Source: Anaerolineae bacterium (GTDB lineage Bacteria; Chloroflexota; Anaerolineae; Aggregatilineales; UBA2796). From it: a stretch of 64,000 nt of DNA. Of the stretch, positions 1-64,000 are shown in pieces. The stretch covers positions 62,001-126,000 of the forward strand of contig JAHBVJ010000023.1 of NCBI GenBank assembly GCA_019637615.1, read 5' to 3'. Every line of letters begins with the position of its first letter. Position 1 is the stretch's first letter. Made by a program: the position numbers and the translations under genes. Below the pieces are notes generated by a model that saw only the letters and a list, made by a program, of their open reading frames with translations, searched no databases and was not told the origin of the DNA.

Positions 1-2
1 AG

Positions 3-707
3 CACGTACAAACCAGCATTGAAGCGGCCTGTCAACGCGCGAACCGTCCGCTCGAATCGGTCACTTTGATCGCGGTCAGCAAGACGCATCCGGCAGAAAG
101 CGTCATCGAGGCGGTGGGTCTTGGCTTGCGGCACTTTGGCGAAAATCGGGTGGAGGAGGCCAGCGGCAAAATTCCTACGGTACTATCCGCTACCAACCAC
201 GCGCTCACATGGCACATGATCGGGCATGTGCAGAGCCGCAAAGCCGAAGACGTGATCGCCGCCTTTGATGTGATTCATTCGTTGGATACACTTAAACTTG
301 CCGAACGCTACTCGCGTTATGCCGGTGCCGCTGGTAAGACCGCCCGCGTCCTGCTCGAAGTCAACGTTTCGGGAGAGGCAAGCAAAAGCGGGCTGGAGGC
401 GTCGGGATGGGAGCAAAACGCAGAGAGCCGCACTGAATTATGGAAGGTGATCCAGCAGATCACGGTGCTGCCGTACCTTCAGATCGATGGTCTGATGACG
501 ATGGCTCCGATCGTGGATGACATGGAGCAGACCCGTCCGGTGTTCGCCTCGCTGCGGCGGTTGCGAGAAGCACTGGCGAGCGATTTTCCAGCGGGCGCGT
601 GGGCACATCTGAGCATGGGCATGACCGACGATTATCCGGTCGCCATCGAAGAGGGGGCGACGATGGTACGCATCGGACGCGCCATTTTTGGGGATCGTAC
701 GTATTAA
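3..707 (+). CDS. yggS: YggS-family PLP homeostasis protein (5' partial)
   Basis: This is a pyridoxal 5'-phosphate binding protein of the YggS/PROSC family, a cytoplasmic protein that buffers PLP and affects amino-acid balance; it is not known to be an enzyme. The N-terminal LIAVSKTHP segment carries the PLP lysine, GENRVEEA follows, and the C-terminus has the family signature MGMTDDYPVAIEEG followed by VRIGRAIFG. The reading frame is open to the left edge, and the residues before the TTG at 66 (ending LESVTLIAVSKT) are family-like, so the true start lies outside the window. It is followed by yggT and a DUF167 gene, the usual cluster. Confidence 0.93.
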   Translation, partial: HVQTSIEAACQRANRPLESVTLIAVSKTHPAESVIEAVGLGLRHFGENRVEEASGKIPTVLSATNHALTWHMIGHVQSRKAEDVIAAFDVIHSLDTLKLAERYSRYAGAAGKTARVLLEVNVSGEASKSGLEASGWEQNAESRTELWKVIQQITVLPYLQIDGLMTMAPIVDDMEQTRPVFASLRRLREALASDFPAGAWAHLSMGMTDDYPVAIEEGATMVRIGRAIFGDRTY

Positions 708-782
708 ATAGACATAGTTGATCAAAACCCTGCCTGACGGCCTCCCCGTTATGGCATTGAGATATGAGGATGAGAGGTTCGT

Positions 783-1040
783 ATGGGAAGTGCAGTAGCG
801 CAAGTCATCAGTTTAGTCTTTAATATTTTCATGCTGCTCATCATCGGGCGGACGTTGCTAAGTTGGATGAACTTCGATCCTTATCATCCGGTGTCGCAGT
901 TCATCTACCGCGCGACTGAACCCTTCTTGGAGCCAGTACGGCGGGTCATGCCCTCAGTCGGGATGTTTGACCTCAGCCCAATTGTTGTTATTATCATTGC
1001 ATCAGTCTTAGAGTCGGTCATCATCCAACTCATACGCTGA
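783..1040 (+). CDS. yggT: YggT family membrane protein
   Basis: A small integral membrane protein of 85 residues with two hydrophobic segments (about residues 5-25 and 62-82) joined by the conserved RTLLSWMNFDPYHPV and FLEPVRRVMP stretches typical of YggT. Members are linked to cell division or thylakoid organisation, but the molecular role is unclear. The ATG follows a GAGAGG ribosome binding site at about 5 nt. It lies 75 nt after yggS and 28 nt before the DUF167 gene, so the three are probably one transcript. Confidence 0.9.
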   Translation: MGSAVAQVISLVFNIFMLLIIGRTLLSWMNFDPYHPVSQFIYRATEPFLEPVRRVMPSVGMFDLSPIVVIIIASVLESVIIQLIR

Positions 1041-1068
1041 TCACGATGCCACAGGTCGGAGAAGGTTC

Positions 1069-1404
1069 ATGCCGCGAAATCTAGATAACTTCAACATTAC
1101 GGACGCGAGACGCGGTGCAGCGTTTACCGTTCGACTCGTCACGCGGGCGCAACGCGATGAAATTGTGGGCATTCAGGAGGATGGCAGTCTAAAAATCCGC
1201 CTGACCGCCGCGCCTACGGATGGACAGGCCAATGTGGCGCTGATCAAGTTTCTCGCTGACCGTCTCGGTGTGCCCGAAAGCGCGGTCGAGATCGTCGCGG
1301 GCAAAGAAACGCGCGATAAATGGATCAGTGTGGAAGGTATCAGCACCGCCATGTTGGAAGAACGGCTAAAACCCGATCCGAACGCTACGCAGAGCGACGA
1401 CTAA
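1069..1404 (+). CDS. DUF167 (YggU) family protein
   Basis: A 111-residue protein with the DUF167 core: the RLTAAPTDGQANVALIKFLA stretch near residues 44-63, then the AVEIVAGKETRDK stretch. The family is small, cytoplasmic and of unknown function, and usually sits beside yggS and yggT as here. The ATG has a strong upstream GGAGAAGG. A short acidic tail (DPNATQSDD) follows the domain. A rho-independent terminator about 50 nt downstream closes the cluster. Confidence 0.88.
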   Translation: MPRNLDNFNITDARRGAAFTVRLVTRAQRDEIVGIQEDGSLKIRLTAAPTDGQANVALIKFLADRLGVPESAVEIVAGKETRDKWISVEGISTAMLEERLKPDPNATQSDD

Positions 1405-1453
1405 GGCAAAAACATAGGTTGCGGTCATCGCGATAACAACGAAGATACTGTGA

Positions 1454-1480
1454 GGGCAGGTCAACAAACCTGCCCTTTTT
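1454..1480 (+). terminator. Rho-independent terminator of the yggS-yggT-DUF167 unit
   Basis: A perfect 8-bp stem, GGGCAGGT (1454-1461) with ACCTGCCC (1468-1475), and a 6-nt loop is followed directly by TTTTT on the + strand. It sits between the DUF167 stop and the convergent reductase gene. Confidence 0.88.
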
Positions 1481-1488
1481 GCGTCTGA

Positions 1489-2070
1489 CTACTTTCGAAT
1501 CGGCTCGTAGCGTAGGGCGACCACGCCACTCTTGAACGTCTTCGACTCGATCAATTTCAGCGGAAAATTGCGCGTGACATTGGCGAAGAACGGCTTGCCT
1601 TTGCCGAGCACCGTTGGGTTGATGTTGAACCGATATTCATCAATCAGGTCAAGCTGCATGAAGGTCTGCGCCAGCATCGTGCTGCCCAGAAACCAGATGT
1701 CTTTGCCGGGCTGCTGCTTGAGCTTGTTGATTTGCTCCGCGATGTTGTCCTTGATCAGTATGGTATTCGTCGCGCCGTGCCAGTCGATGTGATCCAGCGT
1801 GCGGGACACGACGACTTTGGTCGAGTCTTGCAGGAATTGGAAGTGTTCACGTTCGGCTGGCATTGCGTTCGGGTTGCCCGGCACGGTCAGCCAGTAACTC
1901 GCCATACCTTCATAAGTCCGGCGTCCCCAGATCACCGCGTCGGTGATGGCGTGCATCGAATGCGCATACTGCTCAAGCTCCTCGTCGTAAGAAATCCAGT
2001 CCAGTTCATCATTCGGCCCCGCCGCGAAACCATCCAACGACAAATGGTTGAGCGATATGATTTTTCTCAT
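1489..2070 (-). CDS. Dihydrofolate reductase family protein (RibD C-terminal fold)
   Basis: A 193-residue single-domain protein of the RibD_C/dihydrofolate-reductase-like superfamily, common in bacteria as a stand-alone NADPH-dependent reductase of unknown substrate. Visible family blocks are the N-terminal MRKIISLNHLSLDGFAAGP, the nucleotide-loop region AVIWGRRTYEGMASYW, and the GKDIWFLGSTMLAQTFMQLD segment with the GS typical of cofactor binding. It is monocistronic and convergent with the yggS cluster. Whether it reduces folates or pterins cannot be told from sequence. Confidence 0.88.
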   Translation of the reverse strand: MRKIISLNHLSLDGFAAGPNDELDWISYDEELEQYAHSMHAITDAVIWGRRTYEGMASYWLTVPGNPNAMPAEREHFQFLQDSTKVVVSRTLDHIDWHGATNTILIKDNIAEQINKLKQQPGKDIWFLGSTMLAQTFMQLDLIDEYRFNINPTVLGKGKPFFANVTRNFPLKLIESKTFKSGVVALRYEPIRK

Positions 2071-2196
2071 GTCCTAGCTCCCCGTTCACTGTGTGTTTAG
2101 ATGCGTATCACTGAATGACCACATCATACAGCAGGCAGGGACGTGAAGTCTTGAAAAAAATGGACAAGTTGGCGGGGCACCTTCGCGCGCTTTCTG

Positions 2197-3078
2197 CTAA
2201 GGCTGGCGCAGCGCCAACAGCATGTCATCGGGGATCGAGCGCGGCCCCTGTGCATCCGTGAATGTGCGCACGCACACGTCCTTGCACAACATCTCGTCGG
2301 TTGCAGCGTGCCGAATTTCGATCAGCCATGCCGCGCGATCCTGCCCGATGTCAGTGAGCTTGCACATGATCTGGATCGGTTCGTCGTAGAGCGTGCTGCG
2401 GAAATACTCGATCTCGTGCGCGTGAGGCCGCATCGCGACGCCGACTTCGACTAGTCGTTCGTCCGTCCAGCCCGCCGCGCGCAGCATGTTGCGGATGGCT
2501 TCCTCCGCCCATGTGACGTAAACCCCGTTATTGACGTGCCCCGCCGAATCGATCTCGTGCCATTCCGCGCGGCGCTTTTCGCTGTAAATGTATGGTTTGT
2601 CTACCGCGCTCGGCTCACGAATCCCGGTATCGAGGTCTTCAAGACCCTTGTCATCCCGGTAAATCACGCCTTTGGCGATGTCGTCCGGCACGCGTTCCGG
2701 CCTCAAGGTCATGGCGTTGATGTAGACCCAATTCGTGCGGGCGGCGAAGATCGGCGCGTTGTCGCTGGCGCGGTGAAAGCGATATTCACGATGCGACTGG
2801 ACGCGGCGAATATCGGAGATCCATGTTTGGGCGTGCAGTTCGTTCGGATAGGCCAGCGGTTCGTAAAAGCGGATGGTGTGCTTGCGGGCGACCCACAGCG
2901 TGCCCGACTGCATGTACCAGTGATAATCGAAGCCGAGCGCGGCACTGGCCTGCGTGGCGACTTCTTCCATGTAGTTGAGGAAGGCCGTCACTTTGACGTG
3001 GCGGTTAAGATCGAGTTCGTAGGTGCGGATGCCGAATGTCCATGTGTGGATCGGCCCTGAAATTGTCGGTGAAGACAT
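2197..3078 (-). CDS. Acyl-ACP thioesterase family protein
   Basis: A tandem double hot-dog protein of 293 residues, the usual bacterial FatA/FatB-like architecture. It is expected to hydrolyse acyl-ACP or acyl-CoA thioesters in the cytoplasm. The first hot-dog contains DLNRHVKVTAFLNYMEE and the second DSAGHVNNGVYVTWAEEA, whose Asp/His/Asn arrangement is the catalytic type. The ATG has AGGAG six nt upstream. It is a single gene, divergent from the glutamine synthetase gene. Chain-length preference cannot be predicted. Confidence 0.9.
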   Translation of the reverse strand: MSSPTISGPIHTWTFGIRTYELDLNRHVKVTAFLNYMEEVATQASAALGFDYHWYMQSGTLWVARKHTIRFYEPLAYPNELHAQTWISDIRRVQSHREYRFHRASDNAPIFAARTNWVYINAMTLRPERVPDDIAKGVIYRDDKGLEDLDTGIREPSAVDKPYIYSEKRRAEWHEIDSAGHVNNGVYVTWAEEAIRNMLRAAGWTDERLVEVGVAMRPHAHEIEYFRSTLYDEPIQIMCKLTDIGQDRAAWLIEIRHAATDEMLCKDVCVRTFTDAQGPRSIPDDMLLALRQP

Positions 3079-3256
3079 GCGCTAACTCCTGAACGGCGTC
3101 GATTGTACAGTATGCGCTGGCAGTGGCAATAGTAGCGGCAACAGTTCGGAGCCTCCCAACGCGATCCGAATGCTCCCGCCAAACAGATGAGAATGCGCGA
3201 ATCTTGCGTTATGCTTACTCCACTACTCGTACTACTCGGTTTCACTCAGGTGACTT

Positions 3257-4636
3257 ATGTCCAAGAAAAAACTAGCCGATAAGGTAACGGAAGCCGCTAG
3301 AGATGCGGGCGTACGATTCGTACGCTTTATGTATACCGATAATGGCGGGATTATCCGCGCCAAAGCCAGCCACATCGACGGCTTGCGCGACCGCATTGAT
3401 GACGGGATCGGGCTGACGGTGGCGATGCAAGCCATGAATATGATGGATCAACTGGCGGAAGTAGACGGCATGGGGCCAGTTGGGGAAATCCGCCTGACGC
3501 CTGATCCGGCTTCGTTCAGAATCCTGCCGTACGCGCCGAACACCGCCGCCATGACCGTCGATATGCTGACCATCGATGGCAAAGCGTGGGACGCCTGCCC
3601 GCGTTCGTTCCTCAAGCGGCAGATCAAAGTGGCGGAAGGGCATGGCATCAGCCTGCAAATGGTGGTCGAGTTCGAATGGTCGATGGCGGAAAAGGTCATC
3701 GATTTCAACACGGGTGAGGAAAAATTCAAGCCCGTTGACGAGAGTCTATGCTTCAGCACGACGGGATTCATGGTCACGCAGCATGTGATCAATGAACTGG
3801 TCGAAGCGTTGGAGGATCAGGGCATTCAGGTCGAGCAATTCTACGCCGAACTCGGTCATGGGCAGCAAGAACTTTCGATCCGCCACGCCGATCCGCTGAC
3901 GGCGGCGGATAATCACATCTTCGCGCGCGAAACTATCCGCAATGTGTCGTACAATAACGGCTTGTATGCATCGCTCGCGCCCAAACCGTTCCTCGATCAG
4001 GCTGGCAACGGCGGACACATCCACTTCAGTTTGTGGGACGCCGAGGGCGAACGTAACCTGATGTACGATCCCGACAAACCATACGGATTCAGTGAGCTAG
4101 GCTTGCAGTTCGTGGCGGGCATCCTCGACCATCTGCCCGCGCTGCTGGCGATCACCTGCCCGACGTACAATTCGTATCACCGCTTGCAACCGCATTTCTG
4201 GGCCAGCGCGTATACCGCGTGGGGGCCGGATAACCGCGAAGGGGCGGTGCGCGTCGCCTCGCGCTTCCACAGCAACGAAGAAGGCTCCGCCAACGCCGAA
4301 TTGAAGGCGGCTGACCTCGCCGCGAATCCTTACCTCGCGTTCGGGGCGTTGATCGCGGCGGGCGTGGATGGCATCCGGCGCAAGCTCGATCCGGGTGAGC
4401 CGATCTTCGTTGATCCCGGCACGCTGACCGAAGACGAACGTCAACGGCGCGGCATCAAGCGCTTCCCGACCACGCTCAGTGAAGCGCTCGATAACCTCGA
4501 AAAAGATGATGTGCTGTTGGATGCGCTCGGTTCGCTGCTTGCCAAGAGCTATATCGCCGTCAAGCGCAAGGAATACGAGACCTTCAGCCAGCATGACGCC
4601 GCGTTTGAAACCAAACACCACTTCTGGAAGTTCTAG
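3257..4636 (+). CDS. Glutamine synthetase family protein
   Basis: A 459-residue protein covering the beta-grasp and catalytic domains of class I glutamine synthetases. Recognisable blocks are FVRFMYTDNGGIIRAKA at the N-terminus, a metal-binding region AELGHGQQELSIRHADPL, the NGGHIHFSLWD block with the ammonia/ATP-site histidine, and AELKAADLAANPYLAFG near the C-terminus. The family includes true GlnA, GlnT and gamma-glutamyl-amine ligases, and this sequence resembles the GlnT/other-ligase branch as much as housekeeping GlnA. The ATG follows AGGTG. No GlnB or nitrogen regulator is nearby, so the substrate amine is left open. Confidence 0.88.
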   Translation: MSKKKLADKVTEAARDAGVRFVRFMYTDNGGIIRAKASHIDGLRDRIDDGIGLTVAMQAMNMMDQLAEVDGMGPVGEIRLTPDPASFRILPYAPNTAAMTVDMLTIDGKAWDACPRSFLKRQIKVAEGHGISLQMVVEFEWSMAEKVIDFNTGEEKFKPVDESLCFSTTGFMVTQHVINELVEALEDQGIQVEQFYAELGHGQQELSIRHADPLTAADNHIFARETIRNVSYNNGLYASLAPKPFLDQAGNGGHIHFSLWDAEGERNLMYDPDKPYGFSELGLQFVAGILDHLPALLAITCPTYNSYHRLQPHFWASAYTAWGPDNREGAVRVASRFHSNEEGSANAELKAADLAANPYLAFGALIAAGVDGIRRKLDPGEPIFVDPGTLTEDERQRRGIKRFPTTLSEALDNLEKDDVLLDALGSLLAKSYIAVKRKEYETFSQHDAAFETKHHFWKF

Positions 4637-4712
4637 CGAGAGGCCGAGGTCGCTGCGCTCCTCCAGAAGCGATGGTTGAGCGTGGCGGCCTCAGGCAGCA
4701 TGAATTTCGCGG

Positions 4713-6110
4713 CTAGGTTAGCCCGTATTGCCCCAGACGTACTTTGTCAGAATCGATTTCGTCCACCATCTGACCGATGAAGTCATCTTCCGATTCGGGC
4801 AGGGTCATGGCCTGACGGCGGAGGCGCTTCAACCACTGCGCTTCTTGTGCGGACAAGGCCAACTCTTGGTTCGCGTGTGCCTGTTCGAGCACGTCCAAAG
4901 TGGCGAGGGCGGCAAGGTGGGTGCGGCGATAAGGCGTTGGTTCCGCGATGATTTTGTCCGCCAGCGTAAGCACGACATCGGGGCGGAGGACGTAGGCTTG
5001 CGGATCGAGGTTGGCGTCTGACTCGGTGAACCAGTCACGCAGGTGCCGCGCGTCCGCCATGCCGTGATGCGAGGCGGTGTTCATCAGACGCGTGGCATAG
5101 ATGAGTTGTTCCATCGACACGGTGGGAGCCATCCCGCCGAGCAGCTTGACGTTCTGAACCGATTCGTTGCTCCACAGATCGGCGGTGGCTCTGGCGATGT
5201 TGCCGATGGGCGAGAAATGCGCGACGGCGGCTTCCGCGCCTTCGAGCGCAATCGGGTAGCCGGTGATGGCCTTGAGGTAGGGGCCTTCGTAGGCGCAATC
5301 TTTGCTCGGCCCGACGGCACCGCGCTCATAGGCGACCAGACTGCGCGCGACAGTCATTACCCGAATCACCGCCGCCCAGACTTTGGGCACGTACTTCGAT
5401 TCGGCAAGCACCATCGCGGTGTTGGCGAACCCGCACGCGGAATCGCCCGCTGGAATGCAGTGATAGCGGGCGCTGATGTCCACGATGGCATCCCACAGAT
5501 AAGCCATGTCGCGGCTGGCGAGGACGCCGAGCGAGAAGACCGAAGCGGGTAGATCGCCAGCAACGATAGCCTCATCGTGCATCTCTTTGCCGCCCGTCGA
5601 TTCAATCGAGAGCAGATCAGCGCCTTCCTTGGCACACAGTTCAAAGCTGCGCAGCATGTCTTCCCACAGCTTGCCGGAGCGAAGCTGCGGCGGGCGCTCG
5701 AATTCGCGAATGTCGTTGGGCGTCACGCGCAGAGCACTCAGCAGCCCATATTTGGCGTGGTAGTCGTCCAGCGTTTCGCGCAAGATGGCGGTGATCTCCG
5801 CGCCCCAGACCGGATTAAGGGTCATATCGGGTAGCAGTTCAAATTCGACCACGATCCCCGCCTGATTCAGCGCTACCGCCCGCGCACAGGCATCTTGAAT
5901 CATCGCCCGATACTGCTGGCGGACTTCCTGCATGGTGCTGTCATCGATGGACATCGACGGCAAGGTAAAATTCAGTTCAGGGTAGACCGTGCCTCCGCCA
6001 ATCACAAGGCCGTTGTTCAGGCGCAAGGGATGTGGTGCGCTGCCGAAGACAAATTCATCCAACGATTTGATGGCAAGGTCAGTGTAAAGGTGTAAAGTCC
6101 CGGTTTGCAT
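4713..6110 (-). CDS. MtaB-like corrinoid-dependent methyltransferase
   Basis: This 465-residue protein resembles methanol:corrinoid methyltransferase MtaB, which uses zinc to cleave methanol and methylate a cob(I)amide partner. The three zinc ligands of MtaB are all in place: Glu170 (SIESTGGKE), Cys226 (AGDSACGFANTA) and Cys272 (GPSKDCAYEGPY), with spacings of 56 and 46 close to those I recall for the archaeal enzyme. The ATG at 6110 is preferred over the TTG six nt upstream because AAAGAGA lies about 8 nt before it. It is the last gene of the leftward operon after the corrinoid and UroD-type proteins. The true substrate may be methanol or another methylated alcohol or sugar; no coenzyme M pathway is visible. 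Confidence 0.85.
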   Translation of the reverse strand: MQTGTLHLYTDLAIKSLDEFVFGSAPHPLRLNNGLVIGGGTVYPELNFTLPSMSIDDSTMQEVRQQYRAMIQDACARAVALNQAGIVVEFELLPDMTLNPVWGAEITAILRETLDDYHAKYGLLSALRVTPNDIREFERPPQLRSGKLWEDMLRSFELCAKEGADLLSIESTGGKEMHDEAIVAGDLPASVFSLGVLASRDMAYLWDAIVDISARYHCIPAGDSACGFANTAMVLAESKYVPKVWAAVIRVMTVARSLVAYERGAVGPSKDCAYEGPYLKAITGYPIALEGAEAAVAHFSPIGNIARATADLWSNESVQNVKLLGGMAPTVSMEQLIYATRLMNTASHHGMADARHLRDWFTESDANLDPQAYVLRPDVVLTLADKIIAEPTPYRRTHLAALATLDVLEQAHANQELALSAQEAQWLKRLRRQAMTLPESEDDFIGQMVDEIDSDKVRLGQYGLT

Positions 6111-6138
6111 TAACAATTCTCTTTGGGTAAGCCTTAGC

Positions 6139-7368
6139 TCAATTACTTTCGATGTGACGGCGGTTTTCCAAGTCGTACATGGCTAACACATTGGCGAGCG
6201 GCGTATCGGATTGAATATGATGCGAACTTGCCAAAATATAACCGCCCTGATTCCCTAATACGCGCACACGTTCCCGCACCTCGGCAACGACCTTCTCGAC
6301 GGTGCCGCGCGGCAGGGTTTCGATGATGTCGATGCCACCGTGAAATGACAGGCGATCTCCATATTGGGATTTGAGCGTGGCGGGTTCCATGCCTTTGGCG
6401 TCGGCCTGTACGGGATTGAGGACATTCACGCCCATATCCAGCAGCTCCGGAATCAGCGGGGCGATGGCACCATCGCAGTGATACATGACGGGCTTGTTAA
6501 AGGCTTGAGCGACCTCAATCAGCCTTGCGTGATATGGCTTGATGTACTTACGCCACATGGTCTGCGAGATCATGAGTGACTGCTGTGTGGCGACATCGTC
6601 GTAGAAGTACACCATATCGATTGAATCGCCCGCGAGAGTGAGCGCGCGGCGTGTGTTTTCAACGTACACCTCCGTCAGCCGATCCATGATGTAACAGGGT
6701 AGGTCGGGATCGGTGGCGAGATCGACGAGAAATTCTTGCATCCCGCGCAGTTGCCACGCGATCTCAAAGACGGAGCCGATGCGGAAGCGGATATGATGCT
6801 GACGCTCTTGATTGATCTGCTGGATGACGCCGCGTAACGGGGTGAAATCGAACCAATCCGGCTCAGGCCACGGATGGTTATGCAGTTCTTCTACGCTCTC
6901 GGCGTTTTGCAGCGGGAACACCGTAAACTGCTCGTAGGCACCCGACGCATTGCTGACGATGGCGATCTGATGTCCCCAGATGTCGTAATACACCCCATCG
7001 GGCGTGTACTGCCGCCACATGCGGCTCGGCGTGGAACGGCTGAGGGCTTTCCACCATTCTTGTTTGGCAGCGGGCTTGAGGGCTTTTTCCGGCGGCGCAC
7101 AGAATTGATCGTAGGAAACTACGCGGCAATCGACTTGCAGTGCGCGCAAAATGGCTTCCCACTGCGGATCGAAGAATTGCGTATCGGTGAGTTCGACGGG
7201 ATCAATATGCAGATGTTCCGCAAGCCGCGCCCAGATTTCCGGCGTCGCCAGAAAATCGACGGGATTGCGGTCGGGTTGATGATGGGCAAGCGCAGTCAAC
7301 ACACGATCACGCGGTTGTATGAAGCCGTGATCGGCGTGGTCGGCTGCACTCGCAGATTGAACGGACAT
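6139..7368 (-). CDS. Uroporphyrinogen decarboxylase-family methyltransferase (MtaA/MtbA-like)
   Basis: A 409-residue protein of the UroD/MtaA superfamily, whose non-heme members move methyl groups between a corrinoid protein and a thiol or folate. Its position between an MtaB-like and an MtaC-like gene argues for that role rather than haem synthesis. The MYHCDGAIAPLIPELLDMG segment supplies a His-Cys pair where MtaA-type enzymes carry zinc ligands, and SSHHIQSDTP near the C-terminus gives a possible third ligand. The start has AGGAG 8 nt upstream. Since CoM is rare in bacteria, the acceptor may be tetrahydrofolate; this is inference. Confidence 0.82.
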   Translation of the reverse strand: MSVQSASAADHADHGFIQPRDRVLTALAHHQPDRNPVDFLATPEIWARLAEHLHIDPVELTDTQFFDPQWEAILRALQVDCRVVSYDQFCAPPEKALKPAAKQEWWKALSRSTPSRMWRQYTPDGVYYDIWGHQIAIVSNASGAYEQFTVFPLQNAESVEELHNHPWPEPDWFDFTPLRGVIQQINQERQHHIRFRIGSVFEIAWQLRGMQEFLVDLATDPDLPCYIMDRLTEVYVENTRRALTLAGDSIDMVYFYDDVATQQSLMISQTMWRKYIKPYHARLIEVAQAFNKPVMYHCDGAIAPLIPELLDMGVNVLNPVQADAKGMEPATLKSQYGDRLSFHGGIDIIETLPRGTVEKVVAEVRERVRVLGNQGGYILASSHHIQSDTPLANVLAMYDLENRRHIESN

Positions 7369-7395
7369 GAGGCGGCTCCTTAGCAGATTCGGACG

Positions 7396-8031
7396 TTAGT
7401 CCATCTGCAACAATCCTTTAACCAGACGAATGGCGCTGTTGGCATCGGCGCTGTAGCCATCCGCGCCGATTGATTCCGCATAGGCTTGGGTCAGCGGCGC
7501 ACCACCAACGATAACTTTAACAGTGTCGCGCACGCCAGCCTGTTTCATGGCGTCGATGGTCACTTTCATGGCGGGCATGGTGGTCGTCAGCAGCGCCGAC
7601 ATCGCGATCACGTCATTGCCTGCTTTCGCCGCTTCGATGAACTTCTCCGGCGGGGCGTCTACACCGAGGTCAGTGACCGCAAAGCCAGCGCCTTCCAGCA
7701 TCATGATCACCAGATTCTTGCCGATGTCATGCAGGTCGCCGCGTACCGTGCCGATAGCCACCTTCGCCAGTGGCTGCATATCCGTCAGCGCGAGGAGAGG
7801 GCGCAGCAATTTGACGCCTTCCTTCATGCATTTGGCAGACACCAGCATTTCCGGCACGAAATATTCGCCGCTTTCGAAGCGTTTGCCGACTTCCGACATC
7901 GCCGGAATCATGGCATCGTTCAGGATGCTCAGGGCATGAATATCCTCGGTCAGCGCTTGCTCGACATTGGCGACCGTGCCTTTTTTGTCGCCTTCAATAA
8001 TCGCGTCTTTGATAAGATCCAAAGTAGACAT
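7396..8031 (-). CDS. Corrinoid protein, MtaC/MtbC-like (B12-binding)
   Basis: A 211-residue two-domain corrinoid carrier. Residues about 1-88 form the helical B12-binding cap (MSEVGKRFESGEYFVPEML). Residues about 89-211 form the Rossmann-like cobalamin domain with the base-off/His-on motif DLHDIGKN (Asp99, His101, Gly104), then MSALLTTTM and GGAPLTQAYAESIGADGY. It should carry the methyl group between the MtaB-like and UroD-like proteins encoded downstream. The ATG has AAGGG upstream. No reductive activator (RamA-like) gene is present in this window. Confidence 0.92.
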   Translation of the reverse strand: MSTLDLIKDAIIEGDKKGTVANVEQALTEDIHALSILNDAMIPAMSEVGKRFESGEYFVPEMLVSAKCMKEGVKLLRPLLALTDMQPLAKVAIGTVRGDLHDIGKNLVIMMLEGAGFAVTDLGVDAPPEKFIEAAKAGNDVIAMSALLTTTMPAMKVTIDAMKQAGVRDTVKVIVGGAPLTQAYAESIGADGYSADANSAIRLVKGLLQMD

Positions 8032-8083
8032 GAACGATTCCCTTTCTTATTTATTCACCTTGCGCAACCTCAGCCCCCTGATT

Positions 8084-8108
8084 CCCCTCTCCGCCGCGCG
8101 AAGAGAGG
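8084..8108. repeat. CCTCTC/GAGAGG inverted repeat in deoC-corrinoid gap
   Basis: A short imperfect hairpin (CCTCTC at 8086-8091 with GAGAGG at 8103-8108, extended by flanking TT/AA) lies in the 146-nt gap between the aldolase and the corrinoid gene. A similar CCCTCTCC/GGAGAGGG hairpin occurs at 13577-13600. It may be an intergenic repeat or an mRNA processing or attenuation element; there is no T-run, so it is not a classic terminator. Confidence 0.45.
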
Positions 8109-8177
8109 AACTGACGGGCAGCGCACTGCTGTTAGGATCGTCAAGGTGACGGCGACCTACAGCGTGTGTAATTTTCG

Positions 8178-8882
8178 TTAATAACTGGTGTTGGCACCTT
8201 CGCTGCCATTGAGGATGTCGATGGCGTTACTGGTTCCGACGAGTTCAGCACCAGCATTCAACAAGGCCACCACTTTGGCGTAGGAGGCGACTTTGCCGGA
8301 CGCCTTCACGCGGCAGCGCGGGCTGACCGTCTCCCGCAGCAACTTGATGTTTTCGGGGCTGGCTGGCTCTGAACCCGGCCCGACGCCGCTCGAATTCTTG
8401 ATCCAAGGCACGCCCGCTTCATCGATCAGACGTGCCGCCAGCTTGCGCTGCTCCAGCGTCTTCAGATAGCCGAGTTCGAGCATGGTTTTGATCGGCATCC
8501 CTTCGGCTGCCGTGACCAGTGCCACGCCTTCCGCGCGGAATTCGTCGTACATGCCGGATAGGAAAAAGGCCATATTCGGCTCGTAATCGACTTCATCGGC
8601 ACCTAAGGCTTTGCATTCGCGCAGCATGGCGATCTTGGCGTGCAGGCTTTCGTGCCCCATGCTCAGACCGATGCAAGTGGCGACTTTGACCTTGGTGCCC
8701 TGTACGATGCTGCGGGCGAGTGGCACCCAACACATCGGGATCATGGCGGCATCAAAGCCATTTTCTACAGACAATTCGACATGACGCCGGATTTCGTCGC
8801 GCGTCGCATCGGGGCGAACCAACGTAAATTGCAAACGAGCCGCAAGCTGCTCACGAGTCAATGTTTCGGCAGGCGCGTTCAT
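8178..8882 (-). CDS. deoC: Deoxyribose-phosphate aldolase (DeoC) family protein
   Basis: A 234-residue TIM-barrel aldolase of the DeoC family, which splits 2-deoxyribose 5-phosphate into glyceraldehyde 3-phosphate and acetaldehyde. Catalytic positions are visible: Asp99 in GADEVDYEPN, the Schiff-base Lys162 in IKNSSGVG and Lys193 in VKASGKVA. The usual KTSTGF and KASGGI blocks are altered, so it may act on a related sugar phosphate. In-frame starts are GTG 8924, ATG 8900 and ATG 8882; 8882 has GAGGA about 12 nt upstream and gives a family-like N-terminus, but 8900 is possible. It leads the leftward operon, divergent from the GntR gene. Confidence 0.85.
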   Translation of the reverse strand: MNAPAETLTREQLAARLQFTLVRPDATRDEIRRHVELSVENGFDAAMIPMCWVPLARSIVQGTKVKVATCIGLSMGHESLHAKIAMLRECKALGADEVDYEPNMAFFLSGMYDEFRAEGVALVTAAEGMPIKTMLELGYLKTLEQRKLAARLIDEAGVPWIKNSSGVGPGSEPASPENIKLLRETVSPRCRVKASGKVASYAKVVALLNAGAELVGTSNAIDILNGSEGANTSY

Positions 8883-8955
8883 GGGTAAGGTTATCCTCAT
8901 TCTCCACAGGTCATTACTGTCCACTCATTCCACTATACACCAACTTGTATATAGA

Positions 8956-9043
8956 TGTCTACAGTCAACCACAATTGTCTACACTTTTCCACTTGACAAA
9001 CGTCATAAATCTCCCTATGCTTGACTATAGACAACTATAGACA
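8956..9043. promoter_or_regulatory. Putative GntR operator array between divergent operons
   Basis: Four copies of one hexamer occur in the divergent region: TGTCTA at 8956 and 8976 and its reverse complement TAGACA at 9028 and 9038. The first pair is 20 bp apart and the second 10 bp apart, so copies fall on the same helix face. The right-hand pair overlaps the likely transcription start of the GntR gene and the left-hand pair lies where the leftward promoter would be. TGTCTA-type half-sites fit HutC/GntR-family operators. That the protein encoded at 9081 binds here is an inference from position. Confidence 0.6.
8993..9021 (+). promoter_or_regulatory. Sigma70-type promoter of the gntR gene
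   Basis: A consensus -35 TTGACA (8993-8998), a 17-bp spacer and a -10 TATGCT (9016-9021) point rightward. Transcription would begin near 9028, inside the TAGACA pair, as expected for an autorepressed regulator gene. On the other strand TATAGT (8932-8937) is a possible -10 for the aldolase operon, but its -35 is poor. Confidence 0.7.
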
Positions 9044-9080
9044 TCTGTGCTTGTTTAGAGAAGCGGATCGAATTGGCAGT

Positions 9081-9896
9081 ATGAGCATTAAACCTGACCG
9101 TTCACGTCCAGAACCTCTCTATCACCAGATTCGGGATTGGATGCGCCAGCAAGTGACGACGGGCGCATGGCCTGAGCACTATAAGCTGCCTTCCGAGTTT
9201 GAGTTGGTCGAGCGATTTAGCGTTAACCGTGGCACCGTGCGCAAAGCCATTGCTGACCTTATCGCGGAAGGTCTGCTGGTGAGTATTCACGGGCGCGGGA
9301 CGTTCGTGTCGTCGCGCACCCTTGAACAGCCGCTTGCCGAAGACCTGATTACGTTTTCCGAAGACCTGATCCGCAAGGGCATCCCGTTCGAGACGACGGT
9401 CTTGGCATGTGACGTGCGCAAGCCCCCGTCCAACGTGGCGGCGCTGCTGCGCATCAACCCCAACGATGACATTTTTTACTTACGGCGTGTACGCATCGTC
9501 CGGCAGGCTCCCCTCGCGCTGATCGAGAACTTTGTCCCGTATGCCGTTGTGGCGGGCATCGAGCGCGTAGACTTCACCGTGCGCGGGCTGTTCGAAACGC
9601 TGGAAAAGCAGTACGAGGTCACGCTGAGTTGGGGTCAACGCACGTTCCAAGCCCAACTAGCCGACGCGGACACCATGACCATGCTGGGAATCGACCCCGC
9701 TATCCCGATCATGTATATCGAACAGCTCACGTATCGGGATGAGGATACGCCGGTGGAGCTTTCCAACATCTGGCTGCGCGGCGACCGTTTCCGATTGTCT
9801 GCCGTGGTGAACCGGAACAGCATCAGCCGCTTCGCGAAATCGCGAGAAACCGTGTATCTGCCTGTGGAGGGCGCGGTAGAGGAAAAAGAATTATAG
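9081..9896 (+). CDS. GntR family regulator, HutC subfamily (UTRA domain)
   Basis: A 271-residue transcription factor with an N-terminal winged helix-turn-helix (about residues 10-78: PLYHQIRDWM, LPSEFELVERFSVNRGTVRKAI, GRGTFV) and a C-terminal UTRA ligand domain (about 95-260). The ATG at 9081 is chosen over the TTG at 9021 because that TTG lies inside the -10 element and the GntR domain starts just after 9081. UTRA domains usually bind a sugar, sugar phosphate or small acid. It heads the rightward cluster and probably controls both arms of the divergent regulon. Confidence 0.92.
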   Translation: MSIKPDRSRPEPLYHQIRDWMRQQVTTGAWPEHYKLPSEFELVERFSVNRGTVRKAIADLIAEGLLVSIHGRGTFVSSRTLEQPLAEDLITFSEDLIRKGIPFETTVLACDVRKPPSNVAALLRINPNDDIFYLRRVRIVRQAPLALIENFVPYAVVAGIERVDFTVRGLFETLEKQYEVTLSWGQRTFQAQLADADTMTMLGIDPAIPIMYIEQLTYRDEDTPVELSNIWLRGDRFRLSAVVNRNSISRFAKSRETVYLPVEGAVEEKEL

Positions 9897-9956
9897 AAAA
9901 ACGCTTGAAATTGCCGCAGTAGCTGCGTACCTAAGTATGTGAAAGTAAGGTAGACC

Positions 9957-11288
9957 GTGAGTTTTACGTTTTTTCTTTCAGGAACTAGTCCCCGCGCGCG
10001 CCGGATGCGATTAGACACGGCGAGTATTTTGAAGCGGTTTTTCTTTTGTGAACAGGCATTGATCCTCGCTGAGGCTGGTTGGCTGGCTTCGATCCCGCAA
10101 TTTGACATCAAGACACTGGTGCCGCGTTTCCTGTGGGAAGACGCGATGGTTGGCAACGCCCTACGTGAGCGCGTATTCGAGCTGCACTATCCGAGCCGCT
10201 TGATGATCCTTGGCGACGACAGTGCCTTGATCAGCGTGATGCAGCAGGCGATCAATGCGCCATCGGCAGAAGCCTTCATTTTGTCGCTGGCGAAGGTGTT
10301 CAAACCCGCCTTTTTGAAGGCTTACCAGCAATACCTCGATGAAGTGGACGAGATCGCGGATGGGCCTTCGCTGCGCTTCATGCGGAGCGCGGTGGAAGAT
10401 AAAACGCTGCAAATCTCGATACTCGACCAGTTTGCCAGCGAAATGCTGACGATGGCTCCTGAAAAGCGCGAACAGGCCGAGCAGTGGTGCGCGACAATAG
10501 CGGCACAACTGGAAGCCGTCGGCGGCCTGACGCTGATGACGCCCAACACCACCACGCCTGATCTGAGCGCTCTCGACAAGGTCGGACGCACGCCCTTCGT
10601 GCTGGCGGAGCTGCCCGCCCGCGATGCCCGCTTTTTCCAATGCCGCTTTTACTGGCCTGATGTCGTAGACCCCAATTTCCCGTATGGCGAGGGGATGGAG
10701 CTTCAGTTGCGCAGCGCGATCAGTCACATCAACGAAGTGTGGGCGGTCGAGGCGGCGGGAGCCGGACTCCATGCTTTCTCGGAGGAACTCGGCTGGGAAT
10801 TCACCTTCGAGGCGGCACGCTGGTGCTATGACGAAGCCCGCCACGCGCGCATGGGCTGGGATCGGTTGCAGCGGTGGGGCTTCGCGCCCGCCGAGATCCC
10901 GCTCGGACGCTACATCTACGACAGTGGACGACCACACGGTGCGCTCTATTTGCTGGCGATGCTGGCCTATTTTGAAACCAAGAACATCGGCAAGAAGAAC
11001 CAACGCGCCCGCGCTTTCGCAGAATATCAAGATTCCACCAGCCAACACGATATGGAATTCGACTGGGCAGATGAGACGATCCACGCCAGCTATGGTGCCA
11101 AGTGGTTGGAAGCGCTGCGCACGGCGCGGCCTGATGACGTGCCCGATTTTGACGAGATTCGCAAACGCTGCAATCAGTACGTGGCTGACATGGTGACGAC
11201 CTGTACCGAACAAGAACGTGACGCGATCCGCGTGGTTGCGAACGCCTTAAAACATAAAGCTGAACAATTGGCGAGTGCCAACAACTAG
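9957..11288 (+). CDS. Ferritin-like diiron protein of unknown function
   Basis: A 443-residue protein I do not recognise by name. Its C-terminal half has the diiron four-helix pattern: a Glu helix (INEVWAVEAAG, Glu260/265), DEARH (Glu293, His296), another Glu helix (YFETKN, Glu340) and DETIH (Glu373, His376). The N-terminal half (about 25-190) is helical and may be a degenerate related bundle (RFLWEDAMVGNALRERV). The GTG start has AAGG about 7 nt upstream; ATG 10005 is an alternative. It sits between the regulator and the sugar transporter genes, so it may be an oxygenase or hydroxylase acting on the imported compound. That role is inference. Confidence 0.7.
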   Translation: MSFTFFLSGTSPRARRMRLDTASILKRFFFCEQALILAEAGWLASIPQFDIKTLVPRFLWEDAMVGNALRERVFELHYPSRLMILGDDSALISVMQQAINAPSAEAFILSLAKVFKPAFLKAYQQYLDEVDEIADGPSLRFMRSAVEDKTLQISILDQFASEMLTMAPEKREQAEQWCATIAAQLEAVGGLTLMTPNTTTPDLSALDKVGRTPFVLAELPARDARFFQCRFYWPDVVDPNFPYGEGMELQLRSAISHINEVWAVEAAGAGLHAFSEELGWEFTFEAARWCYDEARHARMGWDRLQRWGFAPAEIPLGRYIYDSGRPHGALYLLAMLAYFETKNIGKKNQRARAFAEYQDSTSQHDMEFDWADETIHASYGAKWLEALRTARPDDVPDFDEIRKRCNQYVADMVTTCTEQERDAIRVVANALKHKAEQLASANN

Positions 11289-11392
11289 ACCGTGTTATTT
11301 GCATTGCTGAGGTGCTGCGCGGCGTCGTCCATCGCGGGATGACGCTTCCGTACTGAACGCAGTCCAAAAGAACTTTTGAAAGGATATTTATC

Positions 11393-12433
11393 GTGGCTGA
11401 CCGGGTTTCCCCCTCCCAAGGTGTGAGCAGCGAGCCGCATGAATCAGTGCCGCTCACGCCTAGCAGCCGAATTCGCCAACTGTTCGCTGCCCGCGAGACA
11501 GGCGTATTTGTTGCACTGCTATTGATGTGCATCATCCTAGCGATTGCTACCCCCGTATTCCTGCGTATCGAAAATCTGCTGAATGTTGGTCGTCAGGTGT
11601 CCTTGTTGGGCATTATGGCAGTCGGCATGACCTTCGTATTGATTTCCGGCGAAGTCGATCTCTCCATCGGGTCTACCTACGCGCTGTCTGGATTATGTAC
11701 GGGCATGTTGATCGTGGCGGGCTGGGATCTGATCCCGTCTATCGCGTTCGGCATCGTGGTCGGCGCAGGCGTCGGCTTGGTGAACGGCGTACTGTCCACC
11801 TATGGGCGGCTGCCTTCGTTCATCACCACGCTCGGCATGTTGAGCGTGGCGCGCGGCGTGGCGCTGTTGATCACGAATGGGCAACCCGTCACCGTCGATC
11901 AGCGCTTCGGTGCCCGTCCTGAAGTCTTGGAGCCGTTTTTCTTCATCGGGCAAGGCCGCGTGCTGAACGTGATCCCGATGCAGTTGGTGTTCTTTGTGCT
12001 GATCGCGCTGTTAGGGGCGTTTCTGCTGTCCTACACCGTGTTCGGGTTCCGCATCTACGCCGTAGGCGGGAGCGTGAAAGCGGCGCGCGTGTCGGGCATC
12101 CGCGTCTTGAATACGAAGATCACCGCGTTCGTGCTGATGGGTGCGCTGGCGGGATTATCCGGCATCCTTGGCATGGCGTTTTTGCCGAGCGGACAGGCTG
12201 GTCGAACCGGATTAGGGCTGGAATTGGACGTGATCGCGGCGACGATTGTTGGCGGCGCGGCGCTGTCCGGCGGTGAAGGCACGATGGTCGGCACCGTGCT
12301 CGGCGTCCTGATCATCGGCGTGCTGCGCAACGGGCTGGTGCTGCTGGGTATTTCCCCATTCTGGCAAACCACCATTATCGGCATTGTCATTATTCTGGCA
12401 GTTGGCATCGATAAGTGGTCGCGCCGCCGCTAA
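11393..12433 (+). CDS. Ribose-type ABC transporter permease (RbsC-like)
   Basis: A 346-residue integral membrane permease of the CUT2 (ribose/galactose) family with about eight to ten hydrophobic helices. Family blocks include GMTFVLISGEVDLSIGS, TLGMLSVARGVALLITNGQPV and AATIVGGAALSGGEGTMVGTVLG. The GTG start has AAAGGA 8 nt upstream. It forms a complete importer with the binding protein and ATPase genes that follow; gene order permease - binding protein - ATPase differs from E. coli rbsDACBK. Confidence 0.92.
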   Translation: MADRVSPSQGVSSEPHESVPLTPSSRIRQLFAARETGVFVALLLMCIILAIATPVFLRIENLLNVGRQVSLLGIMAVGMTFVLISGEVDLSIGSTYALSGLCTGMLIVAGWDLIPSIAFGIVVGAGVGLVNGVLSTYGRLPSFITTLGMLSVARGVALLITNGQPVTVDQRFGARPEVLEPFFFIGQGRVLNVIPMQLVFFVLIALLGAFLLSYTVFGFRIYAVGGSVKAARVSGIRVLNTKITAFVLMGALAGLSGILGMAFLPSGQAGRTGLGLELDVIAATIVGGAALSGGEGTMVGTVLGVLIIGVLRNGLVLLGISPFWQTTIIGIVIILAVGIDKWSRRR

Positions 12434-12544
12434 ATTTTGCGCGTGATGATGTTGACCGTAGCCAATGAGGGAGGTGATGCAACCCGATAGTTAGTACGCT
12501 GCTTCATGATGACTTGGTATATTGCCTTTAGGAGTCAACCTGAT

Positions 12545-13549
12545 ATGAGTCTCAATAGACGTTTGTCCTTAAAAATTAGCCTGCTGCTGCTAATTGTTAC
12601 GGCGTTGGTCGTTACCACCGTCGGCATTCCAGCCGCCACCGTCAACGCACAGGGCGGTTTCAAGCTGGCACAACGTATTGCGGATAAAGTCGCCAAGGGC
12701 GAAAAGCTGACCTTCCGCGTGTCGTATCACGACGTGTCGAACGAATTCGCGCCGGAGATCAAGGCAGGCGTGGAGAAAGCGGCTGCGGAGTTAGGTGTGG
12801 ACGCGGTGATGGTCGGGCCAGTCGGCGCGAAAGCCGAAGACCAGATCGCTGAACTGGAAAGCCTGATCGAGACAGGCGTAGACGGCTTGGCGATTTCGTC
12901 GGTGAGCACGGACGCGCTGGCACCAGTGATCAACAAGGCGTTGGACGCTGGCATCCCGGTGGTGACCTTCAACACAGACAACCCCGCCAGCAAGCGCTTG
13001 GCGTTCGTCGGGCAGGACTTGGTCGAGTCAGGTCGCACGGCGGGTCAGTTGATGGGCGAAGTGTTGGGTGGCAAGGGCGTGGTGATCATCACGACGCTGG
13101 ATGCTGCCGCGCAGTGGTCGATTGACCGTGAGACGGGCGCACGCGAAGCTCTCGCGAAGTTCCCCGACATCACCGTCAAAGCCACCATCAACACCGGCAC
13201 CGAGCCACAGCAGATCTACTCTGCCATCGAGAACGCCATGTTAGCCAACGCTGACGTGACGGGCATCCTCTCGCTCGAATGCTGCTCGACCCCCTCGGCT
13301 GGTGAGTACGTCAAGCGCAACAATCTTGGCGACAAAGTCAAGATCGTTGGCTTCGACCTGCTGCCTACCACCCTCCAACTGGTCAAGGATGGCTTCATCC
13401 AGAAGACCATCGGGCAAGGGCCACAGAAGCAGGGCTATGAGTCCGTTCGCCTGCTCCTCGAAGCCGCTCAGGGCAAGGAAGTCAAGGGCGTGGACACTGG
13501 TGCTGAAGTCGTCGATGCCTCCAACGTCGATAGCAAGATGGCGAAGTAA
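12545..13549 (+). CDS. Sugar ABC transporter substrate-binding protein (RbsB-like)
   Basis: A 334-residue periplasmic-type binding protein of the Peripla_BP_4/RbsB family. A Sec signal peptide (about residues 1-32, ending TVNAQG) precedes the two-lobed domain with blocks VDGLAISSVSTDALAPVINKA, GIPVVTFNTDNP and LAFVGQDLVESGRTAGQLM. The ATG at 12545 is chosen over 12506 because AGGAG lies 10 nt before it and it gives a clean signal peptide. A pentose or related sugar is the likely ligand given the ribokinase and RbsD downstream, but the sequence does not fix it. Confidence 0.93.
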   Translation: MSLNRRLSLKISLLLLIVTALVVTTVGIPAATVNAQGGFKLAQRIADKVAKGEKLTFRVSYHDVSNEFAPEIKAGVEKAAAELGVDAVMVGPVGAKAEDQIAELESLIETGVDGLAISSVSTDALAPVINKALDAGIPVVTFNTDNPASKRLAFVGQDLVESGRTAGQLMGEVLGGKGVVIITTLDAAAQWSIDRETGAREALAKFPDITVKATINTGTEPQQIYSAIENAMLANADVTGILSLECCSTPSAGEYVKRNNLGDKVKIVGFDLLPTTLQLVKDGFIQKTIGQGPQKQGYESVRLLLEAAQGKEVKGVDTGAEVVDASNVDSKMAK

Positions 13550-13576
13550 GTTCGTTTACGCAGTCTCAATCCCGTT

Positions 13577-13600
13577 CCCTCTCCTTGACACAGGAGAGGG
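13577..13600 (+). repeat. Intercistronic hairpin after the binding-protein gene
   Basis: A perfect 9-bp stem, CCCTCTCCT (13577-13585) with AGGAGAGGG (13592-13600), and a 6-nt loop lies 27 nt after the binding-protein stop. It has no T-run. Such hairpins often stabilise the upstream mRNA so that the binding protein is made in excess over the ATPase. Its presence argues against a start of the next gene at TTG 13585. Confidence 0.7.
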
Positions 13601-13695
13601 ACGGTGGCGAGGCGAGCACGTACGTTTGTTTATGGGGCGCAGATTTTCCTGTGCCCCGAAATGACCTTGTAGAAACTTTAGAAAGTAGCCACGCT

Positions 13696-15216
13696 GTGGA
13701 AGTTAGATCGCAGACCCCCATTATTCAATTTGAGTCGATCACGAAAAGCTTTGCGGGCGTCACGGCGCTGGATCGGGTTAGTTTTGCGGTGCAAGCGGGC
13801 GAAATCCACGCGATCATCGGTGAAAACGGAGCCGGAAAAAGCACCCTGATGAACATCCTGACTGGCGAACTTCAGCCAGATTCAGGGCGGATTGTGTATA
13901 AAGGTACGCCCCACGTCATCACCAGCCCCGCTGCCGCGCAACAGCTTGGCATAAGCTGCGTTTATCAAGAATTAGCCCTGTGTGGCAACCTGAGCATCGC
14001 GGATAATATTTCGCTGCGGTCTACCTCGCATCGGCTGCCAATTGGCATGGTCAATCGGCGTCAGTATCAAAACAACGCCCAAGCCGTGCTGTCCCGCTTA
14101 GGCATGGGACATATGGACGTGCGGCAGATGGTGAACACGCTGACCCTCGCGCAGCAGCAGTTGGTGGACATCGCCAAAGCGCTGTCCGTGCAATCTGACG
14201 TGCTGATCCTCGATGAACCTAACTCCGCGCTCACGGGCGAAGAAACCGAACATCTCTTTCAAGTCTTGCGCCAGCTCAAGGCGGACGGCGTGACGATCCT
14301 GTATATTTCTCACCGACTCGAAGAAGTCTTGACGCTGGCAGACCGCATTACCGTGATGCGCGATGGTAAGTACGTGGATACACTGAACGCCTCTGAAGCC
14401 ACGGTGGATACGTTGATCAGCAAGATGGTCGGGCGGGTGATGGATCGGCTGTATAAGCGCAGCAGTGAGCCAACGGTGCGCCCACACGTGATGTTTGAAG
14501 CCAAGGGGCTGAGCGCCGCCCCACGCGTACACGAGATCAGCTTCCAACTTCACGCGGGCGAAGTGGTTGGCCTCGCGGGGCTGCCCGACGCCGGACGTGA
14601 AGAACTCGTGGAGTGCCTGTACGGGCTGCGCAAGCTGGATGGTGGTCAGATTCTGGTCAATGGGCAGGCGGTCGGCATCAATTCGCCGGACGCCGCCATC
14701 CGTCACGGACTGGCTCTCGTCCCCGCAGACCGTCGCGGCGCGGGCGCGCTGCTCAAGATGACCGTGCAGAACAACATCGTGGCAGCGAACACGGGCGCGG
14801 TCAGCCGCTTCGGGATTTTGCGCGGCCCGATTGCGCGCCAGATGGCGCGGAGTTACGTCGATCAGTTGTCGATCCGCACCGCTGGCTTAGAGCAGCAGAT
14901 GGCGACCCTCAGCGGCGGCAACCAACAAAAAACGATTCTGGCGCGCGGCTTAAGCACCGCCCCGCACGTATTCTTGTTGCATGAGCCGACGCGTGGCATC
15001 GACGTGGGCGCGAAAGCCGAGATTTACACCATCCTGACCGAACTGGTGCGCAACGGGGCGAGTATCCTGATCATTTCCTCGGAGCTGCCAGAATTGATGG
15101 GGCAATGTGACCGCATCCTCGTGATGCACGCGGGGCGGCTCACGGGGCACTTCACCCGCGCTGAATTCGCAGAAGAACCGATCCTCGCCTGTGCGATGGG
15201 ACAGGCAACACATTGA
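13696..15216 (+). CDS. Ribose-type ABC transporter ATPase with two NBDs (RbsA-like)
   Basis: A CUT2 importer ATPase of about 506 residues with tandem nucleotide-binding domains. NBD1 has Walker A GENGAGKST (residues 42-50) and Walker B LILDEP, but TLAQQQL instead of a standard signature. NBD2 has a degenerate P-loop (GLPDAGREE), a good signature LSGGNQQK and a Walker B ending LLHEPTRGID, where His replaces the usual Asp. The frame is open back to 13585, but that stretch holds the hairpin; GTG 13696 puts the start just before the domain. No ATG is available, so the exact start is uncertain. Confidence 0.9.
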   Translation: MEVRSQTPIIQFESITKSFAGVTALDRVSFAVQAGEIHAIIGENGAGKSTLMNILTGELQPDSGRIVYKGTPHVITSPAAAQQLGISCVYQELALCGNLSIADNISLRSTSHRLPIGMVNRRQYQNNAQAVLSRLGMGHMDVRQMVNTLTLAQQQLVDIAKALSVQSDVLILDEPNSALTGEETEHLFQVLRQLKADGVTILYISHRLEEVLTLADRITVMRDGKYVDTLNASEATVDTLISKMVGRVMDRLYKRSSEPTVRPHVMFEAKGLSAAPRVHEISFQLHAGEVVGLAGLPDAGREELVECLYGLRKLDGGQILVNGQAVGINSPDAAIRHGLALVPADRRGAGALLKMTVQNNIVAANTGAVSRFGILRGPIARQMARSYVDQLSIRTAGLEQQMATLSGGNQQKTILARGLSTAPHVFLLHEPTRGIDVGAKAEIYTILTELVRNGASILIISSELPELMGQCDRILVMHAGRLTGHFTRAEFAEEPILACAMGQATH

Positions 15217-15234
15217 ACTAAAGGATAGCAAAGC

Positions 15235-16161
15235 ATGGGCAACATTGTCACCGTTGTGGGCAGTTTCGCCGTTGGGATGACGCTGCGCACCAGCCGAATG
15301 CCGATCTTCGGAGAAACCCTCATCGGCGCAGATTTTGATATGGGGCCGGGCGGCAAAGGCTCGAATCAGGCCGTTGCCACGGCACGCTTGGGCGCGGACT
15401 CGTATTTCGTCGGGATTATCGGCAATGACAAACTGGGCGAGATTGCCACAGACCTTTACGCGCACGAAGGCGTCCACACGCAGTATCTGGAAAAAACGCA
15501 GCAAATGGCGACGGGCGTCGGCTTCATCATCCTGAACGAGGCCGGACAAAACGGGATCATCCTCGATATGTCCGCCAACAAGCTGATGGATGCGGCCTTT
15601 GTGGACAAAGCCGAGGCGCAGATCGCCCGCAGCGACATCGTCATGACCGTGTTGGAAATTCCGGTGAGCGCCGCCGCGCGCGCGATGGCGTTGGGGCACA
15701 AGCATGGTGTGCGCACGCTGCTTAATCCCGCCCCCGCGACGCGACTCGAAGACGCCGTTTTCCAGACGGTGGATTACATCACCCCTAATGAAACCGAACT
15801 GCGCATTTTGCAGGGTCTAGCGCCTGACGATCCGACGCCTACTGTCGAACTGGCGCAGCAGTTGCAGCGGCGCGGCGCGAAAAATATCATCGTGACGATG
15901 GGCGAAAAGGGCGCGCTGGTCTTGACGCCGACGGGCATGAGCACCGTACCGGGGCTGCATATCGATGTCGTGGATACGACGGGCGCGGGCGATGCCTTCA
16001 ATTCCGGCCTTGCGACCGCCTTGATCGAGGGCAAACCCTTGAGCGAAGCCGTCAAATTCGCGAACTGCTGCGGCGCGTTGGCCTGTACCAAACTGGGCGT
16101 GATCCCGGCGCTGGCGCAGCGTGAAGCGGTAGACGCACTGTACGCTAAACACTATTTATGA
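15235..16161 (+). CDS. rbsK: Ribokinase / PfkB family sugar kinase
   Basis: A 308-residue PfkB-fold kinase, most like ribokinase. It shows the N-terminal GSFAVGMTLRTSRMP and GGKGSNQAVATARLGADSYFVG blocks and the C-terminal DTTGAGDAFNSGLATAL with the anion hole and catalytic Asp. It should phosphorylate the imported sugar at C5 using ATP. AAAGGA precedes the ATG. With the DeoC-type aldolase across the regulator, 2-deoxyribose is a possible substrate as well as ribose. Confidence 0.92.
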   Translation: MGNIVTVVGSFAVGMTLRTSRMPIFGETLIGADFDMGPGGKGSNQAVATARLGADSYFVGIIGNDKLGEIATDLYAHEGVHTQYLEKTQQMATGVGFIILNEAGQNGIILDMSANKLMDAAFVDKAEAQIARSDIVMTVLEIPVSAAARAMALGHKHGVRTLLNPAPATRLEDAVFQTVDYITPNETELRILQGLAPDDPTPTVELAQQLQRRGAKNIIVTMGEKGALVLTPTGMSTVPGLHIDVVDTTGAGDAFNSGLATALIEGKPLSEAVKFANCCGALACTKLGVIPALAQREAVDALYAKHYL

Positions 16162-16184
16162 ACTTCATCTAAGGAGCATCATTC

Positions 16185-16664
16185 ATGAAACGCGGGCTTA
16201 TTCTAAATAACCAGTTGAGCTATGCCTTAGCCACCTTGGGACACGGCGATCTGATGATCGTCTGTGACGCGGGCTTCCCGATCCCATCCAATGTGTGGCG
16301 GATTGACTTGGCGTTGATCCAAGATGTCCCCGATCTAGAGACCGTGTTGACGGCCATCAGCAAAGAATACATCGCTGAAAAAGTGGCTTATGCTGCTGAA
16401 ATGGCTGACAACAATCCGGTGCTGCTAGGAAAAGTCAAGCGCATCTTCGCAGACAGCGAATACAGCACGCTGCCCCATGCGGACATTCTGGGCACGATGG
16501 CGAGCAAAGCCAAAGTGATCGTGCGGACGGGCGCGTTCGATCCGTGGGGCAATATCCTGCTGTATTCCGGCGTAGATGTGCCGAAGTGGTTCTCCAAACC
16601 GGGCACGATTGCGCCGGATTACTACGCCAGCAAACTGACGCCCCCCAAAAAGGGTAAGAAGTGA
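16185..16664 (+). CDS. rbsD: D-ribose pyranase / RbsD-FucU mutarotase family
   Basis: A 159-residue RbsD-family protein, which interconverts pyranose and furanose (or anomeric) forms so that the kinase receives the right form. The catalytic His20 (LGHGD) falls at the same residue number as in Bacillus RbsD, and the C-terminal VIVRTGAFDPWGN matches the family IRTGEFTPYAN. It is about 20-28 residues longer than typical, ending in a PPKKGKK tail. AAGGAG precedes the ATG. Its stop overlaps the GTG of the next gene, so the two are translationally coupled. Confidence 0.92.
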   Translation: MKRGLILNNQLSYALATLGHGDLMIVCDAGFPIPSNVWRIDLALIQDVPDLETVLTAISKEYIAEKVAYAAEMADNNPVLLGKVKRIFADSEYSTLPHADILGTMASKAKVIVRTGAFDPWGNILLYSGVDVPKWFSKPGTIAPDYYASKLTPPKKGKK

Positions 16665-17749
16665 GAATCGTCACACCGGGGCTGGTCTTGGATCAGCCCC
16701 GCACGCTGCCCCGCTTGGAGGAGGTCGTGATTGACGACCCCGGTGCGGGCGAGGTGCGGGTGCGCTTGATTGCCAGCGGCGTGTGCCACACGGACATCTC
16801 GGCGGTACGGGATGCCCGTTTTTGGCCTATGCTGCTGGGGCATGAAGGCTCTGGCATTGTGGAAAGCGTGGGCAGCGATGTCCGGCACGTCAAGGCGGGC
16901 GATCCCGTCTTGATCTCGTGGAAAGTCTCCTGCGGGCGCTGCCATAACTGCTTGCGCCACCTGCCGCATCTGTGTGAGCAAGTCGTGGCGACGGCTGAAC
17001 CGCGCGTACACCGTCCCAACGGCGAACGGCTGCATGTGATGCTGAACGCGGGCACGTTTTGCGAATACTGCGTCGTCCCAGCCGACGGTGCGATCCCGAT
17101 CCAGCAGCCGATCAATCTGGAAGCGGCATCCATCATCGGATGTGCCGTCGCCACCGGAGTCGGTGCAGCCATCCATACGGCTGACCTCCACGCGGGCGAA
17201 ACCTGTGTGATCTTTGGCGTCGGCGGCGTCGGGTTGAACATCGTGCAAGGGGCGCGGCTGGCGCAAGCGGGCATGATCATCGCGGTCGATGTGACGGAAA
17301 GTAAGTTAGCAGCGGCGCGGCAAATGGGCGCGACCCACACGATTGATGCCAATCAGGGCGATCCCGTGCAGGCGGTGCTGGCCTTGACGGGCGGGCGCGG
17401 CGTCGATTACGCGTTTGAGGTCGTCGGGACGCCTGCCATCATGACACAGGCGCTGGCGACATTGGCTCCCGGTGGCGCGTTGATCGTGGTCGGCGCGGCG
17501 GCGCGGGATGCTCAGTTATCCTTTCTTCCGCGCTCGTTCATGAGCAAACAGCAGCGCATCCTCGGTTGCATCTATGGCGGCTGTCATCCACCCGTCGATT
17601 TCCCGCAGTTCGTAGACTGGTACGCCGCAGGGCAGATCAAGGTCGATGAATTGGTAACCGAGTACATCCGGCTCGATGACGTGGTGAAGTGTTTCACCGA
17701 AGCCTCCGCACCGGACGCGATCCGCACCGTGATTCGTTTTGGCGAGTGA
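16661..17749 (+). CDS. Zinc-dependent alcohol dehydrogenase (MDR, class III-like)
   Basis: A 362-residue medium-chain dehydrogenase. Catalytic zinc ligands are in GVCHTDIS and GHEGSGIVESVG, the structural zinc loop is CGRCHNCLRHLPHLC, and the Rossmann motif is FGVGGVGLNIVQGARLAQA. It would oxidise or reduce an alcohol/aldehyde with NAD. The GTG start overlaps the rbsD stop by four bases. Since DeoC chemistry releases acetaldehyde and MtaB-type chemistry can involve methanol, this enzyme could handle either C2 or C1 aldehydes; the sequence alone cannot choose. Confidence 0.9.
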   Translation: MRIVTPGLVLDQPRTLPRLEEVVIDDPGAGEVRVRLIASGVCHTDISAVRDARFWPMLLGHEGSGIVESVGSDVRHVKAGDPVLISWKVSCGRCHNCLRHLPHLCEQVVATAEPRVHRPNGERLHVMLNAGTFCEYCVVPADGAIPIQQPINLEAASIIGCAVATGVGAAIHTADLHAGETCVIFGVGGVGLNIVQGARLAQAGMIIAVDVTESKLAAARQMGATHTIDANQGDPVQAVLALTGGRGVDYAFEVVGTPAIMTQALATLAPGGALIVVGAAARDAQLSFLPRSFMSKQQRILGCIYGGCHPPVDFPQFVDWYAAGQIKVDELVTEYIRLDDVVKCFTEASAPDAIRTVIRFGE

Positions 17750-17764
17750 GCGAGGACAACGCAT

Positions 17765-18634
17765 ATGCCCGTTACCTATCTGGAACGCCTATTTCCGCAT
17801 GAACTGGCGGCGATTTTGCAGCGGAAACCCGCGCTTGTGCTGCCGTTCGGCACGATAGAATGGCACAGTTATCATTTGCCCGTGGGATTGGACAGCCTGA
17901 AGGCACAAGCCCTAGCGGAGCGCATCGCGGAAACTGCCGACATCATCCTCGGCCCGCTTACGCCGTGGGCGGTGGGCGGCGTGCCCTTCCCGTATACGAT
18001 CAAATTCGACCTACCGCTGATCGAGACGCTGATGGTGCGTATCTTCGAGCAAATGGCGGTGTTCGGCTTCAAGGTCGTCCTCGCGCTGACGGGTCATTTT
18101 GGCCTTGAGCAAACCTTGGCGATCAAGCGTGCCTCGTTGCAATTTATGCGCCAATCCCCGATTACCGTGTGGGGCGCGGGCGAGTTTGAAGCCGCCGTCG
18201 CGCTCGGCTACAAAGGCGATCATGCTGCCAAGTGGGAAACATCGCTGCTGTGGGCGTCACACTCCGATCTGATCCGTCTGGACGCAGTCGCGGCGGATCA
18301 GCCGTTACCCGGCGTGCAGGGCGAAGACCCGCGTGGTTCCGCCTCGCAGCAGTTGGGTGAGACGGCGGTGCAGGCGATTGTCAGCCGCTGGGCAGCCCTC
18401 AGTGATGACTTGCTGCAACTGGACGGCGTGCGGCGGATGCAGTACATAGAAGCGCTGTCGGTTGGTGTCCGCGTTCTGGAAGCGCTGCTGGCGGAACGTC
18501 AGGCAAAACCCCGATCACAAGTGCCGCCGCTGGCGACGCCCGCCTATCTCGATCATCTCGACGCGTTGTATCGCTTCGATTTTCCCGCCGCGCAGCGTCA
18601 TGCGGAACTCAAACTGACGAACCTTCAAGCGTAA
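17765..18634 (+). CDS. Creatininase family amidohydrolase
   Basis: A 289-residue protein of the creatininase/MftE-like metal hydrolase family. The first metal motif is present (PFGTIEWHSYHLPVGLDS, with Glu, His and Asp ligands). The usual NGHGGN block appears as LTGHFGLEQ, so the second region is altered. In sugar operons these proteins are often annotated as lactone or amide hydrolases without proof. GAGGA precedes the ATG 8 nt upstream. It is the last gene of the rightward operon, 16 nt after the dehydrogenase. Confidence 0.82.
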   Translation: MPVTYLERLFPHELAAILQRKPALVLPFGTIEWHSYHLPVGLDSLKAQALAERIAETADIILGPLTPWAVGGVPFPYTIKFDLPLIETLMVRIFEQMAVFGFKVVLALTGHFGLEQTLAIKRASLQFMRQSPITVWGAGEFEAAVALGYKGDHAAKWETSLLWASHSDLIRLDAVAADQPLPGVQGEDPRGSASQQLGETAVQAIVSRWAALSDDLLQLDGVRRMQYIEALSVGVRVLEALLAERQAKPRSQVPPLATPAYLDHLDALYRFDFPAAQRHAELKLTNLQA

Positions 18635-18724
18635 TCCGAAAAGGGCTTGATTCAAGCGATGTCCACACTAAAGGAGCGATCTTTTCCTCTTTAGCGCGGA
18701 CATGTTAGTGCTTATTCCACAGTG

Positions 18725-20815
18725 CTACTGCAAATCGGCAGCGCGCATCGGGAGCCGCCGGATGCGTACACCCGTCACCGCGTAGATCGCGTTGGCAATC
18801 GCGGGCGGCGTGACCGGATTCGACATTTCTCCGATGCCCGTCGGGAATTCCGTGCTCGGCACGACGTAGACTTCGATGGCGGGTGCTTCGTCCATGCGGA
18901 TCAGCGGATAGTCCCTGAAATTGTGCTGCTCGACGCGCCCCTTCTCGATGGTGATCTCGTGTTTGAACAGCATCCCCATGCCAGCGATGATGCCGCCCTC
19001 CATCTGGGCTTCCACGCTATCGAGGTTGATCGGAATGCCGCAGTCCACAGCGCATACCACACGGTGAACATGCACGACGCCGCGATCATCCACCGACACT
19101 TCCGCGACCTGCGCGACATAGCTGGCACCCCACGACGCGTAACAGGCGATCCCGCGTCCCCAACCCGCTGGCAGCGGACCGCCCCACGCGGCTTTTTCCG
19201 CTGCCAGTTTAAGCACGGCTTCCATACGCTTCGAGTTCATCTGCGAGAGGCGATATTCATAGGGGTCTTTGCCAGCCGCCGTGGCTAATTCATCCATGAA
19301 GGTTTCATTGACGAAGGCCGTATTCGTGTTGAAGACTGCCCGCCAGTAGCCGACGGGGATGCCAAGGGACAGCGAACTGGCACGCACATTAGCGCGTATT
19401 TTGTACGGCAAACTGGACGCGCCGGAGGCGACTTCCGAGGAGCCGCCGCCGATGGCTTCCGAGGCGACGTAATGCCGCCATGTCAGCGGCTTGCCCTCCG
19501 CATCCAGATCAGCCCGCAGCACATGGTAGCTCATCGGGCGGTAGTAATCGTGCCGGAGGTCGTCGTCACGCGTCCACAGGAGATTGATCGGCGCGCCAAC
19601 TTGTTTGGAAATCTGGGTCGCTTCTTTGACGTAATCGCAGTTCAAACGGCGTCCCCAGCCGCAACCGAGTAACGGAATGTGCAGCTTGATCTTGCTGCCC
19701 GACAGGCCGGAACCAGCCGCCGCCATCGACAGGGCATTCCGCCGATCTTGCGTGGGTGCCCAGACCTCGGCACTATCCGTGCGGACATCCGCGACACAGC
19801 TCATCGATTCCATCGTGGCGTGGGCTACGTAGGGCTGTTGGTAGATGGCTTCGAGTTTGGTAACCGCGTCTGGCGATTCTTTGTCGTCGGCAAGTTGGGT
19901 GGTCACCTTGTCGATCAACTGCTGCTGGATGCTGTCAGTGGTGATCGGGGCGGCTTTGCCTTCGTCCCACGTGATCTGGAGCGCATCGCGCCCCTGCATG
20001 GCAGCCCATGTGGTGTCCGCGACGACGGCAATGCCAGCGTCGATCTGGACGACCTCGCGCACGCCGTTGATCGCTCTGGCCTTCGCCGCATCGAAAGAGG
20101 CCACACTACCACCAAACACAGGGCAGCGTTCCACCACCGCATACAGCATGTTGGGCAAGCGGACATCGTTGGTATACAGGGCTTTGCCCGTGACGATTTC
20201 GGGGCTGTCGAACAGCGCTTTGCGCGTGCCGATGACGCGGAATTGATCGACTGGCTTGAGCTTGGGCATCTTCGGAGCGGTTTGCTGTGCAGCCAAGGGC
20301 GCGAGTTCACCGAAAGTCAATTTCTGATCAGGCGTCGAACCGTAGACAACGCCCTTCTCGGCATGGCACGCGGCAGGCTCAACGCCCCACTGCTGCGCCG
20401 CCGCCGCGATCAACATGCCTAGCGCACGGGTACTCGCCATGCGGATCGAGGCGTACATGGCTTGCGTGCTGGTGCTGCCGCCCGTGACCTGATCGCCATA
20501 GGCGCTGTCGATGCCAGCTTGTTCGACGCGGATCGCGGCGTAATCCGTTTCGAGGTCTTCGGCAACCAGCATGGCGGCGATGGTCTGCACGCCCTGTCCC
20601 ATCTCCGAACGCGGACACATCACAGTTACAGTGCCGTCAGCGTCGATCCGTAAGTAGGCGTTGGGCACGAATTGTTCCGGAGATTGAGCGGGATTGGCGT
20701 CGGGAACACCGGCGAGGATGGCGCGTCGATCATAGATCGGGACGTGAAAACTGATCAACAGGCCAGCGCCAGCCAGCGTCGAATTCTTGAGGAATGTTCT
20801 GCGATTCATGGTCAT
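18725..20815 (-). CDS. Molybdopterin-binding oxidoreductase large subunit (IorB-like, xanthine dehydrogenase family)
   Basis: A 696-residue molybdenum hydroxylase large subunit resembling isoquinoline 1-oxidoreductase beta chain. It starts with a twin-arginine signal ([20 protein letters not shown]), so it is exported folded. Blocks include [52 protein letters not shown] and the C-terminal [16 protein letters not shown] with the catalytic Glu region. The ATG at 20815 overlaps the stop of the iron-sulfur subunit as ATGA, so the longer open frame upstream is discarded. It should hydroxylate a heterocycle or aldehyde and pass electrons to the 2Fe-2S subunit. No cytochrome subunit is nearby. Confidence 0.9.
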
Positions 20816-21276
20816 GTGGTGGCTCGATTCTTGGCGGCGCGGTGAATTGCGCGGCGAATGCGGTGGTAAGTTCCACATCGGCACAAATTGTCCGCCATCA
20901 CTTCGTTGATTGCCTCGTCGTAGGGGTCGGGGTTCTTCGCCAGCAGCGCCGCCGCCGTCATGATCTGTCCGGGCTGGCAAAAGCCACACTGCGGTACGCC
21001 TTCATCCACCCATGCCTGCTGGACGGGATGAAGGCCGCGCAGCGATAGCCCTTCAATCGTGGTGATCTTCGTATCTTGGACTGCCGAAACGCTGTGTACG
21101 CAAGAATGGATCGCTTCGCCGTCGCGGTGGACAGTACACGCGCCGCACTGTCCCGTGCCGCAGCCATATTTCGTGCCCGTCAAACCCAGTGAGTCCCTTA
21201 ATACCCACAGCAACGGGGTATCGGCGGCGACATCGACGGTGTACTCTTTGTCGTTGACATTGAGGTGAAAAGACAT
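20812..21276 (-). CDS. (2Fe-2S)-binding small subunit of molybdenum hydroxylase (IorA-like)
   Basis: A 154-residue electron-transfer subunit with two [2Fe-2S] sites: the plant-ferredoxin type CGTGQCGAC with a later Cys in IHSCVH, and the helical type CGFCQPG plus CRCGTYHRI. It lacks a signal peptide and probably leaves the cell with the Tat substrate encoded next. The ATG at 21276 has GAGGG 7 nt upstream and gives a normal N-terminus ([15 protein letters not shown]). It precedes and is coupled to the large subunit. Confidence 0.92.
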
Positions 21277-21585
21277 CAAATTCCCTCGATTATGTGGTGC
21301 ATTGCACGACTTCAACGTGCATTCGTCAACAAAATCACATCGCTCAGAGCAACACAGAGGGGCATCGCACAAAGATTGCCCTTAGCTGGCATCATACAAC
21401 GCGCGCCGTCACGACTATGATGTGATTCGTCAGGTCTTTTATAGGGCGTTGGTCATGATCGGCTGATCGCGGCACAGGGTGACGCGGCACATACACGTAT
21501 CGGTTGGGAGGACGGCACCGCTTGGACTAGACATTGCTATCGCAAGACTCAGCAAAATCTCGCGATAGCTTCAGACTGAATCACA
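21277..21585. other. Intergenic gap, no gene seen
   Basis: This 309-nt stretch separates the iron-sulfur subunit start from the end of the exported protein gene. It should hold the molybdenum hydroxylase promoter, but I see no convincing -35/-10 pair, hairpin terminator or coding frame. Confidence 0.5.
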
Positions 21586-22215
21586 TCATTGACGATTGAG
21601 CAGCGGGCGAATCCGTTCAACGACCTGCTGCGGCGTGATTTTATCAGCACGCGCTGGCTTGCCATTCTTGCCATCGCAAAAGGCAGGATCGGTGCTCGTA
21701 TAGAGACCCTGAATCGTGAATTGATCGATTTGCTGTGCCGTTTGTACCACAATCACGCGTATCGTAATTTCGGGGAATTCGCCGAGTTGCGGTTTTCCGG
21801 TCGTGACATCAATGCCGAACACGGGGATTAAGCGCCCGTTGTCGTCGCGCAAGTAGTAGCAGTTGCTATCGGTGCGGTACACGGGTTCGCTGATGCATAA
21901 GGCCAATTCCGGACTGCGTGTCGAGACAAGACCTTTCAGACCAGCTTGATTGTTATACGGATGCACCCCTTTGCCGCCCTCGCGAAGCAGAATACCTTGA
22001 TGAATACCCGCCCCACCGTTGAAAGGTGGCGCGCTCGGAATCGCTTGTGGCGCGGACGAACATAATTTGGCGAGCGCAGCGCGAGAAAGCGTCGGCGGGC
22101 GCGGGGTGCGTGTCGGCTTCTGCGCATTGGCGATGCTGGCGGTGTCCGGCGCGAGGTTGAACACGATCAGCATCAATACTGTGAGTAGCAGCGTACCGAT
22201 AGTCTTGATATTCAC
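21586..22215 (-). CDS. Exported protein of unknown function
   Basis: A 209-residue protein I do not recognise. It has a Sec signal peptide (hydrophobic residues 7-24, ending near ASIANAQ) and a short Thr/Pro/Arg linker (PTRTPRPPT), then a compact domain with five cysteines that could form disulfides (around LCSSAP, ALCISEP, SNCYYLRDD and AFCDGKNGK). It is monocistronic between the molybdenum hydroxylase and the small kinase gene. No enzymatic motif is visible. Confidence 0.72.
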   Translation of the reverse strand: MNIKTIGTLLLTVLMLIVFNLAPDTASIANAQKPTRTPRPPTLSRAALAKLCSSAPQAIPSAPPFNGGAGIHQGILLREGGKGVHPYNNQAGLKGLVSTRSPELALCISEPVYRTDSNCYYLRDDNGRLIPVFGIDVTTGKPQLGEFPEITIRVIVVQTAQQIDQFTIQGLYTSTDPAFCDGKNGKPARADKITPQQVVERIRPLLNRQ

Positions 22216-22663
22216 GATTTTCCAAATCCTTCCGTCAAGAATTTAAAAATAAGTTCCTCAGTTAGCTAAATATCAGTGGTTGTGCCCTATTTCAAAATAT
22301 TACATGAACCACTAGTAGGTATAGATCACATGCGCTTCTTTGACAAACTGTCGTTCCACACAGAGTGATAGTTGGCTATCAGCACCATGTGGCACGCGAT
22401 TGCATTTTACTCAGCACTCATACACAATCGATACAGTATTGCTGTCGACAACCCATCACCTACTTGGGCAGAGAACTGATATGTTTGTTCGGACGGGGAC
22501 GACTGCCAAAATGATCGACGCCTACGAATAGCTTTAGTAAACTAATGGGCGGCTGCTTTCCAGCGCGGCTTTAGGGTGTGGTAAACCCTAAAGCTACCGC
22601 GTTTCCTGTCAGTTAGTCCGTTCCCATCTAAATGCAGGCACGAAAATAGCGGGAGAAGTAAAT
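22216..22663. other. Intergenic region between divergent genes
   Basis: This 448-nt AT-richer stretch separates two divergent genes and should contain both promoters. No coding frame is convincing. The only clear structure is the hairpin at 22563-22601. Confidence 0.5.
22563..22601. repeat. Long hairpin upstream of the small kinase gene
   Basis: GCTTTAGGGT (22568-22577) pairs perfectly with ACCCTAAAGC (22585-22594), and outer CGCG arms extend the stem. It lies about 63 nt before the GTG of the kinase gene. No T-run follows, so it may be a leader structure or an isolated palindromic repeat. Confidence 0.55.
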
Positions 22664-23131
22664 GTGGTGACGCTCCATTTAATGGTTGGACTTCCATGTT
22701 CCGGGAAAACAACGCTTGCGCAAAAACTTGAGCGTGAACAATCAGCCCTTCGACTGACCGTTGACGAATGGCATATCCAGCTATTTGGTCAAGATGCTGA
22801 AGATCCGGAACATAATGCTAGGCACAGTCTTATTGAGATGATGCTTTGGAAAACCGCCAGTAGAGCGCTTGAATTGGGAACGAACGTCATACTCGATTTC
22901 GGTTTTTGGGCGCGCGAGGAACGCGAAGATTATCGATCTCGAGCGAAGGCTCTTGGAGCCAGTAGCGAAGTTCATTTTCTTGATGTGCCGACCGATGAGT
23001 TGATGCGGCGGCTCGCGGCCAGAAATATGGAGTCTTCGCCATTGAATTTCTATATTCCCGAAGAAATGATGAAGCCTTGGGTGGCGTTCTTTCAAAGACC
23101 AACGCTCGATGAGCTTGAACGTCGGGAGTAA
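22664..23131 (+). CDS. P-loop kinase-like ATPase (AAA_33 type)
   Basis: A 155-residue cytoplasmic protein with an N-terminal Walker A (MVGLPCSGKTTLAQKL), the TVDEWHIQLFG segment and a Walker B-like strand ILDFGFWAREERE. This pattern matches the small AAA_33 / Zeta-toxin-like kinase group found as stand-alone bacterial proteins with unknown phosphate acceptors. The GTG start follows GGGAGA at about 8 nt; the overlapping ATG at 22662 is in a frame that stops at once. Its surroundings are AT-richer than the neighbours, which may indicate recent acquisition. Confidence 0.82.
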   Translation: MVTLHLMVGLPCSGKTTLAQKLEREQSALRLTVDEWHIQLFGQDAEDPEHNARHSLIEMMLWKTASRALELGTNVILDFGFWAREEREDYRSRAKALGASSEVHFLDVPTDELMRRLAARNMESSPLNFYIPEEMMKPWVAFFQRPTLDELERRE

Positions 23132-23676
23132 AGATGCCCCCACTTCTTGCGAACTTGTTTTTCCTGCCAACAGTGGCTTTACGCAAAACCATCCTATAAT
23201 CTTTCCGAAACTCCGATTGATGAGGGTTATCTATTAGCGCTCCCCTCAAACCATATTCAAACCGAACATTTATACTATTTTTATGCCTCGCCTCTTGACT
23301 TCCCGTCAAGCTGTGCTAGAATAACTAAGCTACTTGTTCTAAGTCTCGACATGAGCTTGGCGGCTCGGCCCAGACCACTGGAAAAACGACGACAGCACAC
23401 ATCAGTGGTTGCTACCTCTCCTTCGCCAGTTGTATCAGCATCCTACGCACGGGTGCAAAACGGAGGGGACTGCGATCTCATATCATACGAGCCAATGTCC
23501 GTCAAAACACGCTCGTGCGGAATCTCCGCAATATCTCATAAGAACACTGAATCAAACAGACAATCCACACCGCTATGATCCCATGTGCAGCAGCCAACCG
23601 GATCAGTTCAGGGATCATTTGCCGCCACCAGTATCAACTGCCAAACGCTGCGCCACCAACACAACGACTCCTATTC

Positions 23677-23692
23677 TGTAAAAGCGCTTCCA
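23677..23692. promoter_or_regulatory. LacI-type operator, distal copy
   Basis: TGTAAAAGCGCTTCCA contains the AAGCGCTT palindrome typical of LacI/CcpA-family sites. Its centre is 69 bp upstream of the second copy at 23746-23763, a spacing that could allow looping. Confidence 0.62.
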
Positions 23693-23745
23693 TCTCGTGT
23701 GTCGAGGCCGCGGATGTGTGGGGCAAAACCAAACTACGAGTCATA

Positions 23746-23763
23746 TGTAAAAGCGCTTTGACA
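23746..23763. promoter_or_regulatory. LacI-type operator overlapping the -35 box
   Basis: TGTAAAAGCGCTTTGACA has a 10-bp perfect palindrome core (AAAGCGCTTT) and its right half contains the -35 hexamer of the promoter at 23758-23785. A bound LacI-family repressor would block RNA polymerase. No LacI-family gene is present in the window, so the regulator is encoded elsewhere. Confidence 0.72.
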
Positions 23764-23785
23764 AACTTCACTTCACTGCTATACT
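23758..23785 (+). promoter_or_regulatory. Promoter of the GH144-like/GH127 operon
   Basis: TTGACA (23758-23763), a 16-bp spacer and TATACT (23780-23785) form a strong sigma70-type promoter, with a leader of about 70 nt before the ATG at 23862. Confidence 0.75.
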
Positions 23786-23861
23786 GACGCATGACGCCGG
23801 ATCGAGGCATCCCGTCACGAAGTATTGATTTATTAGAAGAACTTGGGAAGGCAAGAATATC

Positions 23862-25739
23862 ATGCGAAACAGGGTTGCACTGTTCCTCCTATGGGTATTC
23901 GCCGTCAGCCTCACTACGCCTTTACTTACCTATGCACAAGATCACCAAACACTCTGGCAAGCGTGGGAAATGAAAGACATCACAACCTTAGGCGACGATA
24001 ACACCGGATCGACTTTTGCACTCAACATGGACTTCAAAACGCAAAGCGGACAAGCCGCGCTGCAAGTCAGCCCCGGCGGCGGCAGCGACGAAACCAAACT
24101 GGCCTTCCCGATCACCGGGGCGGTGTTGCAGGACTGGGCACAGTTTGACCATCTAGCGTTGGACGTCTATTTGCCGGAGGCGAACGGGCGCAACCCGAAC
24201 CGCTTTTTCGTGGGCATGGCGGATGTGAGCGGGGGCTTCTCATGGGTCGCAGGTGTGTTCAGCGACAGCGACCCCGCCAGCATTCGGGCTGGCTGGAACA
24301 CCATCACCTACCCTATCGATCCCGCCATGCAGCAGACCAAACCAGATGCCAAGTACAACCTATTTTTGTCGTTCTTCAACGAAGATGGCAAGCGGAATAA
24401 AGTGGCGCTGACCGAGCCGTTTTATCTCGGCAGCATTGCCCTGACGGGGATGGCGGCTACAGTTGGTGTAGGTGAGGGGAATGGGAACGCAGGCAGCGCT
24501 GATCGGTTCGCGACGGAAGCGGAACTACTGCTCGGCTTTGATGACGATGCGTTGCTCGATGCAGTGGCGCGCGAAACCTTCGATTTCTTCTGGTACGAGG
24601 TCAACCCCGCCAACGGCCTGATCAAAGACCGCAGCACGGCGGACTCGCCAAGCAGCATCGCGGCGGTGGGTTTTGGTCTGACCGCGATCCCGATTGCGGT
24701 TGATCGTGGCTGGATCAGCCGCGAACGTGGCTACGAGCGCGCGCTGTTGACCCTCAAGACATTCGCGACGGGCGGCGTGCAGGGCAAACATGGCTTTTTC
24801 TACCACTTCATCGATATGCAGACGGGCGAACGCGTATGGAACAACGAAGTATCCTCGATTGACACGGCGCTGTTCATCGCGGGCGCGCTCACGGCAGGCG
24901 AGTACTTCAAGGGCACGGAAGTGGAGACACTCAGCGCGCAGTTGTACGCGCAGGTGGATTGGTCTACCTTCGCGGCGGGCGGCAAGCTGGTCTCGATGGG
25001 CTGGAAGCCGGAGATTGGCTTTTTCGGCAACACGTGGGATCACTTTGACGAAAGCCTGATCCTGTACATCCTCGCTATCGGGTCGCCGTCGCATCCTGTG
25101 CCTGCTGAAGCGTGGGCGGCGATTGATCGCCCTGTTGATGCGGTGGGCGAGTACATCTTCCTGCCGGGGGAACCGCTGTTTGTGTATCAATATCCGCTGG
25201 CGTGGCTCGATCTGCGCGACAAGGAAGACAGCTTTGCCAACTATTTCAACAATACGATCCGCGCCTGCCTCCGCAATCAGAAGTTCAGCGCCGACTACGC
25301 CAAGCGCTACAAAACGTATGAGGATGGCGTATGGGGTCTGAGCGCATCGGACGGCCCCGATGGCTACCGCGCGTATGGCGCAAGCCCCGCCAACCAGGAC
25401 GGCACGGTCGCGCCCTACGCCTCAATCTCGTGTTTGCCTTTCACGCCGGAAGCCGCCGTCAGTTCGATGCGCGCCATGCTGACGCGTTTCGGCTCGAAGG
25501 TATGGGGCGAATATGGCTTCGTGAGCGCCATCAACGCCGATCAGAACTGGTACTCGAAGGAATACATCGGGATTGATCAGGGCGACGTGCTGCTGATGAT
25601 CGCCAATTATCAAGACGGCTTCGTGTGGAAGTTGTTTATGCAGAATGAGCACGTCAAAAAAGCCGTCGCCGCCGTCGGGTTCACCGACAAGGCCAGCGAT
25701 TACGCCGTAGTACCAGCCTTTTTGGAGAAGTCGCGGTAA
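23862..25739 (+). CDS. Secreted glycoside hydrolase, GH144/glycoamylase-like domain
   Basis: A 625-residue exported enzyme. A Sec signal peptide covers about residues 1-26 (ending LLTYAQ). Residues about 35-195 form a beta-rich carbohydrate-binding-like module (LAFPITGAVLQDWAQFDHLALDV). Residues about 225-615 form an alpha/alpha barrel with RETFDFFWYEVNPANGLIKDRS and IGIDQGDVLLMIANY, the pattern of PF10091/GH144 proteins, some of which hydrolyse beta-1,2-glucans. The ATG follows GGGAAGG. It is the first gene after the LacI-type operators and precedes a GH127 enzyme. The linkage specificity is inferred from family only. Confidence 0.82.
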   Translation: MRNRVALFLLWVFAVSLTTPLLTYAQDHQTLWQAWEMKDITTLGDDNTGSTFALNMDFKTQSGQAALQVSPGGGSDETKLAFPITGAVLQDWAQFDHLALDVYLPEANGRNPNRFFVGMADVSGGFSWVAGVFSDSDPASIRAGWNTITYPIDPAMQQTKPDAKYNLFLSFFNEDGKRNKVALTEPFYLGSIALTGMAATVGVGEGNGNAGSADRFATEAELLLGFDDDALLDAVARETFDFFWYEVNPANGLIKDRSTADSPSSIAAVGFGLTAIPIAVDRGWISRERGYERALLTLKTFATGGVQGKHGFFYHFIDMQTGERVWNNEVSSIDTALFIAGALTAGEYFKGTEVETLSAQLYAQVDWSTFAAGGKLVSMGWKPEIGFFGNTWDHFDESLILYILAIGSPSHPVPAEAWAAIDRPVDAVGEYIFLPGEPLFVYQYPLAWLDLRDKEDSFANYFNNTIRACLRNQKFSADYAKRYKTYEDGVWGLSASDGPDGYRAYGASPANQDGTVAPYASISCLPFTPEAAVSSMRAMLTRFGSKVWGEYGFVSAINADQNWYSKEYIGIDQGDVLLMIANYQDGFVWKLFMQNEHVKKAVAAVGFTDKASDYAVVPAFLEKSR

Positions 25740-25838
25740 GACATCCGCGCAAGAGGGCTGGCTTCTCGCCGCATTGAGAGACCATTGAGAGACCAGCCGA
25801 CGTACCGATTTCCCCTAGCGTCGTGGAGCAGATAAGCC

Positions 25839-27776
25839 TTGAACAACACAACATCCTTCCCCAAGAGTCCGGCGTGGCATGAGGTCAAGATCGAAGGCGG
25901 ATTCTGGGGCGAACGCCAAGCTACCAACCGTGAACGGACGATCCCCGCGATCTACCATCAAACCAAGCTCACCGGACGGCTCGACGCGTGGAAGCTCGAA
26001 TGGAAGATTGGTCAGCCCAATCCGCCGCACATCTTCTGGGATTCGGACACGGCGAAATGGATCGAAGCGGTGGCGTACAGCGTGGCGACGCAGCCAAACC
26101 CAGACTTTGAACGGCAAGTCGATGAGGTTATCGATTGGATTGCAGAGGCACAGCTTGAGGATGGTTACGCCAACAGCCACTTCATCGCCGTTGAGCCGGA
26201 AAACCGCTGGCGCAACCTGCGCGATCAGCACGAGTTGTACTGCGCGGGGCATATGATCGAGGCGGCAGTCACCTATTTTGAGGCGACGGGCAAGCGCAAA
26301 CTGCTCGATGTCGTGTGCAGGTACGCGGATCACATCGACCGGACGTTTGGCGCGCACGAAGGACAGAAACGCGGCTACTGCGGGCATCCTGAACTTGAAC
26401 TGGCGCTGGTCAGGCTGTTCCACGCGACGGGTGAACGGCGCTACTTCGAATTGGCGAAGTATTTCATCGATGAGCGCGGGCAGCAGCCGCATTATTACGA
26501 CCTCGAAGCGCGGGCACGGGGCGAAGACCCGCGCAAATTCTGGGCGAAGGACTATACGTACTGTCAAGCGCATGTGCCGATCCGTGAGCAGAGCAATATA
26601 GTCGGGCATTCGGTGCGGGCGCTATATCTGTTCTCGGCTGTCACGGATGTGGCGCTGGAAACGGGCGACGATGGGCTGCTGGCGGTGGCGCGAACGCTAT
26701 GGGACGACCTGACGCAGCGTCAGACATATGTCACGGGCGGGGTGGGATCGATCCACACCATCGAAGGGTTCACGTTCCCCTACAACCTGCCGAACGAGAC
26801 GGCTTACAGCGAGACCTGTGCCTCGATTGCGCTGGCCTACTGGGCGCAACGGCTGTTCAAGCTCGACCCCGACAGCCGCTACATCGACGCGATGGAACTG
26901 GCCTTGTACAACGCCATGATGAGCGGCGTCTCGTACGAAGGGTCGCTGTTCTTCCAAGCGAATCCACTTGAAGCCTACCCTAAGGTGAGTCCGTATGAGC
27001 TGTTCAACACGATGATGACGGGCGATCATTACCAGCGGACAGCGTGGTTCGATGTGGCGTGCTGCCCGTCGAATCTGGCGCGGATGGTAGCCTCAGTCGG
27101 GGCGTATTTCTACGCGGTGACGCCGGACAGGCTGTATGTCCAGCTCTACAACCAGAGCCACACGAAGCTGATCGTGGGCGGACAGGCAGTGCAGATCGAG
27201 CAGCACACCAACTACCCGTGGGAGGGTGAGGTCACGCTCACCTTGACGATGGAGCAGCCGACGCGCTTCGAACTGGCGCTGCGGATTCCACGCTGGTGCC
27301 GTGAGTACGGGATCGAGGTAAACGGCGCGGCAGTCCCAACGCAGCCGGAACGCGGCTATGTGGTCATCGAACGGGAGTGGCAGACGGGCGATACGATCAG
27401 GCTGGTGATGGCGATGCCCATCGAGCGAATGGTGGCGCACCCGCACATCCGCCAAGACGCCGGACGGGTGGCGCTGCAACGCGGGCCAATCGTGTACTGT
27501 GTCGAGGAGGCAGATAACGGCGCGGCGTTGGCGAGTATCGCGCTGCCGCACGAGGCTGCCCTAACCTATGCCTTCGACAATACCTTGTTCGGCGGCGTGG
27601 GCACGATCACGGGCGAAGCGGTGCGGATCGAACCCGTGCAGTGGAACAGCGATCCGTATGTGCCTGCATCCGCGCCGCAAGCCGCGCCGACGCCATTCGT
27701 ATTCAAGGCGATCCCGTACTGCTTCTGGGCGAACCGACAACCGGGCGAGATGCGCGTGTGGCTGCTGAAAACCTAA
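25839..27776 (+). CDS. GH127 family beta-L-arabinofuranosidase
   Basis: A 645-residue cytoplasmic glycosidase of family GH127 (formerly DUF1680), which releases beta-L-arabinofuranose using a zinc-bound cysteine nucleophile. The whole metal/catalytic set is visible: Glu309 (acid/base region), Glu325 and Cys327 in YSETCASI, and Cys408-Cys409 in VACCPSN; spacings agree with the characterised bifidobacterial enzyme as I recall it. The start is TTG with GGAG about 10 nt upstream. It lies 99 nt after the secreted glycosidase and probably shares its LacI-controlled promoter. No arabinose kinase or isomerase is nearby. Confidence 0.9.
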   Translation: MNNTTSFPKSPAWHEVKIEGGFWGERQATNRERTIPAIYHQTKLTGRLDAWKLEWKIGQPNPPHIFWDSDTAKWIEAVAYSVATQPNPDFERQVDEVIDWIAEAQLEDGYANSHFIAVEPENRWRNLRDQHELYCAGHMIEAAVTYFEATGKRKLLDVVCRYADHIDRTFGAHEGQKRGYCGHPELELALVRLFHATGERRYFELAKYFIDERGQQPHYYDLEARARGEDPRKFWAKDYTYCQAHVPIREQSNIVGHSVRALYLFSAVTDVALETGDDGLLAVARTLWDDLTQRQTYVTGGVGSIHTIEGFTFPYNLPNETAYSETCASIALAYWAQRLFKLDPDSRYIDAMELALYNAMMSGVSYEGSLFFQANPLEAYPKVSPYELFNTMMTGDHYQRTAWFDVACCPSNLARMVASVGAYFYAVTPDRLYVQLYNQSHTKLIVGGQAVQIEQHTNYPWEGEVTLTLTMEQPTRFELALRIPRWCREYGIEVNGAAVPTQPERGYVVIEREWQTGDTIRLVMAMPIERMVAHPHIRQDAGRVALQRGPIVYCVEEADNGAALASIALPHEAALTYAFDNTLFGGVGTITGEAVRIEPVQWNSDPYVPASAPQAAPTPFVFKAIPYCFWANRQPGEMRVWLLKT

Positions 27777-27794
27777 CGTAGCCCGCAGAATGTG

Positions 27795-28472
27795 TTATTC
27801 GTCGTCGTCCAGAGAGCGGTCGGTTAGTTTGTATTCCTTGAGCAGGCGGTCGGTGACTTCGCGCACGGCGTCATAGTCGAAGCCGCGACGGGCGAGGAAC
27901 GCGCCGAGCTTGTCGCGGAAACTGCGCGGATCGAGCTTGCTGAGTTGGCGGGCTTTGTCCTGCGCGGCTTGATAGGCAGCTTCGTGCGCGTCAAAGACCG
28001 CCAAGACCTCATCGATGATGGTGGTGGCGATGCCCTTCTCGCGCAGTTCAAAGCGCAGCGCACGACTGCCGCGCGGCTTGAATTGCTGGCGGTTGGCGAC
28101 CCACATCCGCGCGAAGGCCACGTCATCGAGATAGCCCTGCCCTTCCAGACGGGCGATGACGGCATCGATCATGGTGGGCGGCGTGTCTTTCTCGGCTAGG
28201 CTGCGGCGTACCTCCGCACTGCTGCGAGGCCGCGCGCCCAGAAAGCGGAGCGCCCGATCATAGGCTTGCTCCACCGTGTCTTGCGTGGTGAGGGCGGCGA
28301 TGTCGCTCTCGGTGAGCTGCTGCCCCTTGTGCAACCGTGCCGCCTCCACCATGCCCAACCCGAAGGCGAATTCGCCATCCAGATAGACGTTGACCCGTTC
28401 TTTGTTGCGCTTCTGCACTTCGAGTGCCGTGATTATTTTCGGCGGGTTGCTATTCGCGCTTGATTCGACCAT
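27795..28472 (-). CDS. recX: RecX-type recombination regulator
   Basis: A 225-residue RecX-family protein, which binds RecA filaments and limits recombination and SOS. The three-helix RecX repeats are visible (LRFLGARPRSSAEVRRSLAE, VIARLEGQGYLDDVAFARMW, LRFELREKGIATTIIDEVL). The ATG at 28472 is chosen because AGGA lies 9 nt upstream; the two starts further upstream lack a ribosome binding site. It is convergent with the GH127 gene. recA is not in the window. Confidence 0.9.
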   Translation of the reverse strand: MVESSANSNPPKIITALEVQKRNKERVNVYLDGEFAFGLGMVEAARLHKGQQLTESDIAALTTQDTVEQAYDRALRFLGARPRSSAEVRRSLAEKDTPPTMIDAVIARLEGQGYLDDVAFARMWVANRQQFKPRGSRALRFELREKGIATTIIDEVLAVFDAHEAAYQAAQDKARQLSKLDPRSFRDKLGAFLARRGFDYDAVREVTDRLLKEYKLTDRSLDDDE

Positions 28473-28696
28473 CTGATTACATCCTGCCTTCATCCGATAA
28501 GTGTGGTTTATGTTAGCACAGGCGGGTGCAACGGTTGCGGCGATAGTCAAAATGATCCCTGATGGTGCGGGATGGATCAGGAAGTGTGGTCAGATGGTGG
28601 CGTCCAAGTGCATCGTGAGGCATTCTTGATCGAATCACGGACATTTGTCAGCGCGCCTGAATCAGTGGTGATCTGGACGATGCCACAAACGGAAAT

Positions 28697-28726
28697 AAAA
28701 ACGGCGGGATCACATCCGCCGTTTTT
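28697..28726 (-). terminator. Terminator downstream of tRNA-Gln
   Basis: On the minus strand the hairpin CGGCGGATGTGATCCCGCCG is followed by TTTTTATTT, directly after the tRNA 3' end. Read on the plus strand it also ends in TTTTT, so it may work both ways. Confidence 0.85.
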
Positions 28727-28729
28727 GTG

Positions 28730-28800
28730 CTGGGGGAGAAAGATTCGAACTTTCACAGGCAGATCCAAAGTCTGCAGTCCTGCCATTAGACGATCCCCCA
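28730..28800 (-). tRNA. tRNA-Gln (anticodon UUG)
   Basis: The 71-nt minus-strand sequence folds as a tRNA: acceptor TGGGGGA pairs with TCCCCCA, the discriminator is G, the anticodon loop is CTTTGGA and the T arm is GAAAG-TTCGAAT-CTTTC. The anticodon TTG reads CAA (Gln), and the G-rich acceptor is typical of bacterial tRNA-Gln. The CCA end is not encoded. Confidence 0.94.
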
Positions 28801-28810
28801 ATCGTCAATT

Positions 28811-28839
28811 ATTGTAACAGAGCCTCCGCCTACGATCAA
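28811..28839 (-). promoter_or_regulatory. Promoter of tRNA-Gln
   Basis: On the minus strand TTGATC (28839-28834), a 17-bp spacer and TACAAT (28816-28811) place a start near 28804, a few nt before the mature tRNA 5' end. Confidence 0.68.
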
Positions 28840-29017
28840 GACTCAGCTATGCGCTTCGGCGGAACGGTGCGGCAAGTAGTCGCCTACTTGGGCAAGATCA
28901 CAGAAAATGAGTATGTGGTGTGAGGCGCACCGCATTCAATATTCCAATTCGCCCTAGCCTTGCTACAATGTTGCTACTCGGATTCGCATCCATTCAAGCG
29001 GACGGCGAAGGGATCAC

Positions 29018-30967
29018 ATGACCAGCATCACACTGGATGACATTATCGAGGTGGCTCGGCTCGAGTCCGCCAAGATGCAGCATTTCTACATCGGCGTGGA
29101 ACATTTATTCATCGCGCTGACCAAGCTGGAAGGCGGCATCACGCCGACTCTACTAGAGCAAGCCGAGCATTCTGCCCGCTATCTGCGCTACGCCACGCGC
29201 GAACTTTCCGGTCGCGGCGATGATCGGCGCTACTGGTCAGGCTATCGGCAATCGCCTCGCGCCAATATTGTGCTGGATCGCGCCCGCAGTACGCTTGATC
29301 TCGCTAACGGCAACCTTTCGCCCGAATATGCGCTGCTCGTCGCGATCCTCGAAGAAGGCGACAACATTCCCGTGCGCGCCATGCAAGAAGCGGGCGTGGA
29401 TACCTCGTATCTGCTCGAACTGCTCAATGATTGGTCGGGCATCGGCATGGTCGAGGTGCAAGCCCCCGCCGCGCAGCTCATCGGCGCGGAGACGCTCTCC
29501 GCCGAACGCCAACACATTCTCAAGCTGATGTTCCGCAAGTACGAAAGCGCGCGCATCGAGCATATTTTCACCGAGGGCTTCAGCGGCTCGATGGTCATGC
29601 TGGTGCGCCCCGTACATGGGGATGGTCGCACGGACGCGCCCGTCGTCGTCAAGATCGATGATCGACAGTCGATTCAGTGGGAGAAGAAGCGCTACGATAC
29701 CTTCGTCAAAGATACCCTACCACCGCGCACCGCCCGCATCGAAGGCGAACCGATCTTGCCGGACGAATACAGCATCGGCGGCCTCAAGTACACCTTTTTG
29801 CGGGCGCGGGATGAGGAAGCCCCCGTCAATCTGCGCGATTTTCTGGATACGCACCCGCCCAACCAGATCGCCCGCTTCTTGCGCGAAGGGCTGTACGACA
29901 GCTTCCGCGAGACATGGTGGGGGCAAGGGCAGTCGTACAGCTTCCAGACATGGCAGGAATACGAGTTGGTGCTGCCGCCCGCGCTGGTGATCGAGGCACT
30001 CCCCATCACGACACTGCCACCGAATGGCTATGTGCTGCGTCCGTTCGGGGAATGGAGCCATAGCCAGCCGCGCCAGATCGGGGATGTGGTGGAACTGGAA
30101 GGCTTCACCGCGCTCAAGACCAAGCGCGAGAAGGGCGTAGTGCAGATTGTGGCGGGTGCGGAATCCGCCGCTATCAACTGGTCGGGGCGGATCGATGTCT
30201 ACGGCCTCGATCTGAGCAGCAAGAGCTACTTTCGCGGCGAACCGATCCGCAAGATTATCGGCAAGGTGCGGCAAACGCGCAGCAGTTTGTTGCTGGCGCG
30301 TGCCGAAGCACTCGAACCCGATTTCAGCCTCGCGGATGATTGGCTGCCACGCTTGAGCAGTTTCGCGGATCGGCTGCCGAACCCGATCCGCCAGTATCCG
30401 GCTTTGCTAGAACGGCGGCTGGCGGGGACGCTCTCGACCATTCACGGCGATCTGCACACAGGCAACATCTTGATCGGTTCCAACAACGACGCGTGGCTGA
30501 TCGACTTCGAATGGACACGCGACGGTCATACCCTGTTCGACTGGGCGGTGCTCGAAGTCAGCTTGCTAATCGACTACGTGACGCGCTTCATCGATGAGTC
30601 ATGGGACGCCGCGCGGCATGTGATCACGCTGCTAGATGTGCTCGGTCGCGAGGGTACGCTTACCGATGAAAGTTCGCTGGCGGCGAGTTTGCAGCCAATC
30701 GCGGAAGTACGGCGGATCGTGCGGGAACTGCTGTTTGTCGAACCACAGAGCGGACGCAGCAGTTGGGTTGAGTATTACACGGCCTTGGCTTTGTGTGCAT
30801 TGCGCGTCATCAATTGGGATAATCGGTCACTAGGTGCGCGTCGGTTAGCGTTTATGATCTCGGCGCTGGCGATGGGTTATACTCAGAACACCGACGGAAC
30901 GCGCAATATTACCTCCGCCGACCTGACTACGGATCAAGGGATGCTCGGTGGTTCGATGATGGGATGA
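29018..30967 (+). CDS. Clp-N domain / aminoglycoside phosphotransferase-like kinase fusion
   Basis: A 649-residue fusion. Residues about 5-140 look like a double Clp-N repeat (IGVEHLFIALTKLEGG and SPEYALLVAILEEG), the module Clp ATPases use to bind adaptors and substrates, but no Clp ATPase follows. Residues about 180-520 form a protein-kinase-like/APH fold: GFSGSMV glycine loop, VVVKI lysine, the catalytic loop HGDLHTGN (His476, Asp478, Asn483) and metal Asp496 in IDFEW. The last ~120 residues are helical and unassigned. The ATG has GAAGGG upstream. Substrate is unknown; a protein substrate chosen by the Clp-N part is a reasonable guess. Confidence 0.8.
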   Translation: MTSITLDDIIEVARLESAKMQHFYIGVEHLFIALTKLEGGITPTLLEQAEHSARYLRYATRELSGRGDDRRYWSGYRQSPRANIVLDRARSTLDLANGNLSPEYALLVAILEEGDNIPVRAMQEAGVDTSYLLELLNDWSGIGMVEVQAPAAQLIGAETLSAERQHILKLMFRKYESARIEHIFTEGFSGSMVMLVRPVHGDGRTDAPVVVKIDDRQSIQWEKKRYDTFVKDTLPPRTARIEGEPILPDEYSIGGLKYTFLRARDEEAPVNLRDFLDTHPPNQIARFLREGLYDSFRETWWGQGQSYSFQTWQEYELVLPPALVIEALPITTLPPNGYVLRPFGEWSHSQPRQIGDVVELEGFTALKTKREKGVVQIVAGAESAAINWSGRIDVYGLDLSSKSYFRGEPIRKIIGKVRQTRSSLLLARAEALEPDFSLADDWLPRLSSFADRLPNPIRQYPALLERRLAGTLSTIHGDLHTGNILIGSNNDAWLIDFEWTRDGHTLFDWAVLEVSLLIDYVTRFIDESWDAARHVITLLDVLGREGTLTDESSLAASLQPIAEVRRIVRELLFVEPQSGRSSWVEYYTALALCALRVINWDNRSLGARRLAFMISALAMGYTQNTDGTRNITSADLTTDQGMLGGSMMG

Positions 30968-30975
30968 GGAGAACG

Positions 30976-31788
30976 ATGAAAATATCGCTGTTTGCCATCA
31001 GCCCATCCGCGTTTGATGACTTCGCCAGCACGACCACGTTGAGCGAATTGTTGCAGTTGTATTTGACGTGCGAACCACCAGCGGATCGCCAACCGCTGCC
31101 CCTGTACATCTCCGAGACGGAAAACCTGAAAATCCGCTACGTGGCGCGTCCGTCTGGCGGGTTGTTTTACTTCAACGGCGGACGTGTGAAGATTCTGCCG
31201 CGCTTTATGCTCGCACAAATCCCCTTCCTGAAGATGTCGATCAAGGATTATCTACGGGAGCGCGAGAGTTCCAACCTGAAATGGGTACTGGAATGTCTGG
31301 CCTCGGTGAACGCCTTCGATTGGATGCGGTGGTTGGTCGGCAATCAGCGCCATGTGTGGATCGGGAGTCTGCTAGAGGCCATCGAGCCATATTTGTTGGA
31401 ATACGAAGGCACCTACGAGCATACGGCATGGCTGTTCCAGAAATTGCTGCGCGGTGCGAATGCTGGTAAGCCGCTGCCCGCCGTCGAATTCCGCCATATC
31501 GACTTTCACTTCCCCGTGCTGCCCTTGACGGATGACGATTCGCCGCTCGGCATCTGGCAAGCCGACGAAGTGCAGTACATCTTAGAATTGCTGGATTGGG
31601 TGGCCTCCTTGACCGCCGATGGCACATTGACGTTCAAAGCCCCGCCCGCATGGAGCGGTATCTCGCCCGCCGACACGGAAGAAGAATGGCACACATGGGT
31701 CAATGATCGTGTCGTGGAACTGCAATCCGCCACGTCGCTCCTTACGGAATATCCCGATTTGAGCGTGGTCAGCTTTATTGAAGGATAG
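30976..31788 (+). CDS. Unknown protein coupled to the Clp-N/kinase gene
   Basis: A 270-residue soluble protein I do not recognise, with no signal peptide or obvious motif. Its N-terminal part resembles a ternary alpha/beta effector-like domain only in general composition; tryptophan is frequent in the middle and C-terminal parts. The ATG at 30976 has GAGGAG 4-5 nt upstream; an alternative ATG at 30964 overlaps the previous stop as ATGA. Either way the gene follows the kinase fusion with almost no gap, suggesting that the two proteins act together. Confidence 0.75.
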   Translation: MKISLFAISPSAFDDFASTTTLSELLQLYLTCEPPADRQPLPLYISETENLKIRYVARPSGGLFYFNGGRVKILPRFMLAQIPFLKMSIKDYLRERESSNLKWVLECLASVNAFDWMRWLVGNQRHVWIGSLLEAIEPYLLEYEGTYEHTAWLFQKLLRGANAGKPLPAVEFRHIDFHFPVLPLTDDDSPLGIWQADEVQYILELLDWVASLTADGTLTFKAPPAWSGISPADTEEEWHTWVNDRVVELQSATSLLTEYPDLSVVSFIEG

Positions 31789-31807
31789 ATCAAGCGATAA
31801 TCGACCC

Positions 31808-32038
31808 AATTAGTTCATTTTTGTAGTGATTGAACCCGTATTCAATCCAAGTGCGTGTCCGTCAGTCAGATTGTTAATCACCAAGTAGTTTCGAGTTTGC
31901 CCAAGTTACCGATGTATTGGCACGCTGTGTAATCGGTCGTGTTGTCTTTCTTCTTGTCTCCCGTCTAATCGATACAGATCACAACTTGACGCTTACCGAG
32001 TACTTATCGGAACAAGTTTAGGCGTGCTTCAGGTAATC
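31808..32038 (-). pseudogene. Decayed IS701/IS4-like transposase remnant
   Basis: Translating the minus strand in two frames gives fragments of a DDE transposase: QVVICID, then DYTACQYIGNLGKLE, then after a frame change and a large deletion WIEYGFNHYKNELIG. In intact members these read roughly IDDTGDRKKG, DYVARQYIGNLGK and WVEYGFKQSKNELGW. In-frame stops and frame shifts break it and most of the gene is gone. No inverted repeats or target duplications were identified. It lies at the end of the Clp-N/kinase pair and marks past mobile-element activity. Confidence 0.66.
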
Positions 32039-32102
32039 CTTCCGCTCGCTAGTCCTCTGCCTGACGAAAAAAGGATGAACGCGGAAGTTCGGGCAGATGA
32101 CG

Positions 32103-32134
32103 AAAAAGGGCGAAGCATTCAACATGCCTCGCCC
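32103..32134 (-). terminator. Terminator of the FAD oxidase gene
   Basis: On the minus strand GGGCGA (32134-32129) pairs with TCGCCC (32113-32108), with a further GCAT/ATGC inner stem, and is followed by TTTTT. It lies 30 nt after the oxidase stop. Confidence 0.82.
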
Positions 32135-32163
32135 TGAATACTACATCATCGGGAATGTGCGCC

Positions 32164-33573
32164 TTAGCGAGACTTCGGCGCGATGTTTTGATTGAGGTGG
32201 AAGAGGTTGGTCGGGTCGTACTTGGCTTTGATCGCCGCGAGACGTTCCCAAGTCGCCGTCGGATAGGCATCCCGAACGCGTGCTTTGCCCTCATCCGCCA
32301 CGAAGTTGACGTAGACCGCGTTCTCTCCTTGGTTCAGTGCGCCAATCGCTTCAGCCGCCCATGCATTATGGACATTGGCGTCGGCAGGGTCTTGGTAGAA
32401 CCCAATGAAGGTCACCATCGCGCGGTTGGCACGGAACGCATAGGCGGTGGCATCGGCAGGTACACGCGCCATCGCGCCACCCAACACGCGGAACTGCGCG
32501 ATGGACATCATGGCGGTTGACTTGCGCAGGTGATCCAGCATGGCACGCGCTGTCTGCACATCGATCTCGTTGATGAAGGTCGAGCGTAGCGCCGACACCA
32601 TCCGCATATCGGGATCATCCGGCATATAGATCGCGGGATAGGGCATCGGGCCGATCATATCCACGATGGGTTGTGCAAGCTGGCGGAACGGCGCAACTGC
32701 ACGCATCCCTTCCTCGACATCGCCTGTGTAAACCAGCGTCGCCAGCATGACGATTTGCCCGTGATATTCGGCGGGGACGAACGGCATGGGTGGCGCGGGC
32801 AGAATGTTGACGATAGCGGATAGTTCCTCCGGCGCGGCTTCGGCCTGTGCGGCAAAGGCAGCGATGACTTCCGGCGTGGCGGGCAGGACGAGCATCCCGC
32901 CGACGATAGTATCAACCGGGTGCAATTGGAATTTGAAGTGCGTCACGACGCCGAAGTTGCCGCCGCCGCCGCGAATCGCCCAGAACAGATCAGGATGATT
33001 ATCAGCGTCCACATAACGGATTTCGCCGTCGGCAGTCACGACCCTCGCCGCCAACAGGCTGTCGATGGTCAGGCCATACTTGCGGACGAGATAGCCAATG
33101 CCACCGCCCGTCGTCAGGCCGCCGATGCCCACCGAAGGAGCATCACCGAAACCAGTCGCCAGACCATACTTTGCGGCTGCTTCCGTGTATTCGCCCGCCG
33201 TCAGGCCAGTTTCTGCCCACGCCGTGCGCTCTTGAACGTTGATCTCGATGCCTTTCATCAGCGAGAGGTCAATTACAATGCCGCCTTCGGAGGTGCCGAA
33301 GCCCGCGAGGCTGTGACCGCCGCTGCGCACGGCTAATTCCATGCCCGTTTCGCGCGCCAGTGAGACTACCTGCGCGACGTCGTTGGCATCGACGGGACGC
33401 ACGATCAGCGCGGGGCGGCGCACGGCTTCGCGGCTGAGACCTGTGCGTACAGCGTCGTAATCGGCATCCTGCCGTGTGATGACCTGTCCCTTCACGTTAG
33501 CGCGCAACCGTGAGATCGCGTAGCTGTGCGAATTTTCTTGTGTTCCGATGAACGTGGTGCTCAGAAATGACAT
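32164..33573 (-). CDS. FAD-linked oxidase, BBE (berberine-bridge-like) family
   Basis: A 469-residue flavoprotein with an FAD_binding_4 domain and a C-terminal BBE segment (WERLAAIKAKYDPTNLFHLNQNI). The 8-alpha-histidyl FAD site is present at His87 (RSGGHSLAGFG). The cysteine that forms the second FAD bond in bicovalent members is absent: the segment reads GDAPSVGIGG with Ala145. It is probably a monocovalent sugar, alcohol or secondary-metabolite oxidase that makes H2O2. AGGGG precedes the ATG. It stands alone with its own terminator. No signal peptide is evident. Confidence 0.88.
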   Translation of the reverse strand: MSFLSTTFIGTQENSHSYAISRLRANVKGQVITRQDADYDAVRTGLSREAVRRPALIVRPVDANDVAQVVSLARETGMELAVRSGGHSLAGFGTSEGGIVIDLSLMKGIEINVQERTAWAETGLTAGEYTEAAAKYGLATGFGDAPSVGIGGLTTGGGIGYLVRKYGLTIDSLLAARVVTADGEIRYVDADNHPDLFWAIRGGGGNFGVVTHFKFQLHPVDTIVGGMLVLPATPEVIAAFAAQAEAAPEELSAIVNILPAPPMPFVPAEYHGQIVMLATLVYTGDVEEGMRAVAPFRQLAQPIVDMIGPMPYPAIYMPDDPDMRMVSALRSTFINEIDVQTARAMLDHLRKSTAMMSIAQFRVLGGAMARVPADATAYAFRANRAMVTFIGFYQDPADANVHNAWAAEAIGALNQGENAVYVNFVADEGKARVRDAYPTATWERLAAIKAKYDPTNLFHLNQNIAPKSR

Positions 33574-33849
33574 GTTGCCCCTGTTCCTTACCGTTTTCGT
33601 TAACTGTCGAAGATGATGTCATTGTCAGGCTTAACGGCATTGTGGAGAACCAACGGAGGAGCGAATCTGCATCGGCTCGTATGGTGGAGGATGATCTCCA
33701 ACTTTGGAGGGAAGGGCAGTTCGGGCGGGGGAAGGTGGACAGGCGAATCGGAACGACGCGGGGACGATCCGCTGCTGCACTGAGCCAAAGAAGAAAATTG
33801 CCGTTATACTTATGCGCCGTGCTGAATTCAAGGGTTGGTTAAGTATACT

Positions 33850-34236
33850 ATGCGTCTATTCTTGCTTGTTTGTGTGCTGGCGGGGCTGCTCGTCGGCTGT
33901 TCATCCAGCAGTGCGCCCGATGCACCGAAGCTCGATCCAAATTCTGCGGAGGCACGCGGTGCGGCGCTGTTCAGTGGTAAGGGCCGCTGCGCGACATGCC
34001 ATTCGCTGTCACCGGATGTGACTATCGTAGGACCATCGCTGGCAGGGGTCGCGACCCGTGCGGCGACTCGTGAAGCGCCGCTGACTGCCGCTGAATATCT
34101 CGAAGAAAGCATCATCGATCCGGACAAAGTGAAAGCGCCGGGATTCGAGATGCTGCAAATGGATACCTCATTGGCAAAATCGCTGTCCACCGACGAGATC
34201 AGCGATCTGGTGGCGTACTTGCTGACGATGAAGTGA
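33850..34236 (+). CDS. Lipoprotein c-type cytochrome
   Basis: A 128-residue single-heme cytochrome c. A lipoprotein signal peptide ends in LLVGC (Cys17), so the protein is membrane-anchored outside the cell. The heme motif is CATCH (Cys47, Cys50, His51), followed by GPSLAGVATRA, and a C-terminal helix ends SDLVAYLLTMK. A Met ligand is likely in FEMLQMDTS. The ATG at 33850 is preferred over TTG 33835 because it starts the signal peptide, though no strong ribosome binding site is seen. It could pass electrons to or from the diheme peroxidase-like protein encoded 3 kb downstream; this is inference. Confidence 0.85.
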   Translation: MRLFLLVCVLAGLLVGCSSSSAPDAPKLDPNSAEARGAALFSGKGRCATCHSLSPDVTIVGPSLAGVATRAATREAPLTAAEYLEESIIDPDKVKAPGFEMLQMDTSLAKSLSTDEISDLVAYLLTMK

Positions 34237-34254
34237 CGCTCACCAGAAAGCCAT

Positions 34255-34288
34255 GCTGCCCGTCGGCATTGATGGGCGGCTCCGTTTT
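34255..34288 (+). terminator. Terminator of the cytochrome c gene
   Basis: GCTGCCCGTC (34255-34264) pairs with GATGGGCGGC (34271-34280) through a 6-nt loop with two wobble pairs and is followed by TCCGTTTT. It lies between the convergent cytochrome and HTTM genes. Confidence 0.7.
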
Positions 34289-34294
34289 CCCCCT

Positions 34295-35752
34295 TTACGT
34301 GCAGCTATGCAGCCACACCAGATCGTTCTGGATGGGGTTCGGTTTTTGCCCCGGTGCGTACACCCGCCGATAGATGATGCGGATTTGCAGACTGCGTAAA
34401 CGCGGCGGGCGGTCAGGCGGGTTCTCCGAGCGGCAGTAGTAACGGCTCCATGCCTCTAGTACGGCGGACGGGCGATGGCTGAATACGTTCAGTTGGAAGC
34501 CGCCCCAACGATACTCGGTGAGCGTGGTGGGATACGGTAGGATGACGGATTGGTCGGTGCTGCCTGAGCGCAAATCGTAGCTAGTGCCGTCATCGAAGGT
34601 ACCGATGACCGCGATGTACGCATCGTATTGCATGGGTTCCGGCGCGAACAGCGACCAATCTTGCGCGAAGCCGAGCGTTTTCAGCACATTGGTGAGTGGC
34701 GCGGGGATGGGCACGGACGGCACGCCATAGCCAGCGTAGTTAGCGGCGATCTGCCACACGGTCAAGCCCATCAGCAGCGCTAGGACGGCATACATCCCCT
34801 GCTGGCGGCGGCGCGCGGGCGGGGAGAGTGGCGGATCGACGGACAACGGGCGCGACGTCACGAAAAACACCAGATAACTGGCGCAAAAAACGAAGACGAA
34901 ATCGAGCAGCGGCGTGGTCATGGTCAGCGCGATGCCCACATGCATCGAGGCGAGACTGGCGATGCCGAGATAGCGTAACAGGGGCTGCCAGAACGGCACG
35001 AAAACCAGCACGATAAATCCTAATTCGAAGATGATCACGCCGTAAGTGAGGACGCGCAAGAGGCCATCGGGCGCATGGAGAGCGAACCACTCTCCGGCGG
35101 GGCGCAACAGCGACTGCACCTGCAAGACTTCGTAGAGCGCCGTACCGCCCCGCCATGACGTGCCGAGCAGTTTGAACAAGCCTGCCGCGAGATAAGTCAG
35201 CGCGACCTGTAATTGCAGTAAGCGCACAGGAAAGGCGTTGGTCGTCTCCGGCAGGCAGCGTCCCCGACGACGCGCTAACCATGCATCCACCGACAAGTGG
35301 CGATTCAGGGGCACGAAGATCATCCAAAAACTCATCAGGCGCAGCATGTCATCTGCACCGCTGACGAGATAGGGATTGCGGACGTGGACGGAGAGGATCA
35401 AGACGAAGTTGAGGACGCTCAGCGGGCGCGTCTGGAAGCCGATCAGCACGCCAAGCGCCACCACTGCCCACAGGACGAAGAAGGCGGTGGCGCTCTCAGC
35501 GGTAGGCAGCGCATCCATCAAGGTGAGGTGACCGAGGTGAGTCGCCAACTGGTGGGCGACGGCGCGCGGCAGGACGCCCGCGTCACTGTAAAATACGCTG
35601 GCAATGGGCAGATTCAGGATCGCTGTCTTGAGCAAGATGACGCCCATGCAAACGCGTAGGACGCTCAAGGGGAAGGTGCTGACCTGACCGAACCACGCGT
35701 CATGCCAGTGCATACGCAGGGAACGGTCAGTTATGCAGCTCACAAGCGTCAT
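34295..35752 (-). CDS. HTTM domain membrane protein (vitamin K-dependent gamma-carboxylase-like)
   Basis: A 485-residue protein with four or more membrane helices and the HTTM (horizontally transferred transmembrane) domain. Signs are the first helix LRVCMGVILLKTAILN, the RNPYLVSGADDMLRLMSFWMIFVPL block and the late QDWSLFAPEP motif that ends the membrane core. Bacterial HTTM proteins are relatives of vertebrate gamma-glutamyl carboxylase but their reactions are unknown. The start ATG is 12 nt after the stop of an exported repeat protein gene transcribed in the same direction, so the two probably form an operon. Confidence 0.86.
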   Translation of the reverse strand: MTLVSCITDRSLRMHWHDAWFGQVSTFPLSVLRVCMGVILLKTAILNLPIASVFYSDAGVLPRAVAHQLATHLGHLTLMDALPTAESATAFFVLWAVVALGVLIGFQTRPLSVLNFVLILSVHVRNPYLVSGADDMLRLMSFWMIFVPLNRHLSVDAWLARRRGRCLPETTNAFPVRLLQLQVALTYLAAGLFKLLGTSWRGGTALYEVLQVQSLLRPAGEWFALHAPDGLLRVLTYGVIIFELGFIVLVFVPFWQPLLRYLGIASLASMHVGIALTMTTPLLDFVFVFCASYLVFFVTSRPLSVDPPLSPPARRRQQGMYAVLALLMGLTVWQIAANYAGYGVPSVPIPAPLTNVLKTLGFAQDWSLFAPEPMQYDAYIAVIGTFDDGTSYDLRSGSTDQSVILPYPTTLTEYRWGGFQLNVFSHRPSAVLEAWSRYYCRSENPPDRPPRLRSLQIRIIYRRVYAPGQKPNPIQNDLVWLHSCT

Positions 35753-35764
35753 GATGACCTAGGC

Positions 35765-35925
35765 TTAGTGGCAGAAATTGAAGCCACACGGCGGCGCAGG
35801 GTTATTGAAACCGCTATTAAAGCCACCGTTGAAATTGCCGCCGAAACCGCCGTTGAACCCACCATTAAAGCCGCCACCGGCATTGCTGTTAAAGCCACTA
35901 TTGAAGCCGCCACCCGTCGCGGAAA
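35765..35925 (-). repeat. FNG/FNS-encoding tandem repeat
   Basis: The 3' end of the exported protein gene is a short degenerate tandem repeat that encodes alternating FNGG, FNSG and FGGN units. On the plus strand it shows as repeated TTGAA/TTAAAGCC(A/G)CC. Such repeats can change length by slippage. Confidence 0.75.
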
Positions 35926-36874
35926 CCGGAGAGGCAGCTTCCTGACGATCTTTCTTTTGCACGCCGAGCGCCAGCAAATTGGGAAGATCACCCGTGATCA
36001 TCACTCCCGCCAGCGTGCCGTCATTGCTGATGGCTAACCCTTGCGCGGTGGGGAGCGTGTCCCATAAGCCGTTGCCAGTCTGAGCCAGCACCTGCACTTT
36101 CATGCCCGGTGTGAGCGCCTGACGCGTGGGGATCAGGAGCGTAAGCGGCTGGCTGAGGGTAAGCGGCGTATCGGTTTCGAGGCGGATGAGCGCACACCAC
36201 CATGTGTCAGCGGCTTGCTGCGGGACGTTGTTGTCATCGATGGTGAGCTTGGTGAAGCGGAGTGTCACCGTGCCTGCGACGGTATCGGGCGGCGCATATA
36301 GCCAGATGCCCGTTTGCCCGATCTGGACGCCCGCTGGTTCGCCCTTGTCGTTCGTAGTGCCTTTGGCGTCAAGCGTGATCGCGGCGCTGTCTTCGAAGGT
36401 CGTCAAAGACTCCGCGACCGGATGGATGTCCACGCTGCCCGCTGTCGGACTGCTCCACGCGACCGTGCCTGTGGTGCCAGCGGGAATTTCCGTGACAGAC
36501 TCCGGCAGGGTGACGCGGTAGGTGAAGGGGCCGAGCACGGTCGAGGCATCAAGCGCGTCGATCTGCCATGTGAGCGTCAGGTTGGCGGTATCTTCGCTGC
36601 CAAGCACGGCGCGCTCTGGGGCGATCACCGTGTTCATGCCGATGGCATTAGCGGGCGCAGCGGCCTTGATGGTGACGTTGTTCAGCGCGGCTTTGTCCGT
36701 CACGACGAAAACACTGTACAACACGCTTTTATCGGGCTGAAGGATGCCGACGCTGTAGGCAAAGAGATCATCCGCAGCCGCCCCTTCGGCTGGTTGCCCG
36801 GAGAGGGGATGCACAAGCGCAAGCATGACGAAGGCAGCAACGAACCAGAGCATGATGTGGGTTGAACGGCGCAT
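35765..36874 (-). CDS. Exported protein with a Gly/Asn/Phe repeat tail
   Basis: A 369-residue exported protein I cannot assign. A Sec signal peptide (about residues 5-33) is followed by about 280 residues of beta-rich sequence with a possible immunoglobulin-like region (LGPFTYRVTLPESVTEIPAG) and a region rich in Thr. The last ~50 residues are a low-complexity tail of GGFNGGFNSGF-type repeats ending CGFNFCH. The ATG at 36874 has AGGGG 8 nt upstream and is preferred to the TTG just before it. It is probably co-transcribed with the HTTM gene. The tail may self-assemble or bind metal through its final Cys/His. Confidence 0.78.
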   Translation of the reverse strand: MRRSTHIMLWFVAAFVMLALVHPLSGQPAEGAAADDLFAYSVGILQPDKSVLYSVFVVTDKAALNNVTIKAAAPANAIGMNTVIAPERAVLGSEDTANLTLTWQIDALDASTVLGPFTYRVTLPESVTEIPAGTTGTVAWSSPTAGSVDIHPVAESLTTFEDSAAITLDAKGTTNDKGEPAGVQIGQTGIWLYAPPDTVAGTVTLRFTKLTIDDNNVPQQAADTWWCALIRLETDTPLTLSQPLTLLIPTRQALTPGMKVQVLAQTGNGLWDTLPTAQGLAISNDGTLAGVMITGDLPNLLALGVQKKDRQEAASPVSATGGGFNSGFNSNAGGGFNGGFNGGFGGNFNGGFNSGFNNPAPPCGFNFCH

Positions 36875-37003
36875 CAAATGACCCCTTCTGAGATGGAAAC
36901 GCGAGTTAGCCAGTGAGTAGTGTTATAGCGTTGCGCTAGATACACGCAATGCTTCTGCGATTTTCATTATAGAGAGATGGTCTAAACGCGCTACCAAGCC
37001 ATC

Positions 37004-37032
37004 ACCTAGGTTGTGTAGGCATACACCTAGGT
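37004..37032. promoter_or_regulatory. Pair of ACCTAGGT palindromes
   Basis: The palindrome ACCTAGGT occurs at 37004-37011 and 37025-37032, exactly 21 bp apart, within a longer shared CACCTAGGTT. It lies in the divergent region between the FNG-repeat protein and the peroxidase/beta-helix gene. Two identical sites on one helix face suggest a cooperative regulator; the regulator is unknown. Confidence 0.55.
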
Positions 37033-37141
37033 TTCGCGGATCAGCAGACGGCGTGATTATCGACAAGGCGGCTACTTGAATGCTAATATCGTCGGCACGT
37101 ATGAGCAGCCGCTGATTGAAAAGAATTTGAGGGGTCACAGG

Positions 37142-39397
37142 ATGCGCAACTTAAAACGCTGGCAGCGCACACTTATTATTGCTTTCGCCCTTTTGATCGT
37201 CATCCCGATTGTGGGCTTCATCGTGCTTGGTCTGATGCCCGTGCCGAGTGACACGGTGCTGCCGGACGACCAGATCATCGTCGGAGCACAGGGCAAGCCG
37301 GGGGCGGTGGGTGGAATCGATACGAATTTTCCGAAGGTGAACGCGCTCGACGCGACCGATGCGCAGCGCGACCTCGGCAAGATGTTATTTTTCGACCCGA
37401 TCCTGTCGCAGAATCACGCAATGGCCTGCGCAAGTTGCCACCAACCCCCCAACGGTTTGAGCGACGGTCGGGCAGTGGGCGAGGGCATCAACGGCGTGGC
37501 GCTGAAGCGCAACGTGCCGTCACTGTATGAGGTGGCCTACAAGAGTTCGCTGATGTGGGATGGACGCGCTGATACGCTCGAAGCCCAGATCACGATCCCG
37601 ATGACGAGCGCGGACGAGATGGCGAACACGCCAGAGCAGATCGTGAAGGATTTGCAGGGCGTGGATGCTTACAAGGAGTTATTCGCGAAGGCATTCCCCG
37701 ATGCGAAAGAGGCGATCACGTTTGAGAATGTCGGGATGTCGCTGGCGGCTTTTGAGCGCAGTTTGTTGGCGCACAATTCGCCATTCGATAAGTATGCGGC
37801 GGGCGATTTCTCCGCGTTGACGCCATCGCAGCGACGCGGCTTCGCCTTGTTCCGCAGCGGCGCGACGAGCTGCTACAAATGCCACATGGCTCCGACCTTC
37901 ACCAACGGCAAATACGAAGTGACGGGCGTGCCTGATGCCAATGGTAACATGACGGACGAGGGACGCGGGGGCATCACGAAGGTGGCGACGGAGCAATACG
38001 CCTTCATCGTGCCGTCACTGCGGAATGTGGCACTGACCGCGCCCTATATGCACAACGGACGTTTCGCCACACTGGACGAAGTGCTCGATTTTTACATCAA
38101 GGGCGGCGGCGAAGGCATGAAGATCGATGTGCCGACGCAATCACGGTTTGTCCACGCTTTCGAGGTGAGCGCGCAAGAAAAGCAGGATATGGTGAATTTC
38201 CTGTACGCGCTGACGGACGAGAGCGCCACGCCGACCACGCCGAGCAGCGTACCGTCAGGACTGACTGTGCCGACGCATGACCTATCGCCCGCCTTTGAGA
38301 CAGCAAAACAGATCAACGCTGGTGGCGTGGCAGTGACCCAACGCGCCCCGATGACGCTGACCGTGACGCCCGATGTGACGATTCAGTCGGTGGTGGATAC
38401 GGCTATCGCGGGCGACACCATCGAGATTCAGTATGGCACGTACAACGAACGCGTGCTGATCGATCAGGACAACATCACCGTGCGCGGTATTCCCAACGAC
38501 AAGGGCGAGTATCCGATCCTCGACGGCAAGATGCAGTTCTCAGACGGCATTTCCGCCAGCGGGAACAATTTCCTGATCGAAAAACTGGCGGTGAAGAATT
38601 ACAAGGGCAACGGCATCATCATCGACGGCGTGACGGGCGTGATCGTGCGCGATATTTACGTGGAAAACACCTCACTGTATGGCATCTACCCCGTGCATTC
38701 GACGGATGTGCTGGTAGAGCGCGTGGAAGCGACCAAGATTCGCGATGCGGGCGTGTATGCGGGGCAGTGCCGCAAGGTGGTGTTGCGCAATAACAAAGTG
38801 TACGGCAACGTGATCGGGATCGAAATCGAGAATTCCATCGACTCGGACTTGTACGACAACCACGCCTACGAAAATTCGACGGGTATTTTTGTCGATCTGC
38901 TGCCACAGTTGCCCTCGAAGGTATCGCTGCAAACGCGCGTGCATGAAAACGTGATCGAGAACAACAACTTCACGAATTTCGCCAACGCTGGCGAGATCGG
39001 GCAGTTGGTTCCAGAGGGGACGGGCATCCTCATCTTGGGCGGCGATGACGTTGAGATTTACAACAACACGATCCGCGAAAATCGCACTGTCGGGGTGGCG
39101 ATCTTTAGCACGGCGACGGCCTTCAAACCAGAATTGATCGACATCGGGCCAAATCCAGAGCGTATCCATATCCACGACAACACGTACACGCACAATGGCT
39201 ATGACGCCGCCAAGCAGCTCACCGATCTGGGCTTGACGGGCAAGGACGTGATCTGGGATGTGAGCAATTGGGATATGCGGATCGATGAGCCGAACGCGAC
39301 CAGCTTCCCGCCGATTTTGCCCGCCAGCAGTTGGCCCGACCTCTCGCGCAAGGCATACTGGCAGATCGTCCACTTCATCGTGACGAAACTGGGGTAA
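37142..39397 (+). CDS. Diheme cytochrome c peroxidase-like / parallel beta-helix fusion
   Basis: A 751-residue exported fusion anchored by an N-terminal hydrophobic segment (residues 10-32). Residues about 60-360 are a CCP/MauG-type diheme domain with two heme sites, CASCH (96-100) and CYKCH (244-248), plus LGKMLFFDPILSQNHAMAC and PYMHNGRF with a likely Met303 ligand. Residues about 404-710 form a right-handed parallel beta-helix (AIAGDTIEIQYGTYNERVLI, then repeated N-x-I/V-x-x-N turns), the NosD/pectin-lyase type. The ATG at 37142 has GAGGGG 8 nt upstream. The helix part probably binds or acts on a polysaccharide, and the heme part does redox chemistry on it or on peroxide. Confidence 0.88.
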   Translation: MRNLKRWQRTLIIAFALLIVIPIVGFIVLGLMPVPSDTVLPDDQIIVGAQGKPGAVGGIDTNFPKVNALDATDAQRDLGKMLFFDPILSQNHAMACASCHQPPNGLSDGRAVGEGINGVALKRNVPSLYEVAYKSSLMWDGRADTLEAQITIPMTSADEMANTPEQIVKDLQGVDAYKELFAKAFPDAKEAITFENVGMSLAAFERSLLAHNSPFDKYAAGDFSALTPSQRRGFALFRSGATSCYKCHMAPTFTNGKYEVTGVPDANGNMTDEGRGGITKVATEQYAFIVPSLRNVALTAPYMHNGRFATLDEVLDFYIKGGGEGMKIDVPTQSRFVHAFEVSAQEKQDMVNFLYALTDESATPTTPSSVPSGLTVPTHDLSPAFETAKQINAGGVAVTQRAPMTLTVTPDVTIQSVVDTAIAGDTIEIQYGTYNERVLIDQDNITVRGIPNDKGEYPILDGKMQFSDGISASGNNFLIEKLAVKNYKGNGIIIDGVTGVIVRDIYVENTSLYGIYPVHSTDVLVERVEATKIRDAGVYAGQCRKVVLRNNKVYGNVIGIEIENSIDSDLYDNHAYENSTGIFVDLLPQLPSKVSLQTRVHENVIENNNFTNFANAGEIGQLVPEGTGILILGGDDVEIYNNTIRENRTVGVAIFSTATAFKPELIDIGPNPERIHIHDNTYTHNGYDAAKQLTDLGLTGKDVIWDVSNWDMRIDEPNATSFPPILPASSWPDLSRKAYWQIVHFIVTKLG

Positions 39398-39458
39398 GGT
39401 TACGCAGTGTTGAGTGCTTAATCCTTTGTGCTGAGTAAAGGCGAATGCGCGTTTATTG

Positions 39459-39492
39459 ACTCCCTTTGCTCGTGATGAGCAAGGGGAGTTTT
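39459..39492 (+). terminator. Terminator of the peroxidase/beta-helix gene
   Basis: ACTCCCTTTGCTC (39459-39471) pairs with GAGCAAGGGGAGT (39477-39489) with one wobble and is followed by TTTT. Confidence 0.85.
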
Positions 39493-39608
39493 GGCGACGA
39501 ACGGCATCACTCTCAGCAAGCGTTAAGCCGATGATGACCAACTCGCACGCAGACATGGCGAAACTGCGCTAAAATCTGCGTAGGACTTGATCGCAGCGGA
39601 GTATGCCA

Positions 39609-40415
39609 ATGGCGAACCAATACGACCCCAATCAACAACAACCCAATCAAGGCTACCCGCCGCTTGGTCAACAGCCGCAATATCAGCAACCGCAGCAACA
39701 GCAACCGATCTATCAACAGCCGCCCTACCAGCAAGATCAGCAGCCGTTGTATCCGGCACCGAATTACCCACCGCCAACATCGAACTCGCTGCTTGATCAA
39801 CTGAAACAGATCAATATCGGCATCATCGCGGCAGGGGCACTGTTCATCATGTTGTGCTTGATCGGCGCGTGCGTGATCTTCCTCGGCCTGATCCGGGGGA
39901 ATCCCGTCCCACCGCCCGCTCCGGTCACGGCGGCGACGGCGACGTTTGGCCTGCCCGTGGGCACTGCGCAGATCGTGGTGACGCCGATTCCTGCTGTCCC
40001 GACGTTTGATCCGAGCGTGGTCAATACCTATATCAATCCGTATGCCAATGCGCAGTTGTCCACGATGACGCAGTTGTTCATCGACGTGTTGAACCCACAA
40101 ACAGGGCAGTTCGAGCGCAAAGCACAACTGCTAGGCGGGAATCTCGATCCGTTCGCGGTGGCGTTTAACATCGCTGGCCCCGTTTCGGCTCCGAACGCCA
40201 ACTGCCCGGAGCGCGTGCGGTTGACGGCTGTGCGTGCGGATAACACACAAGCCGTGTTCGGCGTGTGCCTCGATAACGTAAATCAGGCCATCGTACTGCG
40301 CAGCGCGGATGTGACCGATTTGAACGGCGGTGATTTGCAGATGGGGCCGTATTTCATCGACGTACTCGCGACCTACCTACCCGCTGAATATCGTCAGTTG
40401 CTAGGCGTTAACTAG
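39609..40415 (+). CDS. Membrane-anchored protein with Gln/Pro/Tyr-rich N-terminus
   Basis: A 268-residue protein of unknown function. Residues about 1-65 are low-complexity cytoplasmic sequence rich in Gln, Pro, Tyr and Asn. One membrane helix follows (about 75-100: IGIIAAGALFIMLCLIGACVIFLGLI), then a Pro/Thr linker and an external domain of about 140 residues. The ATG at 39609 has GGAG 7 nt upstream, while the ATG at 39603 is too close to it. The next gene, an M50 protease, begins 8 nt after the stop, so this protein could be its substrate or partner; this is inference from proximity. Confidence 0.76.
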   Translation: MANQYDPNQQQPNQGYPPLGQQPQYQQPQQQQPIYQQPPYQQDQQPLYPAPNYPPPTSNSLLDQLKQINIGIIAAGALFIMLCLIGACVIFLGLIRGNPVPPPAPVTAATATFGLPVGTAQIVVTPIPAVPTFDPSVVNTYINPYANAQLSTMTQLFIDVLNPQTGQFERKAQLLGGNLDPFAVAFNIAGPVSAPNANCPERVRLTAVRADNTQAVFGVCLDNVNQAIVLRSADVTDLNGGDLQMGPYFIDVLATYLPAEYRQLLGVN

Positions 40416-40423
40416 ATTTCGAC

Positions 40424-41512
40424 ATGATTCCGACGCAGGGCTGGACAATCGGCAGTCTGGGCGGGGTTGAGATCAAGCTCAACCCTAGTTTGTTGCTGAT
40501 TGCGTTCTTGGTGACCTATTTGCTGGCGAGCGCGCTCTTGCCGCTGGCGGTGCCGGGACTCGGCGCGCTGATCTACTGGGCGACGGGACTGCTGGCGTCC
40601 GTGATATTCATCGGCTCGATCCTGTGGCACGAGATGGCGCATGTGATCATGGCGCAGCGGTTCGGCATCCCCGTGATGCAGGTCGTGCTGCATCTGTACG
40701 GCGGCGTGGCACTGCTATCGCGAGAGCCGGAGCGGCCTTCGCACGAATTTTTGATCACCATCGCGGGGCCGCTGTCCAGTTTGTTCCTCGCGGTTCTGTT
40801 CAGCGCGTTCAGCAACTTGACGGGGCTGCTCGGCGCGGTGTTTAGCTGGCTGTCACAGGTGAACCTCACACTGGCGCTGTTCAATCTGCTGCCGGGATTC
40901 CCGTTGGATGGTGGGCGCGTGCTGCGCTCGATCCTGTGGCAGTTGGGCGGCAGTTACAAGGTTGCCACGCGGCAGGCCAGCCGAGTCGGGCAGGTGGTGG
41001 CCTTCATCTTCGTGGCCTTCGCGTTGTGGATGATCTTGAACGGCTCGTGGTTCAACGGCTTCTGGTTCTTGATGATCGCGTTTTTCCTGTATACGGCGGC
41101 CTCGCAAGCCTTCCAGATGGCAGCGGGGACGGCGCTATCGATGACCACGACTGTGCGGCGCGTGATGCGCCACGATGTCCCGTTGATCGAGCCGAATACC
41201 CCGCTGGCCTTGCTGGCATGGCGCTACCTCGACCATGCCCGCGATCAGGCGTTCCCGATTGCGCATCACGGGCAGTTGGTGGGGCTGATCACGTCGGCCG
41301 AAGTGGACAAGCATCCGCGCCTTGAGTGGGGCAAAATCCGTGTGGAACAAATCATGATTCCGGCCTCGAAACTGCCCATCGTCAGCCCGGATCACAGCAT
41401 CGAGCAAGCCTTGAACGCTTTTGACAAGACGGGCATGAATCATGCGCCGGTCGTGGAAGGCGAGGTCGTGATCGGGATGCTGAATCGGCGCGATATTGTA
41501 TACCGCACGTAG
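40424..41512 (+). CDS. M50 family site-2-type protease with CBS domains
   Basis: A 362-residue intramembrane zinc metalloprotease (SpoIVFB/Rip3-like). The zinc motif is HEMAH (His69, Glu70, His73) in a membrane helix and the third ligand is Asp162 in LLPGFPLDGGRVLRS. Two CBS-like motifs (about residues 245-360: DVPLIEPNTPLALL and MIPASKLPIVSPDHS) form a cytosolic nucleotide-sensing unit. It cleaves membrane-spanning regulators. It lies 8 nt after the Gln/Pro-rich membrane protein gene and converges with a histidine kinase gene 5 nt away. Confidence 0.93.
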   Translation: MIPTQGWTIGSLGGVEIKLNPSLLLIAFLVTYLLASALLPLAVPGLGALIYWATGLLASVIFIGSILWHEMAHVIMAQRFGIPVMQVVLHLYGGVALLSREPERPSHEFLITIAGPLSSLFLAVLFSAFSNLTGLLGAVFSWLSQVNLTLALFNLLPGFPLDGGRVLRSILWQLGGSYKVATRQASRVGQVVAFIFVAFALWMILNGSWFNGFWFLMIAFFLYTAASQAFQMAAGTALSMTTTVRRVMRHDVPLIEPNTPLALLAWRYLDHARDQAFPIAHHGQLVGLITSAEVDKHPRLEWGKIRVEQIMIPASKLPIVSPDHSIEQALNAFDKTGMNHAPVVEGEVVIGMLNRRDIVYRT

Positions 41513-41517
41513 CGTCG

Positions 41518-43446
41518 TTAGGCCGTCAGCGTCGGGGCAGAGGCCCGTTCAACTGATTGCGGTGGTGGCGGTAAGCGGAGCGGCAAAATGACCGTGAAGG
41601 TCGTGCCGTGACCGAGTTCGCTGGTTACATCAATCGTGCCGCCCATCAACGTGATGATCTGCTTGACAATCGACAGCCCTAAGCCGACGCCGTGCCCCTT
41701 GACTTTGCCATCCACCTGCCAGAACGCGTCGAAAATGCGCGACTGTGCTTCCGCCGGAATGCCGCGTCCCGTATCCGCAATCGTCAGCATGAATTCAGTT
41801 TCCGTGTGCGGCATCGCGCTAACGGTAATGCCGCCTTGATCGGTAAACTTGATGGCATTGTCGATCAGATTGAGCACGACTTGTTTCAGCCGCTCCGCAT
41901 CGCCCATGATGCTGGCGGGCAGCGTAGGATCGATCTCGAAGGCTAAGGTCAAACCCTTCCGCTCGGCTTGCGGGGTGAGGACAAATCCGACATCACGCAG
42001 GAGATGGTCGGGCGAGAATGGAGCGGAATTGAGTTTCAAGGAACCACTGTTCAACTGCGCCTCGTCCAACAGGTTGTTGATGAAGCTCAATAACTGTGTC
42101 GCGCTGGTCATAACACCTTCAAGGCGGGCAGCTTGTTTGTCCGTGATCGGCCCGTAATAGCCACGCTGCATCGATTCGACATAGAGCATGATGGTGCTCA
42201 AGGGTGCGCGAGAATCGTGGCTGACGTTGGCGAGAATTTGCGATTTGAATCGTGAGGCTTCGAGCGCGCGCTCCTGTGCTTGCTGACGTTCAGTCACTTC
42301 GACTTGCAGCAGCGCAATGGCTTTGGTGAGATCGGTCGTGCGGGCTTGGACACGCTGTTCAAGCTCGGCGTTGGCGGCTTGCAGTTGATTGCGGGAAACA
42401 GCGAGCGCGTCAAGCATAGATTGTAAGCCCGCCGCCAAATTCGCTAACTCGTCATGGCTAGGGATGTTGATGGGGAGCTTGAGATTGCCGGTGGTGCGCA
42501 CCTGCGTGACGGCGGCACTGAGGGCACTCAGCCAACGCAAAACGCTGCGATCCAGATGGATGAAGTTGACCACACTGTACGTGATCCCGATCAGCACGAG
42601 AGCCAATAGGAAATAACTGATGGTCTGCTGACCCTGAGCGTAGATAGTGCGCGGTAGTTCGACGCGTAGGAGCGCGATTGGTTTCCCATCTAAATCATGG
42701 ATGACCGTATAGCCCGCAATCCTAGCCGCGTTTTCGGGGATCGCGAAGAAGGGGTGATCACTGGTGAGGTTCTGTTTCGCCGTCAAGACCGCCTGCGGCA
42801 AATTCAGATCATAGTAGCCGACCAGTTTCACATTGAGATCGAGGGCATCCGATAACTGGGCGATGCGTTCGGTGTTCAGGTAACGTCCCCAGATCAGTGC
42901 TCCGTTGATCGGCCCTTCGCCCAAACTGGTCAGGATGGGCAGCGACACGGTCATCAGGTAGCCTTGTGGCAGTTTCAACAGCCCCGCCCACTCGCTCGTC
43001 ACGTCCCCATAATTGACCAACATGTCATGCTGATTAATCAGCGTCTTGAGCGCGGGAGACACGGGGATTGCTTCGCCAGTGCTTTTATCAAAGGCTCTGT
43101 CAAGCACGATCCGATTGTACTTGTCCACGAACACCATGAGGTCAACGTCACTGTCCGTGAAAGCGGTTGCAGTGATATTGCTGTCGATGAACGCCTGATT
43201 CTTATCATCGACAAAATGATAGACATCGTCCCACTTCGACCACCCCAAAGCAATCGATTTGAAGGCTTTAATTTCATTGTCCAAGGCGTTTTGAGCACGT
43301 TGGACATTTTGAATGGTGTACTGATCTTCAAGCTGCTGGAAACTATTGCTCAGGATGAGTTGCGAGGTCAGATAGAGCAATCCGAATAGCGCGAGCAAGG
43401 TAAGACCAGTGACAAGTAGGGTCTTCTTATGGAGCGTCATCGCCAT
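41518..43446 (-). CDS. Sensor histidine kinase with CHASE4 and HAMP domains
   Basis: A 642-residue membrane sensor kinase. Order: first helix (about 8-30), extracellular CHASE4 domain (about 40-245, with LGWSKWDDVYHFVDD), second helix (about 268-290), HAMP, coiled coil, HisKA with NVSHDSRAPLSTIML, then HATPase_c with NLIDNAIKF, DTGRGIPAE and GVGLGLSIV. The H-box reads SHDSRAPL instead of the usual SHELRTPL. There is no adjacent response regulator. The ATG at 43446 has no clear ribosome binding site; ATG 43440 is equally possible. Confidence 0.92.
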   Translation of the reverse strand: MAMTLHKKTLLVTGLTLLALFGLLYLTSQLILSNSFQQLEDQYTIQNVQRAQNALDNEIKAFKSIALGWSKWDDVYHFVDDKNQAFIDSNITATAFTDSDVDLMVFVDKYNRIVLDRAFDKSTGEAIPVSPALKTLINQHDMLVNYGDVTSEWAGLLKLPQGYLMTVSLPILTSLGEGPINGALIWGRYLNTERIAQLSDALDLNVKLVGYYDLNLPQAVLTAKQNLTSDHPFFAIPENAARIAGYTVIHDLDGKPIALLRVELPRTIYAQGQQTISYFLLALVLIGITYSVVNFIHLDRSVLRWLSALSAAVTQVRTTGNLKLPINIPSHDELANLAAGLQSMLDALAVSRNQLQAANAELEQRVQARTTDLTKAIALLQVEVTERQQAQERALEASRFKSQILANVSHDSRAPLSTIMLYVESMQRGYYGPITDKQAARLEGVMTSATQLLSFINNLLDEAQLNSGSLKLNSAPFSPDHLLRDVGFVLTPQAERKGLTLAFEIDPTLPASIMGDAERLKQVVLNLIDNAIKFTDQGGITVSAMPHTETEFMLTIADTGRGIPAEAQSRIFDAFWQVDGKVKGHGVGLGLSIVKQIITLMGGTIDVTSELGHGTTFTVILPLRLPPPPQSVERASAPTLTA

Positions 43447-43447
43447 T

Positions 43448-43466
43448 TGTCACATATGTTATCACA
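43448..43466. promoter_or_regulatory. TGTCACA/TATCACA element at the histidine kinase start
   Basis: TGTCACA (43448-43454) and TATCACA (43460-43466) are repeated with a 12-bp period just before the kinase start codon. The same half-site forms the palindrome at 43676-43694 on the other side of the divergent region. Confidence 0.4.
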
Positions 43467-43675
43467 TTCTGTCGTCGTTAAGTCTATCATCATATGGCTG
43501 GTTTATAGAGTGGGTGAGCATGAAATTTGCATAAAAAGTTTAGCGAAACCGTAAATAGAGATGAAATTTTTATTTATTCTCATCGCTGCCACTCCAAACA
43601 AGAGAATTTTGTGCTCAAACAACAGGGATCGGCTGTGTTCTGTAATTTACGAATTTTACAACTCCTTCATTTTCC

Positions 43676-43694
43676 TGTGACATTACGTGTCACA
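43676..43694. promoter_or_regulatory. Perfect TGTGACA-N5-TGTCACA palindrome
   Basis: TGTGACATTACGTGTCACA is a 19-bp perfect inverted repeat with 7-bp arms, 50 nt upstream of the SWIM-operon start codon. It resembles CRP/FNR-superfamily half-sites (TGTGA/TCACA) but with a different spacing. It probably controls the five-gene operon; no CRP-family gene is in the window. Confidence 0.58.
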
Positions 43695-43743
43695 TGCTGC
43701 GCCGATAGTAGAAGTAAGTCGCAGTATGCAAAGGATGATGGGC

Positions 43744-45105
43744 ATGGCAAGCCTCAACGGATGGACATCCGAGCAAGTTTTCCGCATGGCTCCCGAAGCC
43801 AGCGTCGCGAATGATGGTCGAAAAATGGCGCATCCGGGCAAGTGGCACTCGCTCGGACACGATAACCAGATGGCATGGGGCGAATTTCAGGGCAGTGGCA
43901 AGCTGCCATACCAGATCAAGGCCGATCTAGAACGGCTGGCAGCGGGCGAGAACGCAATACAGTGTACGTGTCCCAGCCGCAAACAACCGTGCAAACACTG
44001 CATCGGGCTGCTGTTCATCCTCGTGGAACGCCTGCCTGATGTGCCAAACGTAGAGCGTCCGGCCTTCGTGGAGGAATGGGCGGAAAAGCAGGCGCAGAAA
44101 GTTAAACGCGCCGAAGCCCGCAAAGAAGCCGCCAATACGCCCGTTGATCCTGAACAGCAAGCCAAAACCGCCGCCGAACGTAAGCAAAAGATCACGGCGG
44201 GGATGGAAGCGCTGGAACAATGGTTAGTCAACATGATCCGGCATGGGTTGACCGACCCGCAGTTGGGGCAGTACGAATTCTGGAACGCCACTGCCGCCCG
44301 CATGGTGGATGCGCAAGCGCCGGGACTCTCGACGTGGCTGCGCGAACTGGCGGGGCTGCCCGTGAAAGGTGGCGAATGGATCGCGCCGCTGCTGGAAGAA
44401 CTGGGGCGGATTTATCTGCTGACGCAAGCCTTCAAGCATTTCGATCAGCTTCCCGCCAGCGTACAAGCCGATCTGCGTACTGCCGTCGGCTGGAATTTCA
44501 AGCGCGACGACATCGACGCAGCGCATACCGTGCGCGATCAATGGCACGTGATCGGGCGCTACGAGGAAAAGCTAGAAGATAAGCTCCGAATGCAGCGCTT
44601 GTGGATGATCGGTGAGCAGAGCCAACAGCCCGCCTTGATCCTCGATTTTGCGTTCAACAACGCGCCATTCGAGACGGTGCTGCCTCCCGGCGTGACGATG
44701 GACGCAGAGATCGGCTTTTTCCCCAGTAACGCGCCGATGCGGGCGGTCTTGATCAAGGCACATGGCGACATCCAAGGGCAGCACTCCGCAGCGGGCATGA
44801 CGATCCGCGCGGGGCTGGAGGCGTATGGCTGCGCGCTGGCGCGGAATCCTTGGCTGCAACAATATCCGTTCGTGATCGAGTCGGCACTGATCGTGCAGCG
44901 CGGCGGGAAGTGGCTGCTGCGCGACGCGGAAGGCACGATGATCCCGCTGGCGGCACGTTATCCACATCAGTGGGCGCTGCTGGCGATCAGCGGCAACCAT
45001 CCGCTGCGCATCATGGGCGAATGGGACGGCACCAGTTTTTATCCTCTGAGCGTGATGCAGCCGGATCGTCTCGTTGATTTCACCGTGATAAGGAAATTAG
45101 CATGA
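43744..45105 (+). CDS. SWIM zinc finger protein, first gene of MoxR/VWA operon
   Basis: A 453-residue protein with a SWIM zinc finger near the N-terminus: Cys74-x-Cys76-x6-Cys83-x-His85 (CTCPSRKQPCKHC). The rest is a long conserved region including a basic Ala/Lys-rich coiled stretch (about 110-155). SWIM fingers bind DNA or proteins. The ATG at 43744 has AGGA 8 nt upstream and is preferred to upstream in-frame starts at 43687 and 43726. The stop overlaps the next ATG as ATGA. It is the first gene of the SWIM - DUF5691 - MoxR - DUF5682 - VWA unit and its role there is unknown. Confidence 0.88.
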   Translation: MASLNGWTSEQVFRMAPEASVANDGRKMAHPGKWHSLGHDNQMAWGEFQGSGKLPYQIKADLERLAAGENAIQCTCPSRKQPCKHCIGLLFILVERLPDVPNVERPAFVEEWAEKQAQKVKRAEARKEAANTPVDPEQQAKTAAERKQKITAGMEALEQWLVNMIRHGLTDPQLGQYEFWNATAARMVDAQAPGLSTWLRELAGLPVKGGEWIAPLLEELGRIYLLTQAFKHFDQLPASVQADLRTAVGWNFKRDDIDAAHTVRDQWHVIGRYEEKLEDKLRMQRLWMIGEQSQQPALILDFAFNNAPFETVLPPGVTMDAEIGFFPSNAPMRAVLIKAHGDIQGQHSAAGMTIRAGLEAYGCALARNPWLQQYPFVIESALIVQRGGKWLLRDAEGTMIPLAARYPHQWALLAISGNHPLRIMGEWDGTSFYPLSVMQPDRLVDFTVIRKLA

Positions 45106-46616
45106 GTCTACCAGAAGCGTTAACGACCATCGCGGCGGTGGGCACGGATAAAGGCGCGACGCTGCGCGAGAGTGACGATGCGCTAGAGCAGGTGATCCAT
45201 AAGCGGTCTGATCTGCCGCTGGAAGGACGCATCTTATTGACGGCGGCGGGTCTGCATTTGCAGCAGCAAGCGGGTTGGCTGCCGGGTGAGGATAAGCGTC
45301 CGCTGCCGGAGCCGTGCGAACCCGACGAACTGCCCACCATCAACACACAGGCGTTGTATCACCTCGCGCTGATGCTGGATGGCGATTATCTCGGCGCGCT
45401 GCCGGAATGGCTACGCGAAGTGCAGGCACGCCGCCTGCGCATCCCCGAAGAAGCCTTGCCGCTGATTTTGGAAGCGGGACACAAGCATAAGGACTTGCGC
45501 GATTTGATCGTGCCGGCGCTTGGCAACCGGGGCATATGGCTCGCCAAGCAAGCCAGTTCGCGGCAGTGGGCGTGGTTCGACCTGAGCAATGCCGATCATG
45601 TGTGGGAGAAGGGCAGCAACGAAGAACGGCTCGATATGCTGGAAGCGCTGCGCAAGGTTGATCCGGCGCGGGGGCGGCAACTGGTCGAATCGACATGGAA
45701 AGAGGATAAGGCCGATCAACGCGCCTTCTTCCTGAACGCGCTGGAAACCGGGTTAAGCATGGACGATGAGCCGTTCCTTGAAGCGGCGTTAGATGACCGC
45801 GCTCAGGACGTGCGGGGCGGGGCGGTGGTGCTGCTCGGTATGCTGCCAGAGTCGCGGTTCGTGCAGCGGATGATCGCACGTGGGCTGGCGCTGGTCGAAC
45901 TCGACACCTCGAAGGCGGGCGAGACGATCTTCTCTGTGCATGTGATCAACAAAGCCGATGAGGCACTGCGCCGCGACGGAATCGAACTGGCGGAGGGTAA
46001 GCAGCGAGGGCTGAACAAAAAGCAGTGGACGCACAGCATCCTGAATCATATTTCGCCCGAACAGTGGTGTCAGCATTTCGACCTGAGCAAAGAGGATTTG
46101 TTCAAGATCGCCATGACCGCTGACGGCGACGAGCAGATGGTCAACTCGCTGGCATGGGGAACCTGCCGTGCTCAAGATGCCGAATTCGCGCGGCTGCTGC
46201 TGCCTGCCGCACTCAGCCAGATCGAGGTTGTTTTGCATGGTCAGCTTCTCAAGATGCTGCCGAATCCAGATCGTGTGTTGGTGGGCTTGCTGAAGAATCG
46301 GCAAGGCATGAGTTTTGAGGCGTTAGCCCCGCTTCTGAAAGCCTATGACCAGCCGTGGAGCGCCGAATTGGCTCTGATCGTCTGCTCGCAGATGATCGTC
46401 GCCTCTCAGACTGTGCAGACATTTTACCTGCTGAACAGCGGACTGCGGGACATCCCTCTCTATTTTCCGCTCAACGCCAGTGAGGAATTGATCCGCCGCT
46501 TCAGCGCTCCGATCAAAAACGACAGCAATTATGGTTCGGCATGGCGATCAGGCGTCGATCGTATCCGCACAACGCTCGACTTCCGCCGCGAGATGATAGC
46601 AGCACTGCACACATAA
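45102..46616 (+). CDS. DUF5691 family protein
   Basis: A 504-residue protein matching the DUF5691 family as I recognise it from the same gene neighbourhood in other bacteria. It is entirely helical in appearance and may be built of HEAT-like repeats (for example DERAQDVRGGAVVLLGMLPE-type segments near residues 225-250). No catalytic motif is visible. It is translationally coupled to the SWIM gene and 44 nt before the MoxR ATPase gene. A scaffold or client-recognition role in the ATPase complex is inference. Confidence 0.82.
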   Translation: MSLPEALTTIAAVGTDKGATLRESDDALEQVIHKRSDLPLEGRILLTAAGLHLQQQAGWLPGEDKRPLPEPCEPDELPTINTQALYHLALMLDGDYLGALPEWLREVQARRLRIPEEALPLILEAGHKHKDLRDLIVPALGNRGIWLAKQASSRQWAWFDLSNADHVWEKGSNEERLDMLEALRKVDPARGRQLVESTWKEDKADQRAFFLNALETGLSMDDEPFLEAALDDRAQDVRGGAVVLLGMLPESRFVQRMIARGLALVELDTSKAGETIFSVHVINKADEALRRDGIELAEGKQRGLNKKQWTHSILNHISPEQWCQHFDLSKEDLFKIAMTADGDEQMVNSLAWGTCRAQDAEFARLLLPAALSQIEVVLHGQLLKMLPNPDRVLVGLLKNRQGMSFEALAPLLKAYDQPWSAELALIVCSQMIVASQTVQTFYLLNSGLRDIPLYFPLNASEELIRRFSAPIKNDSNYGSAWRSGVDRIRTTLDFRREMIAALHT

Positions 46617-46660
46617 CCCGCATTTACTAACTACTCAGCACTTATAGGAGACAAGCACTC

Positions 46661-47752
46661 ATGGCAAATGTACTACGTCAACACGCCGAAATTCAGTTCC
46701 GCGAGGAGATCGAGGCGCTGGAAAAGCTCGACAAGAAAGAGAAACGTGCCAAACCGCCGATGTGGCAGCTTTCGCCGCAATCCGCCGCGACCTATCTGCT
46801 CGGCGGCAAGCTGGCGAACGGCTTCACCGTGACGCCCAAATATTACGGGGATCGCCGCGTGATCGAGATCGCGGTGGCGACGCTGGCAACGGATCGGGCG
46901 CTGTTGCTGATCGGCGTGCCGGGGACGGCGAAAACGTGGGTATCCGAACATCTAGCGGCGGCGGTCAGCGGCGATTCGACACTGCTGATTCAGGGCACGG
47001 CGGGCACATCTGAAGAAGCCATCCGCTACGGCTGGAATTATGCGCGGCTGCTGGCGGAAGGCCCCTCGATGGATGCGCTGGTGCCAAGCCCGATGATGCA
47101 CGCGATGCAAGATGGCAAGATCGCACGGTTGGAAGAACTGACGCGCATCCCATCAGACGTGCAAGATACGCTGATCACGATCCTATCCGAGAAAATCCTG
47201 CCGATCCCTGAAATCAGTTCGGAAGTGCAAGCCGAGAAGGGCTTTAACGTGATCGCCACCGCCAATGATCGGGATCGTGGCGTGAACGAGCTATCGAGTG
47301 CGCTCAAGCGGCGCTTCAACACGGTCACGCTGCCGCTGCCCAAGACACTCGATGATGAGGTTGAGATCGTGCAGAACCGCGTGAACAGCCTCGGCAAGGC
47401 GCTGGAACTCCCGTCGGAGCCGCCCGCGCTGGCAGAAATCCGCCGCGTGGTGACGATCTTCCGCGAACTGCGCGACGGCAAGACGCTGGACGGACAAACG
47501 AAGGTCAAGTCACCGACTGGCACCTTGAGCACGGCGGAAGCGATCTCGGTGCTGAATAACGGCATGTCGCTGGCGGCCTACTTCGGCAGCGGATCGCTGC
47601 ACCCGACAGACGTGGCGGCGGGCATCGTCGGCGCGATCATCAAAGACCCCGTGCAAGACCGCACGGTGTGGCTGGAATATCTCGAAACGGTGGTCAAGGA
47701 ACGCGACGGTTGGAAAGATTTGTATCGGGCGTGCCGCGAAGTGACGGGGTGA
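46661..47752 (+). CDS. MoxR-type AAA+ ATPase
   Basis: A 363-residue AAA+ ATPase of the MoxR group. Walker A is GVPGTAKT (residues 85-92), the Walker B region reads KIARLEELTRIPSDVQDTL, with the hydrophobic strand and DE of typical MoxR altered to LEE, and the sensor region is VIATANDRDRGVNELSSALKRRF with the arginine finger. MoxR proteins act with VWA partners as chaperones that insert cofactors or remodel proteins. The start has a GGAGA upstream. It is followed after 2 nt by DUF5682 and later by the VWA gene. Confidence 0.93.
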   Translation: MANVLRQHAEIQFREEIEALEKLDKKEKRAKPPMWQLSPQSAATYLLGGKLANGFTVTPKYYGDRRVIEIAVATLATDRALLLIGVPGTAKTWVSEHLAAAVSGDSTLLIQGTAGTSEEAIRYGWNYARLLAEGPSMDALVPSPMMHAMQDGKIARLEELTRIPSDVQDTLITILSEKILPIPEISSEVQAEKGFNVIATANDRDRGVNELSSALKRRFNTVTLPLPKTLDDEVEIVQNRVNSLGKALELPSEPPALAEIRRVVTIFRELRDGKTLDGQTKVKSPTGTLSTAEAISVLNNGMSLAAYFGSGSLHPTDVAAGIVGAIIKDPVQDRTVWLEYLETVVKERDGWKDLYRACREVTG

Positions 47753-47754
47753 TC

Positions 47755-49956
47755 ATGAGCATTCACGTATTCGGCATTCGGCATCACGGATCGGGGTCGG
47801 CGCGGAGTCTGTTGCACGCGCTGTGGGAACTCGACCCCGACGTGATCCTCGTGGAAGGGCCGCCCGACGCGCAGCAGATCGTGCAGATGGCGGCTGATCC
47901 ACAGATGCAGCCGCCCGTCGCCATGCTGGTGTACGCGGTGGACGAGCCGCAAAAAGCCGCCTACTATCCGTTCGCGACGTTTTCGCCGGAATGGCAAGCG
48001 ATCCGATTTGGTCTCGCCAAAAGCGTGCCGGTGCGGTTCATGGATATGCCGCTGACGATGCAGTTCGCGTTGGAAGAACAAGCGCCCACCGAAGTCATCC
48101 GCACCGATCCGCTGGGTGAACTGGCAAAGGCGGCGGGCTATGAAGACAGCGAACGCTGGTGGGAACATCTGGTGGAGCAGCGGCAAAACAGCAGCGAAGT
48201 ATTCGCCGCGATCCTCGACGCGATGGCGGCACTGCGCGAAGGTGAGCAGCTACCGGAACGTCACATCGATCTACTGCGTGATGCGCACATGCGCCAGACG
48301 ATCCGCAAAGCGGTAAAAGATGGCTTCGGGCGGATCGCGGTGGTGTGCGGGGCGTGGCACGCGCCAGCCTTGATCGAGATGCACGTCATTGACAAGCAGC
48401 GCAGTAAACAGGATGATGCGCTGTTGAAGGGTCTCAAGGTGATCAAGACGGACGCGACGTGGCTACCGTGGACGCATGGACGTTTGACCTTCGCGTCGGG
48501 CTATGGCGCGGGCATCTGGTCGCCGGGATGGTATCAGCATTTGTGGGAGAACGCGACCGATGTCAGCGTGAAGTGGCTGACCAAAGTTGCCCATTTGATG
48601 CGCGAGAAAGACCTTGACGCCTCGCCCGCACAGGTGATCGACACGGTGCGGCTGGCGGATGCGCTGGCAGCCATGCGCGGCAGATCGATGCCCGATCTGG
48701 CGGAACTGAACGAGGCAACGCGGAGTGCCTTGTGCTTCGGCAGCGACGAGCCGATGAAGTTGATCCACGACAAACTGATCGTGGGCGAGATGATGGGCGA
48801 CGTGCCTGACACCGCGCCGATGGTGCCGCTGCAACGCGACCTGACGCAGGAACAGAAGCGGCTGCGCATCAAGCCGGAAGCCGCCGAAGTCACGCTTGAT
48901 CTCGATTTGCGGCAAGACATGCACTTGCAGCGCAGTTACCTGCTGCATCGGCTAAACCTGTTGGGGGTGGCGTGGGGTATCAAGGAAAAAACACGCGGCA
49001 AAGGCACCTTCCACGAACTTTGGACGTTGCGCTGGACGCCAGAACTGACCATCCAGTTGATCGAGAAGGGCGTATGGGGCAACACGATTTATGATGCGAC
49101 GACGGCCTACGCGCGACATCGCGTCGATGCCATCACCGAACTGCCCGAATTGACCGCGCTGATGGATCACGCGCTACAAGCCGACCTCCCGCACGCGGTG
49201 GAGTCACTGGTCAAGCGGCTGCAAGAATTGGCGGCGCTGACGGGCGATGTGAGCCTGTTGATGAGCAGTTTACCGAGCCTTGCCGACGTGCTGACCTACG
49301 GCAATGTGCGGCAGACGGACGCCAGCATGGTCGGCGCGGTGGTCGATGGGCTGGTGACGCGCGTATGCATCAGCTTGCCGATGGCCTGCACGGGGCTGGA
49401 TGATGCCGCCGCCGCGCCGCTGTTCGAGTTGACGGTCAAGTTCAACGCCGCCTTGCGACTGCTGCGAAATCCTGATCATCTGGCATTATGGTGGGATGCA
49501 TTGCGCCGGATCGTTGAGTCGCCCACCGCTCACGGCTTGCTCAAGGGGCGGGCGTGCCGCATCCTGCTCGACGCGGGCGATTTAACGCAGCCGGAAGTGG
49601 CGACGCAGATGCGCTTGGCGCTGTCCTTAGCCGACGAACCGACCCAGATCGCGGCGTGGCTGCAAGGCTTCTTGCAAGCCAGCGGCTTCATCCTGATCCA
49701 TGATCATGCGCTGCTGGCGATCATCGATGCATGGGTGACGGCACTGGCAGAGGCGGATTTCGTAGCACTGCTGCCGCTGATCCGGCGGACGTTCAGCACT
49801 TTTCCGAGCGGCGAGCGCAAGCAGATCGGGCAGTTGATCAAGGGACATCAACACCAGCGCGATGACCAGCCCGAACCGCTCGATCTCGCCCGTGCTGAGG
49901 CGATGCTGCCGATCTTCGGGCAATTGATAGGAGTTGACTATGACAACGCTCAGTGA
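47755..49956 (+). CDS. DUF5682 family protein with TraB/TIKI-like N-terminal motifs
   Basis: A 733-residue protein of the DUF5682 family. The N-terminal ~210 residues show GIRHHG (7-12), LVEGPPD (Glu34), FSPEWQAI and GAWHAP (199-204). Two GxxH motifs and a conserved Glu are the hallmark of the TraB/TIKI/EreA-like superfamily, so this part may be a metal-dependent hydrolase; that is my inference. The C-terminal two thirds are helical. The ATG at 47755 has GGGG 5 nt upstream, so the longer open frame from 47668 is not used. The gene overlaps the VWA gene by 17 nt. Confidence 0.86.
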   Translation: MSIHVFGIRHHGSGSARSLLHALWELDPDVILVEGPPDAQQIVQMAADPQMQPPVAMLVYAVDEPQKAAYYPFATFSPEWQAIRFGLAKSVPVRFMDMPLTMQFALEEQAPTEVIRTDPLGELAKAAGYEDSERWWEHLVEQRQNSSEVFAAILDAMAALREGEQLPERHIDLLRDAHMRQTIRKAVKDGFGRIAVVCGAWHAPALIEMHVIDKQRSKQDDALLKGLKVIKTDATWLPWTHGRLTFASGYGAGIWSPGWYQHLWENATDVSVKWLTKVAHLMREKDLDASPAQVIDTVRLADALAAMRGRSMPDLAELNEATRSALCFGSDEPMKLIHDKLIVGEMMGDVPDTAPMVPLQRDLTQEQKRLRIKPEAAEVTLDLDLRQDMHLQRSYLLHRLNLLGVAWGIKEKTRGKGTFHELWTLRWTPELTIQLIEKGVWGNTIYDATTAYARHRVDAITELPELTALMDHALQADLPHAVESLVKRLQELAALTGDVSLLMSSLPSLADVLTYGNVRQTDASMVGAVVDGLVTRVCISLPMACTGLDDAAAAPLFELTVKFNAALRLLRNPDHLALWWDALRRIVESPTAHGLLKGRACRILLDAGDLTQPEVATQMRLALSLADEPTQIAAWLQGFLQASGFILIHDHALLAIIDAWVTALAEADFVALLPLIRRTFSTFPSGERKQIGQLIKGHQHQRDDQPEPLDLARAEAMLPIFGQLIGVDYDNAQ

Positions 49957-51130
49957 ACACGACGATCCGCGTCTGGCACGCTGGCGGCTGATCCTTGGCG
50001 GGGGCGAATGCGATGGGACGGGTTGCTCGTTGCAAGGCCGTTACGCGCAGATGGATACCGCTTTGGCGCAGCTTTACGGGCAAGGGGGCGGCGATCCTGA
50101 GAACAGCAAGAATCGGCGCGGCGGGACGGAAGCCTCGATGCCGAACGTCAGCCGCTGGTTAGGTGACATTCGCAATTATTTCCCCGCCTCGGTGGTCGAG
50201 GTGATGCAGCACGACGCCATCAACCGCGTGGGCATCCGCAAGCTGCTGACCGAGCCAGAATTCTTGGACATCGTGCAGGCGGATGTGCATCTGGTGGCGA
50301 CCCTGCTCTCGCTGCGCGGCGTGATCCCCAACGAAACCAAAAACACGGCGCGGATCGTCGTCAAAAAAGTGATCGATGATCTCATGAAGCGGCTCAATAA
50401 CCCGACGCGGCAAGCGATTCAGGGCGCGTTGAATCGGGCAGTTCGCAACCGCCGCCCGCGCCACAACGAGATCGATTGGAATCGCACCATCCGCGCCAAC
50501 CTCAAGCATTATCAGCGCGACTATCGCACGGTCATCCCCGAAACGCTGATCGGCTATGGGCGTAAACATCGCTCGTCGCTAAAAGACGTGATCCTGTGCA
50601 TCGATCAGAGCGGATCGATGGCGACCTCGGTGGTGTATTCGAGCGTGTTCGGCGCGGTGATGGCCTCGATGCCTGCGCTCAAGACGCACATGGTGGTGTT
50701 CGATACGGCGGTGGTTGACTTGACGGCTGATCTACATGATCCCGTCGATCTGCTGTTTGGCACGCAGCTTGGCGGTGGCACGGACATCAATCAAGCGTTG
50801 GCGTACTGTCAGCAGTTGATCCGGCGTCCGCGCGAGACGATTCTGGTGTTGATCAGCGACCTGTACGAAGGCGGCAACCGCGAGCAGATGCTCGACCGTG
50901 TGGCGGAGATCGCGGCGTCGGGCGTGCAGATGGTGTCGCTGCTGGCGCTGAACGATCAAGGCGCACCGGCATATGACCAGCATCACGCGGCGGAATATGC
51001 GGCGCGTGGTGTACCCGCTTTCGCCTGTACGCCCGATCTGTTCCCCGATTTGATGGCGACAGTGCTGAATCGTGGCAGTGTAGCGGCGTGGGCAGCCAAG
51101 CATGAGATCAAGCTGCCGAGGGCTGGCTAA
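49940..51130 (+). CDS. VWA domain protein, partner of MoxR ATPase
   Basis: A 396-residue cytoplasmic protein. The N-terminal ~210 residues are a family-specific helical region (SRWLGDIRNYFPASVVEVMQ). The C-terminal von Willebrand A domain has a complete MIDAS: Asp222-x-Ser224-x-Ser226 (IDQSGSM), Thr281 (GGTD) and Asp307 (ISDLYEGG). VWA partners bind clients or MoxR through the metal. The ATG at 49940 has AGGAG 6 nt upstream, inside the end of DUF5682. It closes the five-gene operon. Confidence 0.92.
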   Translation: MTTLSEHDDPRLARWRLILGGGECDGTGCSLQGRYAQMDTALAQLYGQGGGDPENSKNRRGGTEASMPNVSRWLGDIRNYFPASVVEVMQHDAINRVGIRKLLTEPEFLDIVQADVHLVATLLSLRGVIPNETKNTARIVVKKVIDDLMKRLNNPTRQAIQGALNRAVRNRRPRHNEIDWNRTIRANLKHYQRDYRTVIPETLIGYGRKHRSSLKDVILCIDQSGSMATSVVYSSVFGAVMASMPALKTHMVVFDTAVVDLTADLHDPVDLLFGTQLGGGTDINQALAYCQQLIRRPRETILVLISDLYEGGNREQMLDRVAEIAASGVQMVSLLALNDQGAPAYDQHHAAEYAARGVPAFACTPDLFPDLMATVLNRGSVAAWAAKHEIKLPRAG

Positions 51131-51152
51131 CCGACAGAGCGTGGACAAACAA

Positions 51153-51177
51153 AATGGGCGACACTACGTCGCCCATT
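51153..51177 (-). terminator. Terminator between the VWA gene and the convergent secreted protein
   Basis: AATGGGCGAC (51153-51162) pairs with GTCGCCCATT (51168-51177), a perfect 10-bp stem with a 5-nt loop. On the minus strand TTTTGTTTG follows, so it ends the leftward gene, and it may also slow rightward transcription. Confidence 0.8.
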
Positions 51178-51210
51178 GAAGAGTCACTTGCCAAATTCGC
51201 GATCTGGCGC

Positions 51211-51723
51211 TTACTTGTTGACGACGATGACCAGTTTATCCCCGGCGAGGGTGGCGCTTTCCGGCGTGTAGCGCGAACCGGCTTTGGCGGCAACCTGCCG
51301 CAGGACGAACTTCGACATGATCTTGGCATCATGATCGAGATAGGGGACGATTTCAGGCACGAGGTTTTTGGCATCCGCATAGCCAAGCCCCTGTCCGATC
51401 GCGGGGAACGAGATCACCCCGGCTTCGGTCACCAGCTTGCCGTCCCGAATCAGCACACCGAAGTGTTCCCACACTTCGAGACTACCTGCGCCGGATGTAG
51501 TGAACTTGACGATAATGCCGCCATCTACGATATCGACTTCGGTCTTCTTGATGCCACGTGCCCTGACGCTTGCCACGTATTTGGCGAACTGCGCTTCGGT
51601 GATGGTGATGGTGATTTGCTTGGCGTTTGTCCGCGCTTGCGTGGAGGTGGTCGGGATGACGCTTAACACAGTGAGCGCGATGATGCTAGCCAGCATGAGC
51701 AGAGTGAAAAAACGGTTACGCAT
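51211..51723 (-). CDS. Exported protein of unknown function
   Basis: A 170-residue secreted protein with a Sec signal peptide (about residues 1-30, ending TSTQA). The mature part has no cysteines and looks like a small alpha/beta domain (QITITITEAQFAKYV at its start, VDIVDGGIIVKFTTSG in the middle), reminiscent of lipid- or surface-associated domains but not assignable. It is monocistronic, with its own terminator. Confidence 0.75.
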   Translation of the reverse strand: MRNRFFTLLMLASIIALTVLSVIPTTSTQARTNAKQITITITEAQFAKYVASVRARGIKKTEVDIVDGGIIVKFTTSGAGSLEVWEHFGVLIRDGKLVTEAGVISFPAIGQGLGYADAKNLVPEIVPYLDHDAKIMSKFVLRQVAAKAGSRYTPESATLAGDKLVIVVNK

Positions 51724-52091
51724 GTGATTTGCCCCCTTGCGTATAAAAATAAAAACGTCCTCTTATAATAAATGACTAAATTTTCCTATTTTCCCGCCAT
51801 TATTAGGAGGTTACTTTACTCTAAACAGCATTATACTGAGCCGATAATACGATGTTATAACAGTATTTACGCGTCATATCATCATTCTTTGTGATGACAC
51901 GCCCTCGTCAGAACGGTCGAGCAGTGAACTTTGCCCTCAAATTGCCGCCGATCAAAATCAGTGATGTCATACGCGAATAAACAAGATAAACAAGAGAGAA
52001 ATTTCACAAAATTTTCGTGTAACGAGGATTTACGCGAGGATAAGTTGCCTATACTCTATATGAACGTATCGGATGCTATTGAAGGCTCACC
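51724..52091. other. AT-rich intergenic region between divergent genes
   Basis: This 368-nt region is clearly more AT-rich than its surroundings and contains the promoters of the secreted protein (left) and the CMD-family gene (right). TATACT at about 52051 is a possible rightward -10 without a good -35. Short TCATCA/TGATGA inverted repeats near 51880-51900 are the only other structure. No gene is seen. Confidence 0.5.
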
Positions 52092-52634
52092 ATGACCCGT
52101 TTCCCGATTCTAGAATACACACAGCTCACCGATGATAAGGCCAGAGCGATTTACGATCAGATCAAGGCTGAATTAGGCTTCGGCATTGTGCCGAACCTGT
52201 TCAAATCGATGGGCAGCAATCCTGCGTTTCTAGAGACGAGCTGGCATAAATTCCGCGATACCGTCCTGAAGGGCGAACTCCCGCGTACGCTGAAAGAAAT
52301 GATCGGCGTGGCGATCTCACAGGCCAACAAGAGTGACTATGCGCTCAAAGTACACTTGCATGGCCTCTCGGCGCTCGGCATGAGCGAGGAAGTGCTGCGG
52401 ACGTTGATCTCGGATTTCGAGGCGTGCCCGTTGCCCGTGCGCGAAAAAGCCGCCATCCGCTTTGGCTTGCTGGCAGGGACACAGCCACACAACCTGACCG
52501 ACGCCCATTTTGAGGAACTGCGTAAGCAAGGCTTGGACGACGCGGAAATTTTCGAGATCATCGCCACCGCTAACCTGTTCACAGGTGTGAATCAATATAC
52601 CGACTCGATAGCACTGGAAATTGACGCGCTCTGA
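52092..52634 (+). CDS. Carboxymuconolactone decarboxylase (AhpD-like) family protein lacking redox cysteines
   Basis: A 180-residue helical protein of the CMD/AhpD peroxidase-related family (KEMIGVAISQANKSDYALKVHLHGL). Typical members have N-x-C-x-Y-C-x3-H; here the two cysteines are Ser81 and Ala84, while Asn79, Tyr83 and His88 stay. Thiol peroxidase activity is therefore unlikely. GAAGG precedes the ATG. The stop overlaps the start of the histidine kinase gene (TGATG), so the two are translationally coupled and this protein may be a sensor or accessory subunit. Confidence 0.85.
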   Translation: MTRFPILEYTQLTDDKARAIYDQIKAELGFGIVPNLFKSMGSNPAFLETSWHKFRDTVLKGELPRTLKEMIGVAISQANKSDYALKVHLHGLSALGMSEEVLRTLISDFEACPLPVREKAAIRFGLLAGTQPHNLTDAHFEELRKQGLDDAEIFEIIATANLFTGVNQYTDSIALEIDAL

Positions 52635-53992
52635 TGTCCGCGATACCACCGAAAACCGCCCTTGAAAGCCTTGATCGTGATGAACTGCTGGTGACTGTCC
52701 GCCGGCTGCTGGTAGAGGCCGATTCGCTTTCGAGTCGGATTTCAGCGGTGAACGAGATCGGGATCGCGATGAACCGCACGCTGGATTTGACCACGATCCA
52801 GCATGTAATCGCCAAACAAGCCAAATGGCTGCTCGACTTCACGCATATGAACGTGTGCCTCAAAGATAAAACGGGCTGGCGTGTGATCACCCTGTTCGGG
52901 CCGAGCGAACCGCAGCCCGCCGATTTGATGCAGTGTGAGAATATCGCGCCCGTGCTCGTGAACGGGCAGCCGCGCCTGATCAGTGATGGATCGCCGTCAC
53001 CGTTTCTCACCAATTACCGATCACAACTGCTGATCACGCTGTCGGCGGATAACGCGGTATTGGGCGCGATCAACTTCGCCGCCGTCGAGCCAAATTCCTA
53101 TTCTCAAGACGATATGCGCATCGCCTACATGCTGTCACTGCAACTTTCCTCCGCGATTCGCAACGCCAATATCTTCGCGGAACTGCAACAGACGCAAGAA
53201 ACGCTCAAGACGCTGGTGGAAGAATTGGACGCTTACGGTCACACCATCGCGCATGACTTGAAGACACCGTTGAGCAATGTGCTGCTGTGGAGCGAACTAT
53301 TCAAGAAGATGTACGGAACGCGCATCCCGCCCGAATCGGTGCGTTACATCGACACCATCCATGATAGCGGTCGGTTGATGAACCGCATGATCGATCAGTT
53401 ACTATCGCTTGCCAAGCTGCGCCATACGCCGCAGAATCGGGTGCCCGTGGACGCTGGATGCGCGGTCGATGCTGCTGTGCTGCGCTTCAGCCACCAATTG
53501 GACGCACGCCAGATCGCGATGCAGGTCGCCCCGAATATGCCAGCCGCTTTGGGCTATGAGCAGTGGATTGAGGAAATCTTCGCCAACTTGATCAGCAACG
53601 CGATTAAGTATATGGGCGAAGATAACGCCAACCCACGTATCGAGGTGACGGGGACGACGCAAGGGGATCAGGTACGCTACGAGGTGCGCGATACAGGTGT
53701 CGGCATCAAGCCCGAAGATCAACAGCGGATGTTCGAAAAATTCACACGCTTGCATAATGCCAAGGCCGAAGGCTTGGGTTTGGGGCTGTCTATCGTCTTC
53801 CGCATGGTCAAGAAGATGGAAGGCAGTATCGGAGTTGAGAGCAGCGTGGGCGAAGGCAGCACCTTCTGGTTCACGCTGCCCGCCGTCATGCAACCGCCGC
53901 AAACCGAAAGTAAAACAGAACCACCATTGTCATCGGCATCCGTGAAGCCAGACACAATCACGAAGGCCGAAGCTCCTCCGCCAGCCCGTTAG
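52634..53992 (+). CDS. GAF domain sensor histidine kinase
   Basis: A 452-residue soluble kinase. Residues about 30-180 form a GAF domain (MNRTLDLTTIQHVIAKQAKWLL). A short coiled coil leads into HisKA with the phospho-acceptor His207 in AHDLKTPLSNVLLWSE, then HATPase_c with EIFANLISNAIKYM, DTGVGIKPEDQ and LGLGLSIVFRM. The tail is disordered and Pro/Thr/Glu-rich. There are no membrane segments, so it senses a cytoplasmic signal. No response regulator is adjacent. It is coupled to the CMD-family gene and overlaps the convergent permease gene by 4 nt. Confidence 0.92.
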   Translation: MSAIPPKTALESLDRDELLVTVRRLLVEADSLSSRISAVNEIGIAMNRTLDLTTIQHVIAKQAKWLLDFTHMNVCLKDKTGWRVITLFGPSEPQPADLMQCENIAPVLVNGQPRLISDGSPSPFLTNYRSQLLITLSADNAVLGAINFAAVEPNSYSQDDMRIAYMLSLQLSSAIRNANIFAELQQTQETLKTLVEELDAYGHTIAHDLKTPLSNVLLWSELFKKMYGTRIPPESVRYIDTIHDSGRLMNRMIDQLLSLAKLRHTPQNRVPVDAGCAVDAAVLRFSHQLDARQIAMQVAPNMPAALGYEQWIEEIFANLISNAIKYMGEDNANPRIEVTGTTQGDQVRYEVRDTGVGIKPEDQQRMFEKFTRLHNAKAEGLGLGLSIVFRMVKKMEGSIGVESSVGEGSTFWFTLPAVMQPPQTESKTEPPLSSASVKPDTITKAEAPPPAR

Positions 53993-54951
53993 CTGCGATT
54001 CAAGCGCGGATCGAGCGCATCCCGCAGACCATCACCGAGCAGATTGAAGCCGAGCACCGTCAACATGATCGCGAAGCCGGGGAAGAATACGAGATGCGGC
54101 GCGGTGAAGACGTAATTGCGCCCCTCGCTCAACATCTGCCCCCATTCCGGCGTGGGCGGTTGTGCCCCTAGCCCCAAAAACGACAGCGCGGCTGCTTCCA
54201 ATACCGCCGTGCCGATGCCCAAGGTGCCTTGCACAATGATTGGGGCGAGGGTGTTTGGCAAAATCTGGAAGAAGATGATGCGCAGCGCTGGCGTCCCCAA
54301 CGAGCGCGCCGCCGTCACATATTCCATCTCCTTGACCGCCAGCACACTCGCGCGAATCAGGCGGGCATAGACGGGAATCGAGACGATGGCGATCGCGAAC
54401 AACGCGTTTTGCAAGCCGGGGCCTCGGATCGTGACGATGGTGATCGCCAGCAGCAGCGACGGAAAGGCCAGCAGCACATCCATGAAACGCATCACGATGT
54501 TATCCGTCCAGCCGCCCGCATAGCCTGAGATTAAGCCAATGATGCTGCCCACGAGGATGGCGAAGATCACGCTGGTGATGCCAACCAGCAGCGAAACCCG
54601 CGACCCGAACACCACGCGGCTGAATAGATCGCGTGCGTTCAAATCTAAGCCCATGACGTGCTGCGCGCCAGTGCAGCCGTATATCGTCAGGCAGGGCGGT
54701 TTGCCGGGGAGCTTACCCGTTTCTCCCGGCTGCCCGATCATCGATTGGATCGGATCGTGCGTGGCGATCTGTCCGGCGAAGATGGCGACGAACACCAAAA
54801 AGCCGATGATGATCAGGCCGACGACTGCCGAGCGATTACGCAGCACATTGCGCAGTGTTTCTACGACGATGTGCTCCGAGGCCACTTTTTGCGGCTGCTG
54901 TGCATGTCCTAGCGTCAGGACGTTGGGATGTGGTTTCGCTTGGTCTGTCAT
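53989..54951 (-). CDS. Peptide-type ABC transporter permease (DppC/OppC-like)
   Basis: A 320-residue membrane permease of the DppC/OppC family. It has an N-terminal helix (VVGLIIIGFLVFVAIFAGQI), the periplasmic HDPIQSM region, and the BPD_transp_1 core with YVTAARSLGTPALRIIFFQILPN (EAA loop) and LSFLGLGAQPPTPEWGQML. It pairs with the DppB-like gene just upstream (12-nt gap) and the binding protein further upstream. The ATPase genes (DppD/F) are not in the window, so they are encoded elsewhere or shared. Confidence 0.93.
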   Translation of the reverse strand: MTDQAKPHPNVLTLGHAQQPQKVASEHIVVETLRNVLRNRSAVVGLIIIGFLVFVAIFAGQIATHDPIQSMIGQPGETGKLPGKPPCLTIYGCTGAQHVMGLDLNARDLFSRVVFGSRVSLLVGITSVIFAILVGSIIGLISGYAGGWTDNIVMRFMDVLLAFPSLLLAITIVTIRGPGLQNALFAIAIVSIPVYARLIRASVLAVKEMEYVTAARSLGTPALRIIFFQILPNTLAPIIVQGTLGIGTAVLEAAALSFLGLGAQPPTPEWGQMLSEGRNYVFTAPHLVFFPGFAIMLTVLGFNLLGDGLRDALDPRLNRS

Positions 54952-54963
54952 GCGGGCACCTGC

Positions 54964-56040
54964 TTAACTAAGACGAATACGCGGGTCGAGATAGCCATAG
55001 AGAATATCGACCGCCAAATTGATGATGAGAAAGGCCACCGCAGTCGTCAGCGTGACACCTTGCACCAAGGAATAATCGCGGGCGGTGATGCCTTCAAACA
55101 GCGTCTTGCCAATCCCCGCGAAGCCGAAAATAGTTTCCGTGAGCACCGCGCCCGCAATCAGCGCCCCGAAGTTCAAGCCGATGATGGTCACGACGGGCAG
55201 CAGCGCGTTGCTGACGGCGTGATACAACACGACACGGCGTTCGGTCAGCCCTTTGGAACGCGCCGTGCGGACGTAATCTTGACCGAGAATTTCGAGCACG
55301 CTGGCACGCGTGATGCGGGCGATGATCGACAGCGGAATGGTGCCGACGGCAATCGCGGGCAGAATGATGTGCCGGAGCGCGTCGATGAACTGTGTGCCGT
55401 TGAACGTGAACAGCGCGTTGATGAAATTAAAGCGCGAAAGGAAGATCAAGACCGATCCGGCAGTCTCCTCGCTGGTGGCGATACCCCACGCGGTATAAAA
55501 CGGCGTGTAATTCGCGCCCGCTGTCAAGCGTCCGGACGGCGGCAAGGCAAACGGCGTATCTTTGAGGATCACGCCGAAAATAAAGGCCAACATCAAGCCC
55601 AACCAGAAGACGGGCATCGAGACGCCGATGTTCGCGCCGATCATGGTGCCGACATCAATGGCGGAATTGTGACGGTAAGCGGAGAGGACGCCCAACGGGA
55701 CGCCCACGATCACGGCAAGGAACAGCGCGGTGATGGCTAACTCAATCGTGATCGGCATCCGTTCCGCTAACAAACTGGTGACGGGACGCCCGAAGCGCAG
55801 CGAATCACCGAGATCGCCCCGAAAAAAGCGCTCTATATATAGCAAGAACTGCGTCGCGATCGGCTGATCGTAGCCATAGCGACTGATGAAGTCGTTGCAG
55901 GTTGCTTCCGTCGCTTTTTCACCGAGGATGGCGCGGCAGGGATCGCCGGGGATGGAGCGCCCCAACGCGAACGTCACTAACAGGATGCCCAGTAAGACGG
56001 GGATGGCTAAGGCTAATCTTCTCAGGAGAAAGCGGGTCAT
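54964..56040 (-). CDS. Peptide-type ABC transporter permease (DppB/OppB-like)
   Basis: A 358-residue permease of the DppB/OppB family, with MTRFLLRRLALAIPVLLGILLVTFALGRSIPGDP at its N-terminus (positions 1-34), an EAA-type loop (DYVRTARSKGLTERRVVLYH) and a C-terminal TAVAFLIINLAVDILYGYLDPRIR. It forms a heterodimer with the DppC-like protein. A 10-bp hairpin separates it from the binding-protein gene upstream. Confidence 0.93.
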   Translation of the reverse strand: MTRFLLRRLALAIPVLLGILLVTFALGRSIPGDPCRAILGEKATEATCNDFISRYGYDQPIATQFLLYIERFFRGDLGDSLRFGRPVTSLLAERMPITIELAITALFLAVIVGVPLGVLSAYRHNSAIDVGTMIGANIGVSMPVFWLGLMLAFIFGVILKDTPFALPPSGRLTAGANYTPFYTAWGIATSEETAGSVLIFLSRFNFINALFTFNGTQFIDALRHIILPAIAVGTIPLSIIARITRASVLEILGQDYVRTARSKGLTERRVVLYHAVSNALLPVVTIIGLNFGALIAGAVLTETIFGFAGIGKTLFEGITARDYSLVQGVTLTTAVAFLIINLAVDILYGYLDPRIRLS

Positions 56041-56084
56041 GCGATTTTATACCACGCGGCTATCGTCTACAGAGTGTGATGTAA

Positions 56085-56115
56085 CAAGAGGGCGAGTTGG
56101 TGACCCGCCCTCTTG
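56085..56115 (-). repeat. Intercistronic hairpin after the peptide-binding protein gene
   Basis: CAAGAGGGCG (56085-56094) and CGCCCTCTTG (56106-56115) form a perfect 10-bp stem with an 11-nt loop. There is no T-run, so it is more likely an mRNA-stabilising or partial-termination element between the abundant binding protein and the permease genes. Confidence 0.7.
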
Positions 56116-56149
56116 CGATTAGTTTAACTCTTGATTGCGTACGATCAAA

Positions 56150-57781
56150 TTACGACTTGGGTGGCGCGTTCAGGAAACCACCGAACAGCGCGCTGAAGTA
56201 GTCGAACGTGCCGGTGCGGCCCTTGTGCAGGGGGCTGGCGGCGTCCCACTGAGCGACCCACGAGGTCACTACGTCTTCAGCGTCGAGCGTGGAGCCATCG
56301 GAGAACTTGGCGTCGCGCAGCTTGAACGTCCACTCGGTCAGGTCGGCGTTGGCAGACCATTCCGACGCTAGACCGGGCACGACTTCACCACTGCCGAGCT
56401 TGTAACCGAGCAGCGATTCGTTGACCTGTTCGCAAGCACGCAGCGTCTCGCCGTCGGTCTCGTCCGCGCAGTACAGGCTGATGGGTTCAGCGTTCTGCAT
56501 CCAAATGATGTTGTCATCAGCGGGGTCTTCCATCACGCGGAACTGCTCACCAGCGGGTGAACCAGCATACGCACCCTTGATGGTGGCCTTGAAGGCATCC
56601 GCGCTGCCGCCGTTGGCAATTGGCACCATTGGCACGAAGTCAGCGATCTCATCGTTGGCTTGCTTGTACAGCTTCAAACGGGCATCCGCATCCGAGAGTT
56701 GAGCGGCTTGCTTGAGCAGTTCGGTCAACTTCGGGTCTTTGGCACCGAAGGAGTCGTTCGCGCCTTCGCCAAAGTGATAGTCGAGGAAGTTGGTCGCGTC
56801 TGGATAGTCAGCGCCCCAACCGAGCATGAACATCGGATATTCGCCCTTGGAAGCGCCGTCAAGGAAGGCACCCGACTCGACTACGTTGATTTCGAGTTCA
56901 ATGCCGATTTCCTTCAATTGGGCTTGAAGGTCTTGCGCCACCACACCGGGCTGCGGCAGGTAGCCACGCACGACATCGCGGTAGCTGATGGTGGTCTTGA
57001 TCGGCAGTTCGACGCCGGACTCTGCCAACAGTTTCTTCGCCATCTCAACGTCATACGGGATCACCTTGGCGTCCGGCGTGTAGCCGAAGATCGAGGCGGG
57101 CATGAACTGGTTGGCGACGGTGGACGCGGGCGGATAGAAGTTATCCACGATGCGCTGCTTGTCGATGCCGTAGGCAATCGCTTGACGCACCTTGACGTTG
57201 TCAAATGGTGGCTTGGTGTTGTTGAGGCCGAGATAGAAGACGTTGGTGGCTTCACGCGGGTACAGCTTGAAGTCAGAATTGCCTTCGATCACGGTGAAAT
57301 CGCCGGGGGCGGGGTTGTCGATGCCATCGACCGTGCCCGCTTGCAGTTCGTTCCAACGCGCGGCGGCTTCCGAGTTCCACTTGAAAATGACCTGTGGTTC
57401 TAGTGGTGCGTCGCCCCAGTAGTTGGGATTGGCTTTCAAGACGAGTTCGTTACCGCGATCCCATTTTTCCAGCATGTAAGGGCCGGTGCCGATGGGGTTG
57501 CTCAACAATTCATCACCGCCGCCACCTGTTGCGTTCAGTTGGTCAGCCGAGTGAATGCCAAAGGCCGAGAACGCCGCCTTGGCAGGGAAGGCCGGATCAG
57601 CGTAGCAGAAGGTGAACTTCACCGTGCTGGCATCGACTGCCTCGATGGACTTGATCTCTCCACCGTAGCTGCAATCATCTGCATAGTGGCCCATCAGGGG
57701 CTTGGCTTGAACCGGGAAGGCGAAGCTGGCAATGACTGTTGCCGCCATCAATGCGGCTAAACCACGTACTCCGTTCCTCAT
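56150..57781 (-). CDS. Circularly permuted family 5 (Opp/Dpp-type) solute-binding protein
   Basis: A 543-residue exported SBP_bac_5 protein with its segments in permuted order. After a Sec signal peptide (residues 1-26) the sequence starts in what is normally mid-domain (IKSIEAVDASTVKFTF, then NPIGTGPYMLEKW and NVKVRQAIAYGIDKQRIV). It runs to the normal C-terminus (about residue 420) and continues with what is normally the N-terminal module (residues 424-543: NIIWMQNAEPISLYC, EVVPGLASEWSANADLTEWT, FKLRDAKFSDGSTLDAEDVV). An AGGAG 7 nt before the ATG supports the start, and no N-terminal module precedes it. It should still deliver peptides or similar solutes to the adjacent permeases. Confidence 0.9.
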   Translation of the reverse strand: MRNGVRGLAALMAATVIASFAFPVQAKPLMGHYADDCSYGGEIKSIEAVDASTVKFTFCYADPAFPAKAAFSAFGIHSADQLNATGGGGDELLSNPIGTGPYMLEKWDRGNELVLKANPNYWGDAPLEPQVIFKWNSEAAARWNELQAGTVDGIDNPAPGDFTVIEGNSDFKLYPREATNVFYLGLNNTKPPFDNVKVRQAIAYGIDKQRIVDNFYPPASTVANQFMPASIFGYTPDAKVIPYDVEMAKKLLAESGVELPIKTTISYRDVVRGYLPQPGVVAQDLQAQLKEIGIELEINVVESGAFLDGASKGEYPMFMLGWGADYPDATNFLDYHFGEGANDSFGAKDPKLTELLKQAAQLSDADARLKLYKQANDEIADFVPMVPIANGGSADAFKATIKGAYAGSPAGEQFRVMEDPADDNIIWMQNAEPISLYCADETDGETLRACEQVNESLLGYKLGSGEVVPGLASEWSANADLTEWTFKLRDAKFSDGSTLDAEDVVTSWVAQWDAASPLHKGRTGTFDYFSALFGGFLNAPPKS

Positions 57782-57922
57782 CTTTTACTCCTATAAAAAT
57801 AAAGCGACCAGTGACGGATGCGTCATTCGCAGAGCATCATATTACTGTACCATGCGGCGAGTTGCCACAAGTTGTATCGGAATTCTGCACGAAACATGTC
57901 AAAAGACGTAGGGGCACATAAC

Positions 57923-59356
57923 CTAACCCCGTTGCCGCGCCGCGCCATACAACGCCATGACATGTTCGCGCTGCTCGGCGTGGTCAACGATGGGCGCGGG
58001 ATAATCCTTCCCGATCTGGACGCCACATTGCGCTTGCTCCATCGGCAGCATCCCCGCCGGACGGTGAATATGCGCGTCCGGCACCGCGCGCAGTTCTGGC
58101 ACCCAATGGCGGATGTATGCGCCCGTTGGATCAAATTTCTCGCTTTGGGTGGTCGGGTTGAAGATGCGGAAATAGGGGGAGGCATCCGTCCCCGTTCCCG
58201 CGACCCACTGCCAGTTGCCAGCGTTATTGGCGACCTCGCCATCCAGCAAGCGTTGCATGAAGTAGCCTTCGCCCCAACGCCAATCGATCAGCAGGTCTTT
58301 GACGAGAAACGAAGCGGCAATCATGCGGGCGCGGTTATGCATCCAGCCGGTAGCGTTCAGTTGGCGCATGGCGGCGTCCACGATGGGAAAACCCGTTTGT
58401 CCCTGCTGCCACAGCGCGAATAACTGCGGATCGTTGCGCCACTGAATGTTGTCATAAACGGGACGGAAAGCACGCCGTACGATATGCGGGTGACGCGCCA
58501 AAATCTGATAGTTGAATTCGCGCCAGACCAGTTCTCCGATCCATGTGCCGACATTTTCCCGCTGCTCTTGATGCTGCGCCGCGTGCATGGCCTCGATAGA
58601 TGCCGTGTAACAGGTGCGCGGGCTGATCATACCCCACCGCAGATACGGGCTGAGGATCGAGGTGCCATCGACGGCGGGCAGATCGCGCTGATCACGATAG
58701 CGGAAGGCAAGACCATCGATGAAGTAGTCCAGACGGCGCAGGGCTTCGGCTTCTCCCGTCGCACAAATTGGCTGTGGCGCAGCGTCGAACTGACTCGGAT
58801 CGGGCAGCGGATCGCTGTGAAGATCGGCGGGTGCGATAAGACAGCTGAGATCGGTTGGCACGGGCAGCGGATCAGGCTTGGGAAGCATCGACCACGCATT
58901 ACGGTAGCGTGTATAGACTTCATAGCCTTTGCCTGTGCTCGTCGTCACTTCGGCGGCCTCATGGATGACGAGGTCTTTGAAATCACGGACGAGATAGCCC
59001 TGCCGTGTGAGCGCGCCCCGCACGGCCTGATCGCGCTTGGTGGCGTACCCGCTGTAATCACGGTTGAAGTACACGCCTGCCGCATCGGCTTCCGCGCACA
59101 ACGTGACGAGTTGCTCCGCCGGATCGCCGCGCCGGATGATCAAGCACCCGCCGGATGCACGTAGATCGGCGTCGAAGCGGCGTAGCGCGTCCATCAGCCA
59201 TGCCGTGCGATAGCCCTGCGTGCGCGGCAATTTTAGCAGGGTATCATCGAGAATGAAGACAGGAATCACGCTGGCGGCATCAGTGAGCGCGGCGGTGAGG
59301 GCAGTGTTATCCGTCAGGCGGAAATCACGGCGCAGCCACCAGATCAAGCGTTGCAT
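57923..59356 (-). CDS. phrB: Cryptochrome/photolyase family protein (CPD photolyase)
   Basis: A 477-residue class I-type photolyase. The N-terminal antenna domain starts with LIWWLRRDFRLTDNTAL. The FAD domain has ELVWREFNYQILARHP, GFPIVDAAMRQLNATGWMHNR and AGTGTDASPYFRIFNPT, very close to E. coli PhrB. It repairs cyclobutane pyrimidine dimers with light using FADH-. The antenna cofactor cannot be told. It is followed by the YjbR gene after 9 nt in the downstream direction of a short operon. Confidence 0.93.
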   Translation of the reverse strand: MQRLIWWLRRDFRLTDNTALTAALTDAASVIPVFILDDTLLKLPRTQGYRTAWLMDALRRFDADLRASGGCLIIRRGDPAEQLVTLCAEADAAGVYFNRDYSGYATKRDQAVRGALTRQGYLVRDFKDLVIHEAAEVTTSTGKGYEVYTRYRNAWSMLPKPDPLPVPTDLSCLIAPADLHSDPLPDPSQFDAAPQPICATGEAEALRRLDYFIDGLAFRYRDQRDLPAVDGTSILSPYLRWGMISPRTCYTASIEAMHAAQHQEQRENVGTWIGELVWREFNYQILARHPHIVRRAFRPVYDNIQWRNDPQLFALWQQGQTGFPIVDAAMRQLNATGWMHNRARMIAASFLVKDLLIDWRWGEGYFMQRLLDGEVANNAGNWQWVAGTGTDASPYFRIFNPTTQSEKFDPTGAYIRHWVPELRAVPDAHIHRPAGMLPMEQAQCGVQIGKDYPAPIVDHAEQREHVMALYGAARQRG

Positions 59357-59365
59357 AAATGTCCT

Positions 59366-59740
59366 CTATTCAGGCTTGGATGGCGCGGCATTAGCGATCA
59401 GTTTGATGAGTCGTTTGGGCGCGGTCATCTGGTAACTTTGCGTGATCAGATGGCGGATGAATTCCCAATCTAGCGCGACATCCAACCAGATGCCGATCCA
59501 ACCGTGTTGACCGACGTAAGGCGGACGAAAGAAGCGTTCCGGCTCGGAGTTTATTAAGGCTTCTTGCAACCCCGGCGGCGCTTTGCACCACAGCGAGGTG
59601 CGGGTTTCGTGCGGGTGCCGCATGGCGAAAATTTTATCCCTCACGCGGAAGGTAGGCTGACCGACTCCCTCGCCTTCGGTGGCTTCCGGCAGCGCAAGGC
59701 AAATAGCGCGGAGCTTTTCGAGCACGCTTTCATCATTCAT
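59366..59740 (-). CDS. MmcQ/YjbR family protein
   Basis: A 124-residue single-domain protein of the MmcQ/YjbR family, with a double-wing CyaY-like fold. Recognisable blocks are LRAICLALPEATEGEG, GQPTFRVRDKIFAMR and a C-terminal HLITQSYQMTAPKRL. Members are annotated as DNA-binding but their role is unproven. It lies 9 nt upstream of the photolyase gene and 19 nt after the nitroreductase gene on the same strand. Confidence 0.9.
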   Translation of the reverse strand: MNDESVLEKLRAICLALPEATEGEGVGQPTFRVRDKIFAMRHPHETRTSLWCKAPPGLQEALINSEPERFFRPPYVGQHGWIGIWLDVALDWEFIRHLITQSYQMTAPKRLIKLIANAAPSKPE

Positions 59741-59759
59741 GCTTCCATCTCCTCATTGG

Positions 59760-60596
59760 CTAGTCTTTGGCGTTCGGTGCTTTTTCAGGCCACAGCAGCG
59801 ACGGCGCATTCTGTAAATCTTCCGCCATCGGCGCATCCCACGTTTCGGTGTGCGCGAGTTCGTCAAACGGCTTGCGCTGGCTGCTCGTCCAGTCGATGCT
59901 GTTGCGTTTGGCCTCGTCGGCTTTGTAGCCCATGCGGAACAAAGCCACGAGTTCGTGTGTAGGTGGCACGGCAAGCATCTCCGCAATTAGGGCTTTGCGT
60001 TCTGGCACTTCGAGCGGCGTACTGATGAACTGCATCCCCATGTTCAAGCTGGTGGTGACGAGCCAGAAGGTTTGGATCACCGCGCCGAGCGAGATGGTGG
60101 AATACAGGCCGGAGAGTTCGCCGGGTTTGTATTCCTCCCTGTTCATGGCGATGGCGAGAATCAGCGGTGATTCGCGCACGATGTCGGCCTGATTGCTGCC
60201 GAGCAGTTTGCTGACGCCGAACATGCCGAGCAGTTTGCCACTTTGCGGGCTGAATACCTGCTTGATGAAAGGGCGCAGGACGGCTGGCATGTGGTCGATG
60301 TAGATGCCATCGCGCTGACCGTCGGCTTCACTGTCATCGAAGCGAAAATAGCGGCGGTAGCGCTGGAAAAATTCGCCTTCCATCAACTCTTTCATGCTGG
60401 CTCCGGCGAGTTCCGCCAGTGCATCCCGTTTGCCCTGATCGCGGATCAGGAGGAAGCGCCACGGTTGGCTGTTGAAATGCGATGGGCTGCGAGATGCCGC
60501 TTCGATCAGCAGTCGAATGTGCTCCGGCTTGATCGGATCGGGCGCGAATTTATTGTTGGTGGTACGCCGCAGACGGATGGCATCTAGCAAGTCCAT
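59760..60596 (-). CDS. Nitroreductase family protein
   Basis: A 278-residue flavoprotein of the nitroreductase superfamily, which binds FMN and reduces nitro compounds, quinones or other acceptors with NAD(P)H. It shows LDAIRLRRTTNNKFAPDPI and ASRSPSHFNSQPWRFLLI, the FMN-contact blocks, and a later GAVIQTFWLVTTSLNMGMQFI helix. At 278 residues it is longer than the ~200-residue core, with an insertion after residue 80 and a C-terminal tail. The photolyase and YjbR genes follow closely. Confidence 0.9.
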   Translation of the reverse strand: MDLLDAIRLRRTTNNKFAPDPIKPEHIRLLIEAASRSPSHFNSQPWRFLLIRDQGKRDALAELAGASMKELMEGEFFQRYRRYFRFDDSEADGQRDGIYIDHMPAVLRPFIKQVFSPQSGKLLGMFGVSKLLGSNQADIVRESPLILAIAMNREEYKPGELSGLYSTISLGAVIQTFWLVTTSLNMGMQFISTPLEVPERKALIAEMLAVPPTHELVALFRMGYKADEAKRNSIDWTSSQRKPFDELAHTETWDAPMAEDLQNAPSLLWPEKAPNAKD

Positions 60597-60666
60597 AGCA
60601 GTTCCCGATAGGTAGTCTGATTCATCGTAGCGAGTCTAGCCTGATATTCAGACTGAGAAGGCAAGA

Positions 60667-61203
60667 TCAACGTGCGGGTTTGTGACTGAGCGCCAGCCGA
60701 ATCCATTCGTGGGCGAGCGCGTGTTGGCTGGCGTAGGCTGTCCAGACATGATTCGCCCATGTGTGGATACGTTGAATTGTTTCCTCAACACTGGACGTGT
60801 TCCATACGTCCACGAACGTCATGCTGCCGCGTTTTTCCAATACCGCTGGCTTTTCGAGCGTGATCGTGCCGTCCAACCAGCGGGGGATCGCAGCATAAAT
60901 ATCCAAGTTGCCGCCGAATTCGAGGCCACAGCAGAGGCGCGTCAGGTGGGCGGCGTAGGATTTGGCGGATTGGCAGTAGGTATCGATGTGCTGCATACAA
61001 TAAGTATCGAATGCTAACCAGTGAACGGCTCCGACATGCGGATTACTGAGCGCTTGGAACCGAAACTCGTTGAACAACGCTTCACAACCGACCCGCCCGC
61101 CCGCGATGCGCGCACCACATTCTGGACAATTTCTAGTCGTTTGGTCGCTCTTCGCATCTGTATGATCTTGACTAGAAGTTGGCATAATTGTCCCTACACT
61201 CAT
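60667..61203 (-). CDS. DUF5946 family protein
   Basis: A 178-residue protein with an N-terminal zinc-ribbon-like CPECGA and a later Cys (GRVGCEALF), then a helical core with VHWLAFDTYCMQHIDTYC and KSYAAHLTRLCCGLEFGG, which I recognise as DUF5946. Function is unknown. ATG 61203 has AGGG about 9 nt upstream; ATG 61185 also has AGGG nearby and is a valid alternative, while ATG 61221 has none. Confidence 0.8.
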   Translation of the reverse strand: MSVGTIMPTSSQDHTDAKSDQTTRNCPECGARIAGGRVGCEALFNEFRFQALSNPHVGAVHWLAFDTYCMQHIDTYCQSAKSYAAHLTRLCCGLEFGGNLDIYAAIPRWLDGTITLEKPAVLEKRGSMTFVDVWNTSSVEETIQRIHTWANHVWTAYASQHALAHEWIRLALSHKPAR

Positions 61204-61452
61204 GAACGCTACCCTAACCATCTACCGTAAGCTGTTGATGTTAATACTAAATAGTTGATGCCTGTTTGTCCATGTGATAGGCGGTCTGTTATCCATTGAT
61301 CGCAGTTATAGGATGATTTAGAGGAACCGCCAACTATTTTTTACATTCACAAATCCCCCCGCTGCGTGTTGCTCTGGTGTCGCTGACGCATCGCCGCTAA
61401 AACTATAGTAGTATGGTGTGGTCGGAAATCGCCACGAAAGTGATTGAACGCT

Positions 61453-61941
61453 GTGGAAGTTAGTTTTCAAGGTTTTGATCCCGTGCGGATCGAGCAAGCG
61501 GATGGCGCGTATAGGGTCAGTATCGGGGAGCGTACCTATCACGTGCAGTTACAACGCGTGGCGGACGGCGCGCTGACGTTTCTAATCGACGGTCAGCCAC
61601 ATCATGCGCTGGTGGCACAGGACGGATCGCAGCGTTGGGTCGCGTTGGCAGCGCAACTCTACACATTCACGAAGGTCGAGAAATCTACGCGGCGGCGGGC
61701 ACACAGTCAGGCCGAACATAACCTCACGGCGGCCATGCCCGGTCAGGTGATCAAAGTACTGGTGAGTCAGGGCGAGGTCGTGGCGCACGGACAAGCGTTG
61801 CTAGTGCTGGAAGCCATGAAAATGGAAGTACGCGTGAGTGCCCCCTATGCTGGCATCGTTAGCAAGTTGTTATGCGGCGTAGGGCAGATTGTCGAGCGCG
61901 GTCAGCCGTTACTGGAACTGCTGGAAGAGTCGGAGAAATAA
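61453..61941 (+). CDS. Biotin/lipoyl-binding carrier protein (BCCP-like)
   Basis: A roughly 162-residue protein ending in a biotinyl domain: AMPGQVIKVLVSQGEVVA, then the biotinylated lysine in EAMKMEVRV, and GIVSKLLCGVGQIVERGQPLL. The N-terminal half is a separate small domain. It resembles the biotin carboxyl carrier part of acyl-CoA carboxylases or oxaloacetate decarboxylase gamma partners; no carboxylase is nearby. The start is uncertain between TTG 61444 and GTG 61453, and neither has a strong ribosome binding site. Confidence 0.87.
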   Translation: MEVSFQGFDPVRIEQADGAYRVSIGERTYHVQLQRVADGALTFLIDGQPHHALVAQDGSQRWVALAAQLYTFTKVEKSTRRRAHSQAEHNLTAAMPGQVIKVLVSQGEVVAHGQALLVLEAMKMEVRVSAPYAGIVSKLLCGVGQIVERGQPLLELLEESEK

Positions 61942-61942
61942 A

Positions 61943-61968
61943 AACGGGGTGCATTACTGCACCCCGTT
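61943..61968 (-). terminator. Terminator of the Flp pilin gene
   Basis: AACGGGGTGCA (61943-61953) pairs with TGCACCCCGTT (61958-61968). On the minus strand the stem is followed by TTTTATTT, giving a standard terminator after the pilin gene that touches the end of the convergent biotin-protein gene. Confidence 0.86.
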
Positions 61969-61990
61969 CATGTGGACATCAAAAACCGGA

Positions 61991-62137
61991 TTAGAGGTTG
62001 ATAATGATGTTCGAGAAGATGTTACCGATTGTCGGGCCAAGCAGCGCCAGAATGACGATGACGACGACGGCGACCAGCACGAGGATCAAAGCGTACTCAA
62101 CGAGACCTTGACCTTCTTCACGAGGCATATATAACAT
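61991..62137 (-). CDS. Flp/Fap-type pilin, 48 residues
   Basis: A very short gene for a Flp family type IVb pilin. The translation is MLYMPREEGQGLVEYALIL followed by a valine/isoleucine-rich helix, LLGPTIGNIFSNI and a short tail. The GQGLVEYAL motif with Glu at position 5 of the mature form is the pilin signature and cleavage by a prepilin peptidase would follow the Gly before it. GGAGGG lies 8 nt before the ATG. It has its own terminator. No tad/cpa assembly genes are in the window. Confidence 0.9.
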   Translation of the reverse strand: MLYMPREEGQGLVEYALILVLVAVVVIVILALLGPTIGNIFSNIIINL

Positions 62138-62291
62138 GATTGGGACCCTCCACATTATTGCTCTTCCCTAGATTGGGAAGTTGATGAAACTATACCACGA
62201 AGTATGGGGGTAGTGTCAAGATGGATATTGTAAATTCATACAGGATTCATGAAATTTTTATTCTTCTGTGATACCCGTATGCGTTGACCTC

Positions 62292-63761
62292 TTACTTTTC
62301 GGTAAAAGGACACAGATCGGCGGGGGCATATTTGGGGTTGGCGTACCCGTAACTGTTCAGCGTTGTCAGCGCGTCGGCACGGGTGGCGATGAATTTCAAG
62401 GTGGCTTCGCAAGCGAGTTTGCGATCCCGCCGGCGGTTATAGGAATCCATGAAGGCTTGCCCCATGCTGGCATACACTTCGCCCGGAGTCCCCGGTGGAT
62501 TTTCCGTTTGCAAGGTCGTGAGCATCTTGTTGGCATTGGCACGGCTGCCCTGCATGACGAAGGCCAACACTTTGCGATACCCTGCATAGGCGCGCAGCAT
62601 CGTCAGCTCATTGGGGATCGTCCACGGTTGCAGATTGGCATCGTCGCGGACACGATCATACAAGCGGTGGGCGTTGCGCCAATCTTGCTCCCTGAAGAGA
62701 TAATCAGCGTCATAGAGGAGATGGATGCGGTAAGTAGCTTTTTCCACCTGTGTGATCGCCAGCGTATAGTCCACGCCATCCCAATCCCATATATCGGTGG
62801 TACCGCGTTGTGGCCCTGCCGCTGGATCGTTCAACGGTGGGTACTGCACCAGCACTTCCAGATTGCCGTCGTTATCCACATCCGCAATGGAAATTTTTCC
62901 GGCGGTGGCGTCAATGGTCTGGTCGTTGATCGGCTTGAAAATGCCGAGTGCCGCGTTCCAATCCAAAATTTGCATTTGCGAGGTGCAGCGACCGGTATAC
63001 GCCGCTGCGCCGGGGCACAATTTTTGGGAATAGGCAAGTTCGGCGCGAATATCACCGTTCATGTCGCCTACACGTCGTAGTTCCGGCAGCATCGTCTCGA
63101 CGCTGTAGTTGGTACTGTACAGCAAGCGATAGCCACGCTGTGAACAGCCAAACACGAGCATCTGCCCCGGCGACAGCCGATCCGCTTGATAGAAGCCCGG
63201 ATCGTAGAGGTTAATGATCACTTCGGGAATGCCATCGCCCGTGATGTCGGTATCGGCTTGCACCACGCCCCAATCTTGCATCGTGCCCCAACTGCGTAAG
63301 AGGGCTTCCAAGATGGTGGGCGGGCCACCCGCCGAGAGGTAACGCCCGATCATTTCGGGATACTGGCTGAAGGTCGATGGTTTTTCGGGTGGCAGCGGGC
63401 CACTCAACGGCGGACAATCCGAAGGTTGGTAAAGCGTGATGTTCACCGCTTGGTTCGCCATTGCCGTCGCGGTCTGGATGGCTTGCATGGCGGCGGTGGC
63501 GGTGGCGGCAGGCGCGACGATCTCCCCGAACTGGGTAGGCAAGGCAGCGGGCGTGCCACCTTCGCCCGTCGGCGTAATGAGCAGCACCGAAATGCGCCCG
63601 CCCGGAGTCGCGGTAGCAAATGGTGGTACGGTCGGCGTCGGCGCGGCGGGGCGCTGCCCGATCACATCATCAATACCGCTGCACGCTAAGGTCGCCAACG
63701 CCAGCATCGCCAGCATCATGAATGGTCGCATGGATCGTCGCACACACAATTCCTGAGTCAT
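62292..63761 (-). CDS. Large lipoprotein with FG-GAP/VCBS-like repeats
   Basis: A 489-residue exported lipoprotein of unknown function. The signal peptide ends LATLAC, where Cys is lipidated. A Pro/Thr/Ala linker follows (about 40-115), then a domain with calcium-binding-like DITGDGIPEVIINLYD, GDMNGDIRAELAYSQ and ADVDNDGNLEVLVQY segments, which look like VCBS/FG-GAP blades. The C-terminal ~150 residues are helical, possibly TPR-like. ATG 63761 is used; TATACT just upstream would make the transcript nearly leaderless. ATG 63731 is an alternative, and the longer frame to 63881 lacks support. Confidence 0.78.
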   Translation of the reverse strand: MTQELCVRRSMRPFMMLAMLALATLACSGIDDVIGQRPAAPTPTVPPFATATPGGRISVLLITPTGEGGTPAALPTQFGEIVAPAATATAAMQAIQTATAMANQAVNITLYQPSDCPPLSGPLPPEKPSTFSQYPEMIGRYLSAGGPPTILEALLRSWGTMQDWGVVQADTDITGDGIPEVIINLYDPGFYQADRLSPGQMLVFGCSQRGYRLLYSTNYSVETMLPELRRVGDMNGDIRAELAYSQKLCPGAAAYTGRCTSQMQILDWNAALGIFKPINDQTIDATAGKISIADVDNDGNLEVLVQYPPLNDPAAGPQRGTTDIWDWDGVDYTLAITQVEKATYRIHLLYDADYLFREQDWRNAHRLYDRVRDDANLQPWTIPNELTMLRAYAGYRKVLAFVMQGSRANANKMLTTLQTENPPGTPGEVYASMGQAFMDSYNRRRDRKLACEATLKFIATRADALTTLNSYGYANPKYAPADLCPFTEK

Positions 63762-63893
63762 GGAGCGTAAGTATAGCGCGAAAGTGCAGACGGGCAGCAA
63801 GTCGTAGGCGGTACGGTGCGTTAACGAATCGGAGACGCGATACGCAGTGTGGGGATCCGTCGTCGCGCCTCCCCGCCTCACGCTTCTTCGTGC

Positions 63894-64000
63894 CTAGCCT
63901 GCTTGCCAGATTGTCTTAATGCTGCGATCCAGCCGCGTGAATTGGCGTTCGGCAATGACGATTTTTGTCAGTAGCTTGCGATAGCGCTTTCCCGGTAAAG
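63894..64000 (-). CDS. C-terminal end of a gene running off the right edge (3' partial)
   Basis: The minus strand is open from 64000 to a TAG at 63894-63896 and encodes a basic end, KRYRKLLTKIVIAERQFTRL, followed by DRSIKTIWQAG. This looks like a real protein terminus but is too short to assign. The spacing to the lipoprotein gene downstream is normal. Confidence 0.4.
   Translation of the reverse strand, partial: LPGKRYRKLLTKIVIAERQFTRLDRSIKTIWQAG

Follow-up and report, generated by a model that had tools for sequence, protein, structure and literature searches.

Within the window, a 64,000-nucleotide stretch of contig JAHBVJ010000023.1 from an Anaerolineae bacterium, we identified a gene for a permuted family 5 (DppA-like) solute-binding protein at 56150..57781 on the minus strand, the strand to which all window coordinates below refer. 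The gene is defined by a 543-aa open reading frame and by Pfam, DppA, and hidden Markov model (HMM) matches. As the first-pass annotation had reported, the reading frame is uninterrupted and the ribosome-binding site is strong (GGAG, 57788..57791, 6 nt 5' of the ATG). The same annotation described a clean signal peptide; on reading the sequence, we found a typical one at the N-terminus (aa 1 to 26, MRNGVRGLAALMAATVIASFAFPVQA; 57704..57781), plain and without a lipobox, in the place where relatives carry a signal peptide or a lipobox. The receptor gene also lies beside its two permease genes, as had been noted. The first, 109 bp from the receptor gene, encodes a DppB-type permease of 358 aa (54964..56040; BPD_transp_1, NCBIfam DppB E 7.8e-88), and the second, after a further gap of 12 bp, encodes a DppC-type permease of 320 aa (53989..54951; BPD_transp_1 and OppC_N, NCBIfam DppC E 1.7e-87). 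Of the components of a DppABCDF-type importer, the window therefore holds two permeases beside the receptor and no ATPase genes adjacent to the operon, the next genes being on the other strand. The gene immediately upstream of the receptor gene encodes a DNA photolyase and has the same orientation (57923-59356).

The score of the receptor against Pfam PF00496 (291 bits, cut-off 32.4) places it in family 5, and its match to the SBP_bac_5 profile consists of two swapped pieces: aa 37 to 342 correspond to profile positions 61 to 366, and the last 126 aa correspond to positions 1 to 52. When we searched solved structures with phmmer, aa 43 to 412 aligned with residues 124 to 498 of DppA (1dpe) and aa 455 to 532 with residues 34 to 118. 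Searched alone, the C-terminal 126 aa found the N-terminal module of DppA (E 1.1e-9). The receptor does not show the collinear order of family 5, which is signal peptide, N-terminal module, middle, and C-terminus. Because it is homologous to the family but permuted, with two swapped stretches, we do not file it as an ordinary SBP_bac_5 member.

We examined the order further with an HMM of 487 positions built from 37 normal-order relatives. In its native order, the receptor matched this HMM as two domains, the first covering HMM positions 112 to 474 at aa 40 to 408 (E 1.9e-111) and the second covering positions 11 to 96 at aa 426 to 510 (E 3.9e-21). Once rearranged, the chain matched as one continuous domain (positions 14 to 474, 448 bits), which is the outcome that the first-pass annotation had named as support for a circular permutation of a DppA/OppA-type protein. 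The swapped matches and the HMM agree with its reading of the order as signal peptide, then middle and C-terminus, then N-terminal module, and the HMM and DppA matches likewise bear out its placement of the N-terminal module at the far C-terminus (residues 424 to 543 in that annotation, aa 423 to 543 in our analysis). The possibility that the C-terminal segment is unrelated to the N-terminal module was ruled out by the HMM and PDB matches.

Scanning every circular cut point, we obtained the optimal HMM score at aa 411 to 425, which is the meeting place of the ancestral C- and N-terminus. Taken together with the alignments, this divides the mature protein into three parts. The middle and C-terminal body (aa 27 to 418; 56528..57703) corresponds to DppA residues of about 116 to 507, according to phmmer and to a VIA-align comparison with 1dpp. 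A fusion joint of aa 419 to 422 (56516..56527) links the ancestral C-terminus with what was once the N-terminus, and the relocated N-terminal module (aa 423 to 543; 56153..56515), identified by Pfam, DppA, and HMM matches and by the search with the module alone, corresponds to DppA residues of about 1 to 118. The new break relative to normal proteins falls between DppA residues 118 and 124. The first-pass annotation had placed it after AEDVVTSWVAQW, and here the alignments disagree, putting the break about 25 residues further on, after ...YFSALFGGFLN.

An AlphaFold2 model of the native order was of modest confidence (pLDDT 66.8, pTM 0.65) and used only 10 sequences. With VIA-align, aa 37 to 420 of this model superposed on residues 116 to 507 of DppA (1dpp) over 380 residues (Z 28.6, rmsd 3.8), the C-terminal module being outside the alignment; across DppA and OppA structures, aa 31 to 422 gave Z values of 24 to 29, again for a model with a pLDDT of 66.8 and without coverage of that module. 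Sequential aligners omit a permuted C-terminal module, and its placement on the body is outside their reach. Folded alone, the module gave a poor model (pLDDT 47.4). Its local pLDDT was about 91 at aa 471 to 500 in the whole chain and about 52 to 66 when alone, and this higher confidence in the whole chain is consistent with packing of the module on the body. The complete permuted chain would probably adopt a two-lobe fold. In OppA, domain I holds both termini (residues 1 to 44 and 487 to 517), and domain II comprises residues 45 to 188 (PMC6305025). Because the ancestral termini both lie in domain I, the joint would lie in domain I as well and would need only about four residues. By analogy, the new termini most likely open in the peripheral domain II.

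The two residues that form salt bridges with the ligand in DppA-type proteins are both present in the receptor. Arg272 (56966..56968) aligns with DppA Arg355 (Arg383 in precursor numbering), the residue that contacts the ligand carboxylate in DppA structures, and it is kept in 71 of 72 permuted sequences. Asp325 (56807..56809) aligns with DppA Asp408 (precursor Asp436), whose role with the ligand amino group has been described (PMC3295651), and is present in all 72. The equivalents of Arg355 and Asp408 are conserved in all seven normal-order sisters that we checked, and in entry 8z1z the two DppA residues, numbered R383 and D436, are mutated together. Our best guess for the ligand, drawn from these two residues only, is a dipeptide or another short peptide.

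The receptor has exactly four cysteines, at positions 37, 59, 438, and 450. The alignment shows that Cys438 and Cys450 (56432..56470) are both present in 70 permuted sequences and both absent in 2; being kept or lost together is what would be expected for a disulfide. The same pair also occurs in a normal-order relative, L105. The pair Cys37 and Cys59 (57605..57673), near the new N-terminus, is specific to the permuted clade and probably forms a disulfide. Of the 72 permuted sequences, 71 have Cys59, and no normal-order relative does; a second cysteine, located shortly after the new N-terminus, usually accompanies it. If both pairs are disulfides, as these patterns suggest, the Cys59 pair may staple the freed N-terminal end.

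We then considered how widely the permuted form is distributed. Scanning one genome per species, we detected nine permuted homologues (L031 to L039), all labelled Anaerolineae, Caldilineales, or Chloroflexi. Matches running through both segments were present in 19 of 61 close-relative genomes, the window's own included, and the permuted form occurred in about 54 of 400 Chloroflexota genomes, with one of the 54 cut by a contig end. Six more matches among the 400 genomes, which stopped near aa 415, proved to be normal-order proteins. The permuted homologues are 37 to 75% identical to the window protein, with both segments covered. The permuted form was also present in 3 of 296 genomes (L127 to L129) from the phylum to which an Actinomycetota record belongs. 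In the phyla of an Oscillospiraceae record (L042) and a Rhodospirillaceae record (L045), it was found in 0 of 299 genomes each at E 1e-50, and all matches there ended before about aa 430, the pattern of normal-order proteins. No relative turned up when viral contigs were searched with the alignment of the family. In total, more than 70 full-length genes from independently assembled genomes share the permuted order. On these comparisons, the rearranged order is an old, inherited design found across Chloroflexota and not an error. Within the window's own genus and family, the permuted gene was present in 1 of 10 other genomes (G001 to G010), a patchy presence that may reflect loss, transfer, or incomplete drafts. 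One genome (G410; L118, L119) has several tandem permuted copies, which are about 40 to 46% identical to the window protein.

For phylogenetic analysis, every sequence was first put into ordinary order. The 75 permuted sequences all fell into one clade (SH-like support 0.989). Its stem is long (0.62), and the clade sits inside a group of DppA-like proteins of normal order from Actinomycetota, Chloroflexota, and Bacillota. The exact sister of the clade is not firmly placed across analyses. L127 to L129 fell among the Chloroflexota sequences, beside L059, which suggests transfer or misbinned contigs.

The operon context is also shared. At most permuted loci, dppB lies directly downstream of the receptor gene and is followed by dppC, and ATPase genes follow the permuted receptor in L117, L118, L148 to L150, and others. 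Two loci, L155 and L158, have no DppB- or DppC-like gene within the 13 to 14 kb around the permuted receptor, and these may be orphan receptors. A loose pattern picked out lipobox-like motifs upstream of the permuted domain in about 47 of the 75 members. The permutation had been proposed to alter export; because signal peptides or lipoboxes occupy the new N-terminus across the family, such an effect is unsupported. Some members carry another binding protein ahead of the permuted domain. In a Caldilineales sequence (L039:2927-5536, plus strand), an SBP_bac_3 amino-acid receptor is joined by an Ala/Pro linker to the permuted domain in a single 870-aa open frame, a dual binding protein, and in L093:1492-3825 (minus strand), a Peripla_BP_6 receptor of the branched-chain amino-acid type precedes the permuted domain, with the start cut by a contig end.

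The best explanation of these data, to which we assign a probability of roughly 0.88, is that the gene encodes an exported receptor of a di- or oligopeptide ABC importer, and that the circularly permuted chain of this receptor folds into the two-lobed structure usual for family 5. In a single ancestral event, for which the simplest route would be tandem duplication or fusion and then loss of the outer portions, the ancestral C-terminus would have been linked to the mature N-terminus with almost nothing between them. New termini would have opened in the peripheral domain II, between the positions that match DppA residues 118 and 124, and the signal peptide is now attached there. Using Arg272 and Asp325, both of which it has kept, the receptor would then close around its ligand and pass it to DppBC, encoded downstream.

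We weighed several alternatives to this explanation. The window comes from an unfinished draft of 76 contigs, with 85% completeness and 6.9% contamination, and a normal-order gene could in principle have been misjoined during assembly or binning of a metagenome-assembled genome. However, dozens of genomes that were assembled separately contain the same order, joint, and operon, with the gene in full length, and some permuted copies lie on megabase contigs (G268 C1 and G065 C1, both single-contig genomes). Because the more than 70 full-length genes from separate assemblies share the order, we regard assembly error as excluded for practical purposes. A chimera, in which the C-terminal module came from another binding protein and was fused to a receptor that had lost its own N-terminus, is a second alternative, given that this possibility has been raised for a permuted Treponema protein (PMC4990184) and that members of the permuted family do fuse with other binding proteins, as in L039 and L093. 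When profiles of the two segments were scored in bits on 61 normal-order proteins, however, both segments ranked these relatives almost identically (Spearman 0.92), and the permuted clade stayed monophyletic with either segment alone, with weak deep support for the short module (0.315 at the next node). The like ranking and the intact clade per segment favour a true rearrangement of a single protein over a joining of pieces from two, and the Cys438/Cys450 pair in the normal-order L105 also speaks against a chimera, which we consider improbable. The evidence for permutation over chimerism is strong, if not absolute.

It is similarly improbable that the protein has lost its transport role and now acts, with its changed topology, as a receptor for sensing or scavenging. 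The lack of permeases in the fetched flanks of L155 and L158 and the lack of adjoining ATPase genes in the window would fit such a role, but dppB directly follows the receptor in most loci, ATPases are present in several, and neither of the two ligand salt-bridge residues has been lost. A further question is whether the permutation was itself selected: moving the tether from domain I to domain II might alter anchoring or docking to DppBC and allow fusion behind other receptors. We think this doubtful as an addition to the permuted-importer explanation; the fusions that can be cited for it, SBP_bac_3 with permuted SBP_bac_5 (L039) and Peripla_BP_6 with permuted SBP_bac_5 (L093), have a small chance of reflecting such selection.

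Compared to DppA (1dpe, 1dpp), the window protein shows full-length homology once rearranged, the same Arg and Asp residues, and DppB and DppC partner types, but it is permuted, only about 28 to 30% identical, and has extra cysteine pairs. Its score against the NCBIfam DppA equivalog (207.8 bits) is far under the cut-off of 1005. Its nearest relatives are normal-order DppA-like proteins of Actinomycetota, Bacillota, and Chloroflexota (L105 to L110, L130 to L132, L136 to L147; about 32 to 39% identity), which differ in having the ordinary order and, in those checked, no Cys37/Cys59 pair. We found no NCBIfam model for the permuted receptor and, among the PDB matches listed, no chain collinear with the whole protein. 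In the papers that we searched, we found no permuted family 5 receptor, and the sole natural precedent among them was Tp0684 (MglB-2) of Treponema pallidum, a permuted sugar receptor with a solved structure and retained binding, for whose class the name 'Type Ic / cluster Bc' has been proposed (PMC4990184). Both are natural, clade-conserved, circularly permuted binding proteins of ABC importers. Tp0684, however, has a sugar-binding Type I / cluster B fold and arose by an independent event with another break point, and its moved part is only 13% identical to the MglB counterpart (PMC4990184); in Pfam, the window protein matches only SBP_bac_5 and no Type I / cluster B family.

Few cases of natural circular permutation in transporter receptors have been documented. 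In this instance, one event within a large family of peptide receptors gave rise to a clade that has spread through a phylum while keeping its operon, and the normal-order relatives thus provide a direct before-and-after comparison for folding, closing, and docking. The gene also carries a warning for annotation, since profile searches return two fragments and a permuted gene can pass for one that is truncated or broken. Finally, the joint and the new termini mark natural positions for sensor design.
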